A stretch of 64,000 nt of DNA. Source: Frischella perrara. Its GTDB lineage: Bacteria; Pseudomonadota; Gammaproteobacteria; Enterobacterales; Orbaceae. Every line of letters begins with the position of its first letter. The stretch's first letter is position 1. A model generated the notes under the pieces. The model was not told where the DNA came from. It was given only the letters and a program-made list of their open reading frames with translations, and ran no database searches. The stretch is from NCBI RefSeq assembly GCF_000807275.1, contig NZ_CP009056.1, positions 1,303,192 through 1,367,191 of the forward strand, given 5' to 3'. Positions 1-64,000 of the stretch are shown here, piece after piece. Made by a program: the position numbers and the translations under genes.

Positions 1-1
1 C

Positions 2-148
2 GATGTTCCTGATAAATTTATTCATCAACCGCATAAATGGGCTGAGCAACAGCATTTAAATCTTGATTATCCTAAACCTATAGTCGATCATAAACAAGCA
101 AGACTACAAACCTTAACTGCATTTGATATGGCTAAATTAACATCTTGA
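2..148 (+). CDS. phrB: Deoxyribodipyrimidine photolyase, C-terminal end (partial)
   Basis: Only the last 48 codons lie in the window; the 5' part is off the left edge. The readable tail includes FIHQPHKWAEQ, LDYPKPIVDHKQAR and LQTLTAFDMAK, which is the conserved C-terminus of class I CPD photolyase (E. coli PhrB has IHEPHRWA, LDYPQPIVEHKEAR and LAAYEAAR in the same order). The enzyme repairs UV-induced cyclobutane pyrimidine dimers using FADH- and light. The FAD-binding core is not visible here, so activity cannot be judged. It runs in the same direction as fabV with a gap of about 145 bp. Confidence 0.85.
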   Translation, partial: DVPDKFIHQPHKWAEQQHLNLDYPKPIVDHKQARLQTLTAFDMAKLTS

Positions 149-293
149 TCTGAAAGATCAGTATTGTCTTATTGGCACATTTTTAAAAGAAATGATAGAA
201 TTAGTTGCTTTTTTAACATTAAAAATTAAATGAATTTATTTTGTTACATATCAACATGTAATAAAAATGTTATAAAATTATTGAGACAAAATT

Positions 294-1499
294 ATGATAA
301 TTAAACCAAAAATTCGTGGCTTTATCTGTACAACCACACATCCAGTGGGTTGTGAGGAAAATGTAAATCAACAAATTGCTTATGTTAAGTCAAAAGGGAA
401 AATTGCCAATGGACCTAAGAAAGTATTAGTCATTGGTGCTTCTACAGGTTACGGATTGGCCTCACGTATTACAGCAGCATTTGGTTCTGATGCAGCAACA
501 ATTGGCGTATTTTTCGAAAAGCCAGGAACTGAATCTAAACCGGGCACAGCTGGATGGTATAATTCTGCAGCATTCGATAAGGCAGCTAAAGCGGCTGGTT
601 TATATGCTAAAAGTGTAAATGGCGATGCATTTTCTAATGAATGTCGTCAAACAGTGATTGATTTAATCAAACAAGATTTAGGTCAAGTTGATCTTGTCAT
701 TTATTCTTTAGCTTCTCCTGTTCGTAAAATGCCAGACACAGGTGAAGTGGTACGTTCTTCACTTAAACCAATCGGACAACCTTATAAATCAGTCGCTGTT
801 GATACTAACAAAGATGTTTTAATTGAAGCAACGGTTGAACCGGCTAATGAACAAGAAATCGCTGATACCATAAAAGTAATGGGTGGTCAAGATTGGGAAT
901 TATGGATGAATGCATTAGCAGATGCAGGTGTATTAGCTGACAATGCCCAAACGGTTGCTTATTCTTATATCGGTACAGAATTGACATGGCCAATTTACTG
1001 GCATGGAACATTAGGTAAAGCAAAAGAAGATTTAGATCGAGCAGCTCATGCAATTGATCATCAATTAGCTGCAAAACACGGTCATGCTTATGTTGCTGTG
1101 TTAAAATCAGTTGTGACACAAGCTTCTTCAGCTATCCCTGTTATGCCATTATATATTGCTATGTCATTTAAGGTGATGAAAGAGCAGGGCATTCATGAGG
1201 GTTGTATAGAGCAAATTCAACGTATGTTTTATACTAAACTTTATGTAACAGGTGAACCTGAAACAGACGATAATCATCGTTTACGTTTAGATGATTGGGA
1301 ATTACGTCCTGAAGTACAAAACGCTTGTAAAGAAATTTGGTCAAAAGTGACTAATGATACCATTTATCAAGTGACTGATTACCAAGGTTATAAAGATGAG
1401 TTTTTACGTTTATTTGGTTTTGGTATTAGTGGTGTTGATTATGATGCTGATGTTAATCCAGACGTTAAATTTGATGTTATTGATTTAACTGCAAATTAA
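294..1499 (+). CDS. fabV: FabV-type enoyl-ACP reductase
   Basis: Reduces trans-2-enoyl-ACP with NADH in the last step of each fatty-acid elongation cycle, in the cytoplasm. The 401 residues are the usual FabV length, and the start [20 protein letters not shown] is the family's typical N-terminus, which fixes the start codon. A nucleotide-binding loop is seen near residues 46-55 ([10 protein letters not shown]). The family's Y-x8-K active-site motif is Y235 to K244 ([10 protein letters not shown]). The residue after K244 is Glu, where some FabVs, as I recall, carry a second Lys. FabV is not homologous in detail to FabI and is typically insensitive to triclosan. It is followed by a strong terminator, so it is probably monocistronic. 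Confidence 0.95.
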
Positions 1500-1518
1500 C
1501 CCGTAAAAACCATGGCTT

Positions 1519-1544
1519 AATCCCCCAGTGCTGGGGGATTTTTT
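1519..1544 (+). terminator. Rho-independent terminator of fabV
   Basis: Perfect stem AATCCCCCAG / CTGGGGGATT with a 2-base loop, followed by a T-run, 20 bp after the fabV stop. The minus-strand gene yddG ends about 60 bp further on, so it may also stop that transcript. Confidence 0.9.
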
Positions 1545-1606
1545 AAAACAATTAAAACAGTATCAATTAATTATTATCCGTTTAGTCAATATCTTAATTA
1601 TTGCTA

Positions 1607-2521
1607 TCATTGCTTAATCTCTTTAAGATGACTTTTTTTATTTCGCGTTGCTAACCAACATAACATAGCGCCAAAACAAACTAACCCCGTACCTTGCCAA
1701 AAACTGTAAGTTAAAGTCAGATTTAACAAAATCGAAGATAAAAATGCTGAAATGATTGGAATAAAATAAGATGCGCCAGCTAGTATTGTAACATTGCCAT
1801 AAAATACCCCATAATTCCATGCCGCATAGCCAACGCCAATGGCAAATGCAGCTAAAAAACTATATAAAATTAAACTGAAACTATTAATTGATAAGGCAGG
1901 TTCTGAAGAGAAAGCATATTGAACCCACATAATGATCGCAGTGAAAATAAGGAAAAGTGCTACACCATTTTTTCCATCAGCTAATTTGACTGTTACCATA
2001 CAGTAACTAGCCCAAATTAAAGAACCAATGAAAGCAAGTGCATAACTTAATGGATTATCTTGTATATTAGCTAACATCATCATAGGGTTTAAGCCTTGAT
2101 CTCCGCCTAATACCCAACTAATGCCAATAACAGGTAATATCGCGCCAGGTATAATTAAAAAATTTGCTTTTTGGTTATTGAAAGCAATAGCAAATAAAAT
2201 AGTCAAAGTTGGCCATAAATAATTAAGCATACTAACTTCTACTGCTTGTCGCCCATTATTTGCAAAACCTATAGATAAAGAGAAACATAGCTCATAACTT
2301 GCAAATAATAATCCTCCCCAAAATAAATATCGTTTCGGAATATGACGAATTGTTTTCAAACCAAAAATTAACAGTAATATTACACTTGCCGCACTATAAA
2401 TGACTGCAACTCCGCCATAAGCACCAAGATTTTCACAGACGATACGGATTGTACCAACTAAAGAACTCCATAATAAAATGGCTGAAAAACCTATTAAAGT
2501 CGCTCGATTTTTATTTGTCAT
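1607..2521 (-). CDS. yddG: Aromatic amino acid exporter YddG (DMT/EamA family)
   Basis: Inner-membrane exporter of the drug/metabolite transporter superfamily; E. coli YddG exports Phe, Tyr, Trp and some other amino acids. About ten hydrophobic segments in two EamA repeats are readable. Diagnostic stretches shared with E. coli YddG include RATLIGF at the N-terminus, VSMLNYLWPTLTILFAI, SWVLGGDQGL, YAAWNYG, GNVTI and SFWQG, and CWLATR at the end. I chose the ATG at 2519-2521 because it gives the homologous start MTNKNRATLIG. A GTG five codons upstream (2536) is also possible. The upstream GTGAAG may act as a weak ribosome-binding site. It is convergent with fabV and divergent from ybiT. Confidence 0.93.
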   Translation of the reverse strand: MTNKNRATLIGFSAILLWSSLVGTIRIVCENLGAYGGVAVIYSAASVILLLIFGLKTIRHIPKRYLFWGGLLFASYELCFSLSIGFANNGRQAVEVSMLNYLWPTLTILFAIAFNNQKANFLIIPGAILPVIGISWVLGGDQGLNPMMMLANIQDNPLSYALAFIGSLIWASYCMVTVKLADGKNGVALFLIFTAIIMWVQYAFSSEPALSINSFSLILYSFLAAFAIGVGYAAWNYGVFYGNVTILAGASYFIPIISAFLSSILLNLTLTYSFWQGTGLVCFGAMLCWLATRNKKSHLKEIKQ

Positions 2522-2734
2522 AGAATGAAACTTCACATCATTATTTGGGATTAAAAATAGAAGAGAGGTTAATATACAATTTTCGTAGATATCAGACCTA
2601 ATTACGATTCCTATTATATCATATAGTTATAGTAAACTAGATAAAAATGTTGATTTACTCGCGCCAATTGTCACGATATGGCATAATACCCCACAATTTT
2701 TTGACCACATTTTTTTAAATCTGAGAGTTAATCT

Positions 2735-4330
2735 GTGCTAAGTACAAATAATATTACAATGCAGTTTGGTAGCAAACCACTATTTGAAAATATATCGGTT
2801 AAATTTGGTGGTGGTAATCGTTATGGACTGATTGGTGCTAATGGTAGTGGTAAATCGACATTCATGAAAATCTTAGGTGGCGATTTAGTGGCAACATCTG
2901 GCAATGTTGCTTTAGATCCACATGAACGCATTGGTAAACTAAAGCAAGATCAGTTTGCTTTTGAGCAATTTACTGTTATTGATACTGTAATAATGGGACA
3001 TACCGAATTATGGCAGGTTAAACAAGAGCGTGATCGCATTTATGCTTTACCTGAAATGAGTGAGGAAGATGGTTACAAAGTAGCAGATTTAGAAGTTCAA
3101 TATGCCGAAATGGATGGTTATAGTGCAGAGTCCCGTGCCGGTGAACTTTTATTAGGCGTTGGAATTCCCGTCGAACAGCATTATGGTTTAATGAGTGAAA
3201 TAGCACCAGGTTGGAAATTACGCGTGTTATTAGCTCAAGCACTTTTTTCAGATCCCGATATTCTATTGCTTGACGAACCTACTAATAACTTAGATATTGC
3301 AACGATTCGTTGGCTTGAACAAGTGCTTAATGAACGTGAAAGTACTATGATCATTATTTCCCATGATCGTCATTTTTTAAATATGGTTTGTACCCATATG
3401 GCAGATTTAGATTATGGTGAATTACGGATATATCCAGGTAATTATGATGAGTATATGACGGCAGCCACACAAGCACGAGAACGTTTATTAGCCGATAATG
3501 CTAAGAAAAAAGCACAAATTAGCGAATTACAATCTTTTGTTAGTCGTTTTAGTGCTAATGCGTCAAAATCAAAACAGGCAACATCTCGAGCTCGTCAGAT
3601 CGAGAAAATTCAATTAGAAGAAGTCAAAGCATCAAGTCGACAAAATCCTTTTATCCGTTTCGAACAAGATAAAAAGCTATTTCGTAACGCATTAGTAGTC
3701 GAAAATTTAACTAAGGGTTTTGATAATGTTCCGCTTTTCAAACAGCTTAAACTAATGGTTGAAGTAGGGGAGAAAGTAGCAATTCTAGGTACCAATGGTA
3801 TTGGTAAATCTACGCTATTAAAAACACTGATGGGTGAATTGAGTCCAGATCAAGGTGAAATCAAATGGTCTGAAAATGCTAACATTGGCTATTATGCACA
3901 AGATCATGAATACGAGTTTGATCAAGATCTCAATCTTTTTGACTGGATGAGTCAATGGAAACAACCACAAGATGATGAGCAAGCGGTTCGAGGTATTCTT
4001 GGGCGTTTACTTTTTTCTCAAGATGATATTAAGAAAAATGTTAAAGTTTTATCGGGTGGGGAAAAAGGGCGTATGTTATTTGGTAAATTAATGCTACAGC
4101 GTCCAAATATCATTGTAATGGATGAACCTACGAATCATATGGATATGGAGTCAATTGAATCATTAAATCTAGCTTTAGAATTATATAAAGGTACTTTGTT
4201 TTTTGTTTCACACGACCGTGAATTCGTAAGCTCTCTAGCAACAAGAATTATCGAAATTACACCTGAAAAAGTAATTGATTACAGTGGTAATTATGAAGAT
4301 TATCTTCGTAGTCAGGGTATTGTGTCATAA
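2735..4330 (+). CDS. ybiT: ABC-F family ATPase YbiT
   Basis: Soluble ABC-F protein with two ATPase domains and no membrane segments. ABC-F proteins act on the ribosome rather than in transport. The 531 residues match E. coli YbiT closely over the whole length. Walker A motifs are at about residues 34-42 (GANGSGKST) and 352-360 (GTNGIGKST). The first Walker B is DEPTNN at 180-185 and the second signature is LSGGEKGR. The inter-domain linker (about 243-305) is charged and helical, with [22 protein letters not shown] as its hallmark region. Translation starts at GTG, with a short GAGAG upstream. A terminator follows 31 bp after the stop. Confidence 0.96.
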
Positions 4331-4361
4331 CACATCTTATTTTTGCTAATGATACCAAATG

Positions 4362-4398
4362 ACGCCTATTCTGTTTTTGACTCGAATAGGCGTTTTTT
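4362..4398. terminator. Intrinsic terminator between ybiT and metQ
   Basis: Ten-bp stem ACGCCTATTC / GAATAGGCGT with a 12-base loop and a T-run on the plus strand. It lies between the convergent genes ybiT and metQ and serves mainly ybiT. Confidence 0.85.
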
Positions 4399-4419
4399 AG
4401 CATACCAATTTAGAATAGG

Positions 4420-5247
4420 TTATCCACGAGGCCAAATGAATCGACCTTTCGCGTCAGGATCGTTATTGATAAATTTCTTCATTAAATCGGATTGATAAAG
4501 GTTTTTAATGTCTTTTGCCCACTGTTTATTAAGATCTTCTTTTTTAACCACAACCATTAGTTCAAGATCCGGTGTTAATTGTTCTTGAACTAATGCATCA
4601 GACGCGGGTACTTTACTTAACCAAGCAACACCGCCAGGCATAATACCATAATCCATTTCACTCAACATGCGGGGTATTAATTCAGATAGTACTGACTTAA
4701 ATTGTAAATTATATTGATTCTCTGCTAAATCCGTCAAATTTGCTGTTCCTAATTCAATTCCGGGTTTGAGGGAAATCCAATTTAATTTCTGTAGCATTAA
4801 TAATGCTCGCGCGGTATTGGATGGATCATTGGGTATAGCAATTGTTTGACCTTTAGCAATTTCATTAATGGAATGATGTTTTTTAGAATATAATGCTGCC
4901 GGTATTGAAGGTATATGTACAAGAGAAACTAAGTTATTGTTTGTTTCTTTATTATAGACATCCAAATATGCTTGATGCTGCGCAGCATTTAAATCAGTGT
5001 AACCTTCTACTAAAGCCGAATTAGCATCACGTAATGAGCTAAAATTAACCAGCTTAACTTTATATCCCATCTTTTCTAATTCAGGTTTGATGACACGTTC
5101 CATCATTATATTGTGCATACTAGGTGGTAGTCCGACTACAATCTCTTTTTTCTCTGAATGATTTGTTTGGTTATCCGATTTGTGATCACATGCAAAGGAA
5201 AGAAAGCCTAAAATGATCACAATGGGTATAGATAACAATTTCTTCAT
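4420..5247 (-). CDS. metQ: Methionine ABC importer, substrate-binding lipoprotein MetQ
   Basis: Periplasmic NlpA-family binding protein that hands methionine to MetNI. The N-terminus MKKLLSIPIVIILGFLSFAC is a lipoprotein signal with the lipid-modified Cys at residue 20, so the mature protein is membrane-tethered. Family marks include VGLPPSMHNIMM, the DLNAAQHQAYLD stretch and IAIPNDPSNTARALLMLQ. The length (275 residues) is normal. Last gene of metN-metI-metQ, about 50 bp after metI. The specificity for methionine is inferred from family and operon; related NlpA proteins can bind Cys or dipeptides. Confidence 0.92.
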   Translation of the reverse strand: MKKLLSIPIVIILGFLSFACDHKSDNQTNHSEKKEIVVGLPPSMHNIMMERVIKPELEKMGYKVKLVNFSSLRDANSALVEGYTDLNAAQHQAYLDVYNKETNNNLVSLVHIPSIPAALYSKKHHSINEIAKGQTIAIPNDPSNTARALLMLQKLNWISLKPGIELGTANLTDLAENQYNLQFKSVLSELIPRMLSEMDYGIMPGGVAWLSKVPASDALVQEQLTPDLELMVVVKKEDLNKQWAKDIKNLYQSDLMKKFINNDPDAKGRFIWPRG

Positions 5248-5298
5248 GATAACTCCTTTATAATTGGGGTTTTATAGAATCTAATAATAGAGATTGAT

Positions 5299-5976
5299 TT
5301 AATCTTTACGATGATGATTGCGTATTGATTTGGATAGTCGATTACCAATGGTTTGTATAATTTGAACAATGATAATTAAGGTGATAATCGTCGTTATCAT
5401 TGCAATATGATCAAATCGATAATAACCATAGTTAAGCGCTAAGTCACCAATTCCTCCCGCACCTATTGTGCCAGCTACAGCTGTCGCACCAATTAAACCG
5501 ATTGTTGCTGTGGTATAACTTAACACTAACGATGATTTTGCTTCTGGAAGTAAAAAATGCCAAATAACTTGCCAGGTTGTTGCTCCCATAGCATTAGCTG
5601 CTTCAATAATACCAGTATCAACTTCTAACAATGAATTCTCTACTAATCGAGCAATATAAGGACTTACAAAGAAAATTAACGGTAAGACGGCTGCTGTTGT
5701 GCCATAAGAAGTACCAATGATAAAGTAGCTTAAAGGTAGAACAGAGACGAGAAGAATTAAAGAAGGAATTGAGCGAACAATATTAATGAAGGTATTGAGT
5801 ATTACATAAATAATCCTATTTTCGGCGATACCTTTTGGTTTAGTGATAACTAAGATTACAGCGAATATTGTTCCTAAAATTGCGCCAAAAAATAATGATA
5901 TTCCAACCATCAAGAAGGTTTGATACAACGAAGTTAGAAATAAATCAGTTGTCAATAAGCTATTAAAATCAAACAT
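5299..5976 (-). CDS. metI: Methionine ABC importer, permease MetI
   Basis: Inner-membrane permease of the MetNIQ importer with about five transmembrane helices. The cytoplasmic EAA loop that couples to MetN reads EAANAMGATTWQVIW, followed by LLPEA. Other matches to MetI are NIVRSIPSLILL, GTSYG and GAGGIGDLALNYGY. I chose the ATG at 5974-5976, which overlaps the metN stop codon (ATGTTTGA) and has AAGGA about 8 bases upstream. The open frame extends further upstream to a TTG inside metN. The overlap implies translational coupling with metN. Confidence 0.93.
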   Translation of the reverse strand: MFDFNSLLTTDLFLTSLYQTFLMVGISLFFGAILGTIFAVILVITKPKGIAENRIIYVILNTFINIVRSIPSLILLVSVLPLSYFIIGTSYGTTAAVLPLIFFVSPYIARLVENSLLEVDTGIIEAANAMGATTWQVIWHFLLPEAKSSLVLSYTTATIGLIGATAVAGTIGAGGIGDLALNYGYYRFDHIAMITTIITLIIIVQIIQTIGNRLSKSIRNHHRKD

Positions 5977-7009
5977 AATTACCATCCTTATCCAATTTTG
6001 CAATTCGAACTTGCTTATTTCTTAAGAACTCGATCGCATCTTTAATATCTTTTGGTTTTCCTTCAATATTTACAAACATATAACCAATGACATTTTCTTT
6101 GATATCAATCATGTTTGAGAAAAGAATATTGATAGAGATTTTTCCGCAATCACGCAGTATGGCATCACTTAATACAGAATGTCGGCAAGATGAGCCTAGA
6201 AATTCAAATCGATAAATATTCGTAATGTCATTTTCCAACATATTATTAAGAATTTGGGTTGGTAATTTATCGTAAATAACGGCATTGATAAATTTTCGAG
6301 TAACAGGGGAGGCCGGGTTTTGAAAAATATCTACTACATTGCCTTGTTCGACAATTTGTCCTTTTTCCATGACTAACATATTATTACATATATGTTTAAC
6401 CACACTCATTTCGTGTGTTACCAAAACGATCGTAACTTTTTGTTCTTGATTAATACGCTTAAGTAAATCAAGAATTGCTCGTGTTGTCTGTGGATCTAGT
6501 GCCGAAGTTGCTTCATCACATAATAGTATTTTAGGTTGGTTAGCAAGCGCTCTGGCAATACAGACGCGTTGTTTTTGCCCGCCCGATAATTCACTTGGAT
6601 AAGCAAATTTTTTCTCTTTTAAATCAACAAAATTTAATAGTTTATCGACGATTTTATCGCGTTCTTTTTTAGCTACTTTAGCTAACAATAGCGGTAATGA
6701 AATATTTTCAGCGACAGTTTTAGACTCTAAAAGGTTAAAACCTTGAAAAATCATCCCTATCTTCTGTTTCATTTGGCGAATTTCATGAGTATTGAAATTT
6801 GCTAAATCATGACCATCAATTAAAATTTTACCAGAAGTAGGTTTTTCTAAAGCATTAATGAGTCGAATTAAGGTACTTTTACCTGCACCACTGTAACCAA
6901 TGATGCCAAATATATCATTGTCCTCAATAGCAATATTAATATTCTTTAATATCTTAGTTTCCTGTTTATTATGATAAAACGACTTATTAACATGTTTAAA
7001 TTCAATCAT
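5969..7009 (-). CDS. metN: Methionine ABC importer, ATPase MetN
   Basis: Cytoplasmic ATPase that powers methionine uptake through MetI. Walker A is GYSGAGKST (38-46), the signature is LSGGQ (141-145), Walker B is ILLCDEA (161-167), followed by SALDP and the H-loop region VTHEM. The C-terminal part from about residue 260 is the NIL domain, in which cytosolic methionine binds and shuts the transporter. This matches the 340-residue MetN architecture. It is the first gene of the operon. I looked for MetJ-type AGACGTCT boxes upstream and saw none, so regulation is not evident. Confidence 0.95.
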   Translation of the reverse strand: MIEFKHVNKSFYHNKQETKILKNINIAIEDNDIFGIIGYSGAGKSTLIRLINALEKPTSGKILIDGHDLANFNTHEIRQMKQKIGMIFQGFNLLESKTVAENISLPLLLAKVAKKERDKIVDKLLNFVDLKEKKFAYPSELSGGQKQRVCIARALANQPKILLCDEATSALDPQTTRAILDLLKRINQEQKVTIVLVTHEMSVVKHICNNMLVMEKGQIVEQGNVVDIFQNPASPVTRKFINAVIYDKLPTQILNNMLENDITNIYRFEFLGSSCRHSVLSDAILRDCGKISINILFSNMIDIKENVIGYMFVNIEGKPKDIKDAIEFLRNKQVRIAKLDKDGNYV

Positions 7010-7522
7010 AGGAATCTTACTTAATAAATTATCATTAATGCATCAAATGCGCCCAATTTATAAACTGCTAGTTATCAAAGAGTGACAAATGGAATAATAA
7101 ATATTGATTACTACCAGTTTTGATTCCTACCTAAATTAAATCTTCTTTATTTTCGATTCATTTTTTAAATATTACATTATTATAATAAAAACAAATATTT
7201 AGCAAATATTTTTTATAAAAAACCCATCCTTTTAATATATTAAATGCATCTTACCGGTGTATTTTTGTTTGATTTTCTCAAAATAATGAGAATAATTCCT
7301 ATTTAAATAAAAATATCTAATTCGTATTTGTATAATAAATATATTATTATCTGTTCTAAATTGATATTAATAAAATAATTGACGATTTTATTTGATGTTA
7401 ATTGGGCATTATTTTTAACTTATTACAATAATAAAAGTTGGATTTATTGATTTTTAACTATTGGCATGAAAAGAATATTGAGCCAGCGTTAGTGAATTAA
7501 ATTATAAAAAGGAGTTGATCTA
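7010..7522. other. Intergenic region between metN and the amidotransferase gene
   Basis: About 510 bp of very A+T-rich DNA separating two divergent genes. It must contain the promoters of the metNIQ operon (minus) and of the amidotransferase gene (plus). I see no open frame, tRNA, convincing operator or terminator. A stretch at 7282-7300 vaguely resembles a Fur box but is not convincing in such A+T-rich sequence. Confidence 0.7.
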
Positions 7523-8242
7523 ATGCATATTCATTTTGTTATTCATGAAGCATTTGAAGCACCAGGCGTATATTTAACTTGGGCACAGCAGCACCATTAT
7601 CAAATAACCTATTCTCGAGTTTATCTTGATGAACTATTACCAAAGGATGTTAAGGACATTGATTTACTTATCATTATGGGAGGGCCTCAATCTCCAGCTA
7701 CTTCAATTGATGAATGTCCATATTATGATTCAAAAGCAGAACAACAATTGATTTACGATGCTATTCAAGCAAATAAAATGGTATTAGGTGTTTGCTTAGG
7801 AGCTCAATTGATCGGTCAAGCGCTGGGTGCTAATTATGAACATAGTCCAGAAAAAGAAATTGGAAAATATCCAATTACGATGACACACATTGGACAGAAT
7901 CATCCATTATTTAGCCATTTTGGTTCTCAATTAGAGGTTGGACATTGGCATAGTGATATGCCTGGATTAACAGCTGATGCAGTTATTTTAGCACATAGTG
8001 AAGGTTGCCCTCGTCAGATTATAGCTTATAGTGATCGAGTTTATGGTTTTCAATGTCATTTAGAGTTTACTACAGAGATCATAGAAATGTTAATTTCTAA
8101 TACACAGAACGATCTCCGTCATGCAACTAAATATCGATTCGTTGATACAGTTGAAACGCTTCGTTCTCATGATTACAACGATATGAACCAAAAATTGTGT
8201 GTATTTTTAGATAAATTGGTAGCAATGTATAAAAGTAAATAA
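7523..8242 (+). CDS. Class I glutamine amidotransferase (GATase1-like, stand-alone)
   Basis: A single glutaminase-fold domain of 239 residues related to the GMP-synthase amidotransferase domain. The catalytic triad is readable: nucleophile Cys91 in LGVCLGAQ, and His179 and Glu181 in FQCHLEFT. The oxyanion-hole Gly pair is in IIMGGPQSP (51-59). No synthetase domain is attached and the next gene is convergent, so the ammonia acceptor or other substrate is unknown. Some relatives, such as PuuD and YfeJ-like proteins, act on gamma-glutamyl compounds. A strong AAGGAG lies about 9 bases before the ATG. It appears monocistronic. Confidence 0.85.
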   Translation: MHIHFVIHEAFEAPGVYLTWAQQHHYQITYSRVYLDELLPKDVKDIDLLIIMGGPQSPATSIDECPYYDSKAEQQLIYDAIQANKMVLGVCLGAQLIGQALGANYEHSPEKEIGKYPITMTHIGQNHPLFSHFGSQLEVGHWHSDMPGLTADAVILAHSEGCPRQIIAYSDRVYGFQCHLEFTTEIIEMLISNTQNDLRHATKYRFVDTVETLRSHDYNDMNQKLCVFLDKLVAMYKSK

Positions 8243-8266
8243 TGCTTGAACGGTAATTTCAAAATT

Positions 8267-8290
8267 GTCGTTTATCATTCGATAAACGAC
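8267..8290. terminator. Hairpin between convergent genes
   Basis: Perfect 10-bp stem GTCGTTTATC / GATAAACGAC with a 4-base loop between the amidotransferase gene and the amidohydrolase gene. There is no long T-run on the plus side and a short one (TTTT) on the minus side. It is probably a weak bidirectional terminator. Confidence 0.55.
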
Positions 8291-8350
8291 CTAATCCTGA
8301 TAGGTAAAGTAATAATAGAAATTGGGGACTGTAACTAGTCTTATCAACGA

Positions 8351-9601
8351 TTAATCACCGCCATTTTCTGCCAAAATTAATAATGTATCTAATAATACAT
8401 TAGCACCGGCTTGGCACCATTCGGTTGTAATCGCTTCACTCTCATTATGACTCAATCCCTTTATACAAGGAATAAATATCATTGAAGTAGGGGCAATGGT
8501 ACTTAGATGACAAGCATCATGGCCTGCACCAGAAATCATTTCGCGTGATGCATAGTGATTTTTAGTTACGGCCTTGCGGACGGCATCTATACACTGTTCA
8601 TCAAAATGTATTGCGGGCATTGAAAGCACCCGTTGGATATTTATATTTAAATTTAATTGGTCGGCAATAGAAGTCAACTCTGAACGTAATTGAATTTCGA
8701 GATCGGCTAACAGGTCAGCATCATAATGGCGCATATCAATAGTAAAAAACGCTTCATCCGCTACAACGTTGCGTGAATTTGGGCTAGCTGTAATCATGCC
8801 TACGGTTAACCTAACATCGTTGCTGCTTGGTTTAAGTGCCAAACGATTAAGAGCGACAATGCAATGGGCCATCCCAAGAATTGCATCTTGACGCATATTC
8901 ACCGGTGTTGTTCCAGCATGCATGGCAAGACCAGTAAGTTTTACTTCAAACCAACGTTGGCCAAAGGCACCGGTAACAATACCTATAGTTTGATTATTTA
9001 ATTCTAAGATAGGTCCTTGTTCAATATGAGCCTCTATTACCGCTTTGATTGGTTGTCCAATAACTTTATCTGTTCCTATATAACCAATTTTTTCTAAGGC
9101 TTCTTTGACAGAAATTCCATCCTTATCCTTGATCTTATAGGCAGTTTCAATTTCAAGTTGTTCTGTAAATATCGCTGATCCCATCATTGCTGGCGCAAAG
9201 CGAGAACCTTCTTCATTTGTCCACATTACTAACTCTATCGGATGACGAGTCTGAATATTAAAATCATTTAGGGTCAACAAAACTTCTAAACCGGCTAATA
9301 CACCATAGATACCATCATAACGTCCACCTCTTGGTTGGCTATCGCCATGAGAGCCCGTCATCACCACGGGAAGATCTTCAAGTCCATTACGACGAATAAA
9401 AATATTGCCGAAATTATCTATGCGAATCTTAAATCCAGCCGTTTTACTAATGCTTATTAGTAGATCTCTCGCTTGTTGATCAACTTTAGTCAGTGTTAAT
9501 CGAGTCACACCACCTTTATCAGTTTTACCGATCTGCGCAAAATCACTCAACATCTGTTCTAAACGATTAATGTTAATTTGGGGTAGAGTTCTATTTTTCA
9601 T
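8351..9601 (-). CDS. Zn-dependent N-carbamoyl-L-amino-acid hydrolase / allantoate amidohydrolase family (M20); probable N-carbamoyl-L-cysteine hydrolase
   Basis: Dinuclear-metal amidohydrolase of peptidase family M20. Numbered from the start at 9601, metal-site motifs are GSHGDSQPRGGRYDG (His85, Asp96), the TNEEGSRF Glu pair (130-131) and AHIEQGP (His192), with HNESE near the C-terminus. A dimerisation lid lies between. The family removes carbamoyl groups from N-carbamoyl amino acids or allantoate. The gene starts inside the last codons of an L-ATC hydrolase-family gene (11-bp overlap, ATGAAAAATAG). In Pseudomonas this pair converts ATC via N-carbamoyl-L-cysteine to L-cysteine, so I infer that role. 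The sequence alone would also allow allantoate or beta-ureidopropionate. The longer open frame to 9643 is inside the upstream gene and was rejected. Confidence 0.82.
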   Translation of the reverse strand: MKNRTLPQININRLEQMLSDFAQIGKTDKGGVTRLTLTKVDQQARDLLISISKTAGFKIRIDNFGNIFIRRNGLEDLPVVMTGSHGDSQPRGGRYDGIYGVLAGLEVLLTLNDFNIQTRHPIELVMWTNEEGSRFAPAMMGSAIFTEQLEIETAYKIKDKDGISVKEALEKIGYIGTDKVIGQPIKAVIEAHIEQGPILELNNQTIGIVTGAFGQRWFEVKLTGLAMHAGTTPVNMRQDAILGMAHCIVALNRLALKPSSNDVRLTVGMITASPNSRNVVADEAFFTIDMRHYDADLLADLEIQLRSELTSIADQLNLNINIQRVLSMPAIHFDEQCIDAVRKAVTKNHYASREMISGAGHDACHLSTIAPTSMIFIPCIKGLSHNESEAITTEWCQAGANVLLDTLLILAENGGD

Positions 9602-10079
9602 TTTCAACCTGCAAGCGATAACGAAAATCACAAATGCCGTCACCCATCATTATGGTATGTGGGCGATCTAGTTTAACGTGTGGGGCATAGCCTTCTATGA
9701 ATTTACTATCTCGATTGCATGATAGTAAAAAACCGATTTCAGCTAATCCCATTTCTTGATACATTTCTGCATAACGACAACGATGGACATTGTAATCATA
9801 TTTTTCGTGGTCATTTTCTACTACGGTAATTTTTAAAGCATCATCTTGTTCCCAAAGATGTTGTAGTGCGACAAAGCTCTCAACACTTGTACCATTCGGC
9901 TCTTTAGCAGCGAACTCTTTTCCAGCATTAACGGCAGCTTGCCCCACAGCTTCACCAATAATGGCTTTAGCCACTTCTTTACCGTAATCACGGACTAATA
10001 TTTCATAAATAGGTTTGATTATTTCTGCTTCGATTTTACGTCGATGTAAAATACCAATATCAGGAAACTCTTGCATCAT
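9591..10079 (-). CDS. L-2-amino-thiazoline-4-carboxylate hydrolase family protein
   Basis: A 162-residue protein that I recognise as the L-ATC hydrolase family, which opens the thiazoline ring of L-2-amino-thiazoline-4-carboxylate to N-carbamoyl-L-cysteine. Readable family features are the N-terminal helical half, RCRYAEMYQEMG at 100-111, a Cys at 121 in LSCNRD, and the C-terminal MMGDGICDFRY at 144-154. AAGGA lies 5-8 bases before the paired ATGs. It follows the fused ABC transporter by 66 bp on the same strand, and its stop overlaps the start of the carbamoylase gene. Uptake, ring opening and decarbamoylation would then be encoded together. No substrate data can be read from the sequence. 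Confidence 0.78.
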   Translation of the reverse strand: MMQEFPDIGILHRRKIEAEIIKPIYEILVRDYGKEVAKAIIGEAVGQAAVNAGKEFAAKEPNGTSVESFVALQHLWEQDDALKITVVENDHEKYDYNVHRCRYAEMYQEMGLAEIGFLLSCNRDSKFIEGYAPHVKLDRPHTIMMGDGICDFRYRLQVENEK

Positions 10080-10145
10080 TTAATCCTTAAAAAAATCATT
10101 TTCTTTCATTTAACAGTTATTTATATTAATAATATACAATTGTTT

Positions 10146-12521
10146 TTAATGTTCACATTGATTTAAAAATTGTTGTAGACGTTTATCACTACTTTTTCTT
10201 ATAGCATCCGGAGAATCATCATGAATAATTTCCCCATTCTCCATAAAAATAATACGATTTGAAACTTTAAACGCAAAAGACATCTCATGTGTCACAATTA
10301 ACATTGTCATACCTTCCGCCGCTAATTGAGCTATCACTGATAAAACTTCATTAACTAACTCGGGATCTAAGGCAGAAGTTGGCTCATCAAATAATATTAT
10401 ACTCGGTTTCATTACTAAAGCTCGTGCTATTGCCACACGTTGCTGTTGCCCGCCAGATAATTGATGAGGATATTTAAATGCATGATCTATCATTCCCACT
10501 TTATTTAATAAAATTAAAGCCGATCGTTTGCTTTCCTCTTTATCCATTTTATGATAATCCGGTGCTAATAGCAGATTGTCTAGAACCGTTTTATGCGGGA
10601 ATAAATTATAATTCTGGAAAACCATACCTAAATGAACAATTCGTTCATAAAACTGTTTATTAGGATTTTTACGTCCTTGAATAAAAGGCGTACCTTCCAA
10701 CTTAATCGTACCTTCATCTAAGTGGGTTAAGCCGTTTATCGATCGTATTAATGTCGTTTTACCCGATCCAGATGGTCCAATAATTGATATTACATTTCCC
10801 CAACAGACATTTAAATTAATATTTTTTAATACCTGAGTATGTCCATAGTATTTATTTAGGTTCGCTAGTTCTAAAACAAATTTACTTTTTTGATTATTTG
10901 ATAAGATTGAGGTTGTTTCGGTGTTTGAAAATGAAGTTAAAGATGTCAATTTTTCTGGTTGTTTATTTTTGCGTTTTGTGACGTCTAGATAGATTTCAAA
11001 TCGTTTAATTAACCATGTAACCATTGTCACAATCGCGACATAATAAATTGCAACAACTGTTAGGGTTTCTATGACTAAAAAATTTCGCGTATAAAGCTGC
11101 TGTCCTACTAGTAAAATCTCAGTTAATGAAATCACGGACAGTAATGAGGTAAGCTTAACTATGGTAACGAGTTGATTCGTTAGAGGAGGTAGTGCAATGC
11201 GTAAGGCTTGAGGGAAAATTATTTTTGTTTGAATTGCCCAATAACGTATACCTAATGCTTTACCCGCCTCTATTTGACCATTTGGAATAGCTTGTAAAGC
11301 TCCGCGATGAATTTCGGCCATATAAGCACTTTCACTTAAAATTAAAGCTATCAAACCAGCCCAAAAAGGGTCAGACAACACAACACTGCTTGCTTCCCAA
11401 AATCGCGGTAAACTGTAAATGTAAATTAAAAGAACAAGCAAAGGTAAGCTACGAAATAACCAAATATAGGATGTTGTTAAATTCTGTAAAATTGGATTTT
11501 TAGCTCGATTGCCTAAAGCTAATAACAAACCAAAGAGTAGGGCACATGTCCAAGCTATGATACTTAACTTAGTTACTGTCCAGCTTGCTTTAACAAAATT
11601 AGGATTTACTAATTGTGATACAAAATAATGCCAGTCAAAACCTTGTGATGTAACGACATCTCTATTTTTTAATTCACCATTTAAATCAGTAATGATGAAT
11701 TGCTGATTACTTGCCAGCAAAGACTGATTTGGGTAGGCTAAATTATATTGCTTCACTAATTCATCATATTGACCCGTTTCTCTTACTTGCTTAATTAAAC
11801 CAACTAAATCTTGTTTAATACTAATATCATTTTTTCTAACCGCTAATCCTATTAAAACTGGGTTAAGCATATGTTTACTTGTGATCTTTAATTCATTATT
11901 TAATTGTGCGATCACCATTTGTGCAACAGCGGCATCTTCATATTGTACGTCAACTCCACGGGCTAATAATGCTTGCGATGCTTCAGGGGCACTTGGATAT
12001 TCTTTAACAACAATAGCGCCTAAATTATGCGTTTTACAATAGGTTTCACTGATTTGGTTAATGGTTTCAATCCAAGCAGCACCTTTCATTGATGAGACTT
12101 TTTTATTACATAAATCTGTTATATTTTGTGGATTAAAGTTATCCTCCTTACGGACTAGTAATACACCGCCAGTTTGTAAGTAAGGGATAAAATCCACTTG
12201 TTTAGCGCGAGTTTCATTCACGTAGAGTGCACTGGCCACAACATCATAATGACCAGACTCTAAACCAATAATAATATTCTCGATTCGTGTATCATTGAAT
12301 TGTGCAGTTTTATTACCTTTGCTAGCTAATAATCGCATAAAATCTGGATCAAATCCTTCAGGCTGATTATTCTCTAAATACGCAAATGGCGCATAGGTCA
12401 AATCAATTCCCACTCTTAAGATATCTGTCTTAGCTTGAGCTAGAGGAGTGATAAAAATAATTAAAAGAGCGAGGATAAATCCTAAAAAGTCCTTTTTAGG
12501 TAACGGGTAAGCATGCATCAT
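10146..12521 (-). CDS. Polar amino acid ABC importer with binding protein, permease and ATPase fused in one chain
   Basis: One 791-residue chain holds all three parts of a polar amino-acid importer. Residues 1-30 look like a cleavable signal peptide ending AQA, though it may stay as an anchor. Residues 33-262 are a solute-binding domain (VGIDLTYAPFAYLE, GFDPD, ASALYVNETR). Residues 310-510 are a HisM/GlnP-type permease with EAA loop EAGKALGIRYWAIQ at 418-431. Residues 547-791 are an ATPase: Walker A GPSGSGKT (582-589), LSGGQ (688-692), Walker B IILFDEP (708-714), His745. It heads the operon with the ATC hydrolase and the carbamoylase, so a cysteine-precursor thiazoline or cyst(e)ine is the likely cargo. 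AGGA precedes the start by about 8 bases. Confidence 0.9.
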   Translation of the reverse strand: MMHAYPLPKKDFLGFILALLIIFITPLAQAKTDILRVGIDLTYAPFAYLENNQPEGFDPDFMRLLASKGNKTAQFNDTRIENIIIGLESGHYDVVASALYVNETRAKQVDFIPYLQTGGVLLVRKEDNFNPQNITDLCNKKVSSMKGAAWIETINQISETYCKTHNLGAIVVKEYPSAPEASQALLARGVDVQYEDAAVAQMVIAQLNNELKITSKHMLNPVLIGLAVRKNDISIKQDLVGLIKQVRETGQYDELVKQYNLAYPNQSLLASNQQFIITDLNGELKNRDVVTSQGFDWHYFVSQLVNPNFVKASWTVTKLSIIAWTCALLFGLLLALGNRAKNPILQNLTTSYIWLFRSLPLLVLLIYIYSLPRFWEASSVVLSDPFWAGLIALILSESAYMAEIHRGALQAIPNGQIEAGKALGIRYWAIQTKIIFPQALRIALPPLTNQLVTIVKLTSLLSVISLTEILLVGQQLYTRNFLVIETLTVVAIYYVAIVTMVTWLIKRFEIYLDVTKRKNKQPEKLTSLTSFSNTETTSILSNNQKSKFVLELANLNKYYGHTQVLKNINLNVCWGNVISIIGPSGSGKTTLIRSINGLTHLDEGTIKLEGTPFIQGRKNPNKQFYERIVHLGMVFQNYNLFPHKTVLDNLLLAPDYHKMDKEESKRSALILLNKVGMIDHAFKYPHQLSGGQQQRVAIARALVMKPSIILFDEPTSALDPELVNEVLSVIAQLAAEGMTMLIVTHEMSFAFKVSNRIIFMENGEIIHDDSPDAIRKSSDKRLQQFLNQCEH

Positions 12522-12784
12522 TTATTTATCCTATTTCCTATAATAATATAATTTTAATTTTGTTATGTTTAATGTTATTGATTATAGTTAGCTAATAAGA
12601 TTTAAATAATAATAAATCGTTATATTGATATGATGATTTAATATATATTTCTAATTTACCTTCAAGTTATTAGCTTATTAATATGTATTATTGGTTTGTA
12701 TAAAAGATTAGAAATAGTGAACTGAAAATATTGAATTTATTTTCAATAAGAAATATTAGAACAATTAAAACGGAGTTACCAAAC

Positions 12785-13549
12785 ATGAAACTAATTATCA
12801 ACGGAGATGATTTTGGGATTTCGCGCGCATGTAATCTTGGCATTATTGATTGCTTTAATCATGGTGTTTTAACTTCAACTTCAATCATGATCAATATGCC
12901 CCATGCTGAAGATGCAATTAAACTCTGGGAAGCTAATCCAAAGCTATCTGTCGGTTTACATTTGAATATTACGCTAGGGTATCCAGTAAATAAAAGAACT
13001 AAATCAATTCTTAAAGAAGATGGCACATTCAATAAAGCAATCCTTAATGATTCCTCAAATCATATAAAATTAGTTGAGATTGCTCAAGAGTGTCAGGCAC
13101 AAGTAGATAGGTTTATTCAATTAACAGGTAAAATCCCTGACCACATTAATTCCCATCATGGTATTGAAGCAATATACGGAGGCTCGCAAATTATACAGGA
13201 ATTAGCGAATCGTTATGATTTGCCTATCCGCCAATTAACCTTCGTTAATAAAAATGAATGTTTTAAGGAAATTATCCATAGAACTATACCAATCCAAAAA
13301 ATGTTAACTGTACCAAGTAAAAATATAGCAGATACCATAAATCTTTTTTCTCAAGAGGAACTGAATAGTGACGGATATTTTGAATTAATTGGACACCCTG
13401 GATATATTGATTATGAATTGACACAATTATCAAGTTTGACGATCGGAAGATGTATTGATATACAATGCTTTTGTGCAGAAGAGTTAAAGAATTGGATTAA
13501 ACAGAATCATATAGAATTAATTAGTTATAAAGATTTACCACAAAAATAA
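12785..13549 (+). CDS. chbG: ChbG/YdjC family carbohydrate deacetylase
   Basis: Metal-dependent deacetylase of the YdjC fold. E. coli ChbG removes an acetyl group from chitobiose or chitotriose 6-phosphate so that ChbF and ChbR can use it. The 254 residues match the family length (about 250). Numbered from 12785, the motifs are NGDDFG (Asp8/Asp9), GLHLNITLG (His59) and NSHHG (His124/His125), which supply the metal ligands and the catalytic base. I chose the ATG at 12785 because MKLIINGDDFG is the family start and GGAG precedes it by about 9 bases; an upstream TTG frame exists. No chb PTS genes lie next to it, so the sugar substrate is open. Confidence 0.82.
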   Translation: MKLIINGDDFGISRACNLGIIDCFNHGVLTSTSIMINMPHAEDAIKLWEANPKLSVGLHLNITLGYPVNKRTKSILKEDGTFNKAILNDSSNHIKLVEIAQECQAQVDRFIQLTGKIPDHINSHHGIEAIYGGSQIIQELANRYDLPIRQLTFVNKNECFKEIIHRTIPIQKMLTVPSKNIADTINLFSQEELNSDGYFELIGHPGYIDYELTQLSSLTIGRCIDIQCFCAEELKNWIKQNHIELISYKDLPQK

Positions 13550-13576
13550 TAATACATTTAAGAGAGTTGAGGTGAG

Positions 13577-13607
13577 GGCATAAAATTTACACTAATAATT
13601 TTATGCC
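13577..13607. terminator. Bidirectional hairpin after chbG
   Basis: Perfect 11-bp stem GGCATAAAATT / AATTTTATGCC with a 9-base loop between the convergent genes chbG and the lipoprotein gene. The T-rich half of the stem may serve as the release tract, but there is no separate T-run. Confidence 0.55.
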
Positions 13608-13635
13608 AATTTAGTAATTATGTACCTTGATTGTA

Positions 13636-14565
13636 CTAATTGATTACGTAAAGATGAACATCACGTACATCATTTATAGATTTAAGGAATTTTGTTAAGT
13701 TTTTATGATAAGTTTTATTAGGATCATTTTCTTGAGTACACAGTTTTTCTGATTCACTGTTTTTATGATTTTCATCATCTGAAACTAATTTATTATATGA
13801 ACTTGCAAAATCACCACCTTTTAATGTAAAAAGATGTTCCCAGTTATCTAATAAGTTTTTCATATATTCACGACCAGGTTCACAAGTTATTTCGTTTAGA
13901 TTAATCTTAGCAAAACTGTATTTTTTAATTTTTTCGAATTTTTGAGGTTCGTAAGGGAAAATAAACTCATCTTTATCGCGTACTTCATCACCTAATAAAT
14001 ATTTGAGATAATCATTTTGTCGGTATAGTTTTCTTTTTATTTCAAAATTAGTCGTGTTTTTAGATAAATCTGCCTCTTCTTTAGGTAATTCTTCATCATA
14101 TGAATAGTCCCAATTATTATCATATCTATCAATAATAACATCATTAATGAGTTTAGCAGGTAGGGTGAATTCTCTTCGAACACCATCAATAATTACAGGA
14201 ATATTTCTAAGCTCCTTTCTTGCAACTTTTTCATATTCTTCGTTATTCGTATTTGGTGCTGCAAGAATGATAGAACGTACAAAATAATTACTCTGCGTTG
14301 GATTAATAAAACTAGTAGTACCTAATTTAGCGGGTTTGACAACAAAAGTTAACGTTTCATTGTTATAGGTTAAAGTATGTTTACCAAAATCAAATTCATA
14401 ATCAATACCAGATCTTGCTGGAATTGTTAATTCAGTATTATCGATCTTTAATTTAATTTCATTTGCTGTTGGATTATCAATCCAACGATTGAGAGAGCCT
14501 TTTTCAAAACAACCCACAAGAGACAAGCTAGAAGCGAATAATAGGATATATTTTACTAATTTCAT
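13636..14565 (-). CDS. Putative lipoprotein of unknown function
   Basis: I do not recognise this 309-residue protein. It starts with a clear lipoprotein signal (about 20 residues ending LVGC), so the mature protein should be lipid-anchored in the envelope. The first 100 mature residues look like a small beta-rich module (IDNPTANEIKLKIDN, then FDFGKHTLTYNNETLTF, then INPTQSNYFV). The rest is charged and helical, with two further Cys residues (CEPG and LCTQEN) that could form a disulphide. It has its own upstream region and is convergent with chbG. The start ATG is at 14563-14565; a GTG lies one codon upstream. Confidence 0.75.
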   Translation of the reverse strand: MKLVKYILLFASSLSLVGCFEKGSLNRWIDNPTANEIKLKIDNTELTIPARSGIDYEFDFGKHTLTYNNETLTFVVKPAKLGTTSFINPTQSNYFVRSIILAAPNTNNEEYEKVARKELRNIPVIIDGVRREFTLPAKLINDVIIDRYDNNWDYSYDEELPKEEADLSKNTTNFEIKRKLYRQNDYLKYLLGDEVRDKDEFIFPYEPQKFEKIKKYSFAKINLNEITCEPGREYMKNLLDNWEHLFTLKGGDFASSYNKLVSDDENHKNSESEKLCTQENDPNKTYHKNLTKFLKSINDVRDVHLYVIN

Positions 14566-15209
14566 CACATTAAAAATTTTATAAGAATTAATTGTAAAGC
14601 GATTTTAGCACAATTTTAAAGTAACTTTCTAATCAATTCAAAATAACACCATTGTTTTGGCAATGAAGCTATACTGAAAAGTTTAATAACAATCTAGATA
14701 TCTGAATGATACGTTAGAATTCTATTGATTACATTTTTATTTCAGAGGTGAATGTATACAGATGATTTATTTATATTCAATGGATTTGATAGCCTACTTT
14801 TCTTTTAGGAAGAAATAGTATTTAGTCATTTTTCTATATTTTCGGTGAATTTTCATGTGACACTGTCACGTTACTTTACAGTATAATAAATTAGCTTAGA
14901 GGAAAGTAGAAACAAATTCTATTAATTGTTTCGCATTAACAACCTTGATTTGTTATACACCATTCATTATTTGTTTCACAAGTCTTGCTAAGACTACATA
15001 GCTAGGCAAATAAATAAATCAAATCAAGCAAAGAGAGCTGTAAACAGATTGATATCAGCAAAATGTAGAATAGTGCAAACTTAATCGCGTTACAATTTTT
15101 GTTCAGTGTATGTGAGAATAAGTACTAATGAATAGATTGTTTTATTTATTGAGATGGGCGATTTAATTAATTTTTAAAACTATTATAGTGGATTATGTAT
15201 AGTGGATTA
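14566..15209. other. Long noncoding region between the lipoprotein gene and tRNA-Leu
   Basis: About 640 bp without a credible open frame. It holds the promoter of the lipoprotein gene and one copy of the 13-bp palindrome GTGAC-N3-GTCAC (14857-14869). It abuts the 3' end of tRNA-Leu, a classic place for integrative elements, but I see no integrase remnant. A near-repeat TATAGTGGATTAT occurs twice just downstream of the tRNA (about 15183-15210). Confidence 0.6.
14857..14869. repeat. 13-bp palindrome GTGAC-N3-GTCAC, copy 1
   Basis: GTGACACTGTCAC in the noncoding region upstream of the lipoprotein gene. The same dyad recurs at 23706-23718 and 28006-28018 between or at the edges of genes, and at 23195, 30504 and 40487 inside genes. 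The spacing differs from CRP and FNR sites. It may be a protein-binding site; the protein is unknown. Confidence 0.5.
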
Positions 15210-15296
15210 TGGTGCCAGTGGTCGGACTCGAACCGACACGCTTTTAAGGGCGGCGGATTTTGAATCCGCTGCGTCTACCGATTTCGCCACACTGGC
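15210..15296 (-). tRNA. leuX: tRNA-Leu(CAA)
   Basis: Cloverleaf on the minus strand. The acceptor stem GCCAGTG pairs with CACTGGC, followed by discriminator A and an encoded CCA. The anticodon stem GCGGA/TCCGC carries loop TTCAAAA, giving anticodon CAA (reads UUG). The long variable arm is typical of a class II leucine tRNA, and the T-arm has GGTTCGAGTCC. It lies downstream of lptG on the same strand. In E. coli the same tRNA (leuX) is also near lptFG. leuX is a known genomic-island target, although nothing is inserted here as far as I can see. Confidence 0.96.
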
Positions 15297-15325
15297 ATTG
15301 CTAGGTAAATAAAGTAAACGTTGGC

Positions 15326-15353
15326 ATTATACTAAGCTCTTATTTCCTTGCAA
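15326..15353 (-). promoter_or_regulatory. Sigma-70 promoter of tRNA-Leu
   Basis: On the minus strand, -35 TTGCAA (15348-15353) and -10 TATAAT (15326-15331) are separated by 16 bp, placing transcription start near 15319, about 23 bases before the mature tRNA. Confidence 0.75.
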
Positions 15354-15390
15354 CTATAATTATTCATTTTCGCATTGAATGATGAAAAAT

Positions 15391-16455
15391 TCACCTTTTC
15401 CGCGTAAACAGATAATAACTAAAGCCTAAAAATAGCATACTTGTAATTAAAGCACCTAGCATAGGAGATAAGCCAATATAAATAATAATCTTAGAAAATA
15501 GCGTATCGGTGATATAAAAAATAAAACCAAAAAAGACACCAGTAACGACTCTAATTCCCATTGGAACACTTCGCAAAGGTCCAAATATAAAAGATAGAGC
15601 AAGAAGCATCATTACTGTAATAGAAAGTGGTTTAAACATTTTCTTCCAGAATAAAAGCTCATAATTACTTGCATCTTGACCTGATAATTTTAAATACTGT
15701 GCATACTGATACAACCCAGATGCTGATAATGAATCAGGATCTTGTGCTACGATATTTAATTTATCAGGTGTGATAGTGGTTTTCCAATCCATATTAATAT
15801 AGTTAGTATTTTGAATTTTATTAGCATTGGTTAAATCGGTTTTATCAACTTGCTGTAATTGCCAATGATTTTTTTTATAAGTACCAAAAGCTGCATGTGT
15901 AATTGCGGTTAAATTACCATTATTAACTGAATAGATATCAATATTTGAAATAGAATTATCTGCATTAACTTTATTTATATGTACAAACTCATTAGTATCC
16001 TTGACCCAGATACTATTTTGTGAAGCTAATAATGAACCACCATACAGTTTTTCAGATCGCATATTACGCGCTGCTTGCTCAGCTACAGGAGCGACCCATT
16101 CACCAACGGCCATAACAATTAGCATTAACGGAATAGCTGTTTTTAATACTGATTTGACGATATTAATGCGACCAAAACCAGCCGTTTCCATAACAATCAA
16201 TTCACTCTTAGACGCTAATATACCAAGCCCAATTAAAGCACCAATAAGTGCTGCGATTGGAAAGAATAATTCTAAATCTTTTGGCACTAAGAACAGGGAA
16301 TATAATGCTGCTGAAAAGGCATTATAATCTAACTTAACTCGTCTTAATTGATCGATAAAACGAATAATCACTGATAAACTAATAAGCAAAAATAATGTAA
16401 TACCAATCATATTCAAAATCGTTTTGCCGATATAACGGTCTAAAATCGTAAACAT
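15391..16455 (-). CDS. lptG: LPS export ABC transporter permease LptG
   Basis: Inner-membrane subunit of the LptB2FG extractor that pulls lipopolysaccharide out of the inner membrane and pushes it along the LptCA bridge. The 354 residues show the expected six transmembrane helices with a periplasmic beta-jellyroll domain between helices 3 and 4 (roughly residues 130-270). Strong matches to E. coli LptG are LDRYIGKTI, the EWVAPVAEQAARN stretch, the SFIFGPLRSVPMGIRVVTG region and GLYQYAQYLKLSGQDA. It is 12 bp downstream of lptF. It probably shares lptF's promoter. Confidence 0.95.
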   Translation of the reverse strand: MFTILDRYIGKTILNMIGITLFLLISLSVIIRFIDQLRRVKLDYNAFSAALYSLFLVPKDLELFFPIAALIGALIGLGILASKSELIVMETAGFGRINIVKSVLKTAIPLMLIVMAVGEWVAPVAEQAARNMRSEKLYGGSLLASQNSIWVKDTNEFVHINKVNADNSISNIDIYSVNNGNLTAITHAAFGTYKKNHWQLQQVDKTDLTNANKIQNTNYINMDWKTTITPDKLNIVAQDPDSLSASGLYQYAQYLKLSGQDASNYELLFWKKMFKPLSITVMMLLALSFIFGPLRSVPMGIRVVTGVFFGFIFYITDTLFSKIIIYIGLSPMLGALITSMLFLGFSYYLFTRKR

Positions 16456-16467
16456 GTCTGTATTTCC

Positions 16468-17583
16468 TTATGAAGCAAAACGAGTTGGTAAAAATTTATA
16501 ACGCAATTTTCTCATTGGTAAACTATCCCAAATATTAAAGATAACCGCCAACATAAAATAACTACCATTAACAAGAAAAAACCAAAATGCCGGGTCAAGT
16601 CTTCCTTTAGCAGCATTAGCCTTAATTGAACTTTCTAGTAAAAAATAGATTAAATATAGCAAAATAGCAGGTAATACCCTCGCTAATCGCCCTTGTCTTG
16701 GGTTGGCCGCACTAAGAGGTATAACTAGAAAGGCCATTAATGGAGCAGAGATAATTAACGTCAAACGCCAAAAATATTCAGCTTGAGCCTTAGGTGTATT
16801 GAGCTGACGTAATTCACTTAATGAGATTTGATCAACATCATTTGCTTTTTTATAGTCTGATTCTTTCAATTCTTTTGTTTTGATAATACCTTGATAATGA
16901 TTAAAATTCGATATACGAAAATCTTTGATATTCGATGTACCTTCGTAACGATTTGCATTATCTAGAATAATAATTTGATTGTTACTTTCATCAGACAGAA
17001 TTTGACCTTTATTAGCTAAGATAATAGTAGGGCGCTGTGATTTAGAACGATTTGTAGTAGCAATAAATACATTTTCAATTGTATTATTTTTCACATTACC
17101 GATATAAATAACAGAATCACCTTGTGGCATTCTTTGGAATTGTCCAGCTAATAATCCGGCCAAACTTGGATTTAATTTAGCGTGTTCAACTAATTGCTCT
17201 TGCTGAATATCAGACCAAGGTCCAAACCAAACAATATTACTTATAGTAAATACAGATGTAATTATAGAAAGTAAAATAACGACTTGATAAATGATAGCCT
17301 TTTTAACGCCACAAGCATACATAGCTACCATTTCACTATTTGAATAAAAACGACCTAATGTAATTAAAATTCCGAGAAATAGGCTTAGTGGTAAAATAAG
17401 TTCGGCCATATCTGAGACACCCAACAATAATAACGGCATAACTAAATTTGCAGGGATATCACCATCAACAGCATTTGATAAAATTCTTATTAATTTTTGA
17501 GAAAAGAATATCATCAATAAGATAAAGAGTATTGCTAATTGGGTTTTTAGGGTTTCTTTTGTAATATATCGACGAATTATCAC
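16468..17583 (-). CDS. lptF: LPS export ABC transporter permease LptF
   Basis: Partner of LptG in the LptB2FG lipopolysaccharide exporter; six membrane helices and a periplasmic jellyroll are expected. E. coli-like stretches include QLAILFILLMIFFSQKL, NAVDGDIPANLVMPLL, ELILPLSLFLGILITLGR and VIPLSAANPRQGR. I chose the GTG at 17581-17583, which gives VIIRRYITKETL, the counterpart of the E. coli start MIIIRYLVRETL, with AGG about 10 bases upstream. Another GTG at 17625 would add 14 residues. It is divergent from pepA, the same arrangement as in E. coli. Confidence 0.94.
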   Translation of the reverse strand: MIIRRYITKETLKTQLAILFILLMIFFSQKLIRILSNAVDGDIPANLVMPLLLLGVSDMAELILPLSLFLGILITLGRFYSNSEMVAMYACGVKKAIIYQVVILLSIITSVFTISNIVWFGPWSDIQQEQLVEHAKLNPSLAGLLAGQFQRMPQGDSVIYIGNVKNNTIENVFIATTNRSKSQRPTIILANKGQILSDESNNQIIILDNANRYEGTSNIKDFRISNFNHYQGIIKTKELKESDYKKANDVDQISLSELRQLNTPKAQAEYFWRLTLIISAPLMAFLVIPLSAANPRQGRLARVLPAILLYLIYFLLESSIKANAAKGRLDPAFWFFLVNGSYFMLAVIFNIWDSLPMRKLRYKFLPTRFAS

Positions 17584-17858
17584 GCGTACTTTGCCTACAA
17601 CAAATGTTTTATATGAAAATGACACAGGATTATAACGCGAAAATGTTCATTTCGTTATTAATTTTTGTTGATATCAATGTGTTTAACGTTAGAATAACAA
17701 TCATTATTCTTTTTTTATTGAAATTTATAATCCGCATATCGAAAAACAACCACTATTTGTTGTTAATTTTAGCATATCAATTTGATTTGAAATAATATGC
17801 AAAATAAAATCAACTAGTTATTGCTTTTGATCAACCAGACTAATTTTGAGGTCATGTT

Positions 17859-19343
17859 ATGAAGTTTGAGATTAAACACTATGATATATTTAAACAAGAA
17901 ACGGACTGTTTAATTTTAGCCGTAGTTAACGGTGAAGAACAATCAGATCAGATTAAAGCATTTGATCAGTTAACAGATAATTTGGTAGCTAAACTAATTA
18001 AGTCAGGTGATTTCAAAGGAAATATTGGTGACACACTACCACTATATCATTTATCGCAGGTGGCAGCTAAGAAAGTATTATTAGTCGGGATTGGTAATTC
18101 GCAAGATAATCTATTAATCAACATACCTAAAATTACGAAAAGTATCGCTGATCAATTAGCTTGTTTAAATAGCAAAACAGTTAGTTATGCAGTAAGTCAT
18201 ATTACTGATTCATCCGTTTATCACTTCGTACGATTTTTCATAGAAAACCTTAACAATCATACATATCGATTTGATGAGTATCAAACGACAAAATCCAAGA
18301 CCGTTATTACTGAAAAACTTGACTTAATTTTAGCTGATAATACATTGTTAAAATCTGCGCAATTAGCGGTTGATCATGGTCAGATTATTGCTAATGCTGT
18401 AAGTGCAACCAAATCACTCGCTAATCAACCATCAAATATATGTAATGCACAATATTTAGCGGATAGAGCTAAACAATTGAGTCTTGAACATGAGAAATTA
18501 TCATTTTCTTGTTATGACGAACAAGCATTGGCATTATTAAAAATGGATGCCTATTTAGCTGTTGGTCGAGGTTCAGATAATGAGTCTATCATGACCATTC
18601 TAGATTATCGTGGTTCAAAAAATAAGAAAGATGCGCCAATTGTATTAGTTGGAAAAGGTTTAACTTTTGATTCGGGTGGAATATCGATAAAACCTGCAGC
18701 GTCTATGGATGAAATGAAATATGATATGTGTGGGGCTGCAACGGTATATGGTGTAATGAAAGCTATTGCTGAACTCAATTTACCGATCAATGTAATTGGT
18801 GTTATGGCAGGTTGTGAGAATATGCCAAGCAGCACATCTTATCGCCCAGGTGATATTTTGACAACACTATCCGGTCAAACAGTTGAAGTTATTAATACAG
18901 ATGCTGAAGGTCGTTTAGTATTATGTGACGTACTGACCTTCGTTGAACGATATAAACCGCGTTCAGTGATTGATATCGCAACATTGACTGGTGCTTGTAT
19001 TGTTGCGCTAGGACATCATTATACAGGTGTATTAGGTAATGATGATCAACTTGTTGCTCAACTAATAGAAGCATCAAAAAAAGCACATGATAAAGCTTGG
19101 GCATTACCTATGGATGATGATTTTCAAGCGCAAATCAAATCAACTTGTGCCGATATTGTTAATTCGGCAGGGCGAGATGGTGGGACTATAACTGCCGGTT
19201 GCTTTTTATCACGATTTACAAAAAATTACCATTGGGCTCATTTAGACATTGCCGGTACCGCTTGGAAATCAGGTGCTAATAAAGGTGCAACGGGTAGACC
19301 TGTTGCAATGTTAATACAATATTTGTTAGATCAATCTCATTAG
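17859..19343 (+). CDS. pepA: Leucyl aminopeptidase PepA
   Basis: Cytoplasmic hexameric M17 aminopeptidase with two metal ions. The 494 residues match PepA. The C-terminal catalytic domain has Lys266 and Asp271 in VGKGLTFDSGG, Asp289 in MKYDMCGAA, and the family signature NTDAEGR at 346-352. In E. coli PepA is also a DNA-binding accessory factor for XerCD recombination at cer/psi plasmid sites and a repressor of carAB. That is of interest because dif-like Xer sites lie 6-7 kb downstream. Divergent from lptF; followed by holC at 54 bp. Confidence 0.96.
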   Translation: MKFEIKHYDIFKQETDCLILAVVNGEEQSDQIKAFDQLTDNLVAKLIKSGDFKGNIGDTLPLYHLSQVAAKKVLLVGIGNSQDNLLINIPKITKSIADQLACLNSKTVSYAVSHITDSSVYHFVRFFIENLNNHTYRFDEYQTTKSKTVITEKLDLILADNTLLKSAQLAVDHGQIIANAVSATKSLANQPSNICNAQYLADRAKQLSLEHEKLSFSCYDEQALALLKMDAYLAVGRGSDNESIMTILDYRGSKNKKDAPIVLVGKGLTFDSGGISIKPAASMDEMKYDMCGAATVYGVMKAIAELNLPINVIGVMAGCENMPSSTSYRPGDILTTLSGQTVEVINTDAEGRLVLCDVLTFVERYKPRSVIDIATLTGACIVALGHHYTGVLGNDDQLVAQLIEASKKAHDKAWALPMDDDFQAQIKSTCADIVNSAGRDGGTITAGCFLSRFTKNYHWAHLDIAGTAWKSGANKGATGRPVAMLIQYLLDQSH

Positions 19344-19397
19344 GTCAATATGACTTAATGAAATATTTAATACTAAATTAGTTTGATTGGAGCAATA

Positions 19398-19859
19398 ATG
19401 CTAAAAAAAGTTATTTTTTACTTAATTGAAAATGCAAAAAAATTTTCTATTGATAACGCATTATTGCCTCATGAAAAACTAGCTTGTGAACAGATTATAT
19501 TAAATTGGCAGCAAGGATTACGAATTCTTGTTGCTTGTCAAAATCAAGAGCAAGCGGAAAGGATTGATGAATATTTATGGCAACTAAGTCCAGAGAGTTT
19601 TGTTCCGCATAATTTAGTAGGAGAAGGGCTAACCAATGGTTCTCCTGTTGAGATTGCATGGGTCGGCAAAAAGGGGAATGGTAATAGGCAATTATTAGTT
19701 AACCTTCAGGAACAATTCCCTGAATTTTCGCCAGCATACAATGACATTATTGATTTTGTTCCACCAGATGAGAACTTAAAAGCATTGGCAAGAGAGCGTT
19801 ATTTAACTTATAAAAGTATGGGATTCAATATTAAAACTATTAAAGTTTCTGGTGGGTAA
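19398..19859 (+). CDS. holC: DNA polymerase III chi subunit HolC
   Basis: Clamp-loader accessory subunit that links the replisome to single-stranded-DNA-binding protein, together with psi (HolD). The 153 residues are near the E. coli length (147). Family features include the N-terminal FYLI segment, a run of Cys/His-like contacts around KLACEQIILNWQQGLRILVAC, LWQLSPESFVPHNL, and the C-terminal YKSMGFNIK. I chose the ATG at 19398 with TGGAG six bases upstream; an upstream TTG is in frame. The pepA-holC-valS order is conserved in E. coli. Confidence 0.9.
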   Translation: MLKKVIFYLIENAKKFSIDNALLPHEKLACEQIILNWQQGLRILVACQNQEQAERIDEYLWQLSPESFVPHNLVGEGLTNGSPVEIAWVGKKGNGNRQLLVNLQEQFPEFSPAYNDIIDFVPPDENLKALARERYLTYKSMGFNIKTIKVSGG

Positions 19860-19989
19860 TTCTACTATCTTATTGATAAATATAGTAATTTTTTAAATCT
19901 AACTCATTGACATATACGTTGATTTAATATTAACTAAATACATAGTTTTATGTATTGGTGAAATTTTCTAGTTAACCGAGGAGTTTTAA

Positions 19990-20460
19990 ATGAGTATTTT
20001 GCAAAATATATTTTCAAAAATTATTCCATCATCATTTGGCAATGTCGTTGGTAATATCAAAGATAAAGTCGAAAATGCAGCTAAAGCAACGAAAGACGCA
20101 GTCACCAATCATCCTAATGAATCTAATCAAGCAAATCAATCTAACCAGACCCAATCATCAACTAACCAAAACCAAAATAATCAAACTAATTCAAGCAATC
20201 AAACACCACATATAGATGTCGTTTCGATCCTTGACGGTTTAGCAAAAAATAATCCTCAGAAACTTAATTGGCGTACATCAATTGTTGATATGTTAAAATT
20301 GTTAGGATTAGATAGTAGTTTAGAGGCACGTAAAAAATTAGCTGCTGAACTTCATTATCAAGGTAATACTAGTGATAGTGCTACAATGAATACTTGGTTA
20401 CATAAAGAAGTAATGAAAAAAATTGCCGAAAAAGGCGGTAATGTAAAAGATCTTTTCTAA
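19990..20460 (+). CDS. DUF3597 domain protein
   Basis: A 156-residue protein of unknown function. Residues 1-40 are amphipathic (SILQNIFSKIIPSSFGN, then KDKVENAAKATKDAV). Residues 41-72 are a low-complexity linker of Asn, Gln, Ser and Thr. Residues 75-156 are a DUF3597-type domain (VVSILDGLAKNNPQKLNWR, SIVDMLKLLGLDSSLEARK, then MNTWLHKEVMKKIAEKGG). Similar domains are often at the end of LysM or cell-envelope proteins, but no signal peptide is seen here. It has its own 130-bp upstream region, a good GAGGAG before the ATG, and a terminator, so it looks like an independent insertion between holC and valS. Confidence 0.8.
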   Translation: MSILQNIFSKIIPSSFGNVVGNIKDKVENAAKATKDAVTNHPNESNQANQSNQTQSSTNQNQNNQTNSSNQTPHIDVVSILDGLAKNNPQKLNWRTSIVDMLKLLGLDSSLEARKKLAAELHYQGNTSDSATMNTWLHKEVMKKIAEKGGNVKDLF

Positions 20461-20478
20461 AATAAACTTCACTCTTTA

Positions 20479-20535
20479 ATTCGATATTTATTTTAATTTT
20501 GCTTTTCATTTAAACATAAATATCGAATTTCTTCT
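20479..20535 (+). terminator. Terminator after the DUF3597 gene
   Basis: Perfect 13-bp A+T-rich stem (20479-20491 with 20516-20528, containing TTCGATATTTA), a 24-base loop, and a short T-rich tail (TTTCTTCT). It separates the DUF3597 gene from valS. Confidence 0.6.
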
Positions 20536-20670
20536 ATTGAACATTTTTGCCTATTAAATTGTAATTATTCCGTTTCTTTCTCAGAGCAAATTGTTGTAGA
20601 ATAACGGCTATTTATTTATGTGCTTAAATTTTATGGGCACAGTTTCTTTATATTGGATTTGCAAAGTCAC

Positions 20671-23538
20671 ATGAAAATAACATTAGATAAAACATATAAT
20701 CCTCAAGAAATAGAACAACCCATTTATACTCACTGGGAAAAAAGCGGCTATTTCAAACCAAATGGTGATAAATCAGCACCAAGCTATTGCATCGCAATTC
20801 CACCACCAAATGTAACGGGTAGCTTACATATGGGGCACGCATTTCAGCAAACCATCATGGATGCACTAATTCGCTACCATCGTATGCAAGGTGATAATAC
20901 GCTATGGCAATCAGGTACTGATCATGCTGGCATTGCAACACAAATGGTTGTTGAACGTAAAATTGCAGCTGAAGAAAATAAAACGCGTCATGACTATGGT
21001 CGAGAACAATTCATTGAAAAAATCTGGCAATGGAAAGCTGAGTCTGGTGGTAGTATCACTAAACAAATGCGTCGTCTAGGTGATTCCGTAGATTGGGATC
21101 GTGAACGTTTCACTATGGACGATGGTTTATCTAATGCCGTTAAAGAAGTCTTTGTTCGTTTATATAAGGAAGATTTAATTTATCGAGGAAAACGATTAGT
21201 TAATTGGGATCCAAAACTTCGTACAGCAATTTCAGATTTAGAAGTTGAAAATAAAGAAGTTAAAGGTTCAATGTGGCATATTCGTTATCCTTTAGCAGAT
21301 GGTGTTACTACTGCTGATGGTAAAAATTATCTTGTTGTAGCAACCACACGTCCAGAAACTTTATTAGGTGATACAGGCGTAGCGGTTAATCCTGAAGATC
21401 CTCGTTACAAAAATCTCATCGGAAAATATGTTTTATTACCTTTTGTTAATCGCCGTATACCAATTGTTGGCGATGAACATGCGGATATGACTAAAGGAAC
21501 GGGATGTGTGAAAATCACACCTGCACATGACTTTAACGACTATGAAGTTGGTAAACGTCATCAATTACCGATGATCAATATATTTACATTTGATGGTGAT
21601 ATACGTGAACAAGCAGAAGTCTTCGATACCAATGGTGAACCTAGTTCTGTTTATTCTTCAGAAATCCCGCAAGAATTTAGAAAGTTAGAACGTTTTGCCG
21701 CTCGAAAAGCTATGATTGCGGCTTGTGAAACATTGGAAATACTAGAAAAAATCGAACCTCATGATTTAACAATTCCATATGGCGATCGTGGTGGTGTAGT
21801 CATTGAGCCAATGTTAACCGATCAGTGGTATGTTAGAGCCAAAGTGTTAGCTGAACCCGCTATTGATGCTGTAAAAAATGGAGATATTCAATTTGTACCA
21901 AAACAATATGAAAACATGTATTTTTCTTGGATGAATGATATTCAAGATTGGTGTATTTCTCGTCAACTTTGGTGGGGACATCGTATTCCGGCTTGGTACG
22001 ATAATCAAGGTAATGTTTATGTTGGCCGTGATGAAGCGGAAGTGAGACGAGAAAATAATCTTGCTAATGATATTATCTTAAATCAAGATGAGGATGTTCT
22101 TGATACTTGGTTCTCATCAGCACTTTGGACTTTTTCAACTTTAGGTTGGCCAGAAAATACCGATGATTTAAAAACCTATCATCCAACAGATGTGCTAGTA
22201 ACTGGTTTCGATATTATTTTCTTCTGGGTAGCCAGAATGATTATGATGACTATGCATTTTATTAAGGATGAACATGGTAATCCACAAGTACCATTCAAAA
22301 CTGTTTATGTAACAGGTTTGATTCGTGACGAAGAAGGGCAGAAAATGTCAAAATCTAAAGGGAATGTCATAGATCCTTTAGATATGATTGATGGTATTTC
22401 TTTACCCGATCTACTTAATAAACGTACTGGCAATATGATGCAACCTCAGTTAGCTGAAAAAATAGCAAAACGCACTGAAAAACAGTTCCCAAATGGAATT
22501 GAACCACATGGTACTGATGCATTACGTTTTACATTAGCTGCTTTAGCTTCAACTGGACGAGATATTAACTGGGATCTTAAACGTCTAGAAGGTTATCGAA
22601 ATTTCTGTAATAAATTATGGAATGCTAGTCGTTACGTATTAATGAATACACAAAATCATGATTGTGGTTTCAAAGGTGGGAATTTAGAATATTCTCTAGC
22701 TGATAAATGGATTTTAGCTGAATTTAATCAAACTATTAAATCTTATCAAGATGCTTTTGCAACCTATCGATTTGATATTGCTGCGAGTATTTTATATGAA
22801 TTTACTTGGAATCAATTCTGTGATTGGTATTTGGAATTAACCAAATCTATTTTAAATAATGGAAATACAAATCAACAAAGAGCTGCTCGTCATACATTAG
22901 TTTCAATACTTGAATCACTATTACGTTTAGCCCATCCGATTATTCCATTTATTACTGAAGCTATTTGGCAAAATGTTAAAGGTATAATGAATATTCATGC
23001 CGATACCATTATGTTGCAAAAAATACCAAATCCTGATCATAGACATGATAATGAACAAGCGGTTTCTGATTTAAATTGGATTAAACAGGTTGTCATAGCA
23101 ATTCGTAATATAAGAGCTGAAATGAATATTGCACCAAGTAAACCATTACAACTCTTAGTACGTGATGCATCACCTTTAGTTCATCGACGAATTAGTGACA
23201 ATGTCACATTTATTAAATCATTGGCGAAGCTTTCCGAGATTCTTATTTTAGATGAAGGAGAGAAAGGTCCAATGTCTGTAACTAAATTAGTCGATGGAGC
23301 TGAATTATTGATTCCAATGGCAGGATTAATTAACAAAGCTGATGAATTAGCACGATTAAGTAAAGAAATAGATCGTCTTGATAATGAAATTAAACGAATT
23401 GATGGGAAGCTCTCTAATGCTAGCTTTGTAGATAAAGCACCTGAAGCAGTTGTAGCAAAAGAGAAAGAAAAACGTCAAAATTATCAAGATGATAAAATGA
23501 AATTACTTGATCAATATGCTTCAATTGAAAAACTATAA
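20671..23538 (+). CDS. valS: Valyl-tRNA synthetase
   Basis: Class I aminoacyl-tRNA synthetase that charges tRNA-Val and edits mis-activated Thr. The 955 residues match E. coli ValS throughout. The nucleotide-binding HIGH-type motif is HMGH at 53-56 and KMSKS is at 558-562. The CP1 editing domain lies roughly at 190-340 ([21 protein letters not shown]). The C-terminal coiled coil (about 890-955) is the tRNA-binding arm. I chose the ATG at 20671, which gives [17 protein letters not shown]; the open frame reaches 51 bases further up but lacks homologous sequence. It has a strong terminator of its own. Confidence 0.97.
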
Positions 23539-23566
23539 CTAGGAGTGCTCAAAGTTACACCCTATA

Positions 23567-23591
23567 GCCCGTCCTTTGGACGGGTTTTTTT
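23567..23591 (+). terminator. Rho-independent terminator of valS
   Basis: Perfect stem CCCGTCC / GGACGGG with a 3-base loop and seven T, 29 bp after the valS stop. Confidence 0.93.
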
Positions 23592-23973
23592 ATGGTTTTT
23601 AATTTATAAACTATTGCTTGAAAAGATCACAATACGATCCTCTTTAAATAGGGGAGGGGGACACAATAAAAAGCCATATAAAAGTAATCTTCAATTAATC
23701 GTTATGTGACAATGTCACGTTTATTTAATATTAATGTATCTGACTGTGTTGTGAATATGATTTAGATTTGACTTATATATGTATATACGAAACTGATATG
23801 GTTAAAACGACATTCATTGTTTTAATAATCGCCATAAATCATAACTATATGAATTATTTAAATAATTTAACGATAAATAACATTCAGCAATAGGATTTTG
23901 TGATTAGTAAATTGATTTTATTTAAGTTATATTAAAGTTGCATTTAAATGCAAGTCTAACTTAGGAGAAAATC
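23592..23973. other. Noncoding region upstream of yghA
   Basis: About 380 bp between the valS terminator and yghA. It contains one copy of the GTGAC-N3-GTCAC palindrome (23706-23718), some 255 bp before yghA, and must hold the yghA promoter. I see no open frame or RNA gene. The yghA ribosome-binding site TTAGGAG lies just before its ATG. Confidence 0.6.
23706..23718. repeat. 13-bp palindrome GTGAC-N3-GTCAC, copy 2
   Basis: GTGACAATGTCAC in the yghA upstream region, flanked on both copies 1 and 2 by AT before and GTT after. A coding-strand copy with the same centre (AAT) lies 500 bp upstream within valS (23195-23207). Confidence 0.5.
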
Positions 23974-24861
23974 ATGAGTAAACAATCAAACAATCCGCTA
24001 ACTAAATACTATCACGACAAATTCCCAAAACAGAAACAGCCAGCTCCGGGATTACAATTTGAAATGAAGCCTGTTCCGGATTGTGGAGAAAAAAGCTATC
24101 AAGGTCATCAACGTTTAGAAGGCCTTAAAATGTTGGTTACCGGTGGCGATTCTGGAATTGGTCGAGCGGCAGCAATAGCTTATGCTAAAGAAGGTGCTGA
24201 TGTAGCAATTAATTATTTACCTCATGAACAGAAAGATGCCGAAGATGTAGCTAAAGTGATTGAATCAGTTGGTCGCAAAGCTGTGCTCATTCCAGGCGAT
24301 CTAAGTGATGAAGCATTTTGTAAAAAATTAGTTGATCAGGCTCATGAGAAACTTGGTGGATTAGACAATGTCACATTCGTTGCCGGAAAACAAACGGCTG
24401 TCGAAGATATAATGAAATTAACAACAGAGCAAATTAAGAAAACCTTTGAAATCAATGTATTCTCTTTGTTCTGGGTCACGAAAGCTGCATTAGGATATTT
24501 AAAAGCAGGTTCAACAATTATTACTACCTCATCAATTCAAGCTTATCAACCAAGTGCCAATTTATTAGATTATGCTTGTACTAAAACAGCTATAATTGCT
24601 TTCACTCGAGGCTTAGCAAAACAAGTTGCTAAAAAAGGTATACGAGTAAATAGTGTTGCCCCTGGTCCAATCTGGACACCGTTACAAATCTGTGGAGGTC
24701 AACCAAGTGAGGTGATCCCGGAATTTGGGAAACAAGCTCCATTAATGCGAGCGGGTCAGCCGGTAGAATTAGCGAGTTTATATGTATTTTTAGCGTCAGA
24801 GGAATCGAGTTATATTACGGCGGACACATTTGGTGTTACGGGTGGTATGCACATCAATTAA
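23974..24861 (+). CDS. yghA: Short-chain dehydrogenase/reductase YghA
   Basis: NAD(P)(H)-dependent oxidoreductase of the classical SDR family, 295 residues; E. coli YghA is 294. The N-terminal leader with [15 protein letters not shown] and [12 protein letters not shown] is typical of the YghA/general-stress-protein-39 group. The cofactor loop is [12 protein letters not shown] (56-67). The catalytic Ser/Tyr/Lys are in [10 protein letters not shown] and the YACTK motif. The physiological substrate is not established; the family is linked to stress and carbonyl reduction. The last 180 bases form the outer end of a 776-bp inverted repeat, and a second copy of this tail lies at 26950-27129. Confidence 0.93.
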
Positions 24862-24906
24862 GATCGGAACGAAGATCGTTACTCTCTATTATTCAGGTTA
24901 AAAAAC

Positions 24907-24937
24907 AAAAGGGCTTTAAGAAGTCCTTTTTATTTTA
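24907..24937 (+). terminator. Terminator of yghA
   Basis: Ten-bp stem AAAAGGGCTT / AAGTCCTTTT (one G-T pair), loop TAAG, then a T-rich tail. The inverted copy at 26874-26904 lies in the right arm. Confidence 0.8.
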
Positions 24938-25121
24938 TGACTTAATCAGAACTTGAAACCAACATAATAAAACGGGTACATATTTTTACCAATATAATTA
25001 AACGTCAAAAAAAACCATAGACTTAGTTTGTTCCCAGCACATCACACAAATTGACAAAACAAAGATAGAGCAGACATCAGACCATATAATTCATCAGCAA
25101 AGACTCGTGTTAAAATAGTTA

Positions 25122-25149
25122 ATTTAACATAATATACATTATGCGAATT
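25122..25149 (-). other. dif: dif site (left, inverted), XerC/XerD recombination site
   Basis: Read on the minus strand: XerC arm AATTCGCATAA, central hexamer TGTATA, XerD arm TTATGTTAAAT. From CGCATAA onward, all 24 bases match the E. coli dif core as I know it; only three of the four outer XerC-arm bases differ. dif is where XerCD, activated by FtsK, resolves chromosome dimers. This copy faces the opposite way to the one at 26662-26689. Confidence 0.93.
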
Positions 25150-25457
25150 TATTATTTTTTTAAAAAGGATCTTAATTTATCAATGCGATCCTAGATAAAA
25201 CGATCAAACTCAAAACCTATCCATCATAATCCAATTTTTAATTACGCCAAGTTTCCATAACTTTCCTTTTTCTTATCCAAAATATTTCTTATAGATTTAT
25301 TCAAATATTCTGTTTTTGTAAAATTTGAACTTATAAAATAAAAAATTAATTTTCTTTAGCAATTTCTAGTAAATAAAATATGACTAAATTTTATTATGTT
25401 ACTTGCCAATAAGATATGTTATTAATAAGATATTTCCAACCTAAAAACTTCGCATAA

Positions 25458-25594
25458 CTCAACCAATCAAAAAACATATGTATACATGTTACTTATTACT
25501 TGCCAACAAGTAACAGACAATGACCGCACAATAAAGTAGAATTTATATCAACTATGCGGATTAGTTATCAAACAAGGTTATAAAAGGGGTTAAA
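25458..25594. other. Start of the core between the repeat arms
   Basis: Noncoding A+T-rich DNA from the inner end of the left arm to a small broken gene. It includes a hairpin at 25496-25513 (TTACTTG / CAAGTAA, loop CCAA). A ribosome-binding-like AAAAGGGG at about 25582-25589 precedes the GTG at 25595. Confidence 0.5.
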
Positions 25595-25793
25595 GTGGAT
25601 ACTCTAAAAAAAACTATTAGATTAAAAAAGAAGAATCTGTTTCATTACAAGATAAAGCATTTTCTCTAACAAAAAGGCAATCTATCAGGGTAATAAAATT
25701 GTTTATCAAGAATCTAATATTGTTCATTATATAATTGATAAAATCTTAGAAAAAGTTGATATTGATGAAAATGGGAAATTAACTATAAGATAA
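25595..25793 (+). pseudogene. Small gene broken by two single-base losses in poly-A tracts
   Basis: A GTG with a good AAAAGGGG upstream begins a frame that stops after 24 codons. Adding one A to the A-run near 25623-25630, and one to the A-run near 25671-25675, would join three frames. The joined frame is a protein of about 66 residues: MDTLKKTIRLK, then EESVSLQDKAFSLTK, then AIYQGNKIVYQ and ESNIVHYIIDKILEK ending DENGKLTIR. I do not recognise the family. It may be a decayed gene of the mobile core, or the two short A-runs may be sequencing errors. A perfect 10-bp hairpin (TTTACCATGG, 25796-25819) follows its stop. Confidence 0.5.
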
Positions 25794-25925
25794 TTTTTAC
25801 CATGGAAAACCATGGTAAAGTTCGGGTGTCACTTAATTGACGTCGAAAGTGATAGTATAAATAACAAGCTATTTGTAATATATTGTTACAAAATTAAACT
25901 ATATTAATAAAAAGGATAAAAAATT

Positions 25926-26228
25926 ATGAATATAATAACAGCAGACACTTTGCCTAATAATATGAGAATAAAAGAAATTCACGGTATTATTGAAACAACG
26001 TATCCAATTGAAATATCAAAAAAAGGATTTATTAGAGGTCTTGTAGAGCGCAATAAAAATGAACATCAAGAGGCTTATGATAATTTTGTTAATTCAGCCA
26101 AAGAGTTAGGTAACGGTAATACCATATATGGCGTAAAAATATCAACAGCAATTGGATCTTTTTCAAACGGTACATATCTTTATATAACTTATTATGGAAC
26201 AATTGCTACCACAGAAATCATTGAGTAA
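25926..26228 (+). CDS. Small YbjQ/UPF0145-like protein in the terminus element
   Basis: A 100-residue protein without signal peptide or membrane helix. The layout (early beta strand with ITADTLPNNMRIKEIHGII, then FIRGLVERNKNEHQEAYDNF, a helix with an AKELG turn, NTIYGVKIS, and a final strand YLYITYYGTIATTE) resembles the YbjQ family of heavy-metal-binding-domain-like proteins. The match is by eye and only moderate. AAGGA lies about 9 bases before the ATG. It is the only intact gene between the inverted dif sites, so XerCD inversion or recombination between the arms would flip its orientation. Confidence 0.6.
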   Translation: MNIITADTLPNNMRIKEIHGIIETTYPIEISKKGFIRGLVERNKNEHQEAYDNFVNSAKELGNGNTIYGVKISTAIGSFSNGTYLYITYYGTIATTEIIE

Positions 26229-26353
26229 TAAATATTGATTCACATTTCGCATAATGACGTTATGCTAAATTCTTGATTGTTAGCCGACTGAGTCGGCCAA
26301 CATTTAACAATCTGCGACTTCAACATAACGCATAACGCATAACGCATTTTACA
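26229..26353. other. Core DNA with hairpins and tandem CATAACG repeats
   Basis: Contains a hairpin at 26275-26312 in which GATTGTTA pairs with TAACAATC and GCCGAC with GTCGGC. Three tandem copies of CATAACG plus CAT lie at 26324-26347. Both sit within the larger folded structure annotated at 26244-26364. Confidence 0.8.
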
Positions 26354-26364
26354 TTATGCGAAGT
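26244..26364. other. Folded attP-like structure made of two opposed dif-like sites
   Basis: At 26244-26270 a dif-like site reads XerC arm ATTTCGCATAA, a 5-base centre TGACG, XerD arm TTATGCTAAAT. At 26352-26364 an opposed XerC half site reads CATTATGCGAAGT. As single-stranded DNA the segment folds on itself: TTCGCATAATG (26246-26256) pairs with CATTATGCGAA (26352-26362). After a bulge, CGTTATGC pairs with GCATAACG in the tandem repeats, then GATTGTTA with TAACAATC, then GCCGAC with GTCGGC. CTX-type phages make their recombinogenic attP in this way from two inverted sites about 90 bp apart, with a bulged centre next to the XerC side. The similarity in design is my inference. Confidence 0.7.
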
Positions 26365-26661
26365 TTTTAGGTTGGAAATATCTTATTAATAACATATCTT
26401 ATTGGCAAGTAACATAATAAAATTTAGTCATATTTTATTTACTAGAAATTGCTAAAGAAAATTAATTTTTTATTTTATAAGTTCAAATTTTACAAAAACA
26501 GAATATTTGAATAAATCTATAAGAAATATTTTGGATAAGAAAAAGGAAAGTTATGGAAACTTGGCGTAATTAAAAATTGGATTATGATGGATAGGTTTTG
26601 AGTTTGATCGTTTTATCTAGGATCGCATTGATAAATTAAGATCCTTTTTAAAAAAATAATA

Positions 26662-26689
26662 AATTCGCATAATGTATATTATGTTAAAT
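26662..26689 (+). other. dif: dif site (right), XerC/XerD recombination site
   Basis: XerC arm AATTCGCATAA, central TGTATA, XerD arm TTATGTTAAAT on the plus strand. It is identical to the left dif but opposite in orientation, 1512 bp away. Recombination between them would invert 25150-26661 rather than delete it. Which of the two is used for dimer resolution cannot be told from the sequence. Confidence 0.93.
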
Positions 26690-26873
26690 TAACTATTTTA
26701 ACACGAGTCTTTGCTGATGAATTATATGGTCTGATGTCTGCTCTATCTTTGTTTTGTCAATTTGTGTGATGTGCTTGGCACAAACTAACACTATGGGCTT
26801 TTTTGACGTTTAATTATATTGGTAAAAATATGTACCCGTTTTATTATGTTAGTTTCAAGTTCTGATTAAGTCA

Positions 26874-26904
26874 TAAAATAAAAAGGACTTCTTAAAGCCC
26901 TTTT
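26874..26904 (-). terminator. Duplicate yghA terminator in the right arm
   Basis: Exact inverted copy of the yghA terminator at 24907-24937. It follows the truncated yghA fragment on the minus strand. Confidence 0.7.
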
Positions 26905-26949
26905 GTTTTTTAACCTGAATAATAGAGAGTAACGATCTTCGTTCCGATC

Positions 26950-27129
26950 TTAATTAATGTGCATACCACCCGTAACACCAAATGTATCCGCCGTAATATA
27001 ACTCGATTCCTCTGACGCTAAAAATACATATAAACTCGCTAATTCTACCGGCTGACCCGCTCGCATTAATGGAGCTTGTTTTCCAAATTCCGGGATCACC
27101 TCACTTGGTTGACCTCCACAGATTTGTAA
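26950..27129 (-). pseudogene. yghA: yghA 3' fragment (last 60 codons)
   Basis: Minus-strand copy of the final 180 bases of yghA, including the stop codon. It has no start codon or N-terminal domain, so it cannot make the enzyme. It differs from the intact gene at three positions, all synonymous third-position changes (GGG/GGA, GAC/GAT, ATC/ATT). This suggests that the two versions diverged while both were under selection as genes, for example in two strains, rather than after truncation. Confidence 0.92.
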
Positions 27130-27286
27130 TTATAATCAAGACAAAAACTTTATAGGCGATTTAAAAAAATTTTTAATGGAATTATAAATTATTTATTAAT
27201 GTTGTTACCCAACCTTTAATTTTTTTTTGAAAAATGTTAATCTTTACGAAGATAGGCACAATTTAACAATAAGATATATAATCCTA

Positions 27287-28009
27287 ATGCAAAATATTTA
27301 TAAAACCATTCGCAGTAAGAGTTACTCAGTATCATGTGAACTATGTCGCATTGGTCCATCTATTTGCATACCTAAATTACTAAATAACGCTCTTGATACA
27401 GTGGTCAATTGTAAACATGCGGTTTCAAAGGATGAAATTATCGTTAATGAAGGTACTGCTTTAGATAGATTCTATATTATAAATGCTGGCGCATTAAAAA
27501 CCTATATTACTGTCGAAGGTAAGGAGCAAATAAATGGCTTTTATTTACCCGGTGATATTATAGGTTTAGATAGTATTCATTCTTTAAAATATAATTGTTC
27601 AGTTAAAGCATTAACCAATAGCTTAATCTGTGAATTAAAATATGAAGAATTGATGACATTAGTATCACAAAATACTCATGTACGAGATACTTTATTTAAA
27701 TTAATGAGTGAAGATATTCATGACTTTAAGAAGCTAATTTTGTGTTTTTCGCAAAAAAATGCTGAAGAACGAGTTGGAATGTTCATTTATTCTTTATATA
27801 GCAAATATGCCCGTCGGGGTCATGTATCCCTTAATATAAAATTATCGATGAGCCGTAATGACATTGCAAACTACCTAGGGTTAACTATTGAAACGATTAG
27901 TCGTATCTTGACTCGTATGCAGGATTTAAATATTCTAACGGCACGCGGTAAGTATATTACAATTAAAAATCTACCTGCATTAATCAAATTTGCTGAATAT
28001 CACAAGTGA
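27287..28009 (+). CDS. fnr: FNR-family oxygen-responsive transcription regulator
   Basis: Crp/Fnr regulator of 240 residues. The N-terminus has Cys residues in CELCRIGPSIC, that is C-x2-C-x6-C, where E. coli FNR has C-x2-C-x5-C. The fourth cluster Cys (E. coli Cys122) is present in LICEL. An oxygen-labile iron-sulphur cluster is therefore likely. The cyclic-nucleotide-like beta roll follows (NAGALKTYITVEGKEQINGFYLPGDIIGLD), then a dimer helix and the helix-turn-helix DIANYLGLTIETISRILTR. The recognition residues E-x2-S-R match FNR, so TTGAT-N4-ATCAA targets are expected. I chose the ATG at 27287 by alignment; the frame opens upstream at a TTG. Its stop codon lies within a GTGAC-N3-GTCAC palindrome. 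Confidence 0.87.
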   Translation: MQNIYKTIRSKSYSVSCELCRIGPSICIPKLLNNALDTVVNCKHAVSKDEIIVNEGTALDRFYIINAGALKTYITVEGKEQINGFYLPGDIIGLDSIHSLKYNCSVKALTNSLICELKYEELMTLVSQNTHVRDTLFKLMSEDIHDFKKLILCFSQKNAEERVGMFIYSLYSKYARRGHVSLNIKLSMSRNDIANYLGLTIETISRILTRMQDLNILTARGKYITIKNLPALIKFAEYHK

Positions 28010-28018
28010 CAAGGTCAC
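28006..28018. repeat. 13-bp palindrome GTGAC-N3-GTCAC, copy 3
   Basis: GTGACAAGGTCAC overlaps the stop codon of the fnr-like gene and ends 21 bp before the ydgH start. A site here could control ydgH. The symmetric spacing is the same as in the other copies. Confidence 0.5.
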
Positions 28019-28039
28019 AAACAGGGAAATGAATTTTAT

Positions 28040-29152
28040 ATGAAACTAATTAAGACATCTTACATAGCTACATTGTTAGCTACTATGATTGGGGTTGGTA
28101 CTGCCAATGCATCTCAAGAATTAACACCTGAAAAAGCCGATTCACTTCAGTCTTTTAAAGAAATCTCTATTCGAGGATTATTCTATAGTGAATCTGATAG
28201 TGTTAGAGCAATGTCAAAAGCAGCAGATAAACAAGGTGCTGACTACTTTTATATTACGAGTACCAATGTAGCTCCAAGTAATGATGGATTAAGAATTGTT
28301 TATGCAAAATTATATAAAGCAGATGCAAAACCAGTTGATAAGACAGTAGAAAATTTCCGACAATTTAATGGTGTACTTGAATATCCAAAAGATACCGCTA
28401 TTCATTATGAACCTTATGACATAATAAGATTACGTGGATACTTCCCTACTCAAGTTGAATTAAATAATGCTGTTGCTAAAGCCGCATCTAAAAAAGATGC
28501 TTATGCTTTTTTTATAGATAGATTAGTTGAAGTTAATGGTGGAAATAAACAAATTACTGCATATTTATTTAAAAAAGATGCTGCTGAAAGAAAACTTCAA
28601 CCTGAAAATGCGATTCCTTATGATTCAGAAGCGGGTCAATTAGCTTTAGCTCAAGGGGGCGAAGCTGCAATGCAGGTAGAACGCCCAGGATATTATTCGT
28701 CATCAGCATTTAATGAACAATTTTATTCTAAAAAATTCAATAATTCAGTAATTGAAGATGTTAAGCAAGAACCAAATGTTAAAAAAGAACAAGCTGTAGA
28801 GAAAAACCAAACAATTGTGACTAATAACAATAAACCGGTCGCTTCTACAACTTTGGTCACCCCTACCCCATCTACGAATAATCAATTAGTAATTCCTCAA
28901 GTAAAAAGCTCTCGTTACACTGTAACGTTGCCAGATGGAACAAAAATTGAAGAACTTAATGATGGAACTGCGGCTAAAATGGTAGCATTTGATACAATTA
29001 AAATTAGAGGTTATTTTGTAACAGCACAAGAAATTTCTTATAAAGCTGGTAAGAAAGCAGCAGAAAATGGAGCTAAATATTTCCATATATCTCGAATTGC
29101 ACAAGATTCAAAAGGACCAAATAAAACAATTTATATTGATCTTTATCGTTAA
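28040..29152 (+). CDS. ydgH: Periplasmic YdgH family protein with three BhsA/McbA-like (DUF1471) domains
   Basis: Secreted protein of 370 residues (E. coli YdgH is 314). A signal peptide covers residues 1-24, ending ANA. Three copies of the small BhsA/McbA fold can be read: about 36-95 (FKEISIRGLFYSESDSVRAM), 118-178 (PYDIIRLRGYFPTQVELNNA) and 300-370 (FDTIKIRGYFVTAQEISYKAG), each with a KAA..KGA.YF.I pattern. The RYTVTLPDGTKIEELNDGTAAKMV segment is nearly the same as in E. coli. The spacer between domains 2 and 3 is longer and rich in Lys, Asn, Pro and Thr. Function is unknown; relatives are tied to stress and biofilm. The start lies 31 bp after the fnr-like gene. Confidence 0.9.
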   Translation: MKLIKTSYIATLLATMIGVGTANASQELTPEKADSLQSFKEISIRGLFYSESDSVRAMSKAADKQGADYFYITSTNVAPSNDGLRIVYAKLYKADAKPVDKTVENFRQFNGVLEYPKDTAIHYEPYDIIRLRGYFPTQVELNNAVAKAASKKDAYAFFIDRLVEVNGGNKQITAYLFKKDAAERKLQPENAIPYDSEAGQLALAQGGEAAMQVERPGYYSSSAFNEQFYSKKFNNSVIEDVKQEPNVKKEQAVEKNQTIVTNNNKPVASTTLVTPTPSTNNQLVIPQVKSSRYTVTLPDGTKIEELNDGTAAKMVAFDTIKIRGYFVTAQEISYKAGKKAAENGAKYFHISRIAQDSKGPNKTIYIDLYR

Positions 29153-29182
29153 CGCTATAAATATCGATTTAATAAATTAAAT

Positions 29183-29213
29183 AAAAGAAGAGGATCACCC
29201 TCTTCTTTTTATT
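29183..29213. terminator. Bidirectional terminator between ydgH and hrpA
   Basis: Perfect 11-bp stem AAAAGAAGAGG / CCTCTTCTTTT, 5-base loop, T-rich on both strands. The hrpA stop codon (29209-29211) overlaps its edge. Confidence 0.85.
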
Positions 29214-32200
29214 TCTCTAGTTCATCAAAAATTTGGTTAATCCGTTTTTCAGAAATTGGATATGGTGTGCCAAGTTGTTGGGCAAAAAGGTTAACTCTTA
29301 ATTCCTCAATCATCCAACGTATTTGCTGAATTTTATTTTCTTGTCCTTTATATAAATTGCTATTTTTTTTGAGAAATAAATAGCGTTGCGTTACTCTTTC
29401 AACAATTATCAAATTATTACGATCTTTGTTAGGATCTATTAATAATTTTTCAATGCGTTTTTCTATTGCCTGTAAATAACGATACAGATCAGGTAATCGT
29501 TGATAACCAATATCACAGACAAACCCTTTATATATTAAATTAGATAATTGTTGTTTAATATCAGCAAATGCTAAAGCCTGATTTAAATCAACTCGACCTT
29601 TCAGCTTTTTATTGATTTGATAATTTAACGTTAATATTTTTTCTAGTTGTTGTGCAATATCGACGACTAATTCATTGATATTACTTTTCACTTTTTCTAA
29701 TAAAGGCGGGAATAAATGTTGTTCATAAATAATACCTTCAGATTTTTGCTGAATTAAATAATCTATTCCACAAAAAATACAATCATCGATTAGGTCATTA
29801 ATTTTGCCAAATGGATTAAAGTACAAACCTAATTTTGCTTTATTAGGAAGTTTCTCATGTAAATATTTAATCGGTGATGGAATATTCAAATAAATTAATC
29901 GCCTAATTCCCGATAACATTAATTGAGATTGGTCATAGGGATTGTCGACTAATTTTATTGCAACGCTATTACCTTCATCAATTAAAGTTGGATAAGCCTT
30001 GATTGTATAATTCTTTTTTCTTTGCTCATAAATAACAGGAATATCCCCAAAATCCCAATTAGTTAATTCTTGTTTTTCTATATCACTGTCAGTATGTTGA
30101 GTAACTTGTTGAAGAGCAGATTGAACTTGATCTTTCAATTGCTGTTTGATTTGATTCAAATCTTTACCAGCTAAAATCGTTTTATTATTATCATTAACTA
30201 TATTAAATGTTATTTTCAGATAATCATCAACTAATGCTAATTGCCAGTTTTCACGATTTATTATGACGCCCGTCATTCTTTTAAACTCCTTTTCAAGAGT
30301 TACTAATAAATCTTCCTCACCAGGTTTGACTCTTTCCAGAAAAGCTTTGGCATAATTTGGTGCGGGCACTAAATTTCGCCGTAATGATTTAGGTAGGGAC
30401 TTTATTAACGATATGATTAAGTCTTGACGAAAGCCGGGAACTTGCCATTGAAAAATAGTATCGTTGTCGATTTGATTTAAAACAGAAACCGGTATTGTAA
30501 CCGTGACACCGTCACGTGCACCACCAATGTCAAAATGGTAACTTATTTTTAGTTTGATATTGTTATAAATCCAGTAATCTGGATAATCTTCAGTAGTTAC
30601 TTTATTAGCATTAGGATTAATTAAGGTTTGTTTATCAAATAACAAATAATCTGGGTTTGTAAGATGCTCTTTTTTCCACCAACTATCAAAATGTTTGGTT
30701 GAAATGACAGTATGAGGTATTTTTTGATCGTAAAATTGAAATAATGTATCAACATCGACTAAGATATCTTGTCGCCTTGATTTATGTTCGAGTGTTTCAA
30801 CTTCTTTAATGAGTTTCTGATTTTTGAGATAGAAATCATATTTAGCATCCCACTCCCCTTCTACTAAGGCATGACGAATAAATAGTTCACGACTCAACAC
30901 AGGATCAATGTCGCTGTAATTGACCAAACGATTATTAACAATTGGTAAACCAAATAGTGTGACTTTTTCATTGGCAATAGTCGTTCCTTGCTTTTTAGAC
31001 CAATGCGGTTCGTGATACTGTTTTTTTATTAAATGTTTAGCTAAAGGTTCAATCCACTCAACTTCAATTTTAGCAACATTTCGACCCCATAGTTTTGCTG
31101 TTTCAACTAACTCATTGGCCATACACCATTTAGGCGAGTTTTTAAATAAGCTAGAACCCGGGAAAATAGCAAATTTCATATTTCTAGGACCAAGATATTC
31201 AAATTTATCAATTTCTTTCATCCCAATATGAGATAATAAACCACTTAAAATTGATGTATGTATAGCTTGATAATCACTGTCATGATTATTAATTGGAAAA
31301 TTGAGTTGCTTTATAGTTTGTCTAATTTGCGTATAAATATCTTGCCATTCTTTAATTCTTAAGTAATTTAGGAACTCCTTCCGGCATAATTGACGAAATT
31401 GATTATTTGTTAATGCTTTTTGTTGTTCTTCAATATATCTCCATAAATTTAAATAACTTATGAAATCTGAATTTTTATCTGCAAAGCGTTGATGTTTTTG
31501 ATCTGAAGCTTGTTGTTTGTCAAAAGGTCTTTCCCTAGGATCCTGTATAGACAGTGCAGCAGTTATAATCATTATTTCTTTCACGCTTGCATGTTTACGA
31601 GATTCAACTAGCATACGAGCAAAACGAGGATCAATAGGCAATTGTGCTAACATCCGCCCTATTTTGGTTAAATGATAATGATTTTTCTTAGTATAAATTG
31701 CACCCAATTCTTCTAATAAACGGCTACCATCTTTTATATGCTTTTTTTCAGGCGATTCGATAAATGGAAATGCAGCTAAATTACCAAGATTTAATGCAAT
31801 CATTTGTAAAATAACTGATGCTAAATTTGTCCGTAGAATTTCAGGTTCAGTAAATAAAGGTCGATTTAGAAAATCTTGTTCATCATATAAACGTATACAA
31901 ATTCCATCTGAGGTTCGTCCACAACGACCTTTACGTTGATTCGCTGATGCTTGAGATATTGCTTCTATCGGTAAACGTTGAACTTTTGTGCGATAACTAT
32001 AACGGCTAATTCTTGCCATTCCTGGATCAATCACAAATTTTATGCCAGGCACTGTTAATGAAGTTTCAGCGACGTTAGTTGATAAAATAATGCGTCTACC
32101 ATTATGTGGGCGAAATATACGATTTTGTTCAGCACTTGAAAGACGAGCATATAAAGGAATAATTTCTGTATGGAATAGGTTTAATTTAGACAGAACATCG

Positions 32201-33135
32201 GCCAAATCTCGTATTTCTCGTTCACCTGTCAAAAAAATCAGAATATCACCACGATTATCTTCCATTGACAATTCATCAATTGCATTAATAATCCCTTGAA
32301 AATCATCATAATTATTTTCATCATCTTTCATAATAGGTCGATAACGAACTTCAACAGGATAAGTTCTACCCGATACTTCTATGATAGGTGCATGATTAAA
32401 ATGACGAGAGAAACGCTCAACATCAATTGTTGCTGAAGTAATAATAACTTTTAAATCAGGTCTTTTAGGTAAAATTTGCTTTAAATAACCTAAAATAAAA
32501 TCAATATTGAGACTTCTTTCATGGGCTTCATCAATAATAATCGTATCATATTGAGTTAATAACCGATCATTTTGGATTTCGGCTAACAATATACCGTCGG
32601 TCATCAGTTTTATTAGCGATGAATCTTTAACATTATCATTAAATCTGACTTTATATCCGACGATATCTCCTAATTCAGAGTTCAATTCCTCAGCAATACG
32701 AACGGCAACAGATCGGGCTGCAAGTCTTCTTGGTTGCGTATGACCAATAAACCCTTTGACACCGAGTCCTAGCTCTAAACAAATTTTTGGTATTTGTGTC
32801 GTTTTTCCAGAACCTGTTTCGCCTGCAATAATGACAACTTGATTATCATTTATAGCTTTATATATATCGGCTTTTTTTTGAGTTACTGGTAATTCTTCTG
32901 GATAACTAATTCTATTAGGTACCTTATGTAGTCGAATAAGATAATCATTGTGCGCAATTTCTATGCGAGATTTAACTGATAGTAAATCGGCTTCGCTCGC
33001 TAATTTCCTTTTAGATAAATCAGATAATTCTTTGATAAATTTCACTTTTTCCTTAATAGTGACAGTATCTAACTTATCAAATAATTCTTGTATTTGCTGA
33101 GAATTAAGCATATTTTGTAATAAAGTTAATTTCAT
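29209..33135 (-). CDS. hrpA: ATP-dependent RNA helicase HrpA (DEAH box)
   Basis: Large DEAH/RHA helicase, about 1308 residues (E. coli 1300). It acts on RNA; E. coli HrpA takes part in fimbrial mRNA processing and in rescuing stalled or collided ribosomes. Walker A is GETGSGKTT (105-113), the DEAH box is at 202-205, SAT is in ITSATI, and motif VI is QRKGRCGR. The helicase core is followed by HA2, OB-fold and the long DUF3418 C-terminus typical of bacterial HrpA. I chose the ATG at 33133-33135; a TTG lies four codons upstream, and MLNSQQIQEL at 33111 is another option. It is divergent from hslJ. Confidence 0.95.
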   Translation of the reverse strand: MKLTLLQNMLNSQQIQELFDKLDTVTIKEKVKFIKELSDLSKRKLASEADLLSVKSRIEIAHNDYLIRLHKVPNRISYPEELPVTQKKADIYKAINDNQVVIIAGETGSGKTTQIPKICLELGLGVKGFIGHTQPRRLAARSVAVRIAEELNSELGDIVGYKVRFNDNVKDSSLIKLMTDGILLAEIQNDRLLTQYDTIIIDEAHERSLNIDFILGYLKQILPKRPDLKVIITSATIDVERFSRHFNHAPIIEVSGRTYPVEVRYRPIMKDDENNYDDFQGIINAIDELSMEDNRGDILIFLTGEREIRDLADVLSKLNLFHTEIIPLYARLSSAEQNRIFRPHNGRRIILSTNVAETSLTVPGIKFVIDPGMARISRYSYRTKVQRLPIEAISQASANQRKGRCGRTSDGICIRLYDEQDFLNRPLFTEPEILRTNLASVILQMIALNLGNLAAFPFIESPEKKHIKDGSRLLEELGAIYTKKNHYHLTKIGRMLAQLPIDPRFARMLVESRKHASVKEIMIITAALSIQDPRERPFDKQQASDQKHQRFADKNSDFISYLNLWRYIEEQQKALTNNQFRQLCRKEFLNYLRIKEWQDIYTQIRQTIKQLNFPINNHDSDYQAIHTSILSGLLSHIGMKEIDKFEYLGPRNMKFAIFPGSSLFKNSPKWCMANELVETAKLWGRNVAKIEVEWIEPLAKHLIKKQYHEPHWSKKQGTTIANEKVTLFGLPIVNNRLVNYSDIDPVLSRELFIRHALVEGEWDAKYDFYLKNQKLIKEVETLEHKSRRQDILVDVDTLFQFYDQKIPHTVISTKHFDSWWKKEHLTNPDYLLFDKQTLINPNANKVTTEDYPDYWIYNNIKLKISYHFDIGGARDGVTVTIPVSVLNQIDNDTIFQWQVPGFRQDLIISLIKSLPKSLRRNLVPAPNYAKAFLERVKPGEEDLLVTLEKEFKRMTGVIINRENWQLALVDDYLKITFNIVNDNNKTILAGKDLNQIKQQLKDQVQSALQQVTQHTDSDIEKQELTNWDFGDIPVIYEQRKKNYTIKAYPTLIDEGNSVAIKLVDNPYDQSQLMLSGIRRLIYLNIPSPIKYLHEKLPNKAKLGLYFNPFGKINDLIDDCIFCGIDYLIQQKSEGIIYEQHLFPPLLEKVKSNINELVVDIAQQLEKILTLNYQINKKLKGRVDLNQALAFADIKQQLSNLIYKGFVCDIGYQRLPDLYRYLQAIEKRIEKLLIDPNKDRNNLIIVERVTQRYLFLKKNSNLYKGQENKIQQIRWMIEELRVNLFAQQLGTPYPISEKRINQIFDELEK

Positions 33136-33263
33136 GAAAATCTTCAATTAGTTATGTATTATAGCAAAATTTAAAGATTTTAAAAAAAACTATTACTTAG
33201 TTATGATTTTAATCATAATGACAAGAATATAGTGTTTTGTACCGACAAATGAGGAGTAAATGT

Positions 33264-33704
33264 ATGAAAAATGTATTTTATTTATTAATGATATTAACTG
33301 GAACAATATTATTAAGCGGATGTGACGATAAAGATAAAACCGATATTATGAAAGAAGAGCTGCAACACCATCGTTTTTTACTAGTTAAGGCTAATGGTGA
33401 AAATATTGCACCTGAAAAACAAGCTTTTATTGAATTTAGTGAAAAATTAACTTTTAATGGAAAAATGTGCAATACTTTTTTTGGAGAAGCGTCTTTAAAT
33501 AAAGATACGATAACCAGTAAAAACTTATCTTCTACACAAAAATATTGTAGTGATGATCAACAACTTAATAAACTTGATGGTATTGTCAGCGATTTATTTA
33601 CTTATGGGGCTAAAGTCAAAATTAAACATGATTATGATACAACTTATTTAGAATTATCAAATAAGAGTAATGAACTACATTTTGAAGTTAAAGATTTAAT
33701 GTAG
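33264..33704 (+). CDS. hslJ: META-domain lipoprotein HslJ
   Basis: Small outer-envelope lipoprotein of 146 residues with lipobox LLSGC. The META/HslJ domain has LQHHRFLLVKANGENI, FSEKLTFNGKMCNTFFGEA, the second conserved Cys in TQKYCSDDQQLNKLD, and LHFEVKDLM at the end, very like E. coli HslJ. HslJ is heat-inducible and linked to novobiocin resistance in E. coli; its molecular function is not settled. I chose the ATG at 33264 with GAGGAG about 9 bases upstream, rather than upstream in-frame starts. Confidence 0.9.
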   Translation: MKNVFYLLMILTGTILLSGCDDKDKTDIMKEELQHHRFLLVKANGENIAPEKQAFIEFSEKLTFNGKMCNTFFGEASLNKDTITSKNLSSTQKYCSDDQQLNKLDGIVSDLFTYGAKVKIKHDYDTTYLELSNKSNELHFEVKDLM

Positions 33705-33717
33705 TAATCTTCAAATT

Positions 33718-33750
33718 AAAGGGAGCAATGCTGTTTTTTAAGCTCCCTTT
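33718..33750 (+). terminator. Hairpin after hslJ
   Basis: Stem AAAGGGAGC / GCTCCCTTT with a T-rich loop, 14 bp after hslJ. The trailing T-run is only three bases, so efficiency is doubtful. Confidence 0.6.
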
Positions 33751-34118
33751 AGCACAAAAATTGATAAATTAAAATGATGTGAAACCAGATATTAACCTTA
33801 TCTATTTTTTAATATTATTCCTAATGTTAATATTAAAAACATCTTACTTTAGCACCATATAAATCATAAAATTCTTTATAAAAAAAAATGTTGCGATATA
33901 ATATAGCCAACGATTAAAATGGTTTATGAGTTCAACTTGTGAGTATATTATCATTAAAAAATACAGGTAACTTTAACAATATTGTTTTAACTTTGTTTTT
34001 ATTATTCAAGAAACCATAATCTATTTATACCAATGCTTTGCCATTGGTTTTTTTATTTCCGATTTAAAATATTCCACTAATTTTTATTTTTAACATTAAC
34101 TTAACAGCAGATATTAAT
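33751..34118 (+). promoter_or_regulatory. Long pykF leader region with internal terminator
   Basis: About 370 bp of noncoding DNA. A TATAAT box lies at 33897-33902 (the -35 is poor), followed about 125 bp later by a clear terminator (34029-34054), and pykF starts 64 bp after that. Transcription from this box would give a leader RNA of roughly 145 nt, either an attenuated pykF leader or a free small RNA. I see no open frame in it. Confidence 0.45.
34029..34054 (+). terminator. Intrinsic terminator 64 bp upstream of pykF
   Basis: Stem ACCAATG / CATTGGT with a 6-base loop, followed by seven T. Since hslJ already has a hairpin near its stop, this one more likely ends a separate leader or small RNA. 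Confidence 0.75.
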
Positions 34119-35528
34119 ATGAAAAAAACTAAAATTGTATGTACGATAGGACCGAAATCAGAATCTAAAGAGATGCTAACTAAACTTTTAAATGCAGGTA
34201 TGAATGTCATGCGTTTAAATTTCTCTCATGGTGATTATAATGAACACGGAAATCGTATCAAAAATTTACGTGAAGTAATGCAAGAAACCGGGCTAAAAGC
34301 GGCGATTATGTTAGATACTAAAGGCCCTGAAATCCGTACTATTAAACTTGAAGGCGGTAATGACGTATCTTTAGTTGCAGGACAAACGTTTACTTTTACT
34401 ACCGATAAATCAGTTGTTGGTAACTCACAACGTGTTGCTGTGACCTATGAAGGTTTCGCTGAAGATTTAAGTGTAGGTAATCGTGTTTTAGTTGATGATG
34501 GGCTGATTGCGATGGAAGTTACCGAAATTAAAGGTAACGAAGTTGTTTGTAAAGTATTAAATAATGGTGACTTAGGTGAAAATAAAGGTGTTAATTTACC
34601 AAATGTCTCTATCAAATTACCTGCATTAGCCGAAAAAGATAAACAAGATCTTATTTTTGGTTGCGAACAAGGTGTTGATTTCATTGCAGCTTCTTTTATT
34701 CGTAAACGTTCAGATGTGGAAGACATCCGTAAACATTTAGCAACACATGGTGGCGAAGATATTAAAATTATTTCTAAAATTGAAAACCAAGAAGGTTTAG
34801 ACAATTTTGATGAAATTCTTGATGCATCTGATGGTATTATGGTCGCTCGTGGTGATTTAGGTGTTGAAATACCGGTTGAAGAAGTTATTTTTGCTCAAAA
34901 AATGATGATCAAAAAATGTGTCAGAGCATCTAAACCAGTTATTACTGCGACACAAATGCTTGATTCAATGATCAAAAACCCTCGCCCTACTCGTGCTGAA
35001 GCCGGTGATGTTGCAAATGCAATATTAGATGGAACTGACGCAGTTATGCTTTCAGGTGAGAGTGCTAAAGGTAAATATCCTTTAGAAACAGTACAAGTTA
35101 TGGCAACAATTTGCCAACGTACAGATAAAACAATTTCTGCATCTTTAGAACTGCAAGCTCTTGAAAAACTCAGAATTACAGCAGCTGTTTGTTGTGGCGC
35201 AGTTGAGATTGCTGAAAGATTGAATGCTCCTCTAATTATTGTTGCAACAAGAAGTGGTAAATCAGCTCGTGAAGTTCGTCATTACTTCCCGAAAGCAAAA
35301 ATCTTGGCGTTATCTTCTAGCCAAAAAACAATCAATCAATTACTATTAAGTAAAGGTGTTGAGCCTATCTTAATCGATTCTATTAACTCTACTGATGATT
35401 TCTATCGTTTAGGTAAAGAAATGGCCGTTAAGTTAGGTTATGTGAAATCTGGCGATATCGTCGTAATGGTTTCTGGTGCGCTAGTTCCCAGTGGTACAAC
35501 TAATACAACTTCCGTCCACCGTGTATAG
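34119..35528 (+). CDS. pykF: Pyruvate kinase I
   Basis: Last step of glycolysis: phosphoenolpyruvate + ADP to pyruvate + ATP, in the cytoplasm. The 469 residues are the PykF length (470 in E. coli) with near-identical segments. These include [16 protein letters not shown] at the start, [18 protein letters not shown], the B domain (about 70-168), active-site [29 protein letters not shown] and TATQMLDSM. The C-terminal domain should bind fructose 1,6-bisphosphate, as in type I enzymes. Ribosome-binding sequence upstream is weak. A strong terminator follows. Confidence 0.97.
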
Positions 35529-35562
35529 TTAATTGATAACTTCAATTTGATTAAGTTTATTA

Positions 35563-35590
35563 AAAACCCGATGATTCCATCGGGTTTTTT
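35563..35590 (+). terminator. Rho-independent terminator of pykF
   Basis: Stem AAACCCGATG / CATCGGGTTT, 4-base loop, T-run of six, about 35 bp after the pykF stop. Confidence 0.93.
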
Positions 35591-35652
35591 ATCTTTGATA
35601 AATACATTCTTCTATAGTTATATATGTTTCTAAATATGATTATTCGCAATTC

Positions 35653-35691
35653 AATTGTTTAATTTTAGTTGTTTCTTAAAATTAAACAATT
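35653..35691. repeat. 15-bp perfect inverted repeat in the ppk upstream region
   Basis: AATTGTTTAATTTTA pairs with TAAAATTAAACAATT around a 9-base loop, about 160 bp before ppk. There is no T-run. It could be a cruciform or regulator site in the 320-bp pykF-ppk gap, which otherwise shows only the pykF terminator and presumably the ppk promoter. Confidence 0.5.
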
Positions 35692-35849
35692 AACTGAAAC
35701 AAAAATTAGTTAATCTCATTTATTATTGACCAGATATTATTATCAGGTGATTTTGTTTTTTTTAATCACAATAATGTGCAAAATCAATTAATTTAAGTAT
35801 AATCATTAATCATCAAAGTATATGATTGTGAGGCTAATCTAAAATTAAT

Positions 35850-37904
35850 ATGAATAGTGAAAATTTATATTTTCAGAAAGAAATAAGTTGGTTAGCTTTT
35901 AATGAAAGAGTATTACAAGAAGCCGCAGATCCAAGTAATCCATTAATTGAGCGTGTTCGATTTTTGGGTATTTATTCAAATAATCTTGATGAATTTTACA
36001 AAGTCCAATTTGCCAATTTAAAACGATATGTTTTAATTGAACAAGAAAAAGGCAATGCTTCTAATGCTAAGAATACGCTTAAATTAGTACATCAAAAAGT
36101 TATTCAAGCTGAGTTGAAATTCGAAACACTTTATAACGAATTACTTTTAGAAATGGCTAGAAATCAGATATTTCTAATCAATGAAAGACAACTCACATCT
36201 AATCAAGAAGAATGGATTAAGAAATTTTATAAACAAAATCTGCGACAGTATATCAATCCTATTTTACTTGATAGTCATACAGAATTGATCCAGTTTCTAA
36301 AAGATGATCATTCCTATCTTGGTGTTGAAATCATTAATAATAATGAAATTAAATATGCATTATTGGAATTACCTACTGATAAAATTTCACGTTTTGTCTT
36401 ACTTCCATCAGATAGTGCTTCAAAAAATAAATCTATTATTTTCTTAGATAATATTTTACGTTACTGCTTACCAGATATTTTTAAGATTTTCTTTGATGCT
36501 ACTGAATTCAATGCCTATTCTATCAAAATCAATCGCGATGCTGAATATGAGCTAAGTAGTGAAATGGATAGCTTATTGGAACTCATGTCTCAAGGATTAA
36601 AGCAACGTGTAACTGCTCAACCTGTAAGGTTTATCTATCAAAAAGATATGCCTAAAGCGCTCATGGAGTTATTGTTAACGAAATTAAAGCTAACTGAAAA
36701 TGATGCAATGCAAGGTGGCCGTTATCCTAATCTTAAAGACTTAATGAGTTTTCCATATATTGGTCGAACGAATTTATTAAATAAAGTACTACCGAATTTG
36801 ACATATAAACGATTTAAACAATTTCGTAATACCTTTGATACGATACGCGATCGAGATATTCTATTGTATTATCCTTATTATTCATTTGGTCATGTTTTGG
36901 AAATTATGCGTCAAGCTTCGTTTGATCCGAACGTGACGCATATAAGAATTAACATTTATCGTGTAGCTAAAGATTCTCGGTTTGTCCAAGCTGCTATTAA
37001 TGCTGCCAATAATGGGAAAAAAGTAACAGTTGTAGTGGAATTACAAGCACGTTTTGATGAAGAAACGAATATCCATTGGGCTAAAACACTCATGAGTTCA
37101 GGTGTTAAAGTCATTTACTCCCAACCAAGACTAAAGATTCATGCTAAATTGTTCCTAATTGAACGTAAAGAAAATGAACGTATTACTCGTTATGCGCATA
37201 TTGGCTCCGGTAATTTTAATGAAAAAACAGCCAAAGTTTATACTGATTTCTCTTTATTAACAGCCGATCCAATGATTACCGAAGAAGTTAAAAAAGTATT
37301 TAACTTTATTGAAAATCCATTTAAACCAGTTACATTCCATTATCTTTTAGTCTCCCCGCAAAATACACGTATGCGATTTATGGAATTGGTACAACGAGAA
37401 ATTAATAATGCAAAATCCGGTAAACCGAGTGGTATTTATTTAAAACTCAATGCTATTACCGATAAAGAAATGATTAATAAACTATATGAAGCGTCTACAG
37501 CCGGTGTAAAAATTAGATTGATTATTCGTGGCATGTGCATACTTAAACCGCAGATTCCAAATTTAAGTGAAAATATTTTTGTGACTAGTATCGTCGATCG
37601 TTTTTTAGAGCATGCGAGAGTTTATATATTCGAAAATAATGGATTAAAAGATACTTATATCTCTTCAGCAGATTGGATGCCAAGAAACATTGATAACCGC
37701 GTTGAAGTGGGAGTAAAGATTTTAGATACAGGTATAAAAAAAATAATCCGAGATATATTCACAATCCAATCTAATGACAATGTTAAAGCTAGGATTATTG
37801 ATCAAGACTTAAAAAATAATTACGTTCAACGCGGTAATAAGAAAAAGATAAGATCACAGATTGCTATTTATGATTATTTAAATCGTTTAGAAAATGATAA
37901 ATAA
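35850..37904 (+). CDS. ppk: Polyphosphate kinase 1
   Basis: Makes inorganic polyphosphate from ATP, membrane-associated. The 684 residues match PPK1. The N-terminal domain has [21 protein letters not shown] and [16 protein letters not shown]. The head domain contributes the [11 protein letters not shown]-like region. The phosphohistidine is His431 in the [13 protein letters not shown] segment, equivalent to E. coli His435. The C-terminal domain carries a second PLD-like half. Upstream of ppx by 15 bp, forming a ppk-ppx operon as in E. coli. No clear Pho box was found. The ribosome-binding site before the ATG is weak. Confidence 0.96.
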
Positions 37905-37919
37905 CGATTGAGGGTGCAA

Positions 37920-39467
37920 ATGCATACGAATAAGCCAGATTTTAATGAATATGCGGTTATCGATTTAGGATCCAATAGTTTCCATATGATTATTGCGAAA
38001 AAGATCGATAATTCTCTCCAAATAATCTATAAAAATAAACAACAGGTTCAATTAGCTTCAGGCTTAGATAAATATTATCATCTTAGCCAAGAAAGCATCC
38101 AACGTGCAATAAACAGCTTAGCCTTATTTGCCGAGCGTTTGAAAGATTTTCCTATTTCACATGTTAAAGTTGTGGGAACTTTTACATTGCGTGTTGCTAA
38201 AAATAGACTTGAATTTCTAAAAGCAGCAAGTCTTGTTTTCCCCTTCCCTATTGAGATCGTTTCTGGTCAAGAAGAAGCGCGATTAATTTATTTGGGAGCT
38301 ATTAATAGTGAATCGGTCAAACAATCTGATGTTAAATTTATTATTGATGTTGGCGGAGGATCGACAGAAATAGCTATTGGCAAAGATCAAATACCAGCCT
38401 TTGTTGAAAGTCGTCCAATGGGCTGCGTTACTTATGCCAAACGTTTTTTCCCAAATCAAGTTATTACAAAACAATATTTTGAACGGGCGAAATTGGCTGC
38501 TGAACAACAAGTTGAGAAATTTACACAATCAGTGAAAAGTAAGAATATTACGATTGCTTTTGGTTCTTCTGGCACAATTAAAAGTATTTATAAAATCTTA
38601 CTCGACCTTGGCGTTACTGATGGAATTATAACCCTCAAACGGTTAGAAGATTTAGTATCTTATGTTCTTGAATTTAAGTGCTTTGATGACATTGATTTCC
38701 CATCATTATCTAATGATCGTAAACTAATTTTCGTAAGTGGATTAGCGATATTCTACGGTGTATTTAGTGCATTTGGTTTACAGGAACTACACTATACCCA
38801 CAGTGCTTTAAGAGAAGGTGTTTTATATGAAATTACTGGTCACAAAAGTACACAAGATATTTGCGAGAAAACGGTTGGTTTTCTAATTAAACACTATAAC
38901 ATTGATAAACTTCATGCTGGTAAAACCGTCGATATTGTAAAATGGTTATTTTCGCAATGGAAAATGTCAGCGAATATAATTATTGACGAAAAGTTAGAAT
39001 CACTACTCTATTGGTCGGCATGGTTACATGAAATTGGTTTAAGTATCAATTTCTCAAATATTCACAAACATTCAGCCTATATTTTGAAAAATTGTAATAT
39101 GCCTGGTTTCAATGAAGAGCAGCAATTTTTGCTGTCTACTCTAGTTCGCTATCATCGCAAAGGATTTATGGTTGAAAACATTCCTAATTTTAGTTTGTTT
39201 GAACAAAAACAGGTTCTGGTTTTACTACAAATACTAAGGCTTGCCGTTTTAATTAATAATCAACGTAGTGCGACACTTAATGAAAAAGTATTTAAGTTGA
39301 GAATTGTAGATGATAACATTTTTCATGTGGAATTATATATTGAAAATAACTTTGCCAAAACAAATGGCTTGATACTGCTTGATTTAGAACAAGAACAAAT
39401 TTATTGGCAAGAAAATAAACATTGGCAATTGGATATTCGAATAAATGAAGCTGGTCAAATATGGTAA
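37920..39467 (+). CDS. ppx: Exopolyphosphatase Ppx (Ppx/GppA family)
   Basis: Degrades polyphosphate from its ends, releasing phosphate; the relative GppA hydrolyses pppGpp. The 515 residues match Ppx in length. Actin-like ATPase-fold motifs are AVIDLGSNSFHM near the N-terminus, GTFTLRVAKNR, SGQEEARLIY, and IDVGGGSTE followed by GCVTYAKRFF. The C-terminal HD-like domain is from about 310. I chose the ATG at 37920 with GAGGGTG upstream; a TTG is in frame four codons before. The next gene, an hns homologue, starts 7 bases before the ppx stop, so the three genes ppk-ppx-hns are likely one transcript. Confidence 0.93.
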   Translation: MHTNKPDFNEYAVIDLGSNSFHMIIAKKIDNSLQIIYKNKQQVQLASGLDKYYHLSQESIQRAINSLALFAERLKDFPISHVKVVGTFTLRVAKNRLEFLKAASLVFPFPIEIVSGQEEARLIYLGAINSESVKQSDVKFIIDVGGGSTEIAIGKDQIPAFVESRPMGCVTYAKRFFPNQVITKQYFERAKLAAEQQVEKFTQSVKSKNITIAFGSSGTIKSIYKILLDLGVTDGIITLKRLEDLVSYVLEFKCFDDIDFPSLSNDRKLIFVSGLAIFYGVFSAFGLQELHYTHSALREGVLYEITGHKSTQDICEKTVGFLIKHYNIDKLHAGKTVDIVKWLFSQWKMSANIIIDEKLESLLYWSAWLHEIGLSINFSNIHKHSAYILKNCNMPGFNEEQQFLLSTLVRYHRKGFMVENIPNFSLFEQKQVLVLLQILRLAVLINNQRSATLNEKVFKLRIVDDNIFHVELYIENNFAKTNGLILLDLEQEQIYWQENKHWQLDIRINEAGQIW

Positions 39468-39874
39468 AAAAGATTTTAATTTCTAATAATATTCGGAATA
39501 TAAGAGCACAAACCAAAAATTTATCACTTGAACTTTTGGAAGAGATACATCAAAAATTAGGCCTAGTAATCGAAGAACGGCGTAAGATTAATGAGCAAGC
39601 TCAAGAAGATATCAATAACTATAATAAAAAAATAGCGACATATTTACAATTAATTAAGAAAGATGGCATAGAAATTAATGATTTGCTGAAAAAAGCTGAC
39701 TTCCCAACTTTCAAGCGACTACGAAAATCTCGAGCAATCCGCCCACCAAAATATAAATACTATGATCAAAATGGTGATTTAAAAACTTGGACTGGGCAAG
39801 GAAGAATGCCCAAACCAATACGACAAGCTTTAAATGCTAATAAAAAAAAATCATTAGAAGATTTTCTTATTTAA
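39461..39874 (+). CDS. hns: H-NS family nucleoid-associated protein
   Basis: Histone-like silencer of A+T-rich and horizontally acquired DNA. The 137 residues equal E. coli H-NS in length. The N-terminal coiled-coil oligomerisation region (1-65) has NNIRNIRAQTKNLSLELLEEI and EERRKINEQAQED. A basic linker runs to about 95 (FKRLRKSRAIRPP). The DNA-binding domain reads KYYDQNGDLKTWTGQGRMP, with the minor-groove loop GQGR at 112-115, and ends KSLEDFLI. Its ATG lies in the last codons of ppx (7-base overlap), so it is translationally coupled to ppx. StpA is an alternative name; the sequence does not separate the two. Confidence 0.93.
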   Translation: MVKKILISNNIRNIRAQTKNLSLELLEEIHQKLGLVIEERRKINEQAQEDINNYNKKIATYLQLIKKDGIEINDLLKKADFPTFKRLRKSRAIRPPKYKYYDQNGDLKTWTGQGRMPKPIRQALNANKKKSLEDFLI

Positions 39875-39906
39875 CACTGCCCTCTTCTAACATCGTTAAC
39901 GTTTAT

Positions 39907-41142
39907 CTAATACCCATTTAATATTTTTACTGGATCGATTTTACATGCTCGACGGGCTGGGTAATAGCTGGCAATCAATGTAAGTATAACGGAAGTACAA
40001 AATACGATTAGAATATCTATCATATGAATTTCTGTAGGAATGAAATCAATAAAATAGATATGGCTATTAAGTAATTGATGACCAATTAAATACTCAATAC
40101 ATTTTACAATATTAGATAACTGATCAGTTATCAAAACACCTAATACAATGCCAAAAATACTACCAATTAGACCGGCTATAATCCCATAATAGATAAAAGT
40201 TTGGCTGATTAGACGATTTGTTGCGCCTAAGGTTTTTAAAATTGCTATCTCACGCTGCTTATCCTTCACCGCAATAACTAATGTTGAAACAATACTAAAG
40301 CAGGCAACACCAATAACAATTATCATAGCTAAGTACATAATTTGCCTAATCATTTGTATATCATGATACATAAAACCATAGTTACTTTGCCAACTAACTA
40401 CATAAATGGGTTGAAAATAACTTAGCTTTGTCCGTTGAATAATTTCACTGGCATGATAGAGATCGTTAACATTTACTTGAATACCTGTGACAGTGTCACC
40501 TATTCCTAAATAATTCTGTGCATCTGATAAGGGTATTATTGCTAAATCATTACCTAAATTACCACTAAAATCCATTAAGCCCGCTATTTGTAATCGGATT
40601 CGCTTAGGTTGCTTTAATTTCTTTTGTGAATCCGAAATAGGAATTAACAGCGTAATCCAATCCCCGGCAGTGACAGACAGTGATTTTGCTAATCCGGTGC
40701 CGATTAATATACCTTTATTATTCGATTTAAAGTCATTCCATCGGTTATCTAAAATATATTGTGGTAAACGGCTCATTCTAGCTTGTTGGTCAATATCAAT
40801 TCCCTGTATTTGTATTGCTTTTAATTTATTACCATTTTCTAATAAACCGGTAAAGCGAACAAAAGGTGTTGCTGCTGTGATATCTGGATTTTTTTCAATT
40901 TGTGATTTAAGTTGACGCCAATGAGATATTTGTCCCTCTGGTACATAGAATTCACCATGCGGAATAACCGATAAAACACGATTATGTAATTCTTTTTCAA
41001 ATCCATTCATAGCACTCAAACCAATTATTAGCGCAGCAATACCAATGGCTATACTAAGAGTTGAAAGTATCGAAATGAAAGATAACATACCACTTTGACG
41101 ACGACCTTTTCTAAATCTTCTTGCCATAGTTAACGATAACAT
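39907..41142 (-). CDS. lolE: Lipoprotein-releasing system permease LolE
   Basis: Inner-membrane subunit of LolCDE, the ABC extractor that hands outer-membrane lipoproteins to LolA. The 411 residues have four membrane helices with a large periplasmic MacB-like domain after the first. LolE-like marks are GRRQSGMLSFISILSTLSIAIG, VGLSAMNGFEKELHNR, SVIPHGEFY, the MYHDIQMIRQIMYLAM segment and YPARRACKIDPVKIL at the end. Last gene of lolC-lolD-lolE, 1 base after lolD. A GTGAC-N3-GTCAC palindrome at 40487-40499 lies inside the coding region (DTVT codons). Confidence 0.94.
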   Translation of the reverse strand: MLSLTMARRFRKGRRQSGMLSFISILSTLSIAIGIAALIIGLSAMNGFEKELHNRVLSVIPHGEFYVPEGQISHWRQLKSQIEKNPDITAATPFVRFTGLLENGNKLKAIQIQGIDIDQQARMSRLPQYILDNRWNDFKSNNKGILIGTGLAKSLSVTAGDWITLLIPISDSQKKLKQPKRIRLQIAGLMDFSGNLGNDLAIIPLSDAQNYLGIGDTVTGIQVNVNDLYHASEIIQRTKLSYFQPIYVVSWQSNYGFMYHDIQMIRQIMYLAMIIVIGVACFSIVSTLVIAVKDKQREIAILKTLGATNRLISQTFIYYGIIAGLIGSIFGIVLGVLITDQLSNIVKCIEYLIGHQLLNSHIYFIDFIPTEIHMIDILIVFCTSVILTLIASYYPARRACKIDPVKILNGY

Positions 41143-41143
41143 A

Positions 41144-41860
41144 TTACGATCCTTGATGATTTATTGGTTTTAACGTGCCTGATGTCATCACATATTGGTA
41201 TTTCATCTTTTGGGCTAATGTTAAGTCATGCGTAACAACTAAAAAAGCCGTTCCATGTTTTTGGTTAAGATTGATTAATAATTCAAAGATCGACTCAGCC
41301 GTATTCTGATCTAAATTACCAGTAGGTTCATCCGCCATTACGATTGAAGGATTATTTATCAATGCCCTACCAATTGCTATACGTTGCCGTTCACCTCCGG
41401 ATAATTCAGAAGGTCGATGTTTTGCTCTATGAAGTAGATTTATTGACTCAAGCATTTCATATGCATGTTCATATGATTGTTTATGATTAATACCTGCTAT
41501 CATTAATGGCATCGCTATATTTTCTAATGCGTTAAAGTCAGATAGCAAATGATGAAATTGATAAACAAAACCAATTTCTTTATTACGTAAATTTGCTTTT
41601 TGCGATTCTGATAATTGTGAAATAGATTGAGAATTAAATAATATATCACCCGATGAAGCGGTATCTAAGCCTCCTAGAAGATGTAATAAAGTACTCTTAC
41701 CTGAACCTGAACTGCCAATTATCGCATTCATAGTTTTAGGCATAATATTGAAATTAATTGATCTTAATACTTCAGTGCTAACCTTACCTTCTTGGTAACT
41801 TTTACATAGGTCAATCGTTTTAATAAGTGGTTTACTTTCCATAGTATATTCATTATTCAT
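41144..41860 (-). CDS. lolD: Lipoprotein-releasing system ATPase LolD
   Basis: Cytoplasmic ATPase of LolCDE, 238 residues. Walker [10 protein letters not shown] (49-57), Q-loop region [15 protein letters not shown], signature LSGGERQR, Walker B IVMADEP with TGNLD, and H-loop VTHD are all present. The FHHLLPEF-like LolD motif is conserved (FHHLLSDF). The ATG at 41860 overlaps the lolC stop by 8 bases; a second ATG six codons in (41842) is possible. Coupled translation of all three subunits is implied by the overlaps. Confidence 0.95.
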
Positions 41861-43043
41861 AACGTAATGCCTCTGCTGGTTGAGTACTGGCCGCTCGATA
41901 AGCGGGATAAAGAGTTGACAAAATTGATAATAATAACAATGAAATAAAGACTATTATAACTTGTTTTGAATCAACTATGGAAGGTAAAGGGATACCAGAA
42001 AAAGTTAAATTAAATTTGGCTAAACTCAATGCGAAAATCAGTCCAATTGAACATCCAATCAACGATCCTATAATACCTGAACTGGCACCTTGGATAATAA
42101 AAATCAGCATGGTTTTAAAACGGTTTAAACCTTGAGTTTTTAAAATTGCAATTTCTGTTTGTTTTTCCATAACAAGCAAGCTTAATGAAGTAATTATATT
42201 AAATGCGGCAACAATAACGATAAGACTAATTAATAAAGCCATAACATTCTTTTCCATTCGTATGGCTTGAAATAATTCACCTCGTTTATCGCGCCAATCG
42301 TTAAATTGTAATTGTTTACTCAATGGTTGTGCCACAATAGACTGTATATTTAATGGATTGTCTAAAGTTAATCGCCAACTTGTAATCGTATCAGATGGAT
42401 AACGCATTAATTTTGCTGCATCGTTGATATTTAGATAAATGATTGATTGATCAATATCGTGATTAACAGAAAATATACCTGCAACTTCAAAAAGTCTTTG
42501 GCTTGGGATTTTGCCTACAGGTGTTATTTGGCTAGCATCAGTTACCATTAAACGTAATTTATCACCAACGCCAACATTAAGTTTGCTAGCTAGATAATCG
42601 CCAATAATAATTTTATACTCATTCGGTTTAAGATCTGATAAATTACCCAAATAAATATACGAAGTGATAGGATCAAATTCGTTTGGATCCACCCCTACTA
42701 TTGTACTCATCGTAATATTGTTTGGACTTTGAATAATCACATCACCAGTAATTAATGGTGTAATATGCTTAATATGGTCATTATTAGGAACCACTGTTTT
42801 TGGATAATCTATGAAATTTAAACGATGTGTTTGAGTCGTTATTTGAGCTTGCGGAATAAATTGTAGAATATTTTTTTGCATCTCATTTTCAAATCCATTC
42901 ATAACTGACATAATAACGATTAAACCAAATGAGCCTAACATAATGCCAATCATTGATAACCAAGAGACAAAACGACCAAAGCTATCTGATTTTCTACTGT
43001 AGGCATAGCGTAGACCGATAAAGAACGGCAAAGGATAAAACAT
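41853..43043 (-). CDS. lolC: Lipoprotein-releasing system permease LolC
   Basis: Permease subunit that contacts LolA through its periplasmic hook. The 396 residues match Lol[21 protein letters not shown] at the start, [11 protein letters not shown], the [14 protein letters not shown] segment, [35 protein letters not shown] and [18 protein letters not shown] at the end. First gene of the operon and divergent from mfd. Keeping separate LolC and LolE (not the single LolF of some gammaproteobacteria) agrees with an enteric-like lineage. Confidence 0.95.
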
Positions 43044-43349
43044 AGTGAATTCTCGAAATAATCTTAAGAATAGCTAATTTGATTAAATGTCGCATTAATA
43101 ATTCCATGATAACGGCTATTAGTGATGAAGACAAGTTATTGCGACAATGACTAATGCGGCTCAATTAGCGTAAATAATAATAATTTGCTAAATAATACTT
43201 AGCTTTACTATTTGTAGGTTAATAAATAGTTAGCTTTGAATATTTTGAAAAATACTAAAGTAAAATAAGTAAGATAATAAAATCTGTTTTTTTCTTACAT
43301 TTCGGTATAATTAAACACATAATATTTTATGTAATTTTATAATTTATCT
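43044..43349. promoter_or_regulatory. Divergent lolC / mfd promoter region
   Basis: About 300 bp between two divergent genes. A TATAAT box at 43306-43311, about 39 bp before the mfd ATG, is a likely mfd -10, though no good -35 is seen. No open frame or RNA gene. Confidence 0.5.
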
Positions 43350-46300
43350 ATGTCTGATATAAAACTACCCACAAAAGCTGGCACGGTATTGGAATATGGT
43401 CAGTTAATCGGTTCTTCCTTAGCATTATTTTGTGCGCAGGTATTAGCTCAACATCAGGGAACCATTGTAATTATTACAGATGACATGCAACAAACAACAC
43501 GCTTGCATGAGGAATTAAAGCAATATACTTCCTATCCAACCCTATTATTTCCAGATTGGGAAACTCTACCCTATGACAGCTTCTCTCCGCACCAAGATAT
43601 CATATCTGAACGGTTATCAACGCTTCATCAATTGCCTCAATTGACTCAAGGCGTATTAATTCTACCTATTAATACCCTGATGCAGAAAGTTTGTCCTATT
43701 TCCTATTTGAATGGGCATGTTTTTATTATGCAAAAAGGGCAAATTTTATCTCGCGAAAATCTAAGATTACAATTGGAAAATGCTAGTTATCGACATGTAA
43801 GTCAAGTCATGGAGCATGGAGAATATGCAACCAGAGGGGCATTATTCGATATTTTCCCTATGGGAAGTGATGTTCCTTATCGTATTGATTTCTTTGATAA
43901 TGAAGTTGATAGTATCCGTATTTTTGATGTTGAGACACAACGAACTTTAGACGAAATTAATCAAATTCAATTATTGCCTGCCCATGAGTTTCCTTTTGAT
44001 AAATCAGCAATAGAATTGTTTCGTTCCCAATGGCGTGAAAATTTTCCCGTACGCTTAGAATCAGAAAGTCTTTATCAACAAGTATCAAAAAATATTCTTC
44101 CCACCGGTATTGAGTATTGGCAGCGACTTTTTTTTAATGAACCACTCATCCCTTTATTTGATTACTTACCTGAAAATACGTTATTAATATCAACAAAGAA
44201 TATCCATAATCATGCTGAAAAATTTTGGTTAGATATACAGGCTCAATACGAAAGTCGTAATGTGGATCCAATGCGTCCCCTACTTCAACCAAAGGATATT
44301 TGGTTAAATACCAATGAAACCTTTGCTTTATTTAAGCGCTATCCCCGAATATCTATTAGTCAAGAAAACTTAATGACTAAAAACGCGGTAAACATGCACT
44401 TTACCGAATTACCCGATTTAGCAATCCAAATTCAACAAAAAGAGCCCTATTTATTATTCAAACAATTTATTAATAACTTTGAAGGAAATATTATATTTTC
44501 AGTCGAATCTGAAGGCCGTCGTGAAGCCCTGCAAGATATATTGAGACGTATTCAAATTTTTCCTACTTTCATTAAAAAAATAGATGATATTCAAGTAGAT
44601 TCAGTTAATCAGTTTTATTTAATGATAGGGGCAAGTGAAAAAGGGTTTATCGATCAAACAAATCACTTTGCCATCATAACTGAAAACGAGTTATTAGGTA
44701 GACGAATCATTCGTCGACGAAAAGAAACTAAGCAAACAATAAATACAGACGCTTTAATCGGTAGTTTAGCTGAATTGACGCCGGGTAAACCCGTAGTTCA
44801 TTTAGAGCATGGTATTGGTCGTTATGCAGGATTAACCACTCTAGAAGCAGGTGGCGTTACAGCTGAATATTTAATATTAATTTATGCAAATGATACCAAA
44901 CTCTATGTTCCTGTTTCCTCATTAAACTTGATCAGTCGTTATTCTGGTGGGAATGAAGAAAATGCACCACTCAATAAATTAGGTACCGATGCTTGGAGTA
45001 AGGCACGTCTAAAAGCTGCCGAAAAAGTACGTGATGTTGCTGCAGAATTATTGGACATTTATGCGCAACGTGAATCTAAACCAGGATTTGCATTTAAACA
45101 AGATCGTGAACAGTATGAATTATTTTGTCAAAGTTTTCCCTATCAAGAAACGGATGATCAATTAAATGCTATTGGTGCTGTGATTGGTGATATGTGCGCT
45201 CCATATGCAATGGATAGATTGGTTTGTGGTGATGTAGGTTTTGGCAAAACTGAAGTGGCCATGCGGGCTGCTTTTTTAGCCGTCATTAACCATAAACAAG
45301 TCGCAGTTTTAGTTCCAACAACGCTACTAGCTCAGCAACATTATGAGAATTTTTGTGATCGTTTTGCAAATTGGCCTATCAGAATTGAATCATTATCACG
45401 CTTTAAAACAGCCAAACAACAACAACAGGTTATACAAGCATTAGAAGATGGCAAAGTTGACATCGTTATTGGTACTCATAAATTGCTACAAGCTGACGTC
45501 AAATGGCATGATTTAGGTTTATTAATTATTGATGAAGAACATCGGTTTGGCGTTAGACAGAAAGAACGAATTAAAGCTATGCGCGCTAATGTTGATATTT
45601 TAACATTAACCGCTACACCTATTCCAAGAACTTTAAATATGGCAATGAGTGGTATGCGTGATTTATCGATCATCGCCACTGCACCCGCTAGAAGATTAGC
45701 TGTAAAAACCTTTGTTAGAGAATATGATAATTATGTAATTCGAGAAGCCATCTTACGTGAGATATTACGTGGCGGTCAGGTTTATTATTTGCATAATGAT
45801 GTGGCGGATATTGAAAATCGGCGTGATAAATTACAGGAGCTTATTCCTGAAGCAAGGATTGCTATCGGTCACGGTCAAATGCATGAAAGAGAATTAGAAC
45901 GTGTAATGAATGACTTTCATCACCAGCGCTATAATTTATTAATTTGTACAACAATTATTGAAACGGGAATAGATATTCCTAATGCTAATACAATTATTAT
46001 TGAACGGGCTGATAAATTTGGGCTAGCACAATTACATCAATTACGTGGACGAGTTGGACGCTCCTACCATCAAGCATATGCTTATTTATTAACTCCCCCA
46101 CCAAAAGCATTAACGAAAGAAGCAAAAATGCGATTAGATGCGATCGCTTCATTAGAAGATTTAGGAGCAGGTTTTGCTTTAGCTACTCATGATCTCGAAA
46201 TACGCGGTGCTGGAGAGCTATTAGGTGAAGATCAAAGTGGTCAAATTGAATCAATCGGATTTAATTTATATATTGAATTACTTGATGAGGCAGTAAAATC

Positions 46301-46793
46301 TCTCAAATCAGGGAAAGAACCGTCGCTAGATACATTACTTAACAATCAGCAAACTGAAATCGAACTTAGATTACCGGCGTTAATTCCTGATGATTTTATT
46401 CCAGATGTAAACGCTCGTTTATCTTTATATAAACGAATAGCATCAATTGATGATCTTAATCAATTAACTGATATCAAAATAGAAATGATAGATCGCTTTG
46501 GTAAATTACCTGATCCGGTTTTATTTTTATTAGAATTGACTAAACTCCGTTATATTGCTCAACAACTTGGAATTAAGAAAATAGAATTAACTAAAAAAGG
46601 AGGTTACATAGAATTTAGTGAAGCGAATCAAGTATCGGTAGATTATCTTATTAGCCTAATCCAGAAAGACCCTAGAAGTTATCGTTTGGATGGTCAAAAT
46701 AGACTTAAATTATTAAGAATGGAACTTCAAGGACAACAACGAATTGACTATCTTATGAATTTATTAGAACAATTTGCATTGAATAAAGAATAA
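43350..46793 (+). CDS. mfd: Transcription-repair coupling factor Mfd
   Basis: Large translocase that removes RNA polymerase stalled at DNA damage and recruits UvrA. The 1147 residues are the E. coli length (1148). The UvrB-like N-terminal region (1-~340) holds the UvrA-binding surface. An RNAP-interacting domain follows (about 470-545, with GKPVVHLEHGIGRYAGL at its start). The RecG-like motor has Walker A GDVGFGKT (627-634) and DEEH (728-731), with motif VI QLRGRVGR. The C-terminal TRCF domain is complete. It precedes a DUF945 gene by 21 bp on the same strand. Confidence 0.97.
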   Translation: MSDIKLPTKAGTVLEYGQLIGSSLALFCAQVLAQHQGTIVIITDDMQQTTRLHEELKQYTSYPTLLFPDWETLPYDSFSPHQDIISERLSTLHQLPQLTQGVLILPINTLMQKVCPISYLNGHVFIMQKGQILSRENLRLQLENASYRHVSQVMEHGEYATRGALFDIFPMGSDVPYRIDFFDNEVDSIRIFDVETQRTLDEINQIQLLPAHEFPFDKSAIELFRSQWRENFPVRLESESLYQQVSKNILPTGIEYWQRLFFNEPLIPLFDYLPENTLLISTKNIHNHAEKFWLDIQAQYESRNVDPMRPLLQPKDIWLNTNETFALFKRYPRISISQENLMTKNAVNMHFTELPDLAIQIQQKEPYLLFKQFINNFEGNIIFSVESEGRREALQDILRRIQIFPTFIKKIDDIQVDSVNQFYLMIGASEKGFIDQTNHFAIITENELLGRRIIRRRKETKQTINTDALIGSLAELTPGKPVVHLEHGIGRYAGLTTLEAGGVTAEYLILIYANDTKLYVPVSSLNLISRYSGGNEENAPLNKLGTDAWSKARLKAAEKVRDVAAELLDIYAQRESKPGFAFKQDREQYELFCQSFPYQETDDQLNAIGAVIGDMCAPYAMDRLVCGDVGFGKTEVAMRAAFLAVINHKQVAVLVPTTLLAQQHYENFCDRFANWPIRIESLSRFKTAKQQQQVIQALEDGKVDIVIGTHKLLQADVKWHDLGLLIIDEEHRFGVRQKERIKAMRANVDILTLTATPIPRTLNMAMSGMRDLSIIATAPARRLAVKTFVREYDNYVIREAILREILRGGQVYYLHNDVADIENRRDKLQELIPEARIAIGHGQMHERELERVMNDFHHQRYNLLICTTIIETGIDIPNANTIIIERADKFGLAQLHQLRGRVGRSYHQAYAYLLTPPPKALTKEAKMRLDAIASLEDLGAGFALATHDLEIRGAGELLGEDQSGQIESIGFNLYIELLDEAVKSLKSGKEPSLDTLLNNQQTEIELRLPALIPDDFIPDVNARLSLYKRIASIDDLNQLTDIKIEMIDRFGKLPDPVLFLLELTKLRYIAQQLGIKKIELTKKGGYIEFSEANQVSVDYLISLIQKDPRSYRLDGQNRLKLLRMELQGQQRIDYLMNLLEQFALNKE

Positions 46794-46814
46794 ACCAAAA
46801 GAGGAAATAAATTA

Positions 46815-48131
46815 ATGAAAAAAAAATTATTACTAGCAGGAATCCTACTTGTAGTTGGCGGTACCTATACCATAGCTTCATGGCAAGTTGGCAATCAAAT
46901 TGAAGCTGGAATTGATACGAATTTAAAAAATGTTTTAGCTAAAATAAGAGCAGAATATCCAGATTCACATGTTTATGCTGAATTAAGCGATTATCAAAAA
47001 GGGATATTTTCTAGTACAGTTCGTCTTAAAGTAGAATTTGCTGATTATAATGATATGAATTTTGATGATATAATTAAAATACATCATGGACCATTCCCAC
47101 TATATAGTTTTACCGAAGGTGATTTTTATCCTAAACTTGCCGTGATTACCTATGATTTAGATAAAAAATATAATGAAGATTTATGGGAAATGGCAGGAAA
47201 TAAACCTTTCATTAATCTTTCTTTAACAAGATATTTTGATAATACTAATAAAATCGTGTTAAAAAATGCGGCAATTCATAAATTTGAAGATTCAAATTCT
47301 ATTGATCTAAGTGCTAACAAAATGATAATAAATTATGATTCCACTACAGATTTATTACAAACAAATCTGTCAATAAATAATTTCACATTAATTAAAAATA
47401 ATAAAAAAATAGAACTCAAAGACTTATCATTAATTAGCGATTCTAAACAAAATTCGGATAATATGAAAATTGTGGGGAAATTAGTATTAAATCTTGGTTC
47501 TCTATCTATTTCTGATGATGAGTATGAAGTTGAAAAAACATTCAAAATTAATGGATTATCTATTAATCAGGATTCATTGCAAAATAATAATAATATTTCG
47601 AGTAATTCATCGCTTTTAATTGATAGTATATATTTTAATAAACAAAATTTAGGTAAATTTAAAGCAAATATGGATTTAGGATTTGTCTATGACTTCAATA
47701 ATACTAGTGAATATACACTAAAAACTAATCAACTTTCATTTGAAACAATGCATGGTTCACTTGAAGCTGACATTAATATGAAGATGAAGACTGATAACTT
47801 GTTTAAAAATCCATTCTCTTTCGGTTCCTTTAATAATTATGAATTTTTACAAACTCGTATTGAATTACCTTACAACGCACTATTTTCAATAATCGCTAGA
47901 TGCCAAAATAGTGAAAAAACAACAATTTCACAAGAAGACATTGATCAAGCCACTTATCAAACGATACCGTTTATTAGTATGATGACAGCAAGAACGCCAT
48001 TTATTGTTATTAAAAACGATGAAAATGATTTTTCTAAAAATGTTATCTCTAGTAGCATATATTATTCACCAAGAGAAAATAAACTAGAAATTAATGGTAA
48101 ATCCTACGATCCGTTAGAATTTGGTTTCTAA
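46815..48131 (+). CDS. DUF945 (YdgA-like) envelope protein, first copy
   Basis: A 438-residue protein with an N-terminal membrane anchor or signal (residues 4-25) and a long Asn/Asp/Lys/Ser-rich extracytoplasmic part. The opening anchor, YDIA-like Q-x-G-N-Q region, YQKGIFSSTVRLKVEF, and IKIHHGPFPLYSF are the hallmarks of the DUF945/YdgA family. Proteins of this family have AsmA-like beta-rich bodies and unsettled functions in the envelope. The gene is 21 bp after mfd with AGAGGA before the ATG, so it may be cotranscribed with mfd. A hairpin terminator follows. Confidence 0.82.
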   Translation: MKKKLLLAGILLVVGGTYTIASWQVGNQIEAGIDTNLKNVLAKIRAEYPDSHVYAELSDYQKGIFSSTVRLKVEFADYNDMNFDDIIKIHHGPFPLYSFTEGDFYPKLAVITYDLDKKYNEDLWEMAGNKPFINLSLTRYFDNTNKIVLKNAAIHKFEDSNSIDLSANKMIINYDSTTDLLQTNLSINNFTLIKNNKKIELKDLSLISDSKQNSDNMKIVGKLVLNLGSLSISDDEYEVEKTFKINGLSINQDSLQNNNNISSNSSLLIDSIYFNKQNLGKFKANMDLGFVYDFNNTSEYTLKTNQLSFETMHGSLEADINMKMKTDNLFKNPFSFGSFNNYEFLQTRIELPYNALFSIIARCQNSEKTTISQEDIDQATYQTIPFISMMTARTPFIVIKNDENDFSKNVISSSIYYSPRENKLEINGKSYDPLEFGF

Positions 48132-48158
48132 AATATAAACAAATAATAAGGATAATGT

Positions 48159-48238
48159 GAAAATAAAATCTATTAGAAATAAATAATTTCTTTATTTATG
48201 AAACTCTACTTATTCTAAAGGATTTTATTTTCTTTTTT
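48159..48238 (+). terminator. Terminator between the two DUF945 genes
   Basis: GAAAATAAAATC (48159-48170) pairs with GATTTTATTTTC (48221-48232) around a long loop with further pairing potential, followed by six T. It implies that the two paralogues are transcribed separately. Confidence 0.65.
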
Positions 48239-48403
48239 GTTCAATAACGTTAGAAAGTTAAGATAAGGTTTGATAGTATAAATAGCCATCGTATAATTGA
48301 AAAAAACAATATATATAATTATTAAATTACATCATTTTGTTAAATTATCAATTTTATAAAATATTCAATACGAAAAATAAGCAACTTTTAAGGATTAAAA
48401 ATA

Positions 48404-49894
48404 ATGAAGAAAAGTGCATTAATCGTTGGAATAGTAGGAATATTAGCAATTAGTTATACAGGGAGTTCATGGTATTTTGGTTCTAAAATTAAACATACCG
48501 TTTATGAAACATTACCCCTTGTACAACAAAGATTAAATGATATTTTAGCAGACAATGATTTGTTTTATGATAAAGAAATCCAATTAGTTATTAGTGAATA
48601 TGAACAAAATATTTTTAGCAGCGATTTGAAAATAGAAATTGTTCTAATAGATAATTATGGATTAACACAAAAGGAAATTAAGTTACTTGACTCTAAAGAA
48701 CCTTATTCATATGAAGAGCTGGCAAGATTTAGCGATTATTTAACTATCTATCATGGTCCATTTCCTATTTTTAGCATTTTAAAGGGTGATCTGATCCCTA
48801 AACAGGCTTTACTAACTTATCAATTAACTAAAACACCTAAATTTATACAAAAAGCGATTGATAATAAGCCTTTATTAACATTAGAGGCTAATTTTGATCT
48901 TAATGATAATAGTCATGTCATTATAGAAACCCCTCCCATCAACATCAAAAACCGAGATTATTCTTTAACCGTCAGTGCCAACAAAGTTATTTTAGACCAA
49001 TCAACTGATGGTGACTTATTTAATCAACACTCAGATTTCATTATTAAAAATATTGATTTTACAGTTTATAGTCCCTATTTTGACATAATCTTTAAACTGG
49101 ATAATTTTAATTTACAGAGCAATGTAAATTATGATTTCATAAAAAAGAATTTTTCTGCCACTGCCAAGATGCAAACTAATGAATTCAGTATAACGGATAA
49201 ATCTGAAACGAGCGTTCGTTTCAAAGATATTTTATTACTGACTAATCAAGATACTATAAACAGCACAGGAACCATTAATTTCGATATTGGAAGCATTACC
49301 TATAGTGAGCAAAACCTAGGTAAGTTCAATACAAAACTATCTTATCATGCAAAAGATAGTAGAGATTTATTTGAAAATATGGAATTAGATATTGAAAATA
49401 TTTCCTTAGAGACATCTCAAGGTACACTTAAAGCACAGTATAAAAATAAATATTTTATGAAAAGTGACCTTTATTACGATCCTTCTGATATTTTTTCAGA
49501 AAATGAATTCAATGAACTCAATATTGAGACACATGTCAGTTTGCCTGCTAAAGCTTTAGCATTATTGTCTTCTCAGTTTCAAAACAAGCATCAAATAATC
49601 AGCTTTCCTGATTTATTCATAGATCCAAAACGTCAAATTGCTAGTAATTGGTTAACAATCCGTGAATCATATACTTATGATGATTACACTTTTTATCCAT
49701 TCTTTGTTATCAACGAAGATAATAATAGTATTGAATCTAATATCATTATCTCATTAGAGGATAACAAAATGATAATTAATGGTAAATCAATCGATTATGA
49801 TTATACCCAACGTGTAGTTGATAATTTTGATAAAGATTTATTCTTTAGCTATTATATTAATATTCCTGAAGTTGATAAGGTTTATGAGGAATAA
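48404..49894 (+). CDS. DUF945 (YdgA-like) envelope protein, second copy
   Basis: A 496-residue paralogue of the preceding gene. The same plan is seen: a membrane anchor at residues 5-25 (GIVGILAISYTGSSWYFG), ISEYEQNIFSSDLKIEIVLI and YLTIYHGPFPIFSI, followed by a large beta-rich extracytoplasmic region. The two copies share the motif order but have diverged widely, so the duplication is old. It has its own 270-bp upstream region. Function unknown; E. coli YdgA-type proteins are inner-membrane anchored. Confidence 0.82.
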   Translation: MKKSALIVGIVGILAISYTGSSWYFGSKIKHTVYETLPLVQQRLNDILADNDLFYDKEIQLVISEYEQNIFSSDLKIEIVLIDNYGLTQKEIKLLDSKEPYSYEELARFSDYLTIYHGPFPIFSILKGDLIPKQALLTYQLTKTPKFIQKAIDNKPLLTLEANFDLNDNSHVIIETPPINIKNRDYSLTVSANKVILDQSTDGDLFNQHSDFIIKNIDFTVYSPYFDIIFKLDNFNLQSNVNYDFIKKNFSATAKMQTNEFSITDKSETSVRFKDILLLTNQDTINSTGTINFDIGSITYSEQNLGKFNTKLSYHAKDSRDLFENMELDIENISLETSQGTLKAQYKNKYFMKSDLYYDPSDIFSENEFNELNIETHVSLPAKALALLSSQFQNKHQIISFPDLFIDPKRQIASNWLTIRESYTYDDYTFYPFFVINEDNNSIESNIIISLEDNKMIINGKSIDYDYTQRVVDNFDKDLFFSYYINIPEVDKVYEE

Positions 49895-49908
49895 TACCTT
49901 AATCTTTT

Positions 49909-49945
49909 TTATGCTACCTTAGAATATTTTGCTAAAGTAGCATAA
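49909..49945. terminator. Hairpin between the DUF945 gene and ribE
   Basis: TTATGCTACCTTAG pairs with CTAAAGTAGCATAA with one mismatch. It separates convergent genes and is probably a bidirectional terminator, although no T-run follows on either strand. Confidence 0.5.
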
Positions 49946-49962
49946 ACAAAGAAATTAAAAAA

Positions 49963-50583
49963 CTAATCCAATTTTCCTTCTTTCATAGCCATTACTCTTT
50001 CGACAGTATCAACAATAGCTTGTGTTTGACTATCTATTTCAATATTGACTTTATCACCTTCTTTTTTATCTTTAAGTGTAGTTATGGCTAATGTTTCGGG
50101 AATTAGATGAATTGAAAATTGATTATCATTTATTTTGCCAATCGTTAAGCTTGCTCCATCAATACCAATAAACCCTTTATATAAAATATATTTCTGAAAA
50201 AGCGATGGTATTTCAATGACCATCGTACAATTTGTTTCTGTCTTTATAATTTGAGTAATCTTTGCAGTACAAGCAACATGACCGGACATAATATGCCCCC
50301 CTACTTCATCACCATATTTAGCACTACGCTCAATATTAATATAATCTCCGACTTTTTTATCTCCGAGTGTAGTTATAGATAAAGTCTCTTGCATAATGTC
50401 AAATAGTACCCAATTATCACCAAACCCCGTTAATGTTAAGCAACAACCGTCATTAGCGATTGAAGCACCTATTTGTAAGTTTTGCATTAGGTGTTTAGGC
50501 AATTCTATTTTAAAACTCCGCAATTTGTCTTTATCTATAATCTGTATTATTTTTCCTACGCCCTGAACAATTCCAGTAAACAT
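49963..50583 (-). CDS. ribE: Riboflavin synthase alpha chain
   Basis: Dismutates two 6,7-dimethyl-8-ribityllumazine molecules to riboflavin. The 206 residues contain two homologous lumazine-binding barrels, about 1-95 and 98-190. MFTGIVQGVGKI is the canonical start, and repeat marks are NDGCCLTLTGF, ETLSITTLGDKKVGDYINIERS, GGHIMSGHVACTA and IGIDGASLTIGKI. E. coli calls this gene ribC or ribE. I looked for an FMN riboswitch in the roughly 200 bp upstream and saw none of its conserved boxes. It is divergent from crcB. Confidence 0.95.
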   Translation of the reverse strand: MFTGIVQGVGKIIQIIDKDKLRSFKIELPKHLMQNLQIGASIANDGCCLTLTGFGDNWVLFDIMQETLSITTLGDKKVGDYINIERSAKYGDEVGGHIMSGHVACTAKITQIIKTETNCTMVIEIPSLFQKYILYKGFIGIDGASLTIGKINDNQFSIHLIPETLAITTLKDKKEGDKVNIEIDSQTQAIVDTVERVMAMKEGKLD

Positions 50584-50787
50584 ACAATATAATCCTGAAC
50601 TATGCTATTTAAGTGTAAGCGCTATTTTAGCACTTTTTATTTATTTTTTTCTTTCAGTTTTAACCTATCATCAACATGTTAATAACCATCATCTTTTTAA
50701 CAGGTATTATTTAATGATATCTTTATCATGATTAACTCATTTATAATAAAAACTTCAACTAGTTGGTTAAAAGATTAGGAAATGTCT

Positions 50788-51162
50788 ATGTTAAAAACTA
50801 TGTTTGCCATAATACTTGGTTCAAGTATGGGAGGTTTATTACGTTGGTTATTATCAATACGTTTTAACACATTGATAACAATCCCTTTTGGTACTTTATT
50901 ATCGAATCTTATTGCTGGCTACATTATAGGTTTTGCGATGATGTTTTTTTCCCATAATCCTAATATTTCATCTGAATGGCGTTTATTCATTATGACGGGG
51001 TTCTGTGGTGGACTTTCAACATTTTCCACCTTTTCAGTCGAAGTAATTTCATTTTTTCAGCGTGGGCAAATTGCTTTAGGTTGTTCAACTATTTTTATTC
51101 ATGTTATGGGCTCATTATTAATGACAATATTAGGTATCATAACCTTTCAATACTTAAAATAA
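50788..51162 (+). CDS. crcB: Fluoride channel CrcB/Fluc
   Basis: Small inner-membrane protein with four helices that forms a dual-topology dimer and expels fluoride. Fluc motifs are GSSMGGLLRWLLS with the conserved Arg, PFGTLLSNLIAGYIIG with the pore Asn, and GFCGGLSTFSTFS, which holds the Na+-site and Phe-box residues. I prefer the ATG at 50788, since AGGA then lies 7 bases upstream; the ATG at 50782 would be only 2 bases from it. No fluoride riboswitch is visible in the upstream 200 bp. Length 124 residues. Confidence 0.93.
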   Translation: MLKTMFAIILGSSMGGLLRWLLSIRFNTLITIPFGTLLSNLIAGYIIGFAMMFFSHNPNISSEWRLFIMTGFCGGLSTFSTFSVEVISFFQRGQIALGCSTIFIHVMGSLLMTILGIITFQYLK

Positions 51163-51171
51163 AAATAGCTA

Positions 51172-51193
51172 TGAGCACCGTTAAGTGTGCTCA
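51172..51193. terminator. Hairpin between crcB and rnd
   Basis: Stem TGAGCAC / GTGCTCA with an 8-base loop between the convergent genes crcB and rnd; a short TTTT follows on the plus strand about 10 bases later. Confidence 0.6.
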
Positions 51194-51207
51194 TTAACGT
51201 GTTTTAA

Positions 51208-52299
51208 TCATTCATCCTTAATTAATATTCTTTTAAATAACTTACCACGCCAGCCTGTTAAGATTTCGGGCTGCTCAGTCATATCATGATTATGCCATCT
51301 TAAAAATTGTTCAATATGTCGTTTACTCACTAAAAGCTCACTATTTAAACCTGTTTTCATTGAGATCTCTTCAGCAGCTTCTTTGATGAGCGTTGACCAT
51401 TTTTTATAATCAGGATAATCAGTCATGCGCTTGATCTGCGCTACTGGTTCACTCGCTTTTTTGAGGATAGATAAAAGCGTATCACCAAATAAACGTAATT
51501 GTTTGCCATTCATACCTAAAGCTGATAATTCACTTAATGATTTTGGCTGATAACGCGCTAAAGACCAAAGTATATCTTGATGAATTACAAAATTAAGTGC
51601 CATATCATGAGTTTTAGCATATTCAAAACGCCAACTTGCTAGTTTTTTCAAATAGCCTAATTGTATGGGGCGCAGTTGCCAAGCATTTTTGATTTGTAAA
51701 TAAGCCTCATCAGCTTGAGGTGATTGGCTACGACGTTTTACTGCATTAAGGCATTCCTCATAGGCTGCATTTAAAAAACCATTATCAAAAAGTAACGATT
51801 TTAATTTATGCATTAATGGTAAAAGATATAACACATCATTCGCCGCATAAAGACATTGTCTATCTGTCAATGGACGTTGTAACCAATCAGTGCGAGTTTC
51901 ACTTTTATCCAATTTAATTGATAGATATTTGTCTATTAATGTTGCATAACCCGAACTAAGTGGGTTATCTAGAAAAGATGCCAAAATTTGACTATCAAGT
52001 ATATTTTCAGGCACACAATCAAAGTGACGTATAAATACTTCAATATCTTCACTACACGCATGAAAATACTTTTCAATTTTGTTGTTTTTCAATATATCGA
52101 CGAAAGGTTGCCAATCTTCAATTAATAAAGGATCAATAAGCGCTAGATTTATACCATCATATACCTGTAGTAACGCTAAGCTCGGATAAAAAGTTTTGGT
52201 TCGCATAAATTCCGTATCTAATGCCAAACCATTTGATATTTGTAAATGTGTACAAAATTCTTTTAAAGCGACATCGCTATTAATGAATTGATAAGACAA
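51208..52299 (-). CDS. rnd: Ribonuclease D
   Basis: 3'-5' exoribonuclease that trims tRNA 3' ends and other stable RNAs. The 363 residues hold a DEDD exonuclease domain (Asp28 and Glu30 in ALDTEF, further acid residues in HACSEDIEV and YAANDVLYLLP) and HRDC domains (first about 205-285, WRFEYAKTHDMALNFVI). The length is close to E. coli RNase D (375). The start is MSYQFINSDVAL. It is downstream of a membrane metallophosphoesterase gene by 19 bp on the same strand. Confidence 0.94.
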   Translation of the reverse strand: MSYQFINSDVALKEFCTHLQISNGLALDTEFMRTKTFYPSLALLQVYDGINLALIDPLLIEDWQPFVDILKNNKIEKYFHACSEDIEVFIRHFDCVPENILDSQILASFLDNPLSSGYATLIDKYLSIKLDKSETRTDWLQRPLTDRQCLYAANDVLYLLPLMHKLKSLLFDNGFLNAAYEECLNAVKRRSQSPQADEAYLQIKNAWQLRPIQLGYLKKLASWRFEYAKTHDMALNFVIHQDILWSLARYQPKSLSELSALGMNGKQLRLFGDTLLSILKKASEPVAQIKRMTDYPDYKKWSTLIKEAAEEISMKTGLNSELLVSKRHIEQFLRWHNHDMTEQPEILTGWRGKLFKRILIKDE

Positions 52300-52318
52300 A
52301 ATTATTCCTTAATAATTA

Positions 52319-53455
52319 TCACATATGTTTTTTAAAATGTAGTTCAGCAACAACAATTTCAGCCCGAGACATTAATCGTATCGGTGGTCCCCATAGACCA
52401 TACCCGCTAGTAACAATACTGGTAAAACTGTCATTACCTTTCGGGTGATAAATCCCCCAAGCATTAGTATATTGTTGTTTAACCACAAGTGTCATAGGAA
52501 ATAATTGCCCGCCATGTGTGTGACCCGCAAACATTACATCAATCCCAACCTTCTCAGGCTCAACTAAATCACTCGGGCGGTGATCTAACAATATAATAGG
52601 TTTATCCTTTTCGACAAAATTCATTAGAAATGGCAAATCCATACGCTGAACAGATTCATCATCACGACCGATAATATAAATACCGGTTCGACTATCATAA
52701 AAAACATCATCATGAAGAACTTTCATATTACCTGCTTTGAAAGCAGTAATAACATCTTCTGTCGTATTATAATGATCTCGTTCGATCCCATAATGTTCAT
52801 GGTTACCAAAAATAATAATTGTGCCATAAGTTGATTTAATTTTACTAAAATCTTCGGCCAGATTTTTTTCAAGATAAGGTTGTAGCTTATTATCTAATGT
52901 ATCACCAGTAATAAATACATAGTCCGGTTTCAGTTTATTTATATTACTAACCATAGTTTGGATGAACTGTTTTGCAGTGATTTCACTTAAATGAATATCA
53001 GAAACCTGAACAATTTTTAATTGTTCTACTTCAGCTGGTTTATTAATATCAACTTGATAAGTTACAATCCTTGGAAAACTTGCACAATATAATCCAACGA
53101 AAAATAGACAAAAAGAGAAAAATATATAGAATCCTTGCAATACAATACTATTTTTAGTGCTTTGTTTTAGAATAAATCGAATAATATCTACAACAATGAT
53201 TCCGTAAAAAAAACAGATTATAATGGAAAAGACTATATAACCAATCATCGGTAACCAATAATCAGACAAATCCCTTAATAGCATACATCCTATAAAGGAA
53301 AACGAGCCGATTAAAAGAATGAACCAATATAGTTTTTTAGCAATAGTGTTAACATAACCAAAATACTGCAAATTAAAAAGATTGATTGATCTAAAACCTA
53401 AATACAAAGCAATAAAAAGGCTACCACATAATTCAACAATTAAATTCCATTCCAT
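52319..53455 (-). CDS. Membrane-anchored calcineurin-like metallophosphoesterase
   Basis: A 378-residue protein with four or five membrane helices in the first 130 residues and an extracytoplasmic or cytoplasmic phosphoesterase domain after them. Dinuclear-metal motifs are DIH (153-155), GDT (184-186), GNHEH (217-221) and GHTHGGQ (311-317). The group resembles YaeI/YkuE-type enzymes that act on UDP-sugar lipids or lipid A precursors, but the substrate is not predictable. It is upstream of rnd on the minus strand and divergent from cmoA with a 73-bp gap. Confidence 0.85.
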   Translation of the reverse strand: MEWNLIVELCGSLFIALYLGFRSINLFNLQYFGYVNTIAKKLYWFILLIGSFSFIGCMLLRDLSDYWLPMIGYIVFSIIICFFYGIIVVDIIRFILKQSTKNSIVLQGFYIFFSFCLFFVGLYCASFPRIVTYQVDINKPAEVEQLKIVQVSDIHLSEITAKQFIQTMVSNINKLKPDYVFITGDTLDNKLQPYLEKNLAEDFSKIKSTYGTIIIFGNHEHYGIERDHYNTTEDVITAFKAGNMKVLHDDVFYDSRTGIYIIGRDDESVQRMDLPFLMNFVEKDKPIILLDHRPSDLVEPEKVGIDVMFAGHTHGGQLFPMTLVVKQQYTNAWGIYHPKGNDSFTSIVTSGYGLWGPPIRLMSRAEIVVAELHFKKHM

Positions 53456-53525
53456 AAATTTTACATCTATAAAAGCAATATTAATGTTATCATATCAGAA
53501 ATTTATAAGTATTTAGTATTATTAA

Positions 53526-54260
<735 letters not shown>

Positions 54261-54380
54261 CAGTCTGATAAAAGTTAATACATATGGAAAATGCAAAAAT
54301 CCTCTAAATACGATATAAACGCGTGATAATAATTAAACTTTTTAACAATTTAATTGAATTAATTTAAAGTGAATAACAAA

Positions 54381-55349
54381 ATGATAGATTTTGGTAATTT
54401 TTATCAAATAATTGCTAAAAACCAACTTGCACCTTGGCTTGAAACACTACCGGCGCAGTTAGCAACTTGGCAAAAACATAATATTGATAATCGTTATAAT
54501 CAATGGTTGAATATTATTGAACATCTACCGATGTTAAAACCCAATTATTTAGATTTTTTACATAGTGTAACGGCTAATAATCAAATCCCTTTATCCGATG
54601 GTGAACAAAAACGAATTCGCCATTTATTAATGAATTTATCACCTTGGCGTAAAGGTCCCTTTTCTCTATATGGCATTAATGTTGATGCTGAATGGCGCTC
54701 AGATTGGAAATGGCAACGCTTAATTCCTTTTATTACTAATTTGGAAGGAAGAACAGTTTTAGATGTAGGGTGTAATAGTGGTTATCATCTTTGGCGAATG
54801 ATTGGTGCGGGAGCAAAACTTGCAGTAGGGATTGACCCTATGCCATTATTCTTATGTCAATTTGAAGCGATCCGGAAATTACTTGGTAATGATCAACGTG
54901 CTCATTTTATTCCTATCGGAATCGAAGATATGCCAAAATTGGCAGCATTTGATACGGTTTTCTCAATGGGGGTATTATATCATCGCCGTTCGCCACTGGA
55001 TCACCTTTATCAATTAAAAGATCAGTTAAAAAACAAGGGTGAATTGATACTTGAAACGTTAGTCATTGAAGGTGATGAGCATCAAGTACTCATGCCGGGT
55101 GAACGTTATGCACAGATGCGCAATGTTTATTTTATACCATCCATTCAAACAATGAAAATTTGGCTCGCAAAATGTGGTTTCCATGACATTAAAGTAGTTG
55201 ATGTATCCATTACCAGTTTAGAAGAACAGCGTAAAACAGATTGGATGACATCGGATTCGCTTAGTGATTTTCTTGACCCACATGACCGACAAAAAACCAT
55301 TGAAGGTTATCCAGCACCAATGCGAGCGGTTTTTATTGCTAAAAAATAA
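54381..55349 (+). CDS. cmoB: tRNA U34 carboxymethyltransferase CmoB
   Basis: Transfers the carboxymethyl group of carboxy-SAM to 5-hydroxyuridine at tRNA position 34, giving cmo5U and wider codon reading. The 322 residues are the E. coli length (323). Key stretches are [66 protein letters not shown] (SAM site) and [10 protein letters not shown] chose the ATG at 54381, since homologues start MIDFGNFY; a GTG four codons upstream is in frame. A terminator lies 110 bp downstream. Confidence 0.96.
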
Positions 55350-55458
55350 TCATTGCCATTCAATTAATTTTATTTATGGTTTATACTTTTATCAAAGTAT
55401 TTACTTTTTTTAGTAACATCAAATTATTCACACTAATAATATAACAACACAAAACAAT

Positions 55459-55492
55459 AAAACTTAATATAAATTATATATTAAGTTTTTTT
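55459..55492 (+). terminator. Terminator after cmoB
   Basis: Stem AACTTAATATA / TATATTAAGTT with a 5-base loop and a run of seven T. It isolates cmoAB from the alpha-2-macroglobulin gene. Confidence 0.8.
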
Positions 55493-55544
55493 GCGATTAA
55501 AAATCTATTATTGATAATAATTAATTGAGATGATAAGGAATACC

Positions 55545-58500
55545 ATGGACATAATACGTTTCATTCTCCGTCTACCCTATCGCATCTTCTGTATCTGTCT
55601 AGAAGCGATTATCTATTTTGCATTTTTTCTACTAATTGTATTACGATCCATATTATGGTTTATAAGCCCGATTATTGGTCAAGTTAATTGGTCAATACCT
55701 AAATGGTATCCACGGGTTAAAGATATTTATCAAGCATCAATTAAAAGACTCAATAATTATAGTATGATTATTGGTAGTGTTGTTATTTTTGGAATTATTG
55801 CCTATTTCAGTGGTAATTATGCCTACCATTGGTACTTAAATAGACCAAAACCTATTGAGCCAGCCCCGGTAATAGTTAATACGTATGGCATTTCTTATTA
55901 TGCGCCTGAAGAATCAGGTACCTTTAATAATAATAATCCTAATGAATCTTATTTAAAAATCCGATTTACTGGACATACACGATCACCCGCTCCAATAGAT
56001 AAAATTGGTAAGGAAATAACTGAAGGTATTCAAATTTCACCTGAAATTAAAGGTACATGGCGTTGGCATGATGATGAAAATATCCTTTTTAAACCAGAAC
56101 AACCATGGCCAATAGGTGAAACCTATACGGTTAAGTTAGATGATTCAAAGTTACTTGATGCTAACAATTTAATCAGAAAAAAAGATAATATTTTTACATT
56201 CAAGACAAACGGTTTTTCTTATGGATTTATAAGTAGTGAATTTTATCAAAATCCTATTGATCTTGATGAAAAACAGGGTATTTATGAAATAAAATTCTCT
56301 CATCCTGTCGATCCCTCAACCTTTGAAAAAAAATTAAAATTATCACTATTTGAAATATCAAATGAAAAATATCAGCCAAATAAATTTGTCCAAAATGTAA
56401 ACTTTACAATTGATTATAATAAAGATAAAACACGTGCCTATATAAAAAGTGATAAATTAGAATTCGCTGATATGGATAGGTATTTATCATTAACTATTGC
56501 AAAAGGTGTAACATCTTCAATAGGCGGATTTCCAACGACCTCAGAAACTAGGAAAGATATCTCCATACCGAATAAATATAATCTTAGTATCTATTCAACT
56601 AATATTTCCATTGTTGAACTGTCGAATAATGAAATGCGTCAAATTATCACAATTACTTTAGATTATAACGTTAAAGCGAGAGATTTACAGAAAGCATTGT
56701 CAATCTGGCAGTTACCCGATCCAAAAGCCAAATATAGTGAAGAATATTACGATAAAATCGATAATACCTACAAAACTAAATATTTTATCGATAAAGCCAT
56801 TTTAGATAAATCAAAACGATTAACCACTAAATACATTGAAACTGACGACAATAGAACTTATCAAAATCAATTTAGCTTTGAAATAAACGGTGATCAACGT
56901 CAACAAATATTTCTCACTATTGATCCATCTTTAACGTCCGAAGGTGGTTACACATTTAAAAATAAATATGAGAAATTGATGCGAATTAGTGAATATAATA
57001 AATTACTTAATTTTGCTGCATCCGGTTCCCTATTATCACTATCAGGTGATAAAAAGATTCCTGTCGTTTCTCGTAATGTTAATCAAATAAAGCTAGAACT
57101 CAAACGTGTTATCCCATCCCAATTACAGCATTTGGTCTACGATAATGAAAGCGATTTTAGTTATATGAATTTTGAATATTATAACAGTGATAATTTTGTT
57201 GAAAAATATTCAATTATAAAAGATGTTAAGGGTAAATCAGGAGCTATTCAATACTCTGACTTTGATATAACACCATACCTTAACAAAGATGTTAAGGAAA
57301 ACGAAGCTAATCACGGTGTATTTTTATTAAATCTCTATGCCAAAAAAGATAATGTAAAAAAAGGTGAAGAACCTTACGATTATTACAATTCTCGATTCAT
57401 ATTAGTGACCGATTTAGGCATTATAAATAAAAAATCACTTGATGGCTCTTATGATCTCTTTGTGCAATCTATTAACAGTGGTTTACCTGTCAACGGTGCT
57501 AAAGTTTCAATACTCGGCGCCAATGGTATTGAAATTACGTCTTCAATCACCGATAACACTGGTCATGTCCATTTCGCACCATTATCGGATTACTACAAAG
57601 GTATTAAACCGTTGTTATTCTTGATTGAAAAAGATAAAGATATGTCATTTTTGCCAATTTCTAAAGGTTATCGCAATCATGATAGACAACTTAATTACTC
57701 TCGTTTTGATGTAGATGGCCAATACGAAACAATTGACCGAGGAGAGCTACATGCACATCTATTTTCTGATAGAGGAATCTATCGACCTGGTGATACATTC
57801 CACATTGGAATGATAATTAAAGCAGAGGATTGGACTAAATCATTGAATGGAATTAAGTTAGTAGCCGATATTTATGATGCTAAATATAATATTGTTGCAA
57901 CTAAAAAAATCAAACTTGATGAGTATGGTTTTAATGAGATTTCATTTAAAACGGAAGAAAGTTCTCCAACCGGACAATGGTATGTATATCTATACATTGA
58001 TAATGTTAAAAAAGATTCAGAGTATGATGATCGGGATTACCTAGGTTCTACTTCTGTCATTATTCGAGAATTTGAACCAGATAAAACTAAAGTTACAGCA
58101 CAAATAGTGACAGAAAACAAACAAGGATGGGTTAATCAATCTGACATAATTGCTAAAGTGACTGCGAAAAATCTTTTTGGTACCCCTGCTCAAGACCGTC
58201 GGGTTGAGAGTAAATTATATTTACAACCAACAAGATTTAGTTTTAAAAAATATGAAGATTATCAATTTTATCAAGTAAGTAATAACCGTAATAATTTCAA
58301 AATTGAACTTGAAGATAATTATACAAATGAAGAAGGAATTGCTGATATTGATTTACATATTGAAGACTTTGAAGGTCAATATGAAGCCAAATTCTTGACT
58401 GATGTATTTGAACCAAATAGTGGTCGTAGTGTTGCAGCAACTGATTCTATTTTGATTTCTGCATCTGATTATTTAGTTGGGGCAAAACCTGATGGTCGAT

Positions 58501-61500
58501 TAAGCTATATTAAACGGGATAGCAAACGTTTACTTAATCTCATAGCGATAAATCCAGCGCTAGATCAAATTACACTAGATAGTCTCAAACTCGTTACCCT
58601 TGAGAAAAAATATCTTTCAGTGTTAGTTAAACAGCCTTCAGGTGTTTATAAGTATGAATCAAAACAAAAAGATGTATTAATTTCACAAGTCCCTTTTGAA
58701 ATTGATAATAAAGGAACTGTTTATCAAATTCCAACTCAAACCCCGGGTAACTATATTCTTCAATTGTTAAATAACAAAAATCAAGTAATTTATCAAACCG
58801 AATATACAGTTGCAGGATCAGCAAATGTAACACGTTCATTAGATCGTAACAGTGAATTAATGTTAAAAATTGACGCTAATCAATATAAACCGGGTCAAGA
58901 TATAGAAATAGCAATAACGGCACCTTATACCGGAAGTGGAATCATCACTATAGAAAGGGATAAGGTTTATGCTTGGAAATGGTTTAAAACCGATACGACA
59001 AGTTCAGTACAAAAAATCACTTTACCTAAAGAAGTGGAAGGAAATGCCTATATCAATGTGCAGTTTGTTCGTGATCCAAATTCAGAAGAAATATTCATGA
59101 GCCCACTTAGTTATGGTGTTGTTCCATTTAAGGTTTCAGATGATAAATTTGTAGAGAAGGTAACATTAGAAACACCGAAATTAATCAAACCTGGAGATAC
59201 GATTCCAATTACGATTAAAACTAATAGCAAACAACGTGTCGCAGTTTTCGCAGTTGATGAAGGTATATTACAAGTTGCTGGCTATCAGTTAAAAAATCCA
59301 ATTAAAGAGTTTATGCGTAAAAAAGCTTTATCAGTAAGAACGGATCAGATTTTAGATCTTATCTTACCGGAATATAAACGCCTACTTACTTTATCTGCAC
59401 CAGGTGGTGATCTAGAAAGTGCTAGCGCAAATGATAAAATTGATGCTCATTTGAATCCATTTAAACGTAAGACGGATGAACCTGTTACCTACTGGTCAGG
59501 AATTATAGACGTTAATGGTGAAAAACAACTGAATTACACAGTTCCAGAGTTTTTCAGTGGAAAAATTAGAGTGATGGCAGTGACGGTCGGTAAAAAAACA
59601 ATGGGCGTTGCACAAACGGCTACTACAGTTCGTAATGACTTTGTATTAAGCCCTAATGTACCTTATTTCGTCACGCCAAACGATGAATTTGAAATAAGTT
59701 TATTAGTTGCAAATAATATTACTGAAATTGGTAATGAAGAAATTCCAATTGAAGTTAAGCTAACAACAACGCCACATCTAACTGTTTTAGATGAGCCAAT
59801 GAAAACCGTCAAGTTAGCGTCAATGAAAGAAGGTACTTTAAGTTTCCGTTTAAAAGCAACCGAACAACTAGGTAGTGGTGATTTACTCTTTACTGCAACT
59901 TATAAAGATAAAACGATAACAAGACAAGTCAGTACTTCTGTTCGTCCGGTAAATCCTTATCGAATAAAAACCATTATGGGACGAATGGATGGTAAAACAC
60001 AAACTTTTTCTGGGTTTAGACAAATGTATCCAGAATTTAATGAACAGAATGCTGGCGTCTCTTATTCTCCAATGATCTTAGTTAAAGGTCTTACCGAATA
60101 CCTAGATGATTATGAATATTTCTGTTCTGAACAGATTGTTAGTCGTGCTTTACCACTGGTGATTGGCAATAAATATCCTGATTTTAATTTGATCACCGAT
60201 AAAACAATACCATTTAACGGAGTAATGCAAAAACTACAAAGTCGTCAAAATAGTGGCGGTGCAATTGGTTTATGGTATTCAACATATAATGTTGATCCAT
60301 TTATTACACTTTACACGGTTCATTTCCTACTTGAAGCAAAAGATGCTGGATTAGTGATACCAAAAGATCTACTAGAAAATGCAAATAAATATGTTAAATT
60401 AGTTGCTGCTGGAAGTTTAACTGATAGTTACAACTTACGATTACGAGCTTATGCAATTTATTTGCTAACTAGACAAAATATCATTACAACCAATCAGATT
60501 GCTTCAATCGTTGAGGATTTAAATCATAACTATAAATCATGGACAACAGATCTTACGGCATTGTATTTAGCATCATCATACAAAATGCTGAAAATGGACA
60601 AACAAGCAGATAAACTTTTAAAACCGATTTGGAAGGATCTGTCCAAAGCCTATGATAAAGCATGGTGGAATCACAATTATTATGATCCATTAGTTATTGA
60701 TGCTGGAAAAATCTATTTAATTGCAAAACATTTTGATAATAAAATCAATGACATTCCTGCTCAAGCTATTGAGAATATGACATTAATGCTGAATGAGGAA
60801 CGCTATACTACGCAATCGGCTGCCATGACTATGTTGGCTTTAGATAGTTATAATTCTGCAATTAAAGCTCATGAGTTAGATGAAAACGATCTAACCGTAA
60901 CAACAAAGTCTAAAGATCAAGAGGCAAAAATTGCAACTATCGCTAAATTGAAAAACTTGTTAGCTAAAGGTAAATTCAATAATTCGGTAGAGTCTATTAG
61001 CTTCCACAACGCTAAAAATTTGCCTGCATGGTATTCAATATCGCAGAAAGGCTTTGATCGTTCAATTCAACAAGAACCAATTAATAAAGGGCTTGAAATT
61101 TACCGTGAATTTACAGATAACGATGGTAAGCAAATTGATACGGTGAAATTAGGTGATACTATTAATGTAACCGTCAGAATCCGTTCATTATCTAAAGAAG
61201 GATTAACTAACATTGCAATTGTTGATATGCTACCAGGTGGTTTTGAAGTTGTTCAACAAAAAGCAATTAATAATCATGCCGAATCTGAAAACGATGAACA
61301 AAGTGATGAGAGTGAAGATAATAATTATGATTCTGGAGAACAGTGGATATCACCAATTGCCACCGGTAAATATACTTGGTATCCAGAATATACAGATGTT
61401 AGAGAAGATCGCGTCATTATTTATGGTTCGACTATGGATGATCATATACAAACATTTAATTATCAGATAAAAGCTACCAATATTGGCGAGTACGCTGTTC

Positions 61501-61586
61501 CTCCAGCTTATGGTGAAGCAATGTATGATCGAGATATTCAAGCTGTATCTAAAGGTGGAAATAAGATTATTATTGAACCTCGTTAA
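55545..61586 (+). CDS. yfhM: Bacterial alpha-2-macroglobulin (thioester protease trap), membrane-anchored
   Basis: A 2013-residue protein of the bacterial A2M family, thought to trap foreign proteases in the periplasm. The thioester motif C-x-E-Q is CSEQ at about 1527-1530 (nt 60123 on). The MG2-like domains, bait region and thioester domain follow in order (GELHAHLFSDRGIYRPGDTFHIG, then AVFAVDEGILQVAGYQ, then PEFFSGKIRVMAV). Unlike E. coli YfhM, which is a lipoprotein of about 1650 residues, it has no lipobox but two hydrophobic N-terminal segments (about 15-45 and 73-98). I chose the ATG at 55545, with AAGGA five bases upstream; an ATG at 55530 is in frame. pbpC follows, as in E. coli. Confidence 0.9.
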   Translation: MDIIRFILRLPYRIFCICLEAIIYFAFFLLIVLRSILWFISPIIGQVNWSIPKWYPRVKDIYQASIKRLNNYSMIIGSVVIFGIIAYFSGNYAYHWYLNRPKPIEPAPVIVNTYGISYYAPEESGTFNNNNPNESYLKIRFTGHTRSPAPIDKIGKEITEGIQISPEIKGTWRWHDDENILFKPEQPWPIGETYTVKLDDSKLLDANNLIRKKDNIFTFKTNGFSYGFISSEFYQNPIDLDEKQGIYEIKFSHPVDPSTFEKKLKLSLFEISNEKYQPNKFVQNVNFTIDYNKDKTRAYIKSDKLEFADMDRYLSLTIAKGVTSSIGGFPTTSETRKDISIPNKYNLSIYSTNISIVELSNNEMRQIITITLDYNVKARDLQKALSIWQLPDPKAKYSEEYYDKIDNTYKTKYFIDKAILDKSKRLTTKYIETDDNRTYQNQFSFEINGDQRQQIFLTIDPSLTSEGGYTFKNKYEKLMRISEYNKLLNFAASGSLLSLSGDKKIPVVSRNVNQIKLELKRVIPSQLQHLVYDNESDFSYMNFEYYNSDNFVEKYSIIKDVKGKSGAIQYSDFDITPYLNKDVKENEANHGVFLLNLYAKKDNVKKGEEPYDYYNSRFILVTDLGIINKKSLDGSYDLFVQSINSGLPVNGAKVSILGANGIEITSSITDNTGHVHFAPLSDYYKGIKPLLFLIEKDKDMSFLPISKGYRNHDRQLNYSRFDVDGQYETIDRGELHAHLFSDRGIYRPGDTFHIGMIIKAEDWTKSLNGIKLVADIYDAKYNIVATKKIKLDEYGFNEISFKTEESSPTGQWYVYLYIDNVKKDSEYDDRDYLGSTSVIIREFEPDKTKVTAQIVTENKQGWVNQSDIIAKVTAKNLFGTPAQDRRVESKLYLQPTRFSFKKYEDYQFYQVSNNRNNFKIELEDNYTNEEGIADIDLHIEDFEGQYEAKFLTDVFEPNSGRSVAATDSILISASDYLVGAKPDGRLSYIKRDSKRLLNLIAINPALDQITLDSLKLVTLEKKYLSVLVKQPSGVYKYESKQKDVLISQVPFEIDNKGTVYQIPTQTPGNYILQLLNNKNQVIYQTEYTVAGSANVTRSLDRNSELMLKIDANQYKPGQDIEIAITAPYTGSGIITIERDKVYAWKWFKTDTTSSVQKITLPKEVEGNAYINVQFVRDPNSEEIFMSPLSYGVVPFKVSDDKFVEKVTLETPKLIKPGDTIPITIKTNSKQRVAVFAVDEGILQVAGYQLKNPIKEFMRKKALSVRTDQILDLILPEYKRLLTLSAPGGDLESASANDKIDAHLNPFKRKTDEPVTYWSGIIDVNGEKQLNYTVPEFFSGKIRVMAVTVGKKTMGVAQTATTVRNDFVLSPNVPYFVTPNDEFEISLLVANNITEIGNEEIPIEVKLTTTPHLTVLDEPMKTVKLASMKEGTLSFRLKATEQLGSGDLLFTATYKDKTITRQVSTSVRPVNPYRIKTIMGRMDGKTQTFSGFRQMYPEFNEQNAGVSYSPMILVKGLTEYLDDYEYFCSEQIVSRALPLVIGNKYPDFNLITDKTIPFNGVMQKLQSRQNSGGAIGLWYSTYNVDPFITLYTVHFLLEAKDAGLVIPKDLLENANKYVKLVAAGSLTDSYNLRLRAYAIYLLTRQNIITTNQIASIVEDLNHNYKSWTTDLTALYLASSYKMLKMDKQADKLLKPIWKDLSKAYDKAWWNHNYYDPLVIDAGKIYLIAKHFDNKINDIPAQAIENMTLMLNEERYTTQSAAMTMLALDSYNSAIKAHELDENDLTVTTKSKDQEAKIATIAKLKNLLAKGKFNNSVESISFHNAKNLPAWYSISQKGFDRSIQQEPINKGLEIYREFTDNDGKQIDTVKLGDTINVTVRIRSLSKEGLTNIAIVDMLPGGFEVVQQKAINNHAESENDEQSDESEDNNYDSGEQWISPIATGKYTWYPEYTDVREDRVIIYGSTMDDHIQTFNYQIKATNIGEYAVPPAYGEAMYDRDIQAVSKGGNKIIIEPR

Positions 61587-61596
61587 TTAACCACTG

Positions 61597-61630
61597 GCAG
61601 AGGGTAAACGCCTTCCCTCTGCTATTTTGT
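61597..61630 (+). terminator. Hairpin between yfhM and pbpC
   Basis: Stem GCAGAGGG / CCCTCTGC with a 10-base loop and a poor T-tract (TATTTTG). As pbpC starts about 66 bp later on the same strand, this may let part of the transcription through. Confidence 0.55.
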
Positions 61631-61695
61631 ATTTATTGCATGATTACTAACATTAATTTTTTAGTGTTATATCATTACTGGTGTAACTTAATAAA

Positions 61696-64000
61696 ATGGT
61701 AAAACAACTTAAGTATATTGGGAATATTATTGTTATTCTTATTATCCTTTCTTTAATCGTCATTGCCTTTCGTTTAACCCCTAACCCACCGTTAAACCAA
61801 TCGCTAAATTTTTCCACTATTTTGTATGATGAAAAAGACCAATTATTGCGCATAACGTTAGCAAACGACCAACAATATCGAACATGGACACCACTGGAAA
61901 AAATTTCTCCACACATCATTAATAGTCTTCTATTACATGAGGATCAATGGTTTTATTATCATGTTGGATTTAATCCGGTTAGTTTGATTAGGGCATTTTG
62001 GGCAACCTATATTGGTGGTGGTAATCGACAAGGAGCATCGACTATCACTATGCAACTGGCACGTATGCATTGGAAAATCAATACTAAAACAATAGATGGT
62101 AAATTACTGCAAATATTTAGAGCTATTGAATTAGAGTTAAAATACTCTAAACATGACATTTTAGAAGCCTATCTTAATTATGCTCCTTTCGGTCGTAATA
62201 TTGAAAGTATTGGTGCTGCATCGTTAATTTATTTTGATAAAACGCCTGATAGAGTTAACTTACCCGAAGCGTTAACGTTGACAGTTCTTCCTCAATCGCC
62301 TACTTATCGTATAGACAAGGAAAAAGGCATTGCAGGAAAAGCATTAGTTAATGCTAGGCAACGATTATTTGAACGTTGGCAAGAACATTATGAAACCGAA
62401 GAAAATATAGCGGTGCTATTTGATTTACCACTAATAATGCGTCAACCAGAACAATTACCGTTCATCGCCCCCCATTTCACCAACCAAATACTTCAACAAC
62501 AAATTCAAAAACCAAATACTGAACAAAACGTCATTAAAACTACATTAAAAATAGATCTACAAACAATTATTGAACAGCAAGTCAGGGCATTTATTGAACG
62601 CAATAAAACAAAAGGGATTCATAACACATCTGTGTTATTAGTTGATAACAACACAATGGAGGTGAAAGCATTACTTGGATCTGCCGATTATTTTAATCGT
62701 AGCATTCAAGGACAAGTTAACGGAACTGATGCTAAACGTTCACCCGGCTCAACATTAAAACCTTTTATCTATGCCTTAGGTATGGATCAAAGTATCATTC
62801 ATCCTAAAACAGTATTAAAAGATGTCGCAACAGATTTTGGATTTTATACGCCAGAGAATTTTGATCACCATTTTAAAGGTCCTATCTCTGTTACCGATGC
62901 ACTCATTCACAGTCGTAACATTCCTGCGGTATATGTTGCCGGTAAATTAAAAAAACCTTCATTTTATCAATTCTTAAAACAAGCTCATATTCGCGAGATG
63001 AACACAGAAGATCATTATGGTTTAGCTTTAGTTCTTGGCGGAGGTGAAGTGACAGCCCAAGAATTAGCAACACTATATGCAATGTTAGCGAATCAAGGTA
63101 TTTGGCAACCGTTAAGAATGACAAGAAATACCGATAGCCAACCACCTTTAAGTCAGCGTTTGTTGAGTCCTGAAGCGAGTTTCATGACATTAGATATGTT
63201 GTTAAAAAACACTCGCACTGAAGATATTTTAGCAAAAAAACAGCAATCTTTAACACCTATATATTGGAAAACAGGCACATCTTGGGGATTTCGAGATGCT
63301 TGGACAGCGGGTGGATTTAATAATTATACTCTTATTGTTTGGATGGGTAATTTTGACGGGCATAGCAATAATGCTTTTGTTGGTGCTAATGCCGCAGCTC
63401 CCCTATTTTTCAATATTATTGATTCAATAACTGCTTATTATCCTAATCAGAAAGGTTATCAAAACCCAATTCCACCTAACTTAACGCAAGTCGATATTTG
63501 TTTACCGAGTGGGAATTTAGTCACACAATGGTGTAAGATAAAGGGTAAAACGTGGTTTATACCAGGAGTATCACCGATTAATATCGATACAGTTTATCGT
63601 CCTGTTGTAATTGATAATAAAACGAATAAAGTTGCTTGTCCTCCTTTCAATCCGAAGGATACGCATGTAGAAGTTTATGAATATTGGTCTTCAGACTTAG
63701 TTAAAGTATTTGCTAAAGCGGGAATTCCCAAAAAAACACCACCTAATAGTGCACATTGTGAAACAACACAAAATTATATTGGTTCTCCTCCCCGAATTAC
63801 TTCACCATTAAAAAACGTTGTTTATAAATTAAGGTTAAGTAATAAAGAAAATGAGAAAATTGTGCTAAATGCCATTGCAGATGGTGAGGTTAAGAAATTA
63901 TATTGGTTTGTCGATAAAAATTTTCTTGGTAGTAGTTCAGTTGAAAATACACTGGATTGGGTTCCTAGTAAAAGTGGCATTTACAAAATATCTGTAATTG
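61696..64000 (+). CDS. pbpC: Penicillin-binding protein 1C (partial, runs off the right edge)
   Basis: Bifunctional peptidoglycan enzyme. The frame is open from the ATG at 61696 to the window end (768 codons, 3' end missing). A membrane anchor lies at 7-26. The glycosyltransferase domain (GT51) has catalytic Glu82 in LLHEDQWFYYHVGF and RQGASTITMQLAR. The transpeptidase domain has Ser352-x2-Lys355 in RSPGSTLKPF, the HSRN motif and KTGTS in WKTGTSWGFRD. A C-terminal BiPBP-type domain begins near SPPRITSPLKNVVY. Paired with the A2M gene, as in E. coli, in line with the idea that PbpC repairs the wall where A2M meets attackers. Confidence 0.94.
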   Translation, partial: MVKQLKYIGNIIVILIILSLIVIAFRLTPNPPLNQSLNFSTILYDEKDQLLRITLANDQQYRTWTPLEKISPHIINSLLLHEDQWFYYHVGFNPVSLIRAFWATYIGGGNRQGASTITMQLARMHWKINTKTIDGKLLQIFRAIELELKYSKHDILEAYLNYAPFGRNIESIGAASLIYFDKTPDRVNLPEALTLTVLPQSPTYRIDKEKGIAGKALVNARQRLFERWQEHYETEENIAVLFDLPLIMRQPEQLPFIAPHFTNQILQQQIQKPNTEQNVIKTTLKIDLQTIIEQQVRAFIERNKTKGIHNTSVLLVDNNTMEVKALLGSADYFNRSIQGQVNGTDAKRSPGSTLKPFIYALGMDQSIIHPKTVLKDVATDFGFYTPENFDHHFKGPISVTDALIHSRNIPAVYVAGKLKKPSFYQFLKQAHIREMNTEDHYGLALVLGGGEVTAQELATLYAMLANQGIWQPLRMTRNTDSQPPLSQRLLSPEASFMTLDMLLKNTRTEDILAKKQQSLTPIYWKTGTSWGFRDAWTAGGFNNYTLIVWMGNFDGHSNNAFVGANAAAPLFFNIIDSITAYYPNQKGYQNPIPPNLTQVDICLPSGNLVTQWCKIKGKTWFIPGVSPINIDTVYRPVVIDNKTNKVACPPFNPKDTHVEVYEYWSSDLVKVFAKAGIPKKTPPNSAHCETTQNYIGSPPRITSPLKNVVYKLRLSNKENEKIVLNAIADGEVKKLYWFVDKNFLGSSSVENTLDWVPSKSGIYKISVI

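What the first reader, a model, noticed from the sequence alone, without database searches (positions are those of the whole stretch)
25122..26689. Two dif sites in inverted orientation about 1.5 kb apart at the replication terminus
Both 28-bp sites carry the full E. coli dif core (CGCATAA, TGTATA, TTATGTTAAAT). Chromosomes normally have one dif. Two inverted copies would let XerCD invert the 1512-bp segment between them and would give FtsK two conflicting sites. This is either an unusual terminus architecture or an invertible switch that flips the small gene at 25926-26228. Terminus identity is supported by neighbours that also lie in the E. coli terminus half (hrpA, fnr, ydgH, yddG, pykF, ribE, rnd).
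Basis: partly seen in the sequence, partly recalled or inferred. Interest (0 to 1): 0.9.

Follow-up and report, generated by a model that had tools for sequence, protein, structure and literature searches.

The report
Inverted twin dif sites at terminus
Most bacterial chromosomes carry one dif site for untangling joined chromosomes, but this bacterium and nearly all its relatives in one insect-gut family carry two facing opposite ways, with remains of a filamentous phage between them that flips orientation between species and apparently within single cultures.

Summary
Two perfect 28-bp dif sites lie in opposite orientation at 25122-25149 and 26662-26689. They are the only dif sites in a complete 2.69-Mb chromosome, at the true terminus: KOPS and GC skew both switch there.

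It is not a one-off. Of 44 same-family genomes, 30 show both sites on one contig, always with XerD arms outward; four more are split at contig ends and five have one dif. None of 274 other genomes of the order has a close pair. The centre is identical in all 30 pairs, while one XerC arm is usually degenerate. In several genomes a decayed inovirus replication gene abuts the good site. The segment lies in opposite orientations in sister species (127/138 identical only when inverted), and two draft assemblies hold both junctions, meeting at the dif core.

Best reading: XerCD inverts a decayed dif-integrated phage between two dif sites. Inverted dif pairs (L. bulgaricus) and Xer inversion (Acinetobacter plasmids) are known; a conserved chromosomal pair appears undescribed. 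Any benefit is unproven.

The parts
25122..25149 (-). left dif; XerD arm outward (left), XerC arm inward
   Evidence: exact match with 3 mismatches to E. coli dif, 0 expected by chance; unique with its twin in the genome
26662..26689 (+). right dif, identical and inverted; XerD arm faces fnr
24682..25457 (+). left arm of 776-bp inverted repeat (3' end of SDR gene, dif, 308 bp inward to a XerC half-site)
   Evidence: 98.7% by blastn
26354..27129 (-). right arm of the inverted repeat; carries a truncated copy of the SDR gene's 3' end, so the left side was probably copied to the fnr side
25150..26661 (.). 1512-bp segment between the dif sites (the presumed invertible segment)
   Evidence: orientation differs between relatives
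25458..26353 (.). 896-bp single-copy core, bounded on both sides by XerC half-sites TTCGCATAA / TTATGCGAA
25449..25457 (+). XerC half-site TTCGCATAA at inner end of left arm
26246..26362 (.). CTX-type folded attP relic: XerC arm TTCGCATAATG / CATTATGCGAA stem, unpaired centre, XerD-like stem CGTTATGC / GCATAACG
   Evidence: DNA fold z -5.4 (+) and -6.5 (-), 0 of 200 shuffles as stable; same layout and sequence (TTTAGCATAACGTCATTATGCGAA, GTTATGTTGAA) in intact inoviruses L118-L141
25926..26228 (+). 100-aa ORF, perhaps YbjQ-like; cargo or relic
   Evidence: Pfam YbjQ_2 E 0.0043 and YbjQ_1 E 0.0061, both below cut-off; no PHROG
23974..24861 (+). SDR-family oxidoreductase, intact copy on the far side of the left dif
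   Evidence: PF13561
27227..28009 (+). fnr, fixed neighbour on the XerD side of the right dif in all genomes where it could be read
28040..29152 (+). ydgH-like gene, conserved neighbour
   Evidence: PF07338
29209..33147 (-). hrpA, conserved neighbour, used for the tree
23651..23658 (+). last KOPS pointing rightward before the pair
28861..28868 (-). first KOPS pointing leftward after the pair

Best explanation
At the terminus of Orbaceae chromosomes, filamentous phages that use the host XerCD (IMEX) have integrated at dif and decayed. One end of the relic is the functional dif (dif1). The other end carries an inverted copy of the dif centre and XerD arm (dif2), usually with a poor XerC arm. Both sites have XerD arms facing outward and the same centre, so XerC/XerD, activated by FtsK, can recombine them and invert the relic between them without moving the flanking chromosome. 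In the window, a longer inverted duplication (776 bp) has replaced the degenerate site by a second perfect dif, and the core carries a second, CTX-type folded attP relic. Shown: architecture, conservation, terminus position, phage relics, opposite orientations between species. Strongly suggested: inversion inside single cultures. Inferred: that XerCD/FtsK does it, the origin of dif2, and any effect on the cell.
For: Pair on one contig in 30 of 44 family genomes, always XerD outward; four more split at contig ends; no close pair in 274 other genomes of the order. Within pairs: centre 0/180 mismatches, XerD arm 3/330, XerC arm 100/330; an unusual centre is shared by both sites (G016 TCTATA). fnr-ydgH-hrpA always on one side, but dif1 or dif2 may be next to it; at least 5 changes on a Fnr-YdgH-HrpA tree. 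Sister species G016/G024: interior 127/138 identical only when inverted. G026 has dif2 joined to the fnr side and to the other flank, sharing only the dif core; G030 has the same flank joined to dif1 and to dif2. Inovirus replication gene relics beside dif1 (PF05155/PF05144); an inovirus contig with the same gene end followed directly by GGTTCGCATAATGTATATTATGG (L145). KOPS and skew place the pair at the terminus; XerC, XerD, FtsK-gamma present. Active inverting Xer pairs on Acinetobacter plasmids share identical centres (PMC9947245).
Against: No reads were available; both orientations in one culture rest on draft contigs, and in G021 the shared repeat is at least 134 bp outside dif1, so that case is ambiguous. 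In the window itself orientation cannot be told. The degenerate XerC arm may make dif2 a poor substrate. In G025/G032/G063/G064 the old XerC-arm relic lies with dif2 on the fnr side, which simple inversion at dif does not explain without an added copying event. Five family genomes have one dif, so the pair is not essential. Homology of dif2's inner arm to phage L160 exceeded shuffles in only 2 of 25 genomes.
Confidence: 0.7

Rival explanations
1. A passive scar: the inverted second site arose by template switching or gene conversion at the nearly palindromic dif core during replication termination, and orientation differences come from homologous recombination between the inverted repeats, not from XerCD.
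For: Outward copying is evident: the window's 776-bp arms, 1277 bp in G013, and 31-97-bp perfectly matched arms in G009, G016, G018, G024, G028, G029 that differ between species. In the window and G013 the flank-side gene end was copied to the fnr side.
Against: Many pairs share only about 22 bp (the dif core), too short for efficient homologous recombination; in G026 both junctions change exactly at the core. Copying cannot explain why the XerC side stays different in most pairs.
Confidence: 0.2
2. Domesticated terminus: the second inverted dif is selected because XerD arms then face both replichores, so FtsK coming from either side meets a XerD arm first.
For: XerD outward in all pairs; centre and XerD arm almost invariant while the XerC arm drifts; KOPS converge on the pair; kept across most of the family.
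Against: Five single-dif relatives live without it. Opposed dif sites on sisters could also misresolve dimers, as argued for L. bulgaricus (PMC5345009). No functional data.
Confidence: 0.15
3. Phase-variation switch that turns a cargo gene on or off by flipping it.
For: Some interiors carry ORFs (window YbjQ-like ORF, a 577-aa gene in G029, an Aca2/YdiL-like regulator in G033).
Against: No gene is shared by the interiors and five are 137-139 bp without a gene.
Confidence: 0.04
4. Assembly artefact in this genome.
For: Inverted repeats are a classic cause of misassembly.
Against: Same architecture in 30 separate genomes, several of them single-contig chromosomes.
Confidence: 0.02

Closest known systems
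Inverted dif pair in the 38-76 kb terminal inverted repeats of Lactobacillus delbrueckii ssp. bulgaricus (PMC5345009)
   Same: two dif sites in opposite orientation at the terminus within an inverted repeat
   Different: there tens of kb long and described for one subspecies; here about 0.14-2.5 kb apart, conserved over a family, one site usually degenerate, phage relic inside, orientation variable
pXerC/D (pdif) modules and inversions on Acinetobacter plasmids (PMC9947245) and chromosomal dif module islands (PMC12907356)
   Same: oppositely oriented Xer sites around a module; active pairs share identical centres; reversible inversion shown by PCR there
   Different: those are plasmid or extra dif-like sites; the main chromosomal dif is thought not to take part, whereas here the pair includes the chromosome's dif
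CTX-type and other dif-integrating inoviruses (IMEX; reviewed in PMC5357621)
   Same: integration at dif beside the replication gene; folded attP of two inverted sites about 80-90 nt apart present in the window
   Different: such prophages are flanked by sites in direct orientation; here the far site is inverted and no intact phage remains
Legionella LME-1 integrating at dif (PMC9765430)
   Same: mobile element at dif leaving one intact and one altered site
   Different: direct repeats, excisable, single recombinase XerL

Membership tests
chromosomal dif site | 28 bp with XerC arm, 6-bp centre and XerD arm | tested here: met
chromosomal dif site | located at the terminus where KOPS and GC skew switch | tested here: met
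chromosomal dif site | one per chromosome | tested here: not met
   two perfect copies
chromosomal dif site | XerC, XerD and FtsK-gamma encoded | tested here: met
chromosomal dif site | resolves chromosome dimers | not testable with these tools
   needs genetics
Xer-mediated invertible segment | oppositely oriented sites with identical centre | tested here: met
   0/180 centre mismatches in 30 pairs
Xer-mediated invertible segment | both orientations exist | tested here: met
   between species; within the G026 and G030 assemblies; not in the window itself
Xer-mediated invertible segment | inversion depends on XerC/XerD | not testable with these tools
   needs mutants or purified proteins
CTX-type IMEX (inovirus) | folded attP of two inverted Xer-type sites | tested here: met
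   window 26246-26362
CTX-type IMEX (inovirus) | phage genes present | tested here: inconclusive
   none recognised in the window core; G2P relics in 8 of 44 family genomes, none with the Zot of L145
CTX-type IMEX (inovirus) | prophage flanked by att sites in direct orientation | tested here: not met
   sites are inverted in all 30 pairs
pdif module | module mobile between replicons | not tested
   the 896-bp core has no match in phage records; plasmids not searched

The most novel reading that the evidence does not exclude
The inverted second dif has been domesticated: the family runs its chromosome dimer resolution with a symmetric, two-dif terminus whose XerD arms face both replichores, tolerating constant inversion of the short segment between them.
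Probability: 0.15. Interest if true: 0.88.

Novelty: new variant of a known kind. Interest (0 to 1): 0.72.

Why it matters
One dif per chromosome is treated as a rule, because a second, inverted site should let XerCD misresolve dimers and confuse FtsK. A whole family of cultivable gut bacteria that keeps two opposed dif sites makes that assumption testable, and offers a natural readout of XerCD activity, since each recombination flips a short segment that PCR can score. It also shows how dif-integrating phages can remodel the terminus permanently.

Tried and rejected
1) Looked for another or better dif in the genome: none. 2) Looked for the dif2 sequence as an attP in viral contigs: the exact core gave one unrelated contig, and a dif2-plus-inner-arm pattern gave eight unrelated AT-rich hits. 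3) Looked for an intact inovirus in the family with the Zot of L145: none in 44 genomes, though a single query is weak negative evidence. 4) Looked for the window's 896-bp core in phage records: no match. 5) Tested whether dif2's inner arm comes from phage attP (L160): only G067 and G018 exceeded all 200 shuffles, so this origin is a suggestion. 6) A gene-switch reading was dropped because interiors share no gene. 7) G021 was set aside as evidence of inversion within a culture because its shared repeat is too long. 8) The orientation tree is only weakly clustered (5 changes against 6.9 in shuffles, 9% of shuffles as low), so the 5 is a minimum, not a rate.

Full report
What is there. Two identical 28-bp sites, AATTCGCATAATGTATATTATGTTAAAT, lie at 25122-25149 (minus) and 26662-26689 (plus); none is expected by chance, and they are the only two in the complete 2.69-Mb chromosome with up to three mismatches. 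KOPS motifs point toward the pair in 54 of 62 cases and change direction between 23651 and 28861 of the window; sampled GC skew is positive on one side and negative on the other. XerC/XerD and FtsK-gamma are encoded. This is the terminus and these are its dif sites.

Both sites lie inside a 776-bp inverted repeat, 99% identical. The left arm starts inside an intact SDR gene; the right arm holds a truncated copy of that gene's end upstream of fnr, so the left side was probably copied to the right. The inner ends of the arms fall exactly on XerC half-sites (TTCGCATAA, 25449-25457 and its mirror at 26354-26362). The 896-bp core between them carries a 100-aa ORF with a sub-threshold YbjQ-like match and, at 26246-26362, a sequence that folds as single-stranded DNA far better than shuffles (z -5.4 and -6.5). 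Its layout and words match the attP of intact inoviruses: two inverted XerC arms about 80 nt apart around GTTATGTTGAA ... TTTAGCATAACGTCATTATGCGAA. The core is thus at least partly a relic of a CTX-type dif-integrating phage.

It is a family trait. Of 44 genomes of the family, 30 show two dif sites on one contig, always with XerD arms outward and XerC arms inward, 137 to 2455 bp apart. In four more the contigs end at the sites (G001, G014, G022, G031). Five have a single dif (G002, G004, G008, G011, G062) and five could not be judged (G007, G015, G017, G065, G066). Among 274 other genomes of the order none has a close opposed pair; the only genome with one hit on each strand, G154, is a 0.2-Mb genome with poor matches 88 kb apart. 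Record titles show that the degenerate form of the second site occurs mainly in Gilliamella. The window genome's own name is not given; I did not test it.

The two sites are not equal. Over 30 pairs the 6-bp centre never differs within a pair (0 of 180), the XerD arm differs at 3 of 330 positions and the XerC arm at 100 of 330. Where the centre departs from the norm, both sites carry the change (G016). Most pairs thus have one good site (dif1) and one with a poor XerC arm (dif2); in the window and in G013, G034 and G060 an inverted duplication has made both good. Identical centres are what recombining Xer pairs need: all active pairs on Acinetobacter plasmids share them (PMC9947245).

What lies between. 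Next to dif1, several genomes hold the 3' end of an inovirus replication gene (G2P/RstA; PF05155 or PF05144), over the curated cut-off in 8 of 44 and decayed in others. The viral contig L145 has the same gene end followed directly by GGTTCGCATAATGTATATTATGG, evidently its attP. No family genome holds a relative of its Zot. The interior is therefore mostly a decayed phage. Just outside dif2 many genomes keep AGTTCG(C/T)AATAAT, which looks like the displaced chromosomal XerC arm; dif2 then looks like the phage's left attachment site into which an inverted copy of the dif centre and XerD arm has been written. That origin is inference (one search supports the phage part in 2 of 25 genomes).

Does it invert? 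fnr, ydgH and hrpA lie on one side in all readable genomes. Next to fnr one finds dif1 in some species and dif2 in others; a tree of the three proteins needs at least five changes. The sister species G016 and G024 have 138-bp interiors that align at 127 of 138 positions only when one is inverted. Two assemblies hold both junctions. In G026, dif2 continues into the far flank in one contig and into the fnr side in another, diverging right after the core. In G030, the same flank is joined to dif1 in one contig and to dif2 in the other. The shared repeats there (about 22 and 40 bp) are too short to be collapsed by an assembler or to recombine well by homology. G021 shows the same pattern but with a longer repeat and is not counted. 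This supports site-specific inversion at dif; reads are needed to prove it.

How it would work. FtsK, guided by KOPS, brings the terminus together and activates XerCD at dif; an excision cassette at the E. coli dif recombined in 20% of cells per generation (PMC2680272). With two opposed sites the same reaction within one chromosome inverts the segment and leaves the flanks in place. Opposed sites on sister chromosomes could instead rearrange a dimer, the concern raised for L. bulgaricus (PMC5345009). Either such events are rare, because dif2 is weak, or they are repaired by a second round. That FtsK acts from the XerD side is established knowledge from memory, not tested; if so, XerD-outward arms would let either replichore activate a site, which is the most interesting unproven reading.

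Verdict. Each ingredient has a precedent, so it is a new variant of a known kind. I found no description of it in the searched library, which lacks many subscription papers.

Noticed in passing
L093:6211-6253 (G030): A 43-bp near-palindrome TTTATCGTGGTACGCATAATG/GCATTTTGCGTACCACGATAAA, i.e. two XerC arms facing each other, followed by another decayed replication-gene end: looks like a XerC-XerC product of earlier phage recombination.
   Followed up: partly
G000 contig C1:545819-546001 (L150): A second FtsK-gamma match (80 bits, with two stop codons) about 0.8 kb downstream of the intact FtsK-gamma end, perhaps a relic of a duplicated ftsK 3' end.
   Followed up: no
L074 (G013) 4124-5400 / 5770-7042: A 1.28-kb, 99.5% inverted repeat around the dif pair with a truncated copy of a 646-aa flank gene on the fnr side, an independent parallel of the window's 776-bp arms.
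   Followed up: partly
L077, L086, L070, L091 (G016, G024, G009, G028): Short inverted arms outside the dif pair (43-67 bp) are perfectly or nearly perfectly matched within each genome but differ between species, a sign of concerted evolution.
   Followed up: partly
L097 (G033) interior: An Aca2/YdiL-like regulator gene (PF08965, E 2.4e-13) lies between the dif sites.
   Followed up: no
L092 (G029) interior: A complete 577-aa ORF lies in the 2.2-kb dif interior, and dif2 there has a shifted XerC arm (ACTTCATAATATG).
   Followed up: no
L117:6161-6190 and L124:7232-7260 (viral contigs): Inovirus contigs of other hosts that end in a complete dif site, i.e. prophages caught with their dif junction.
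   Followed up: no
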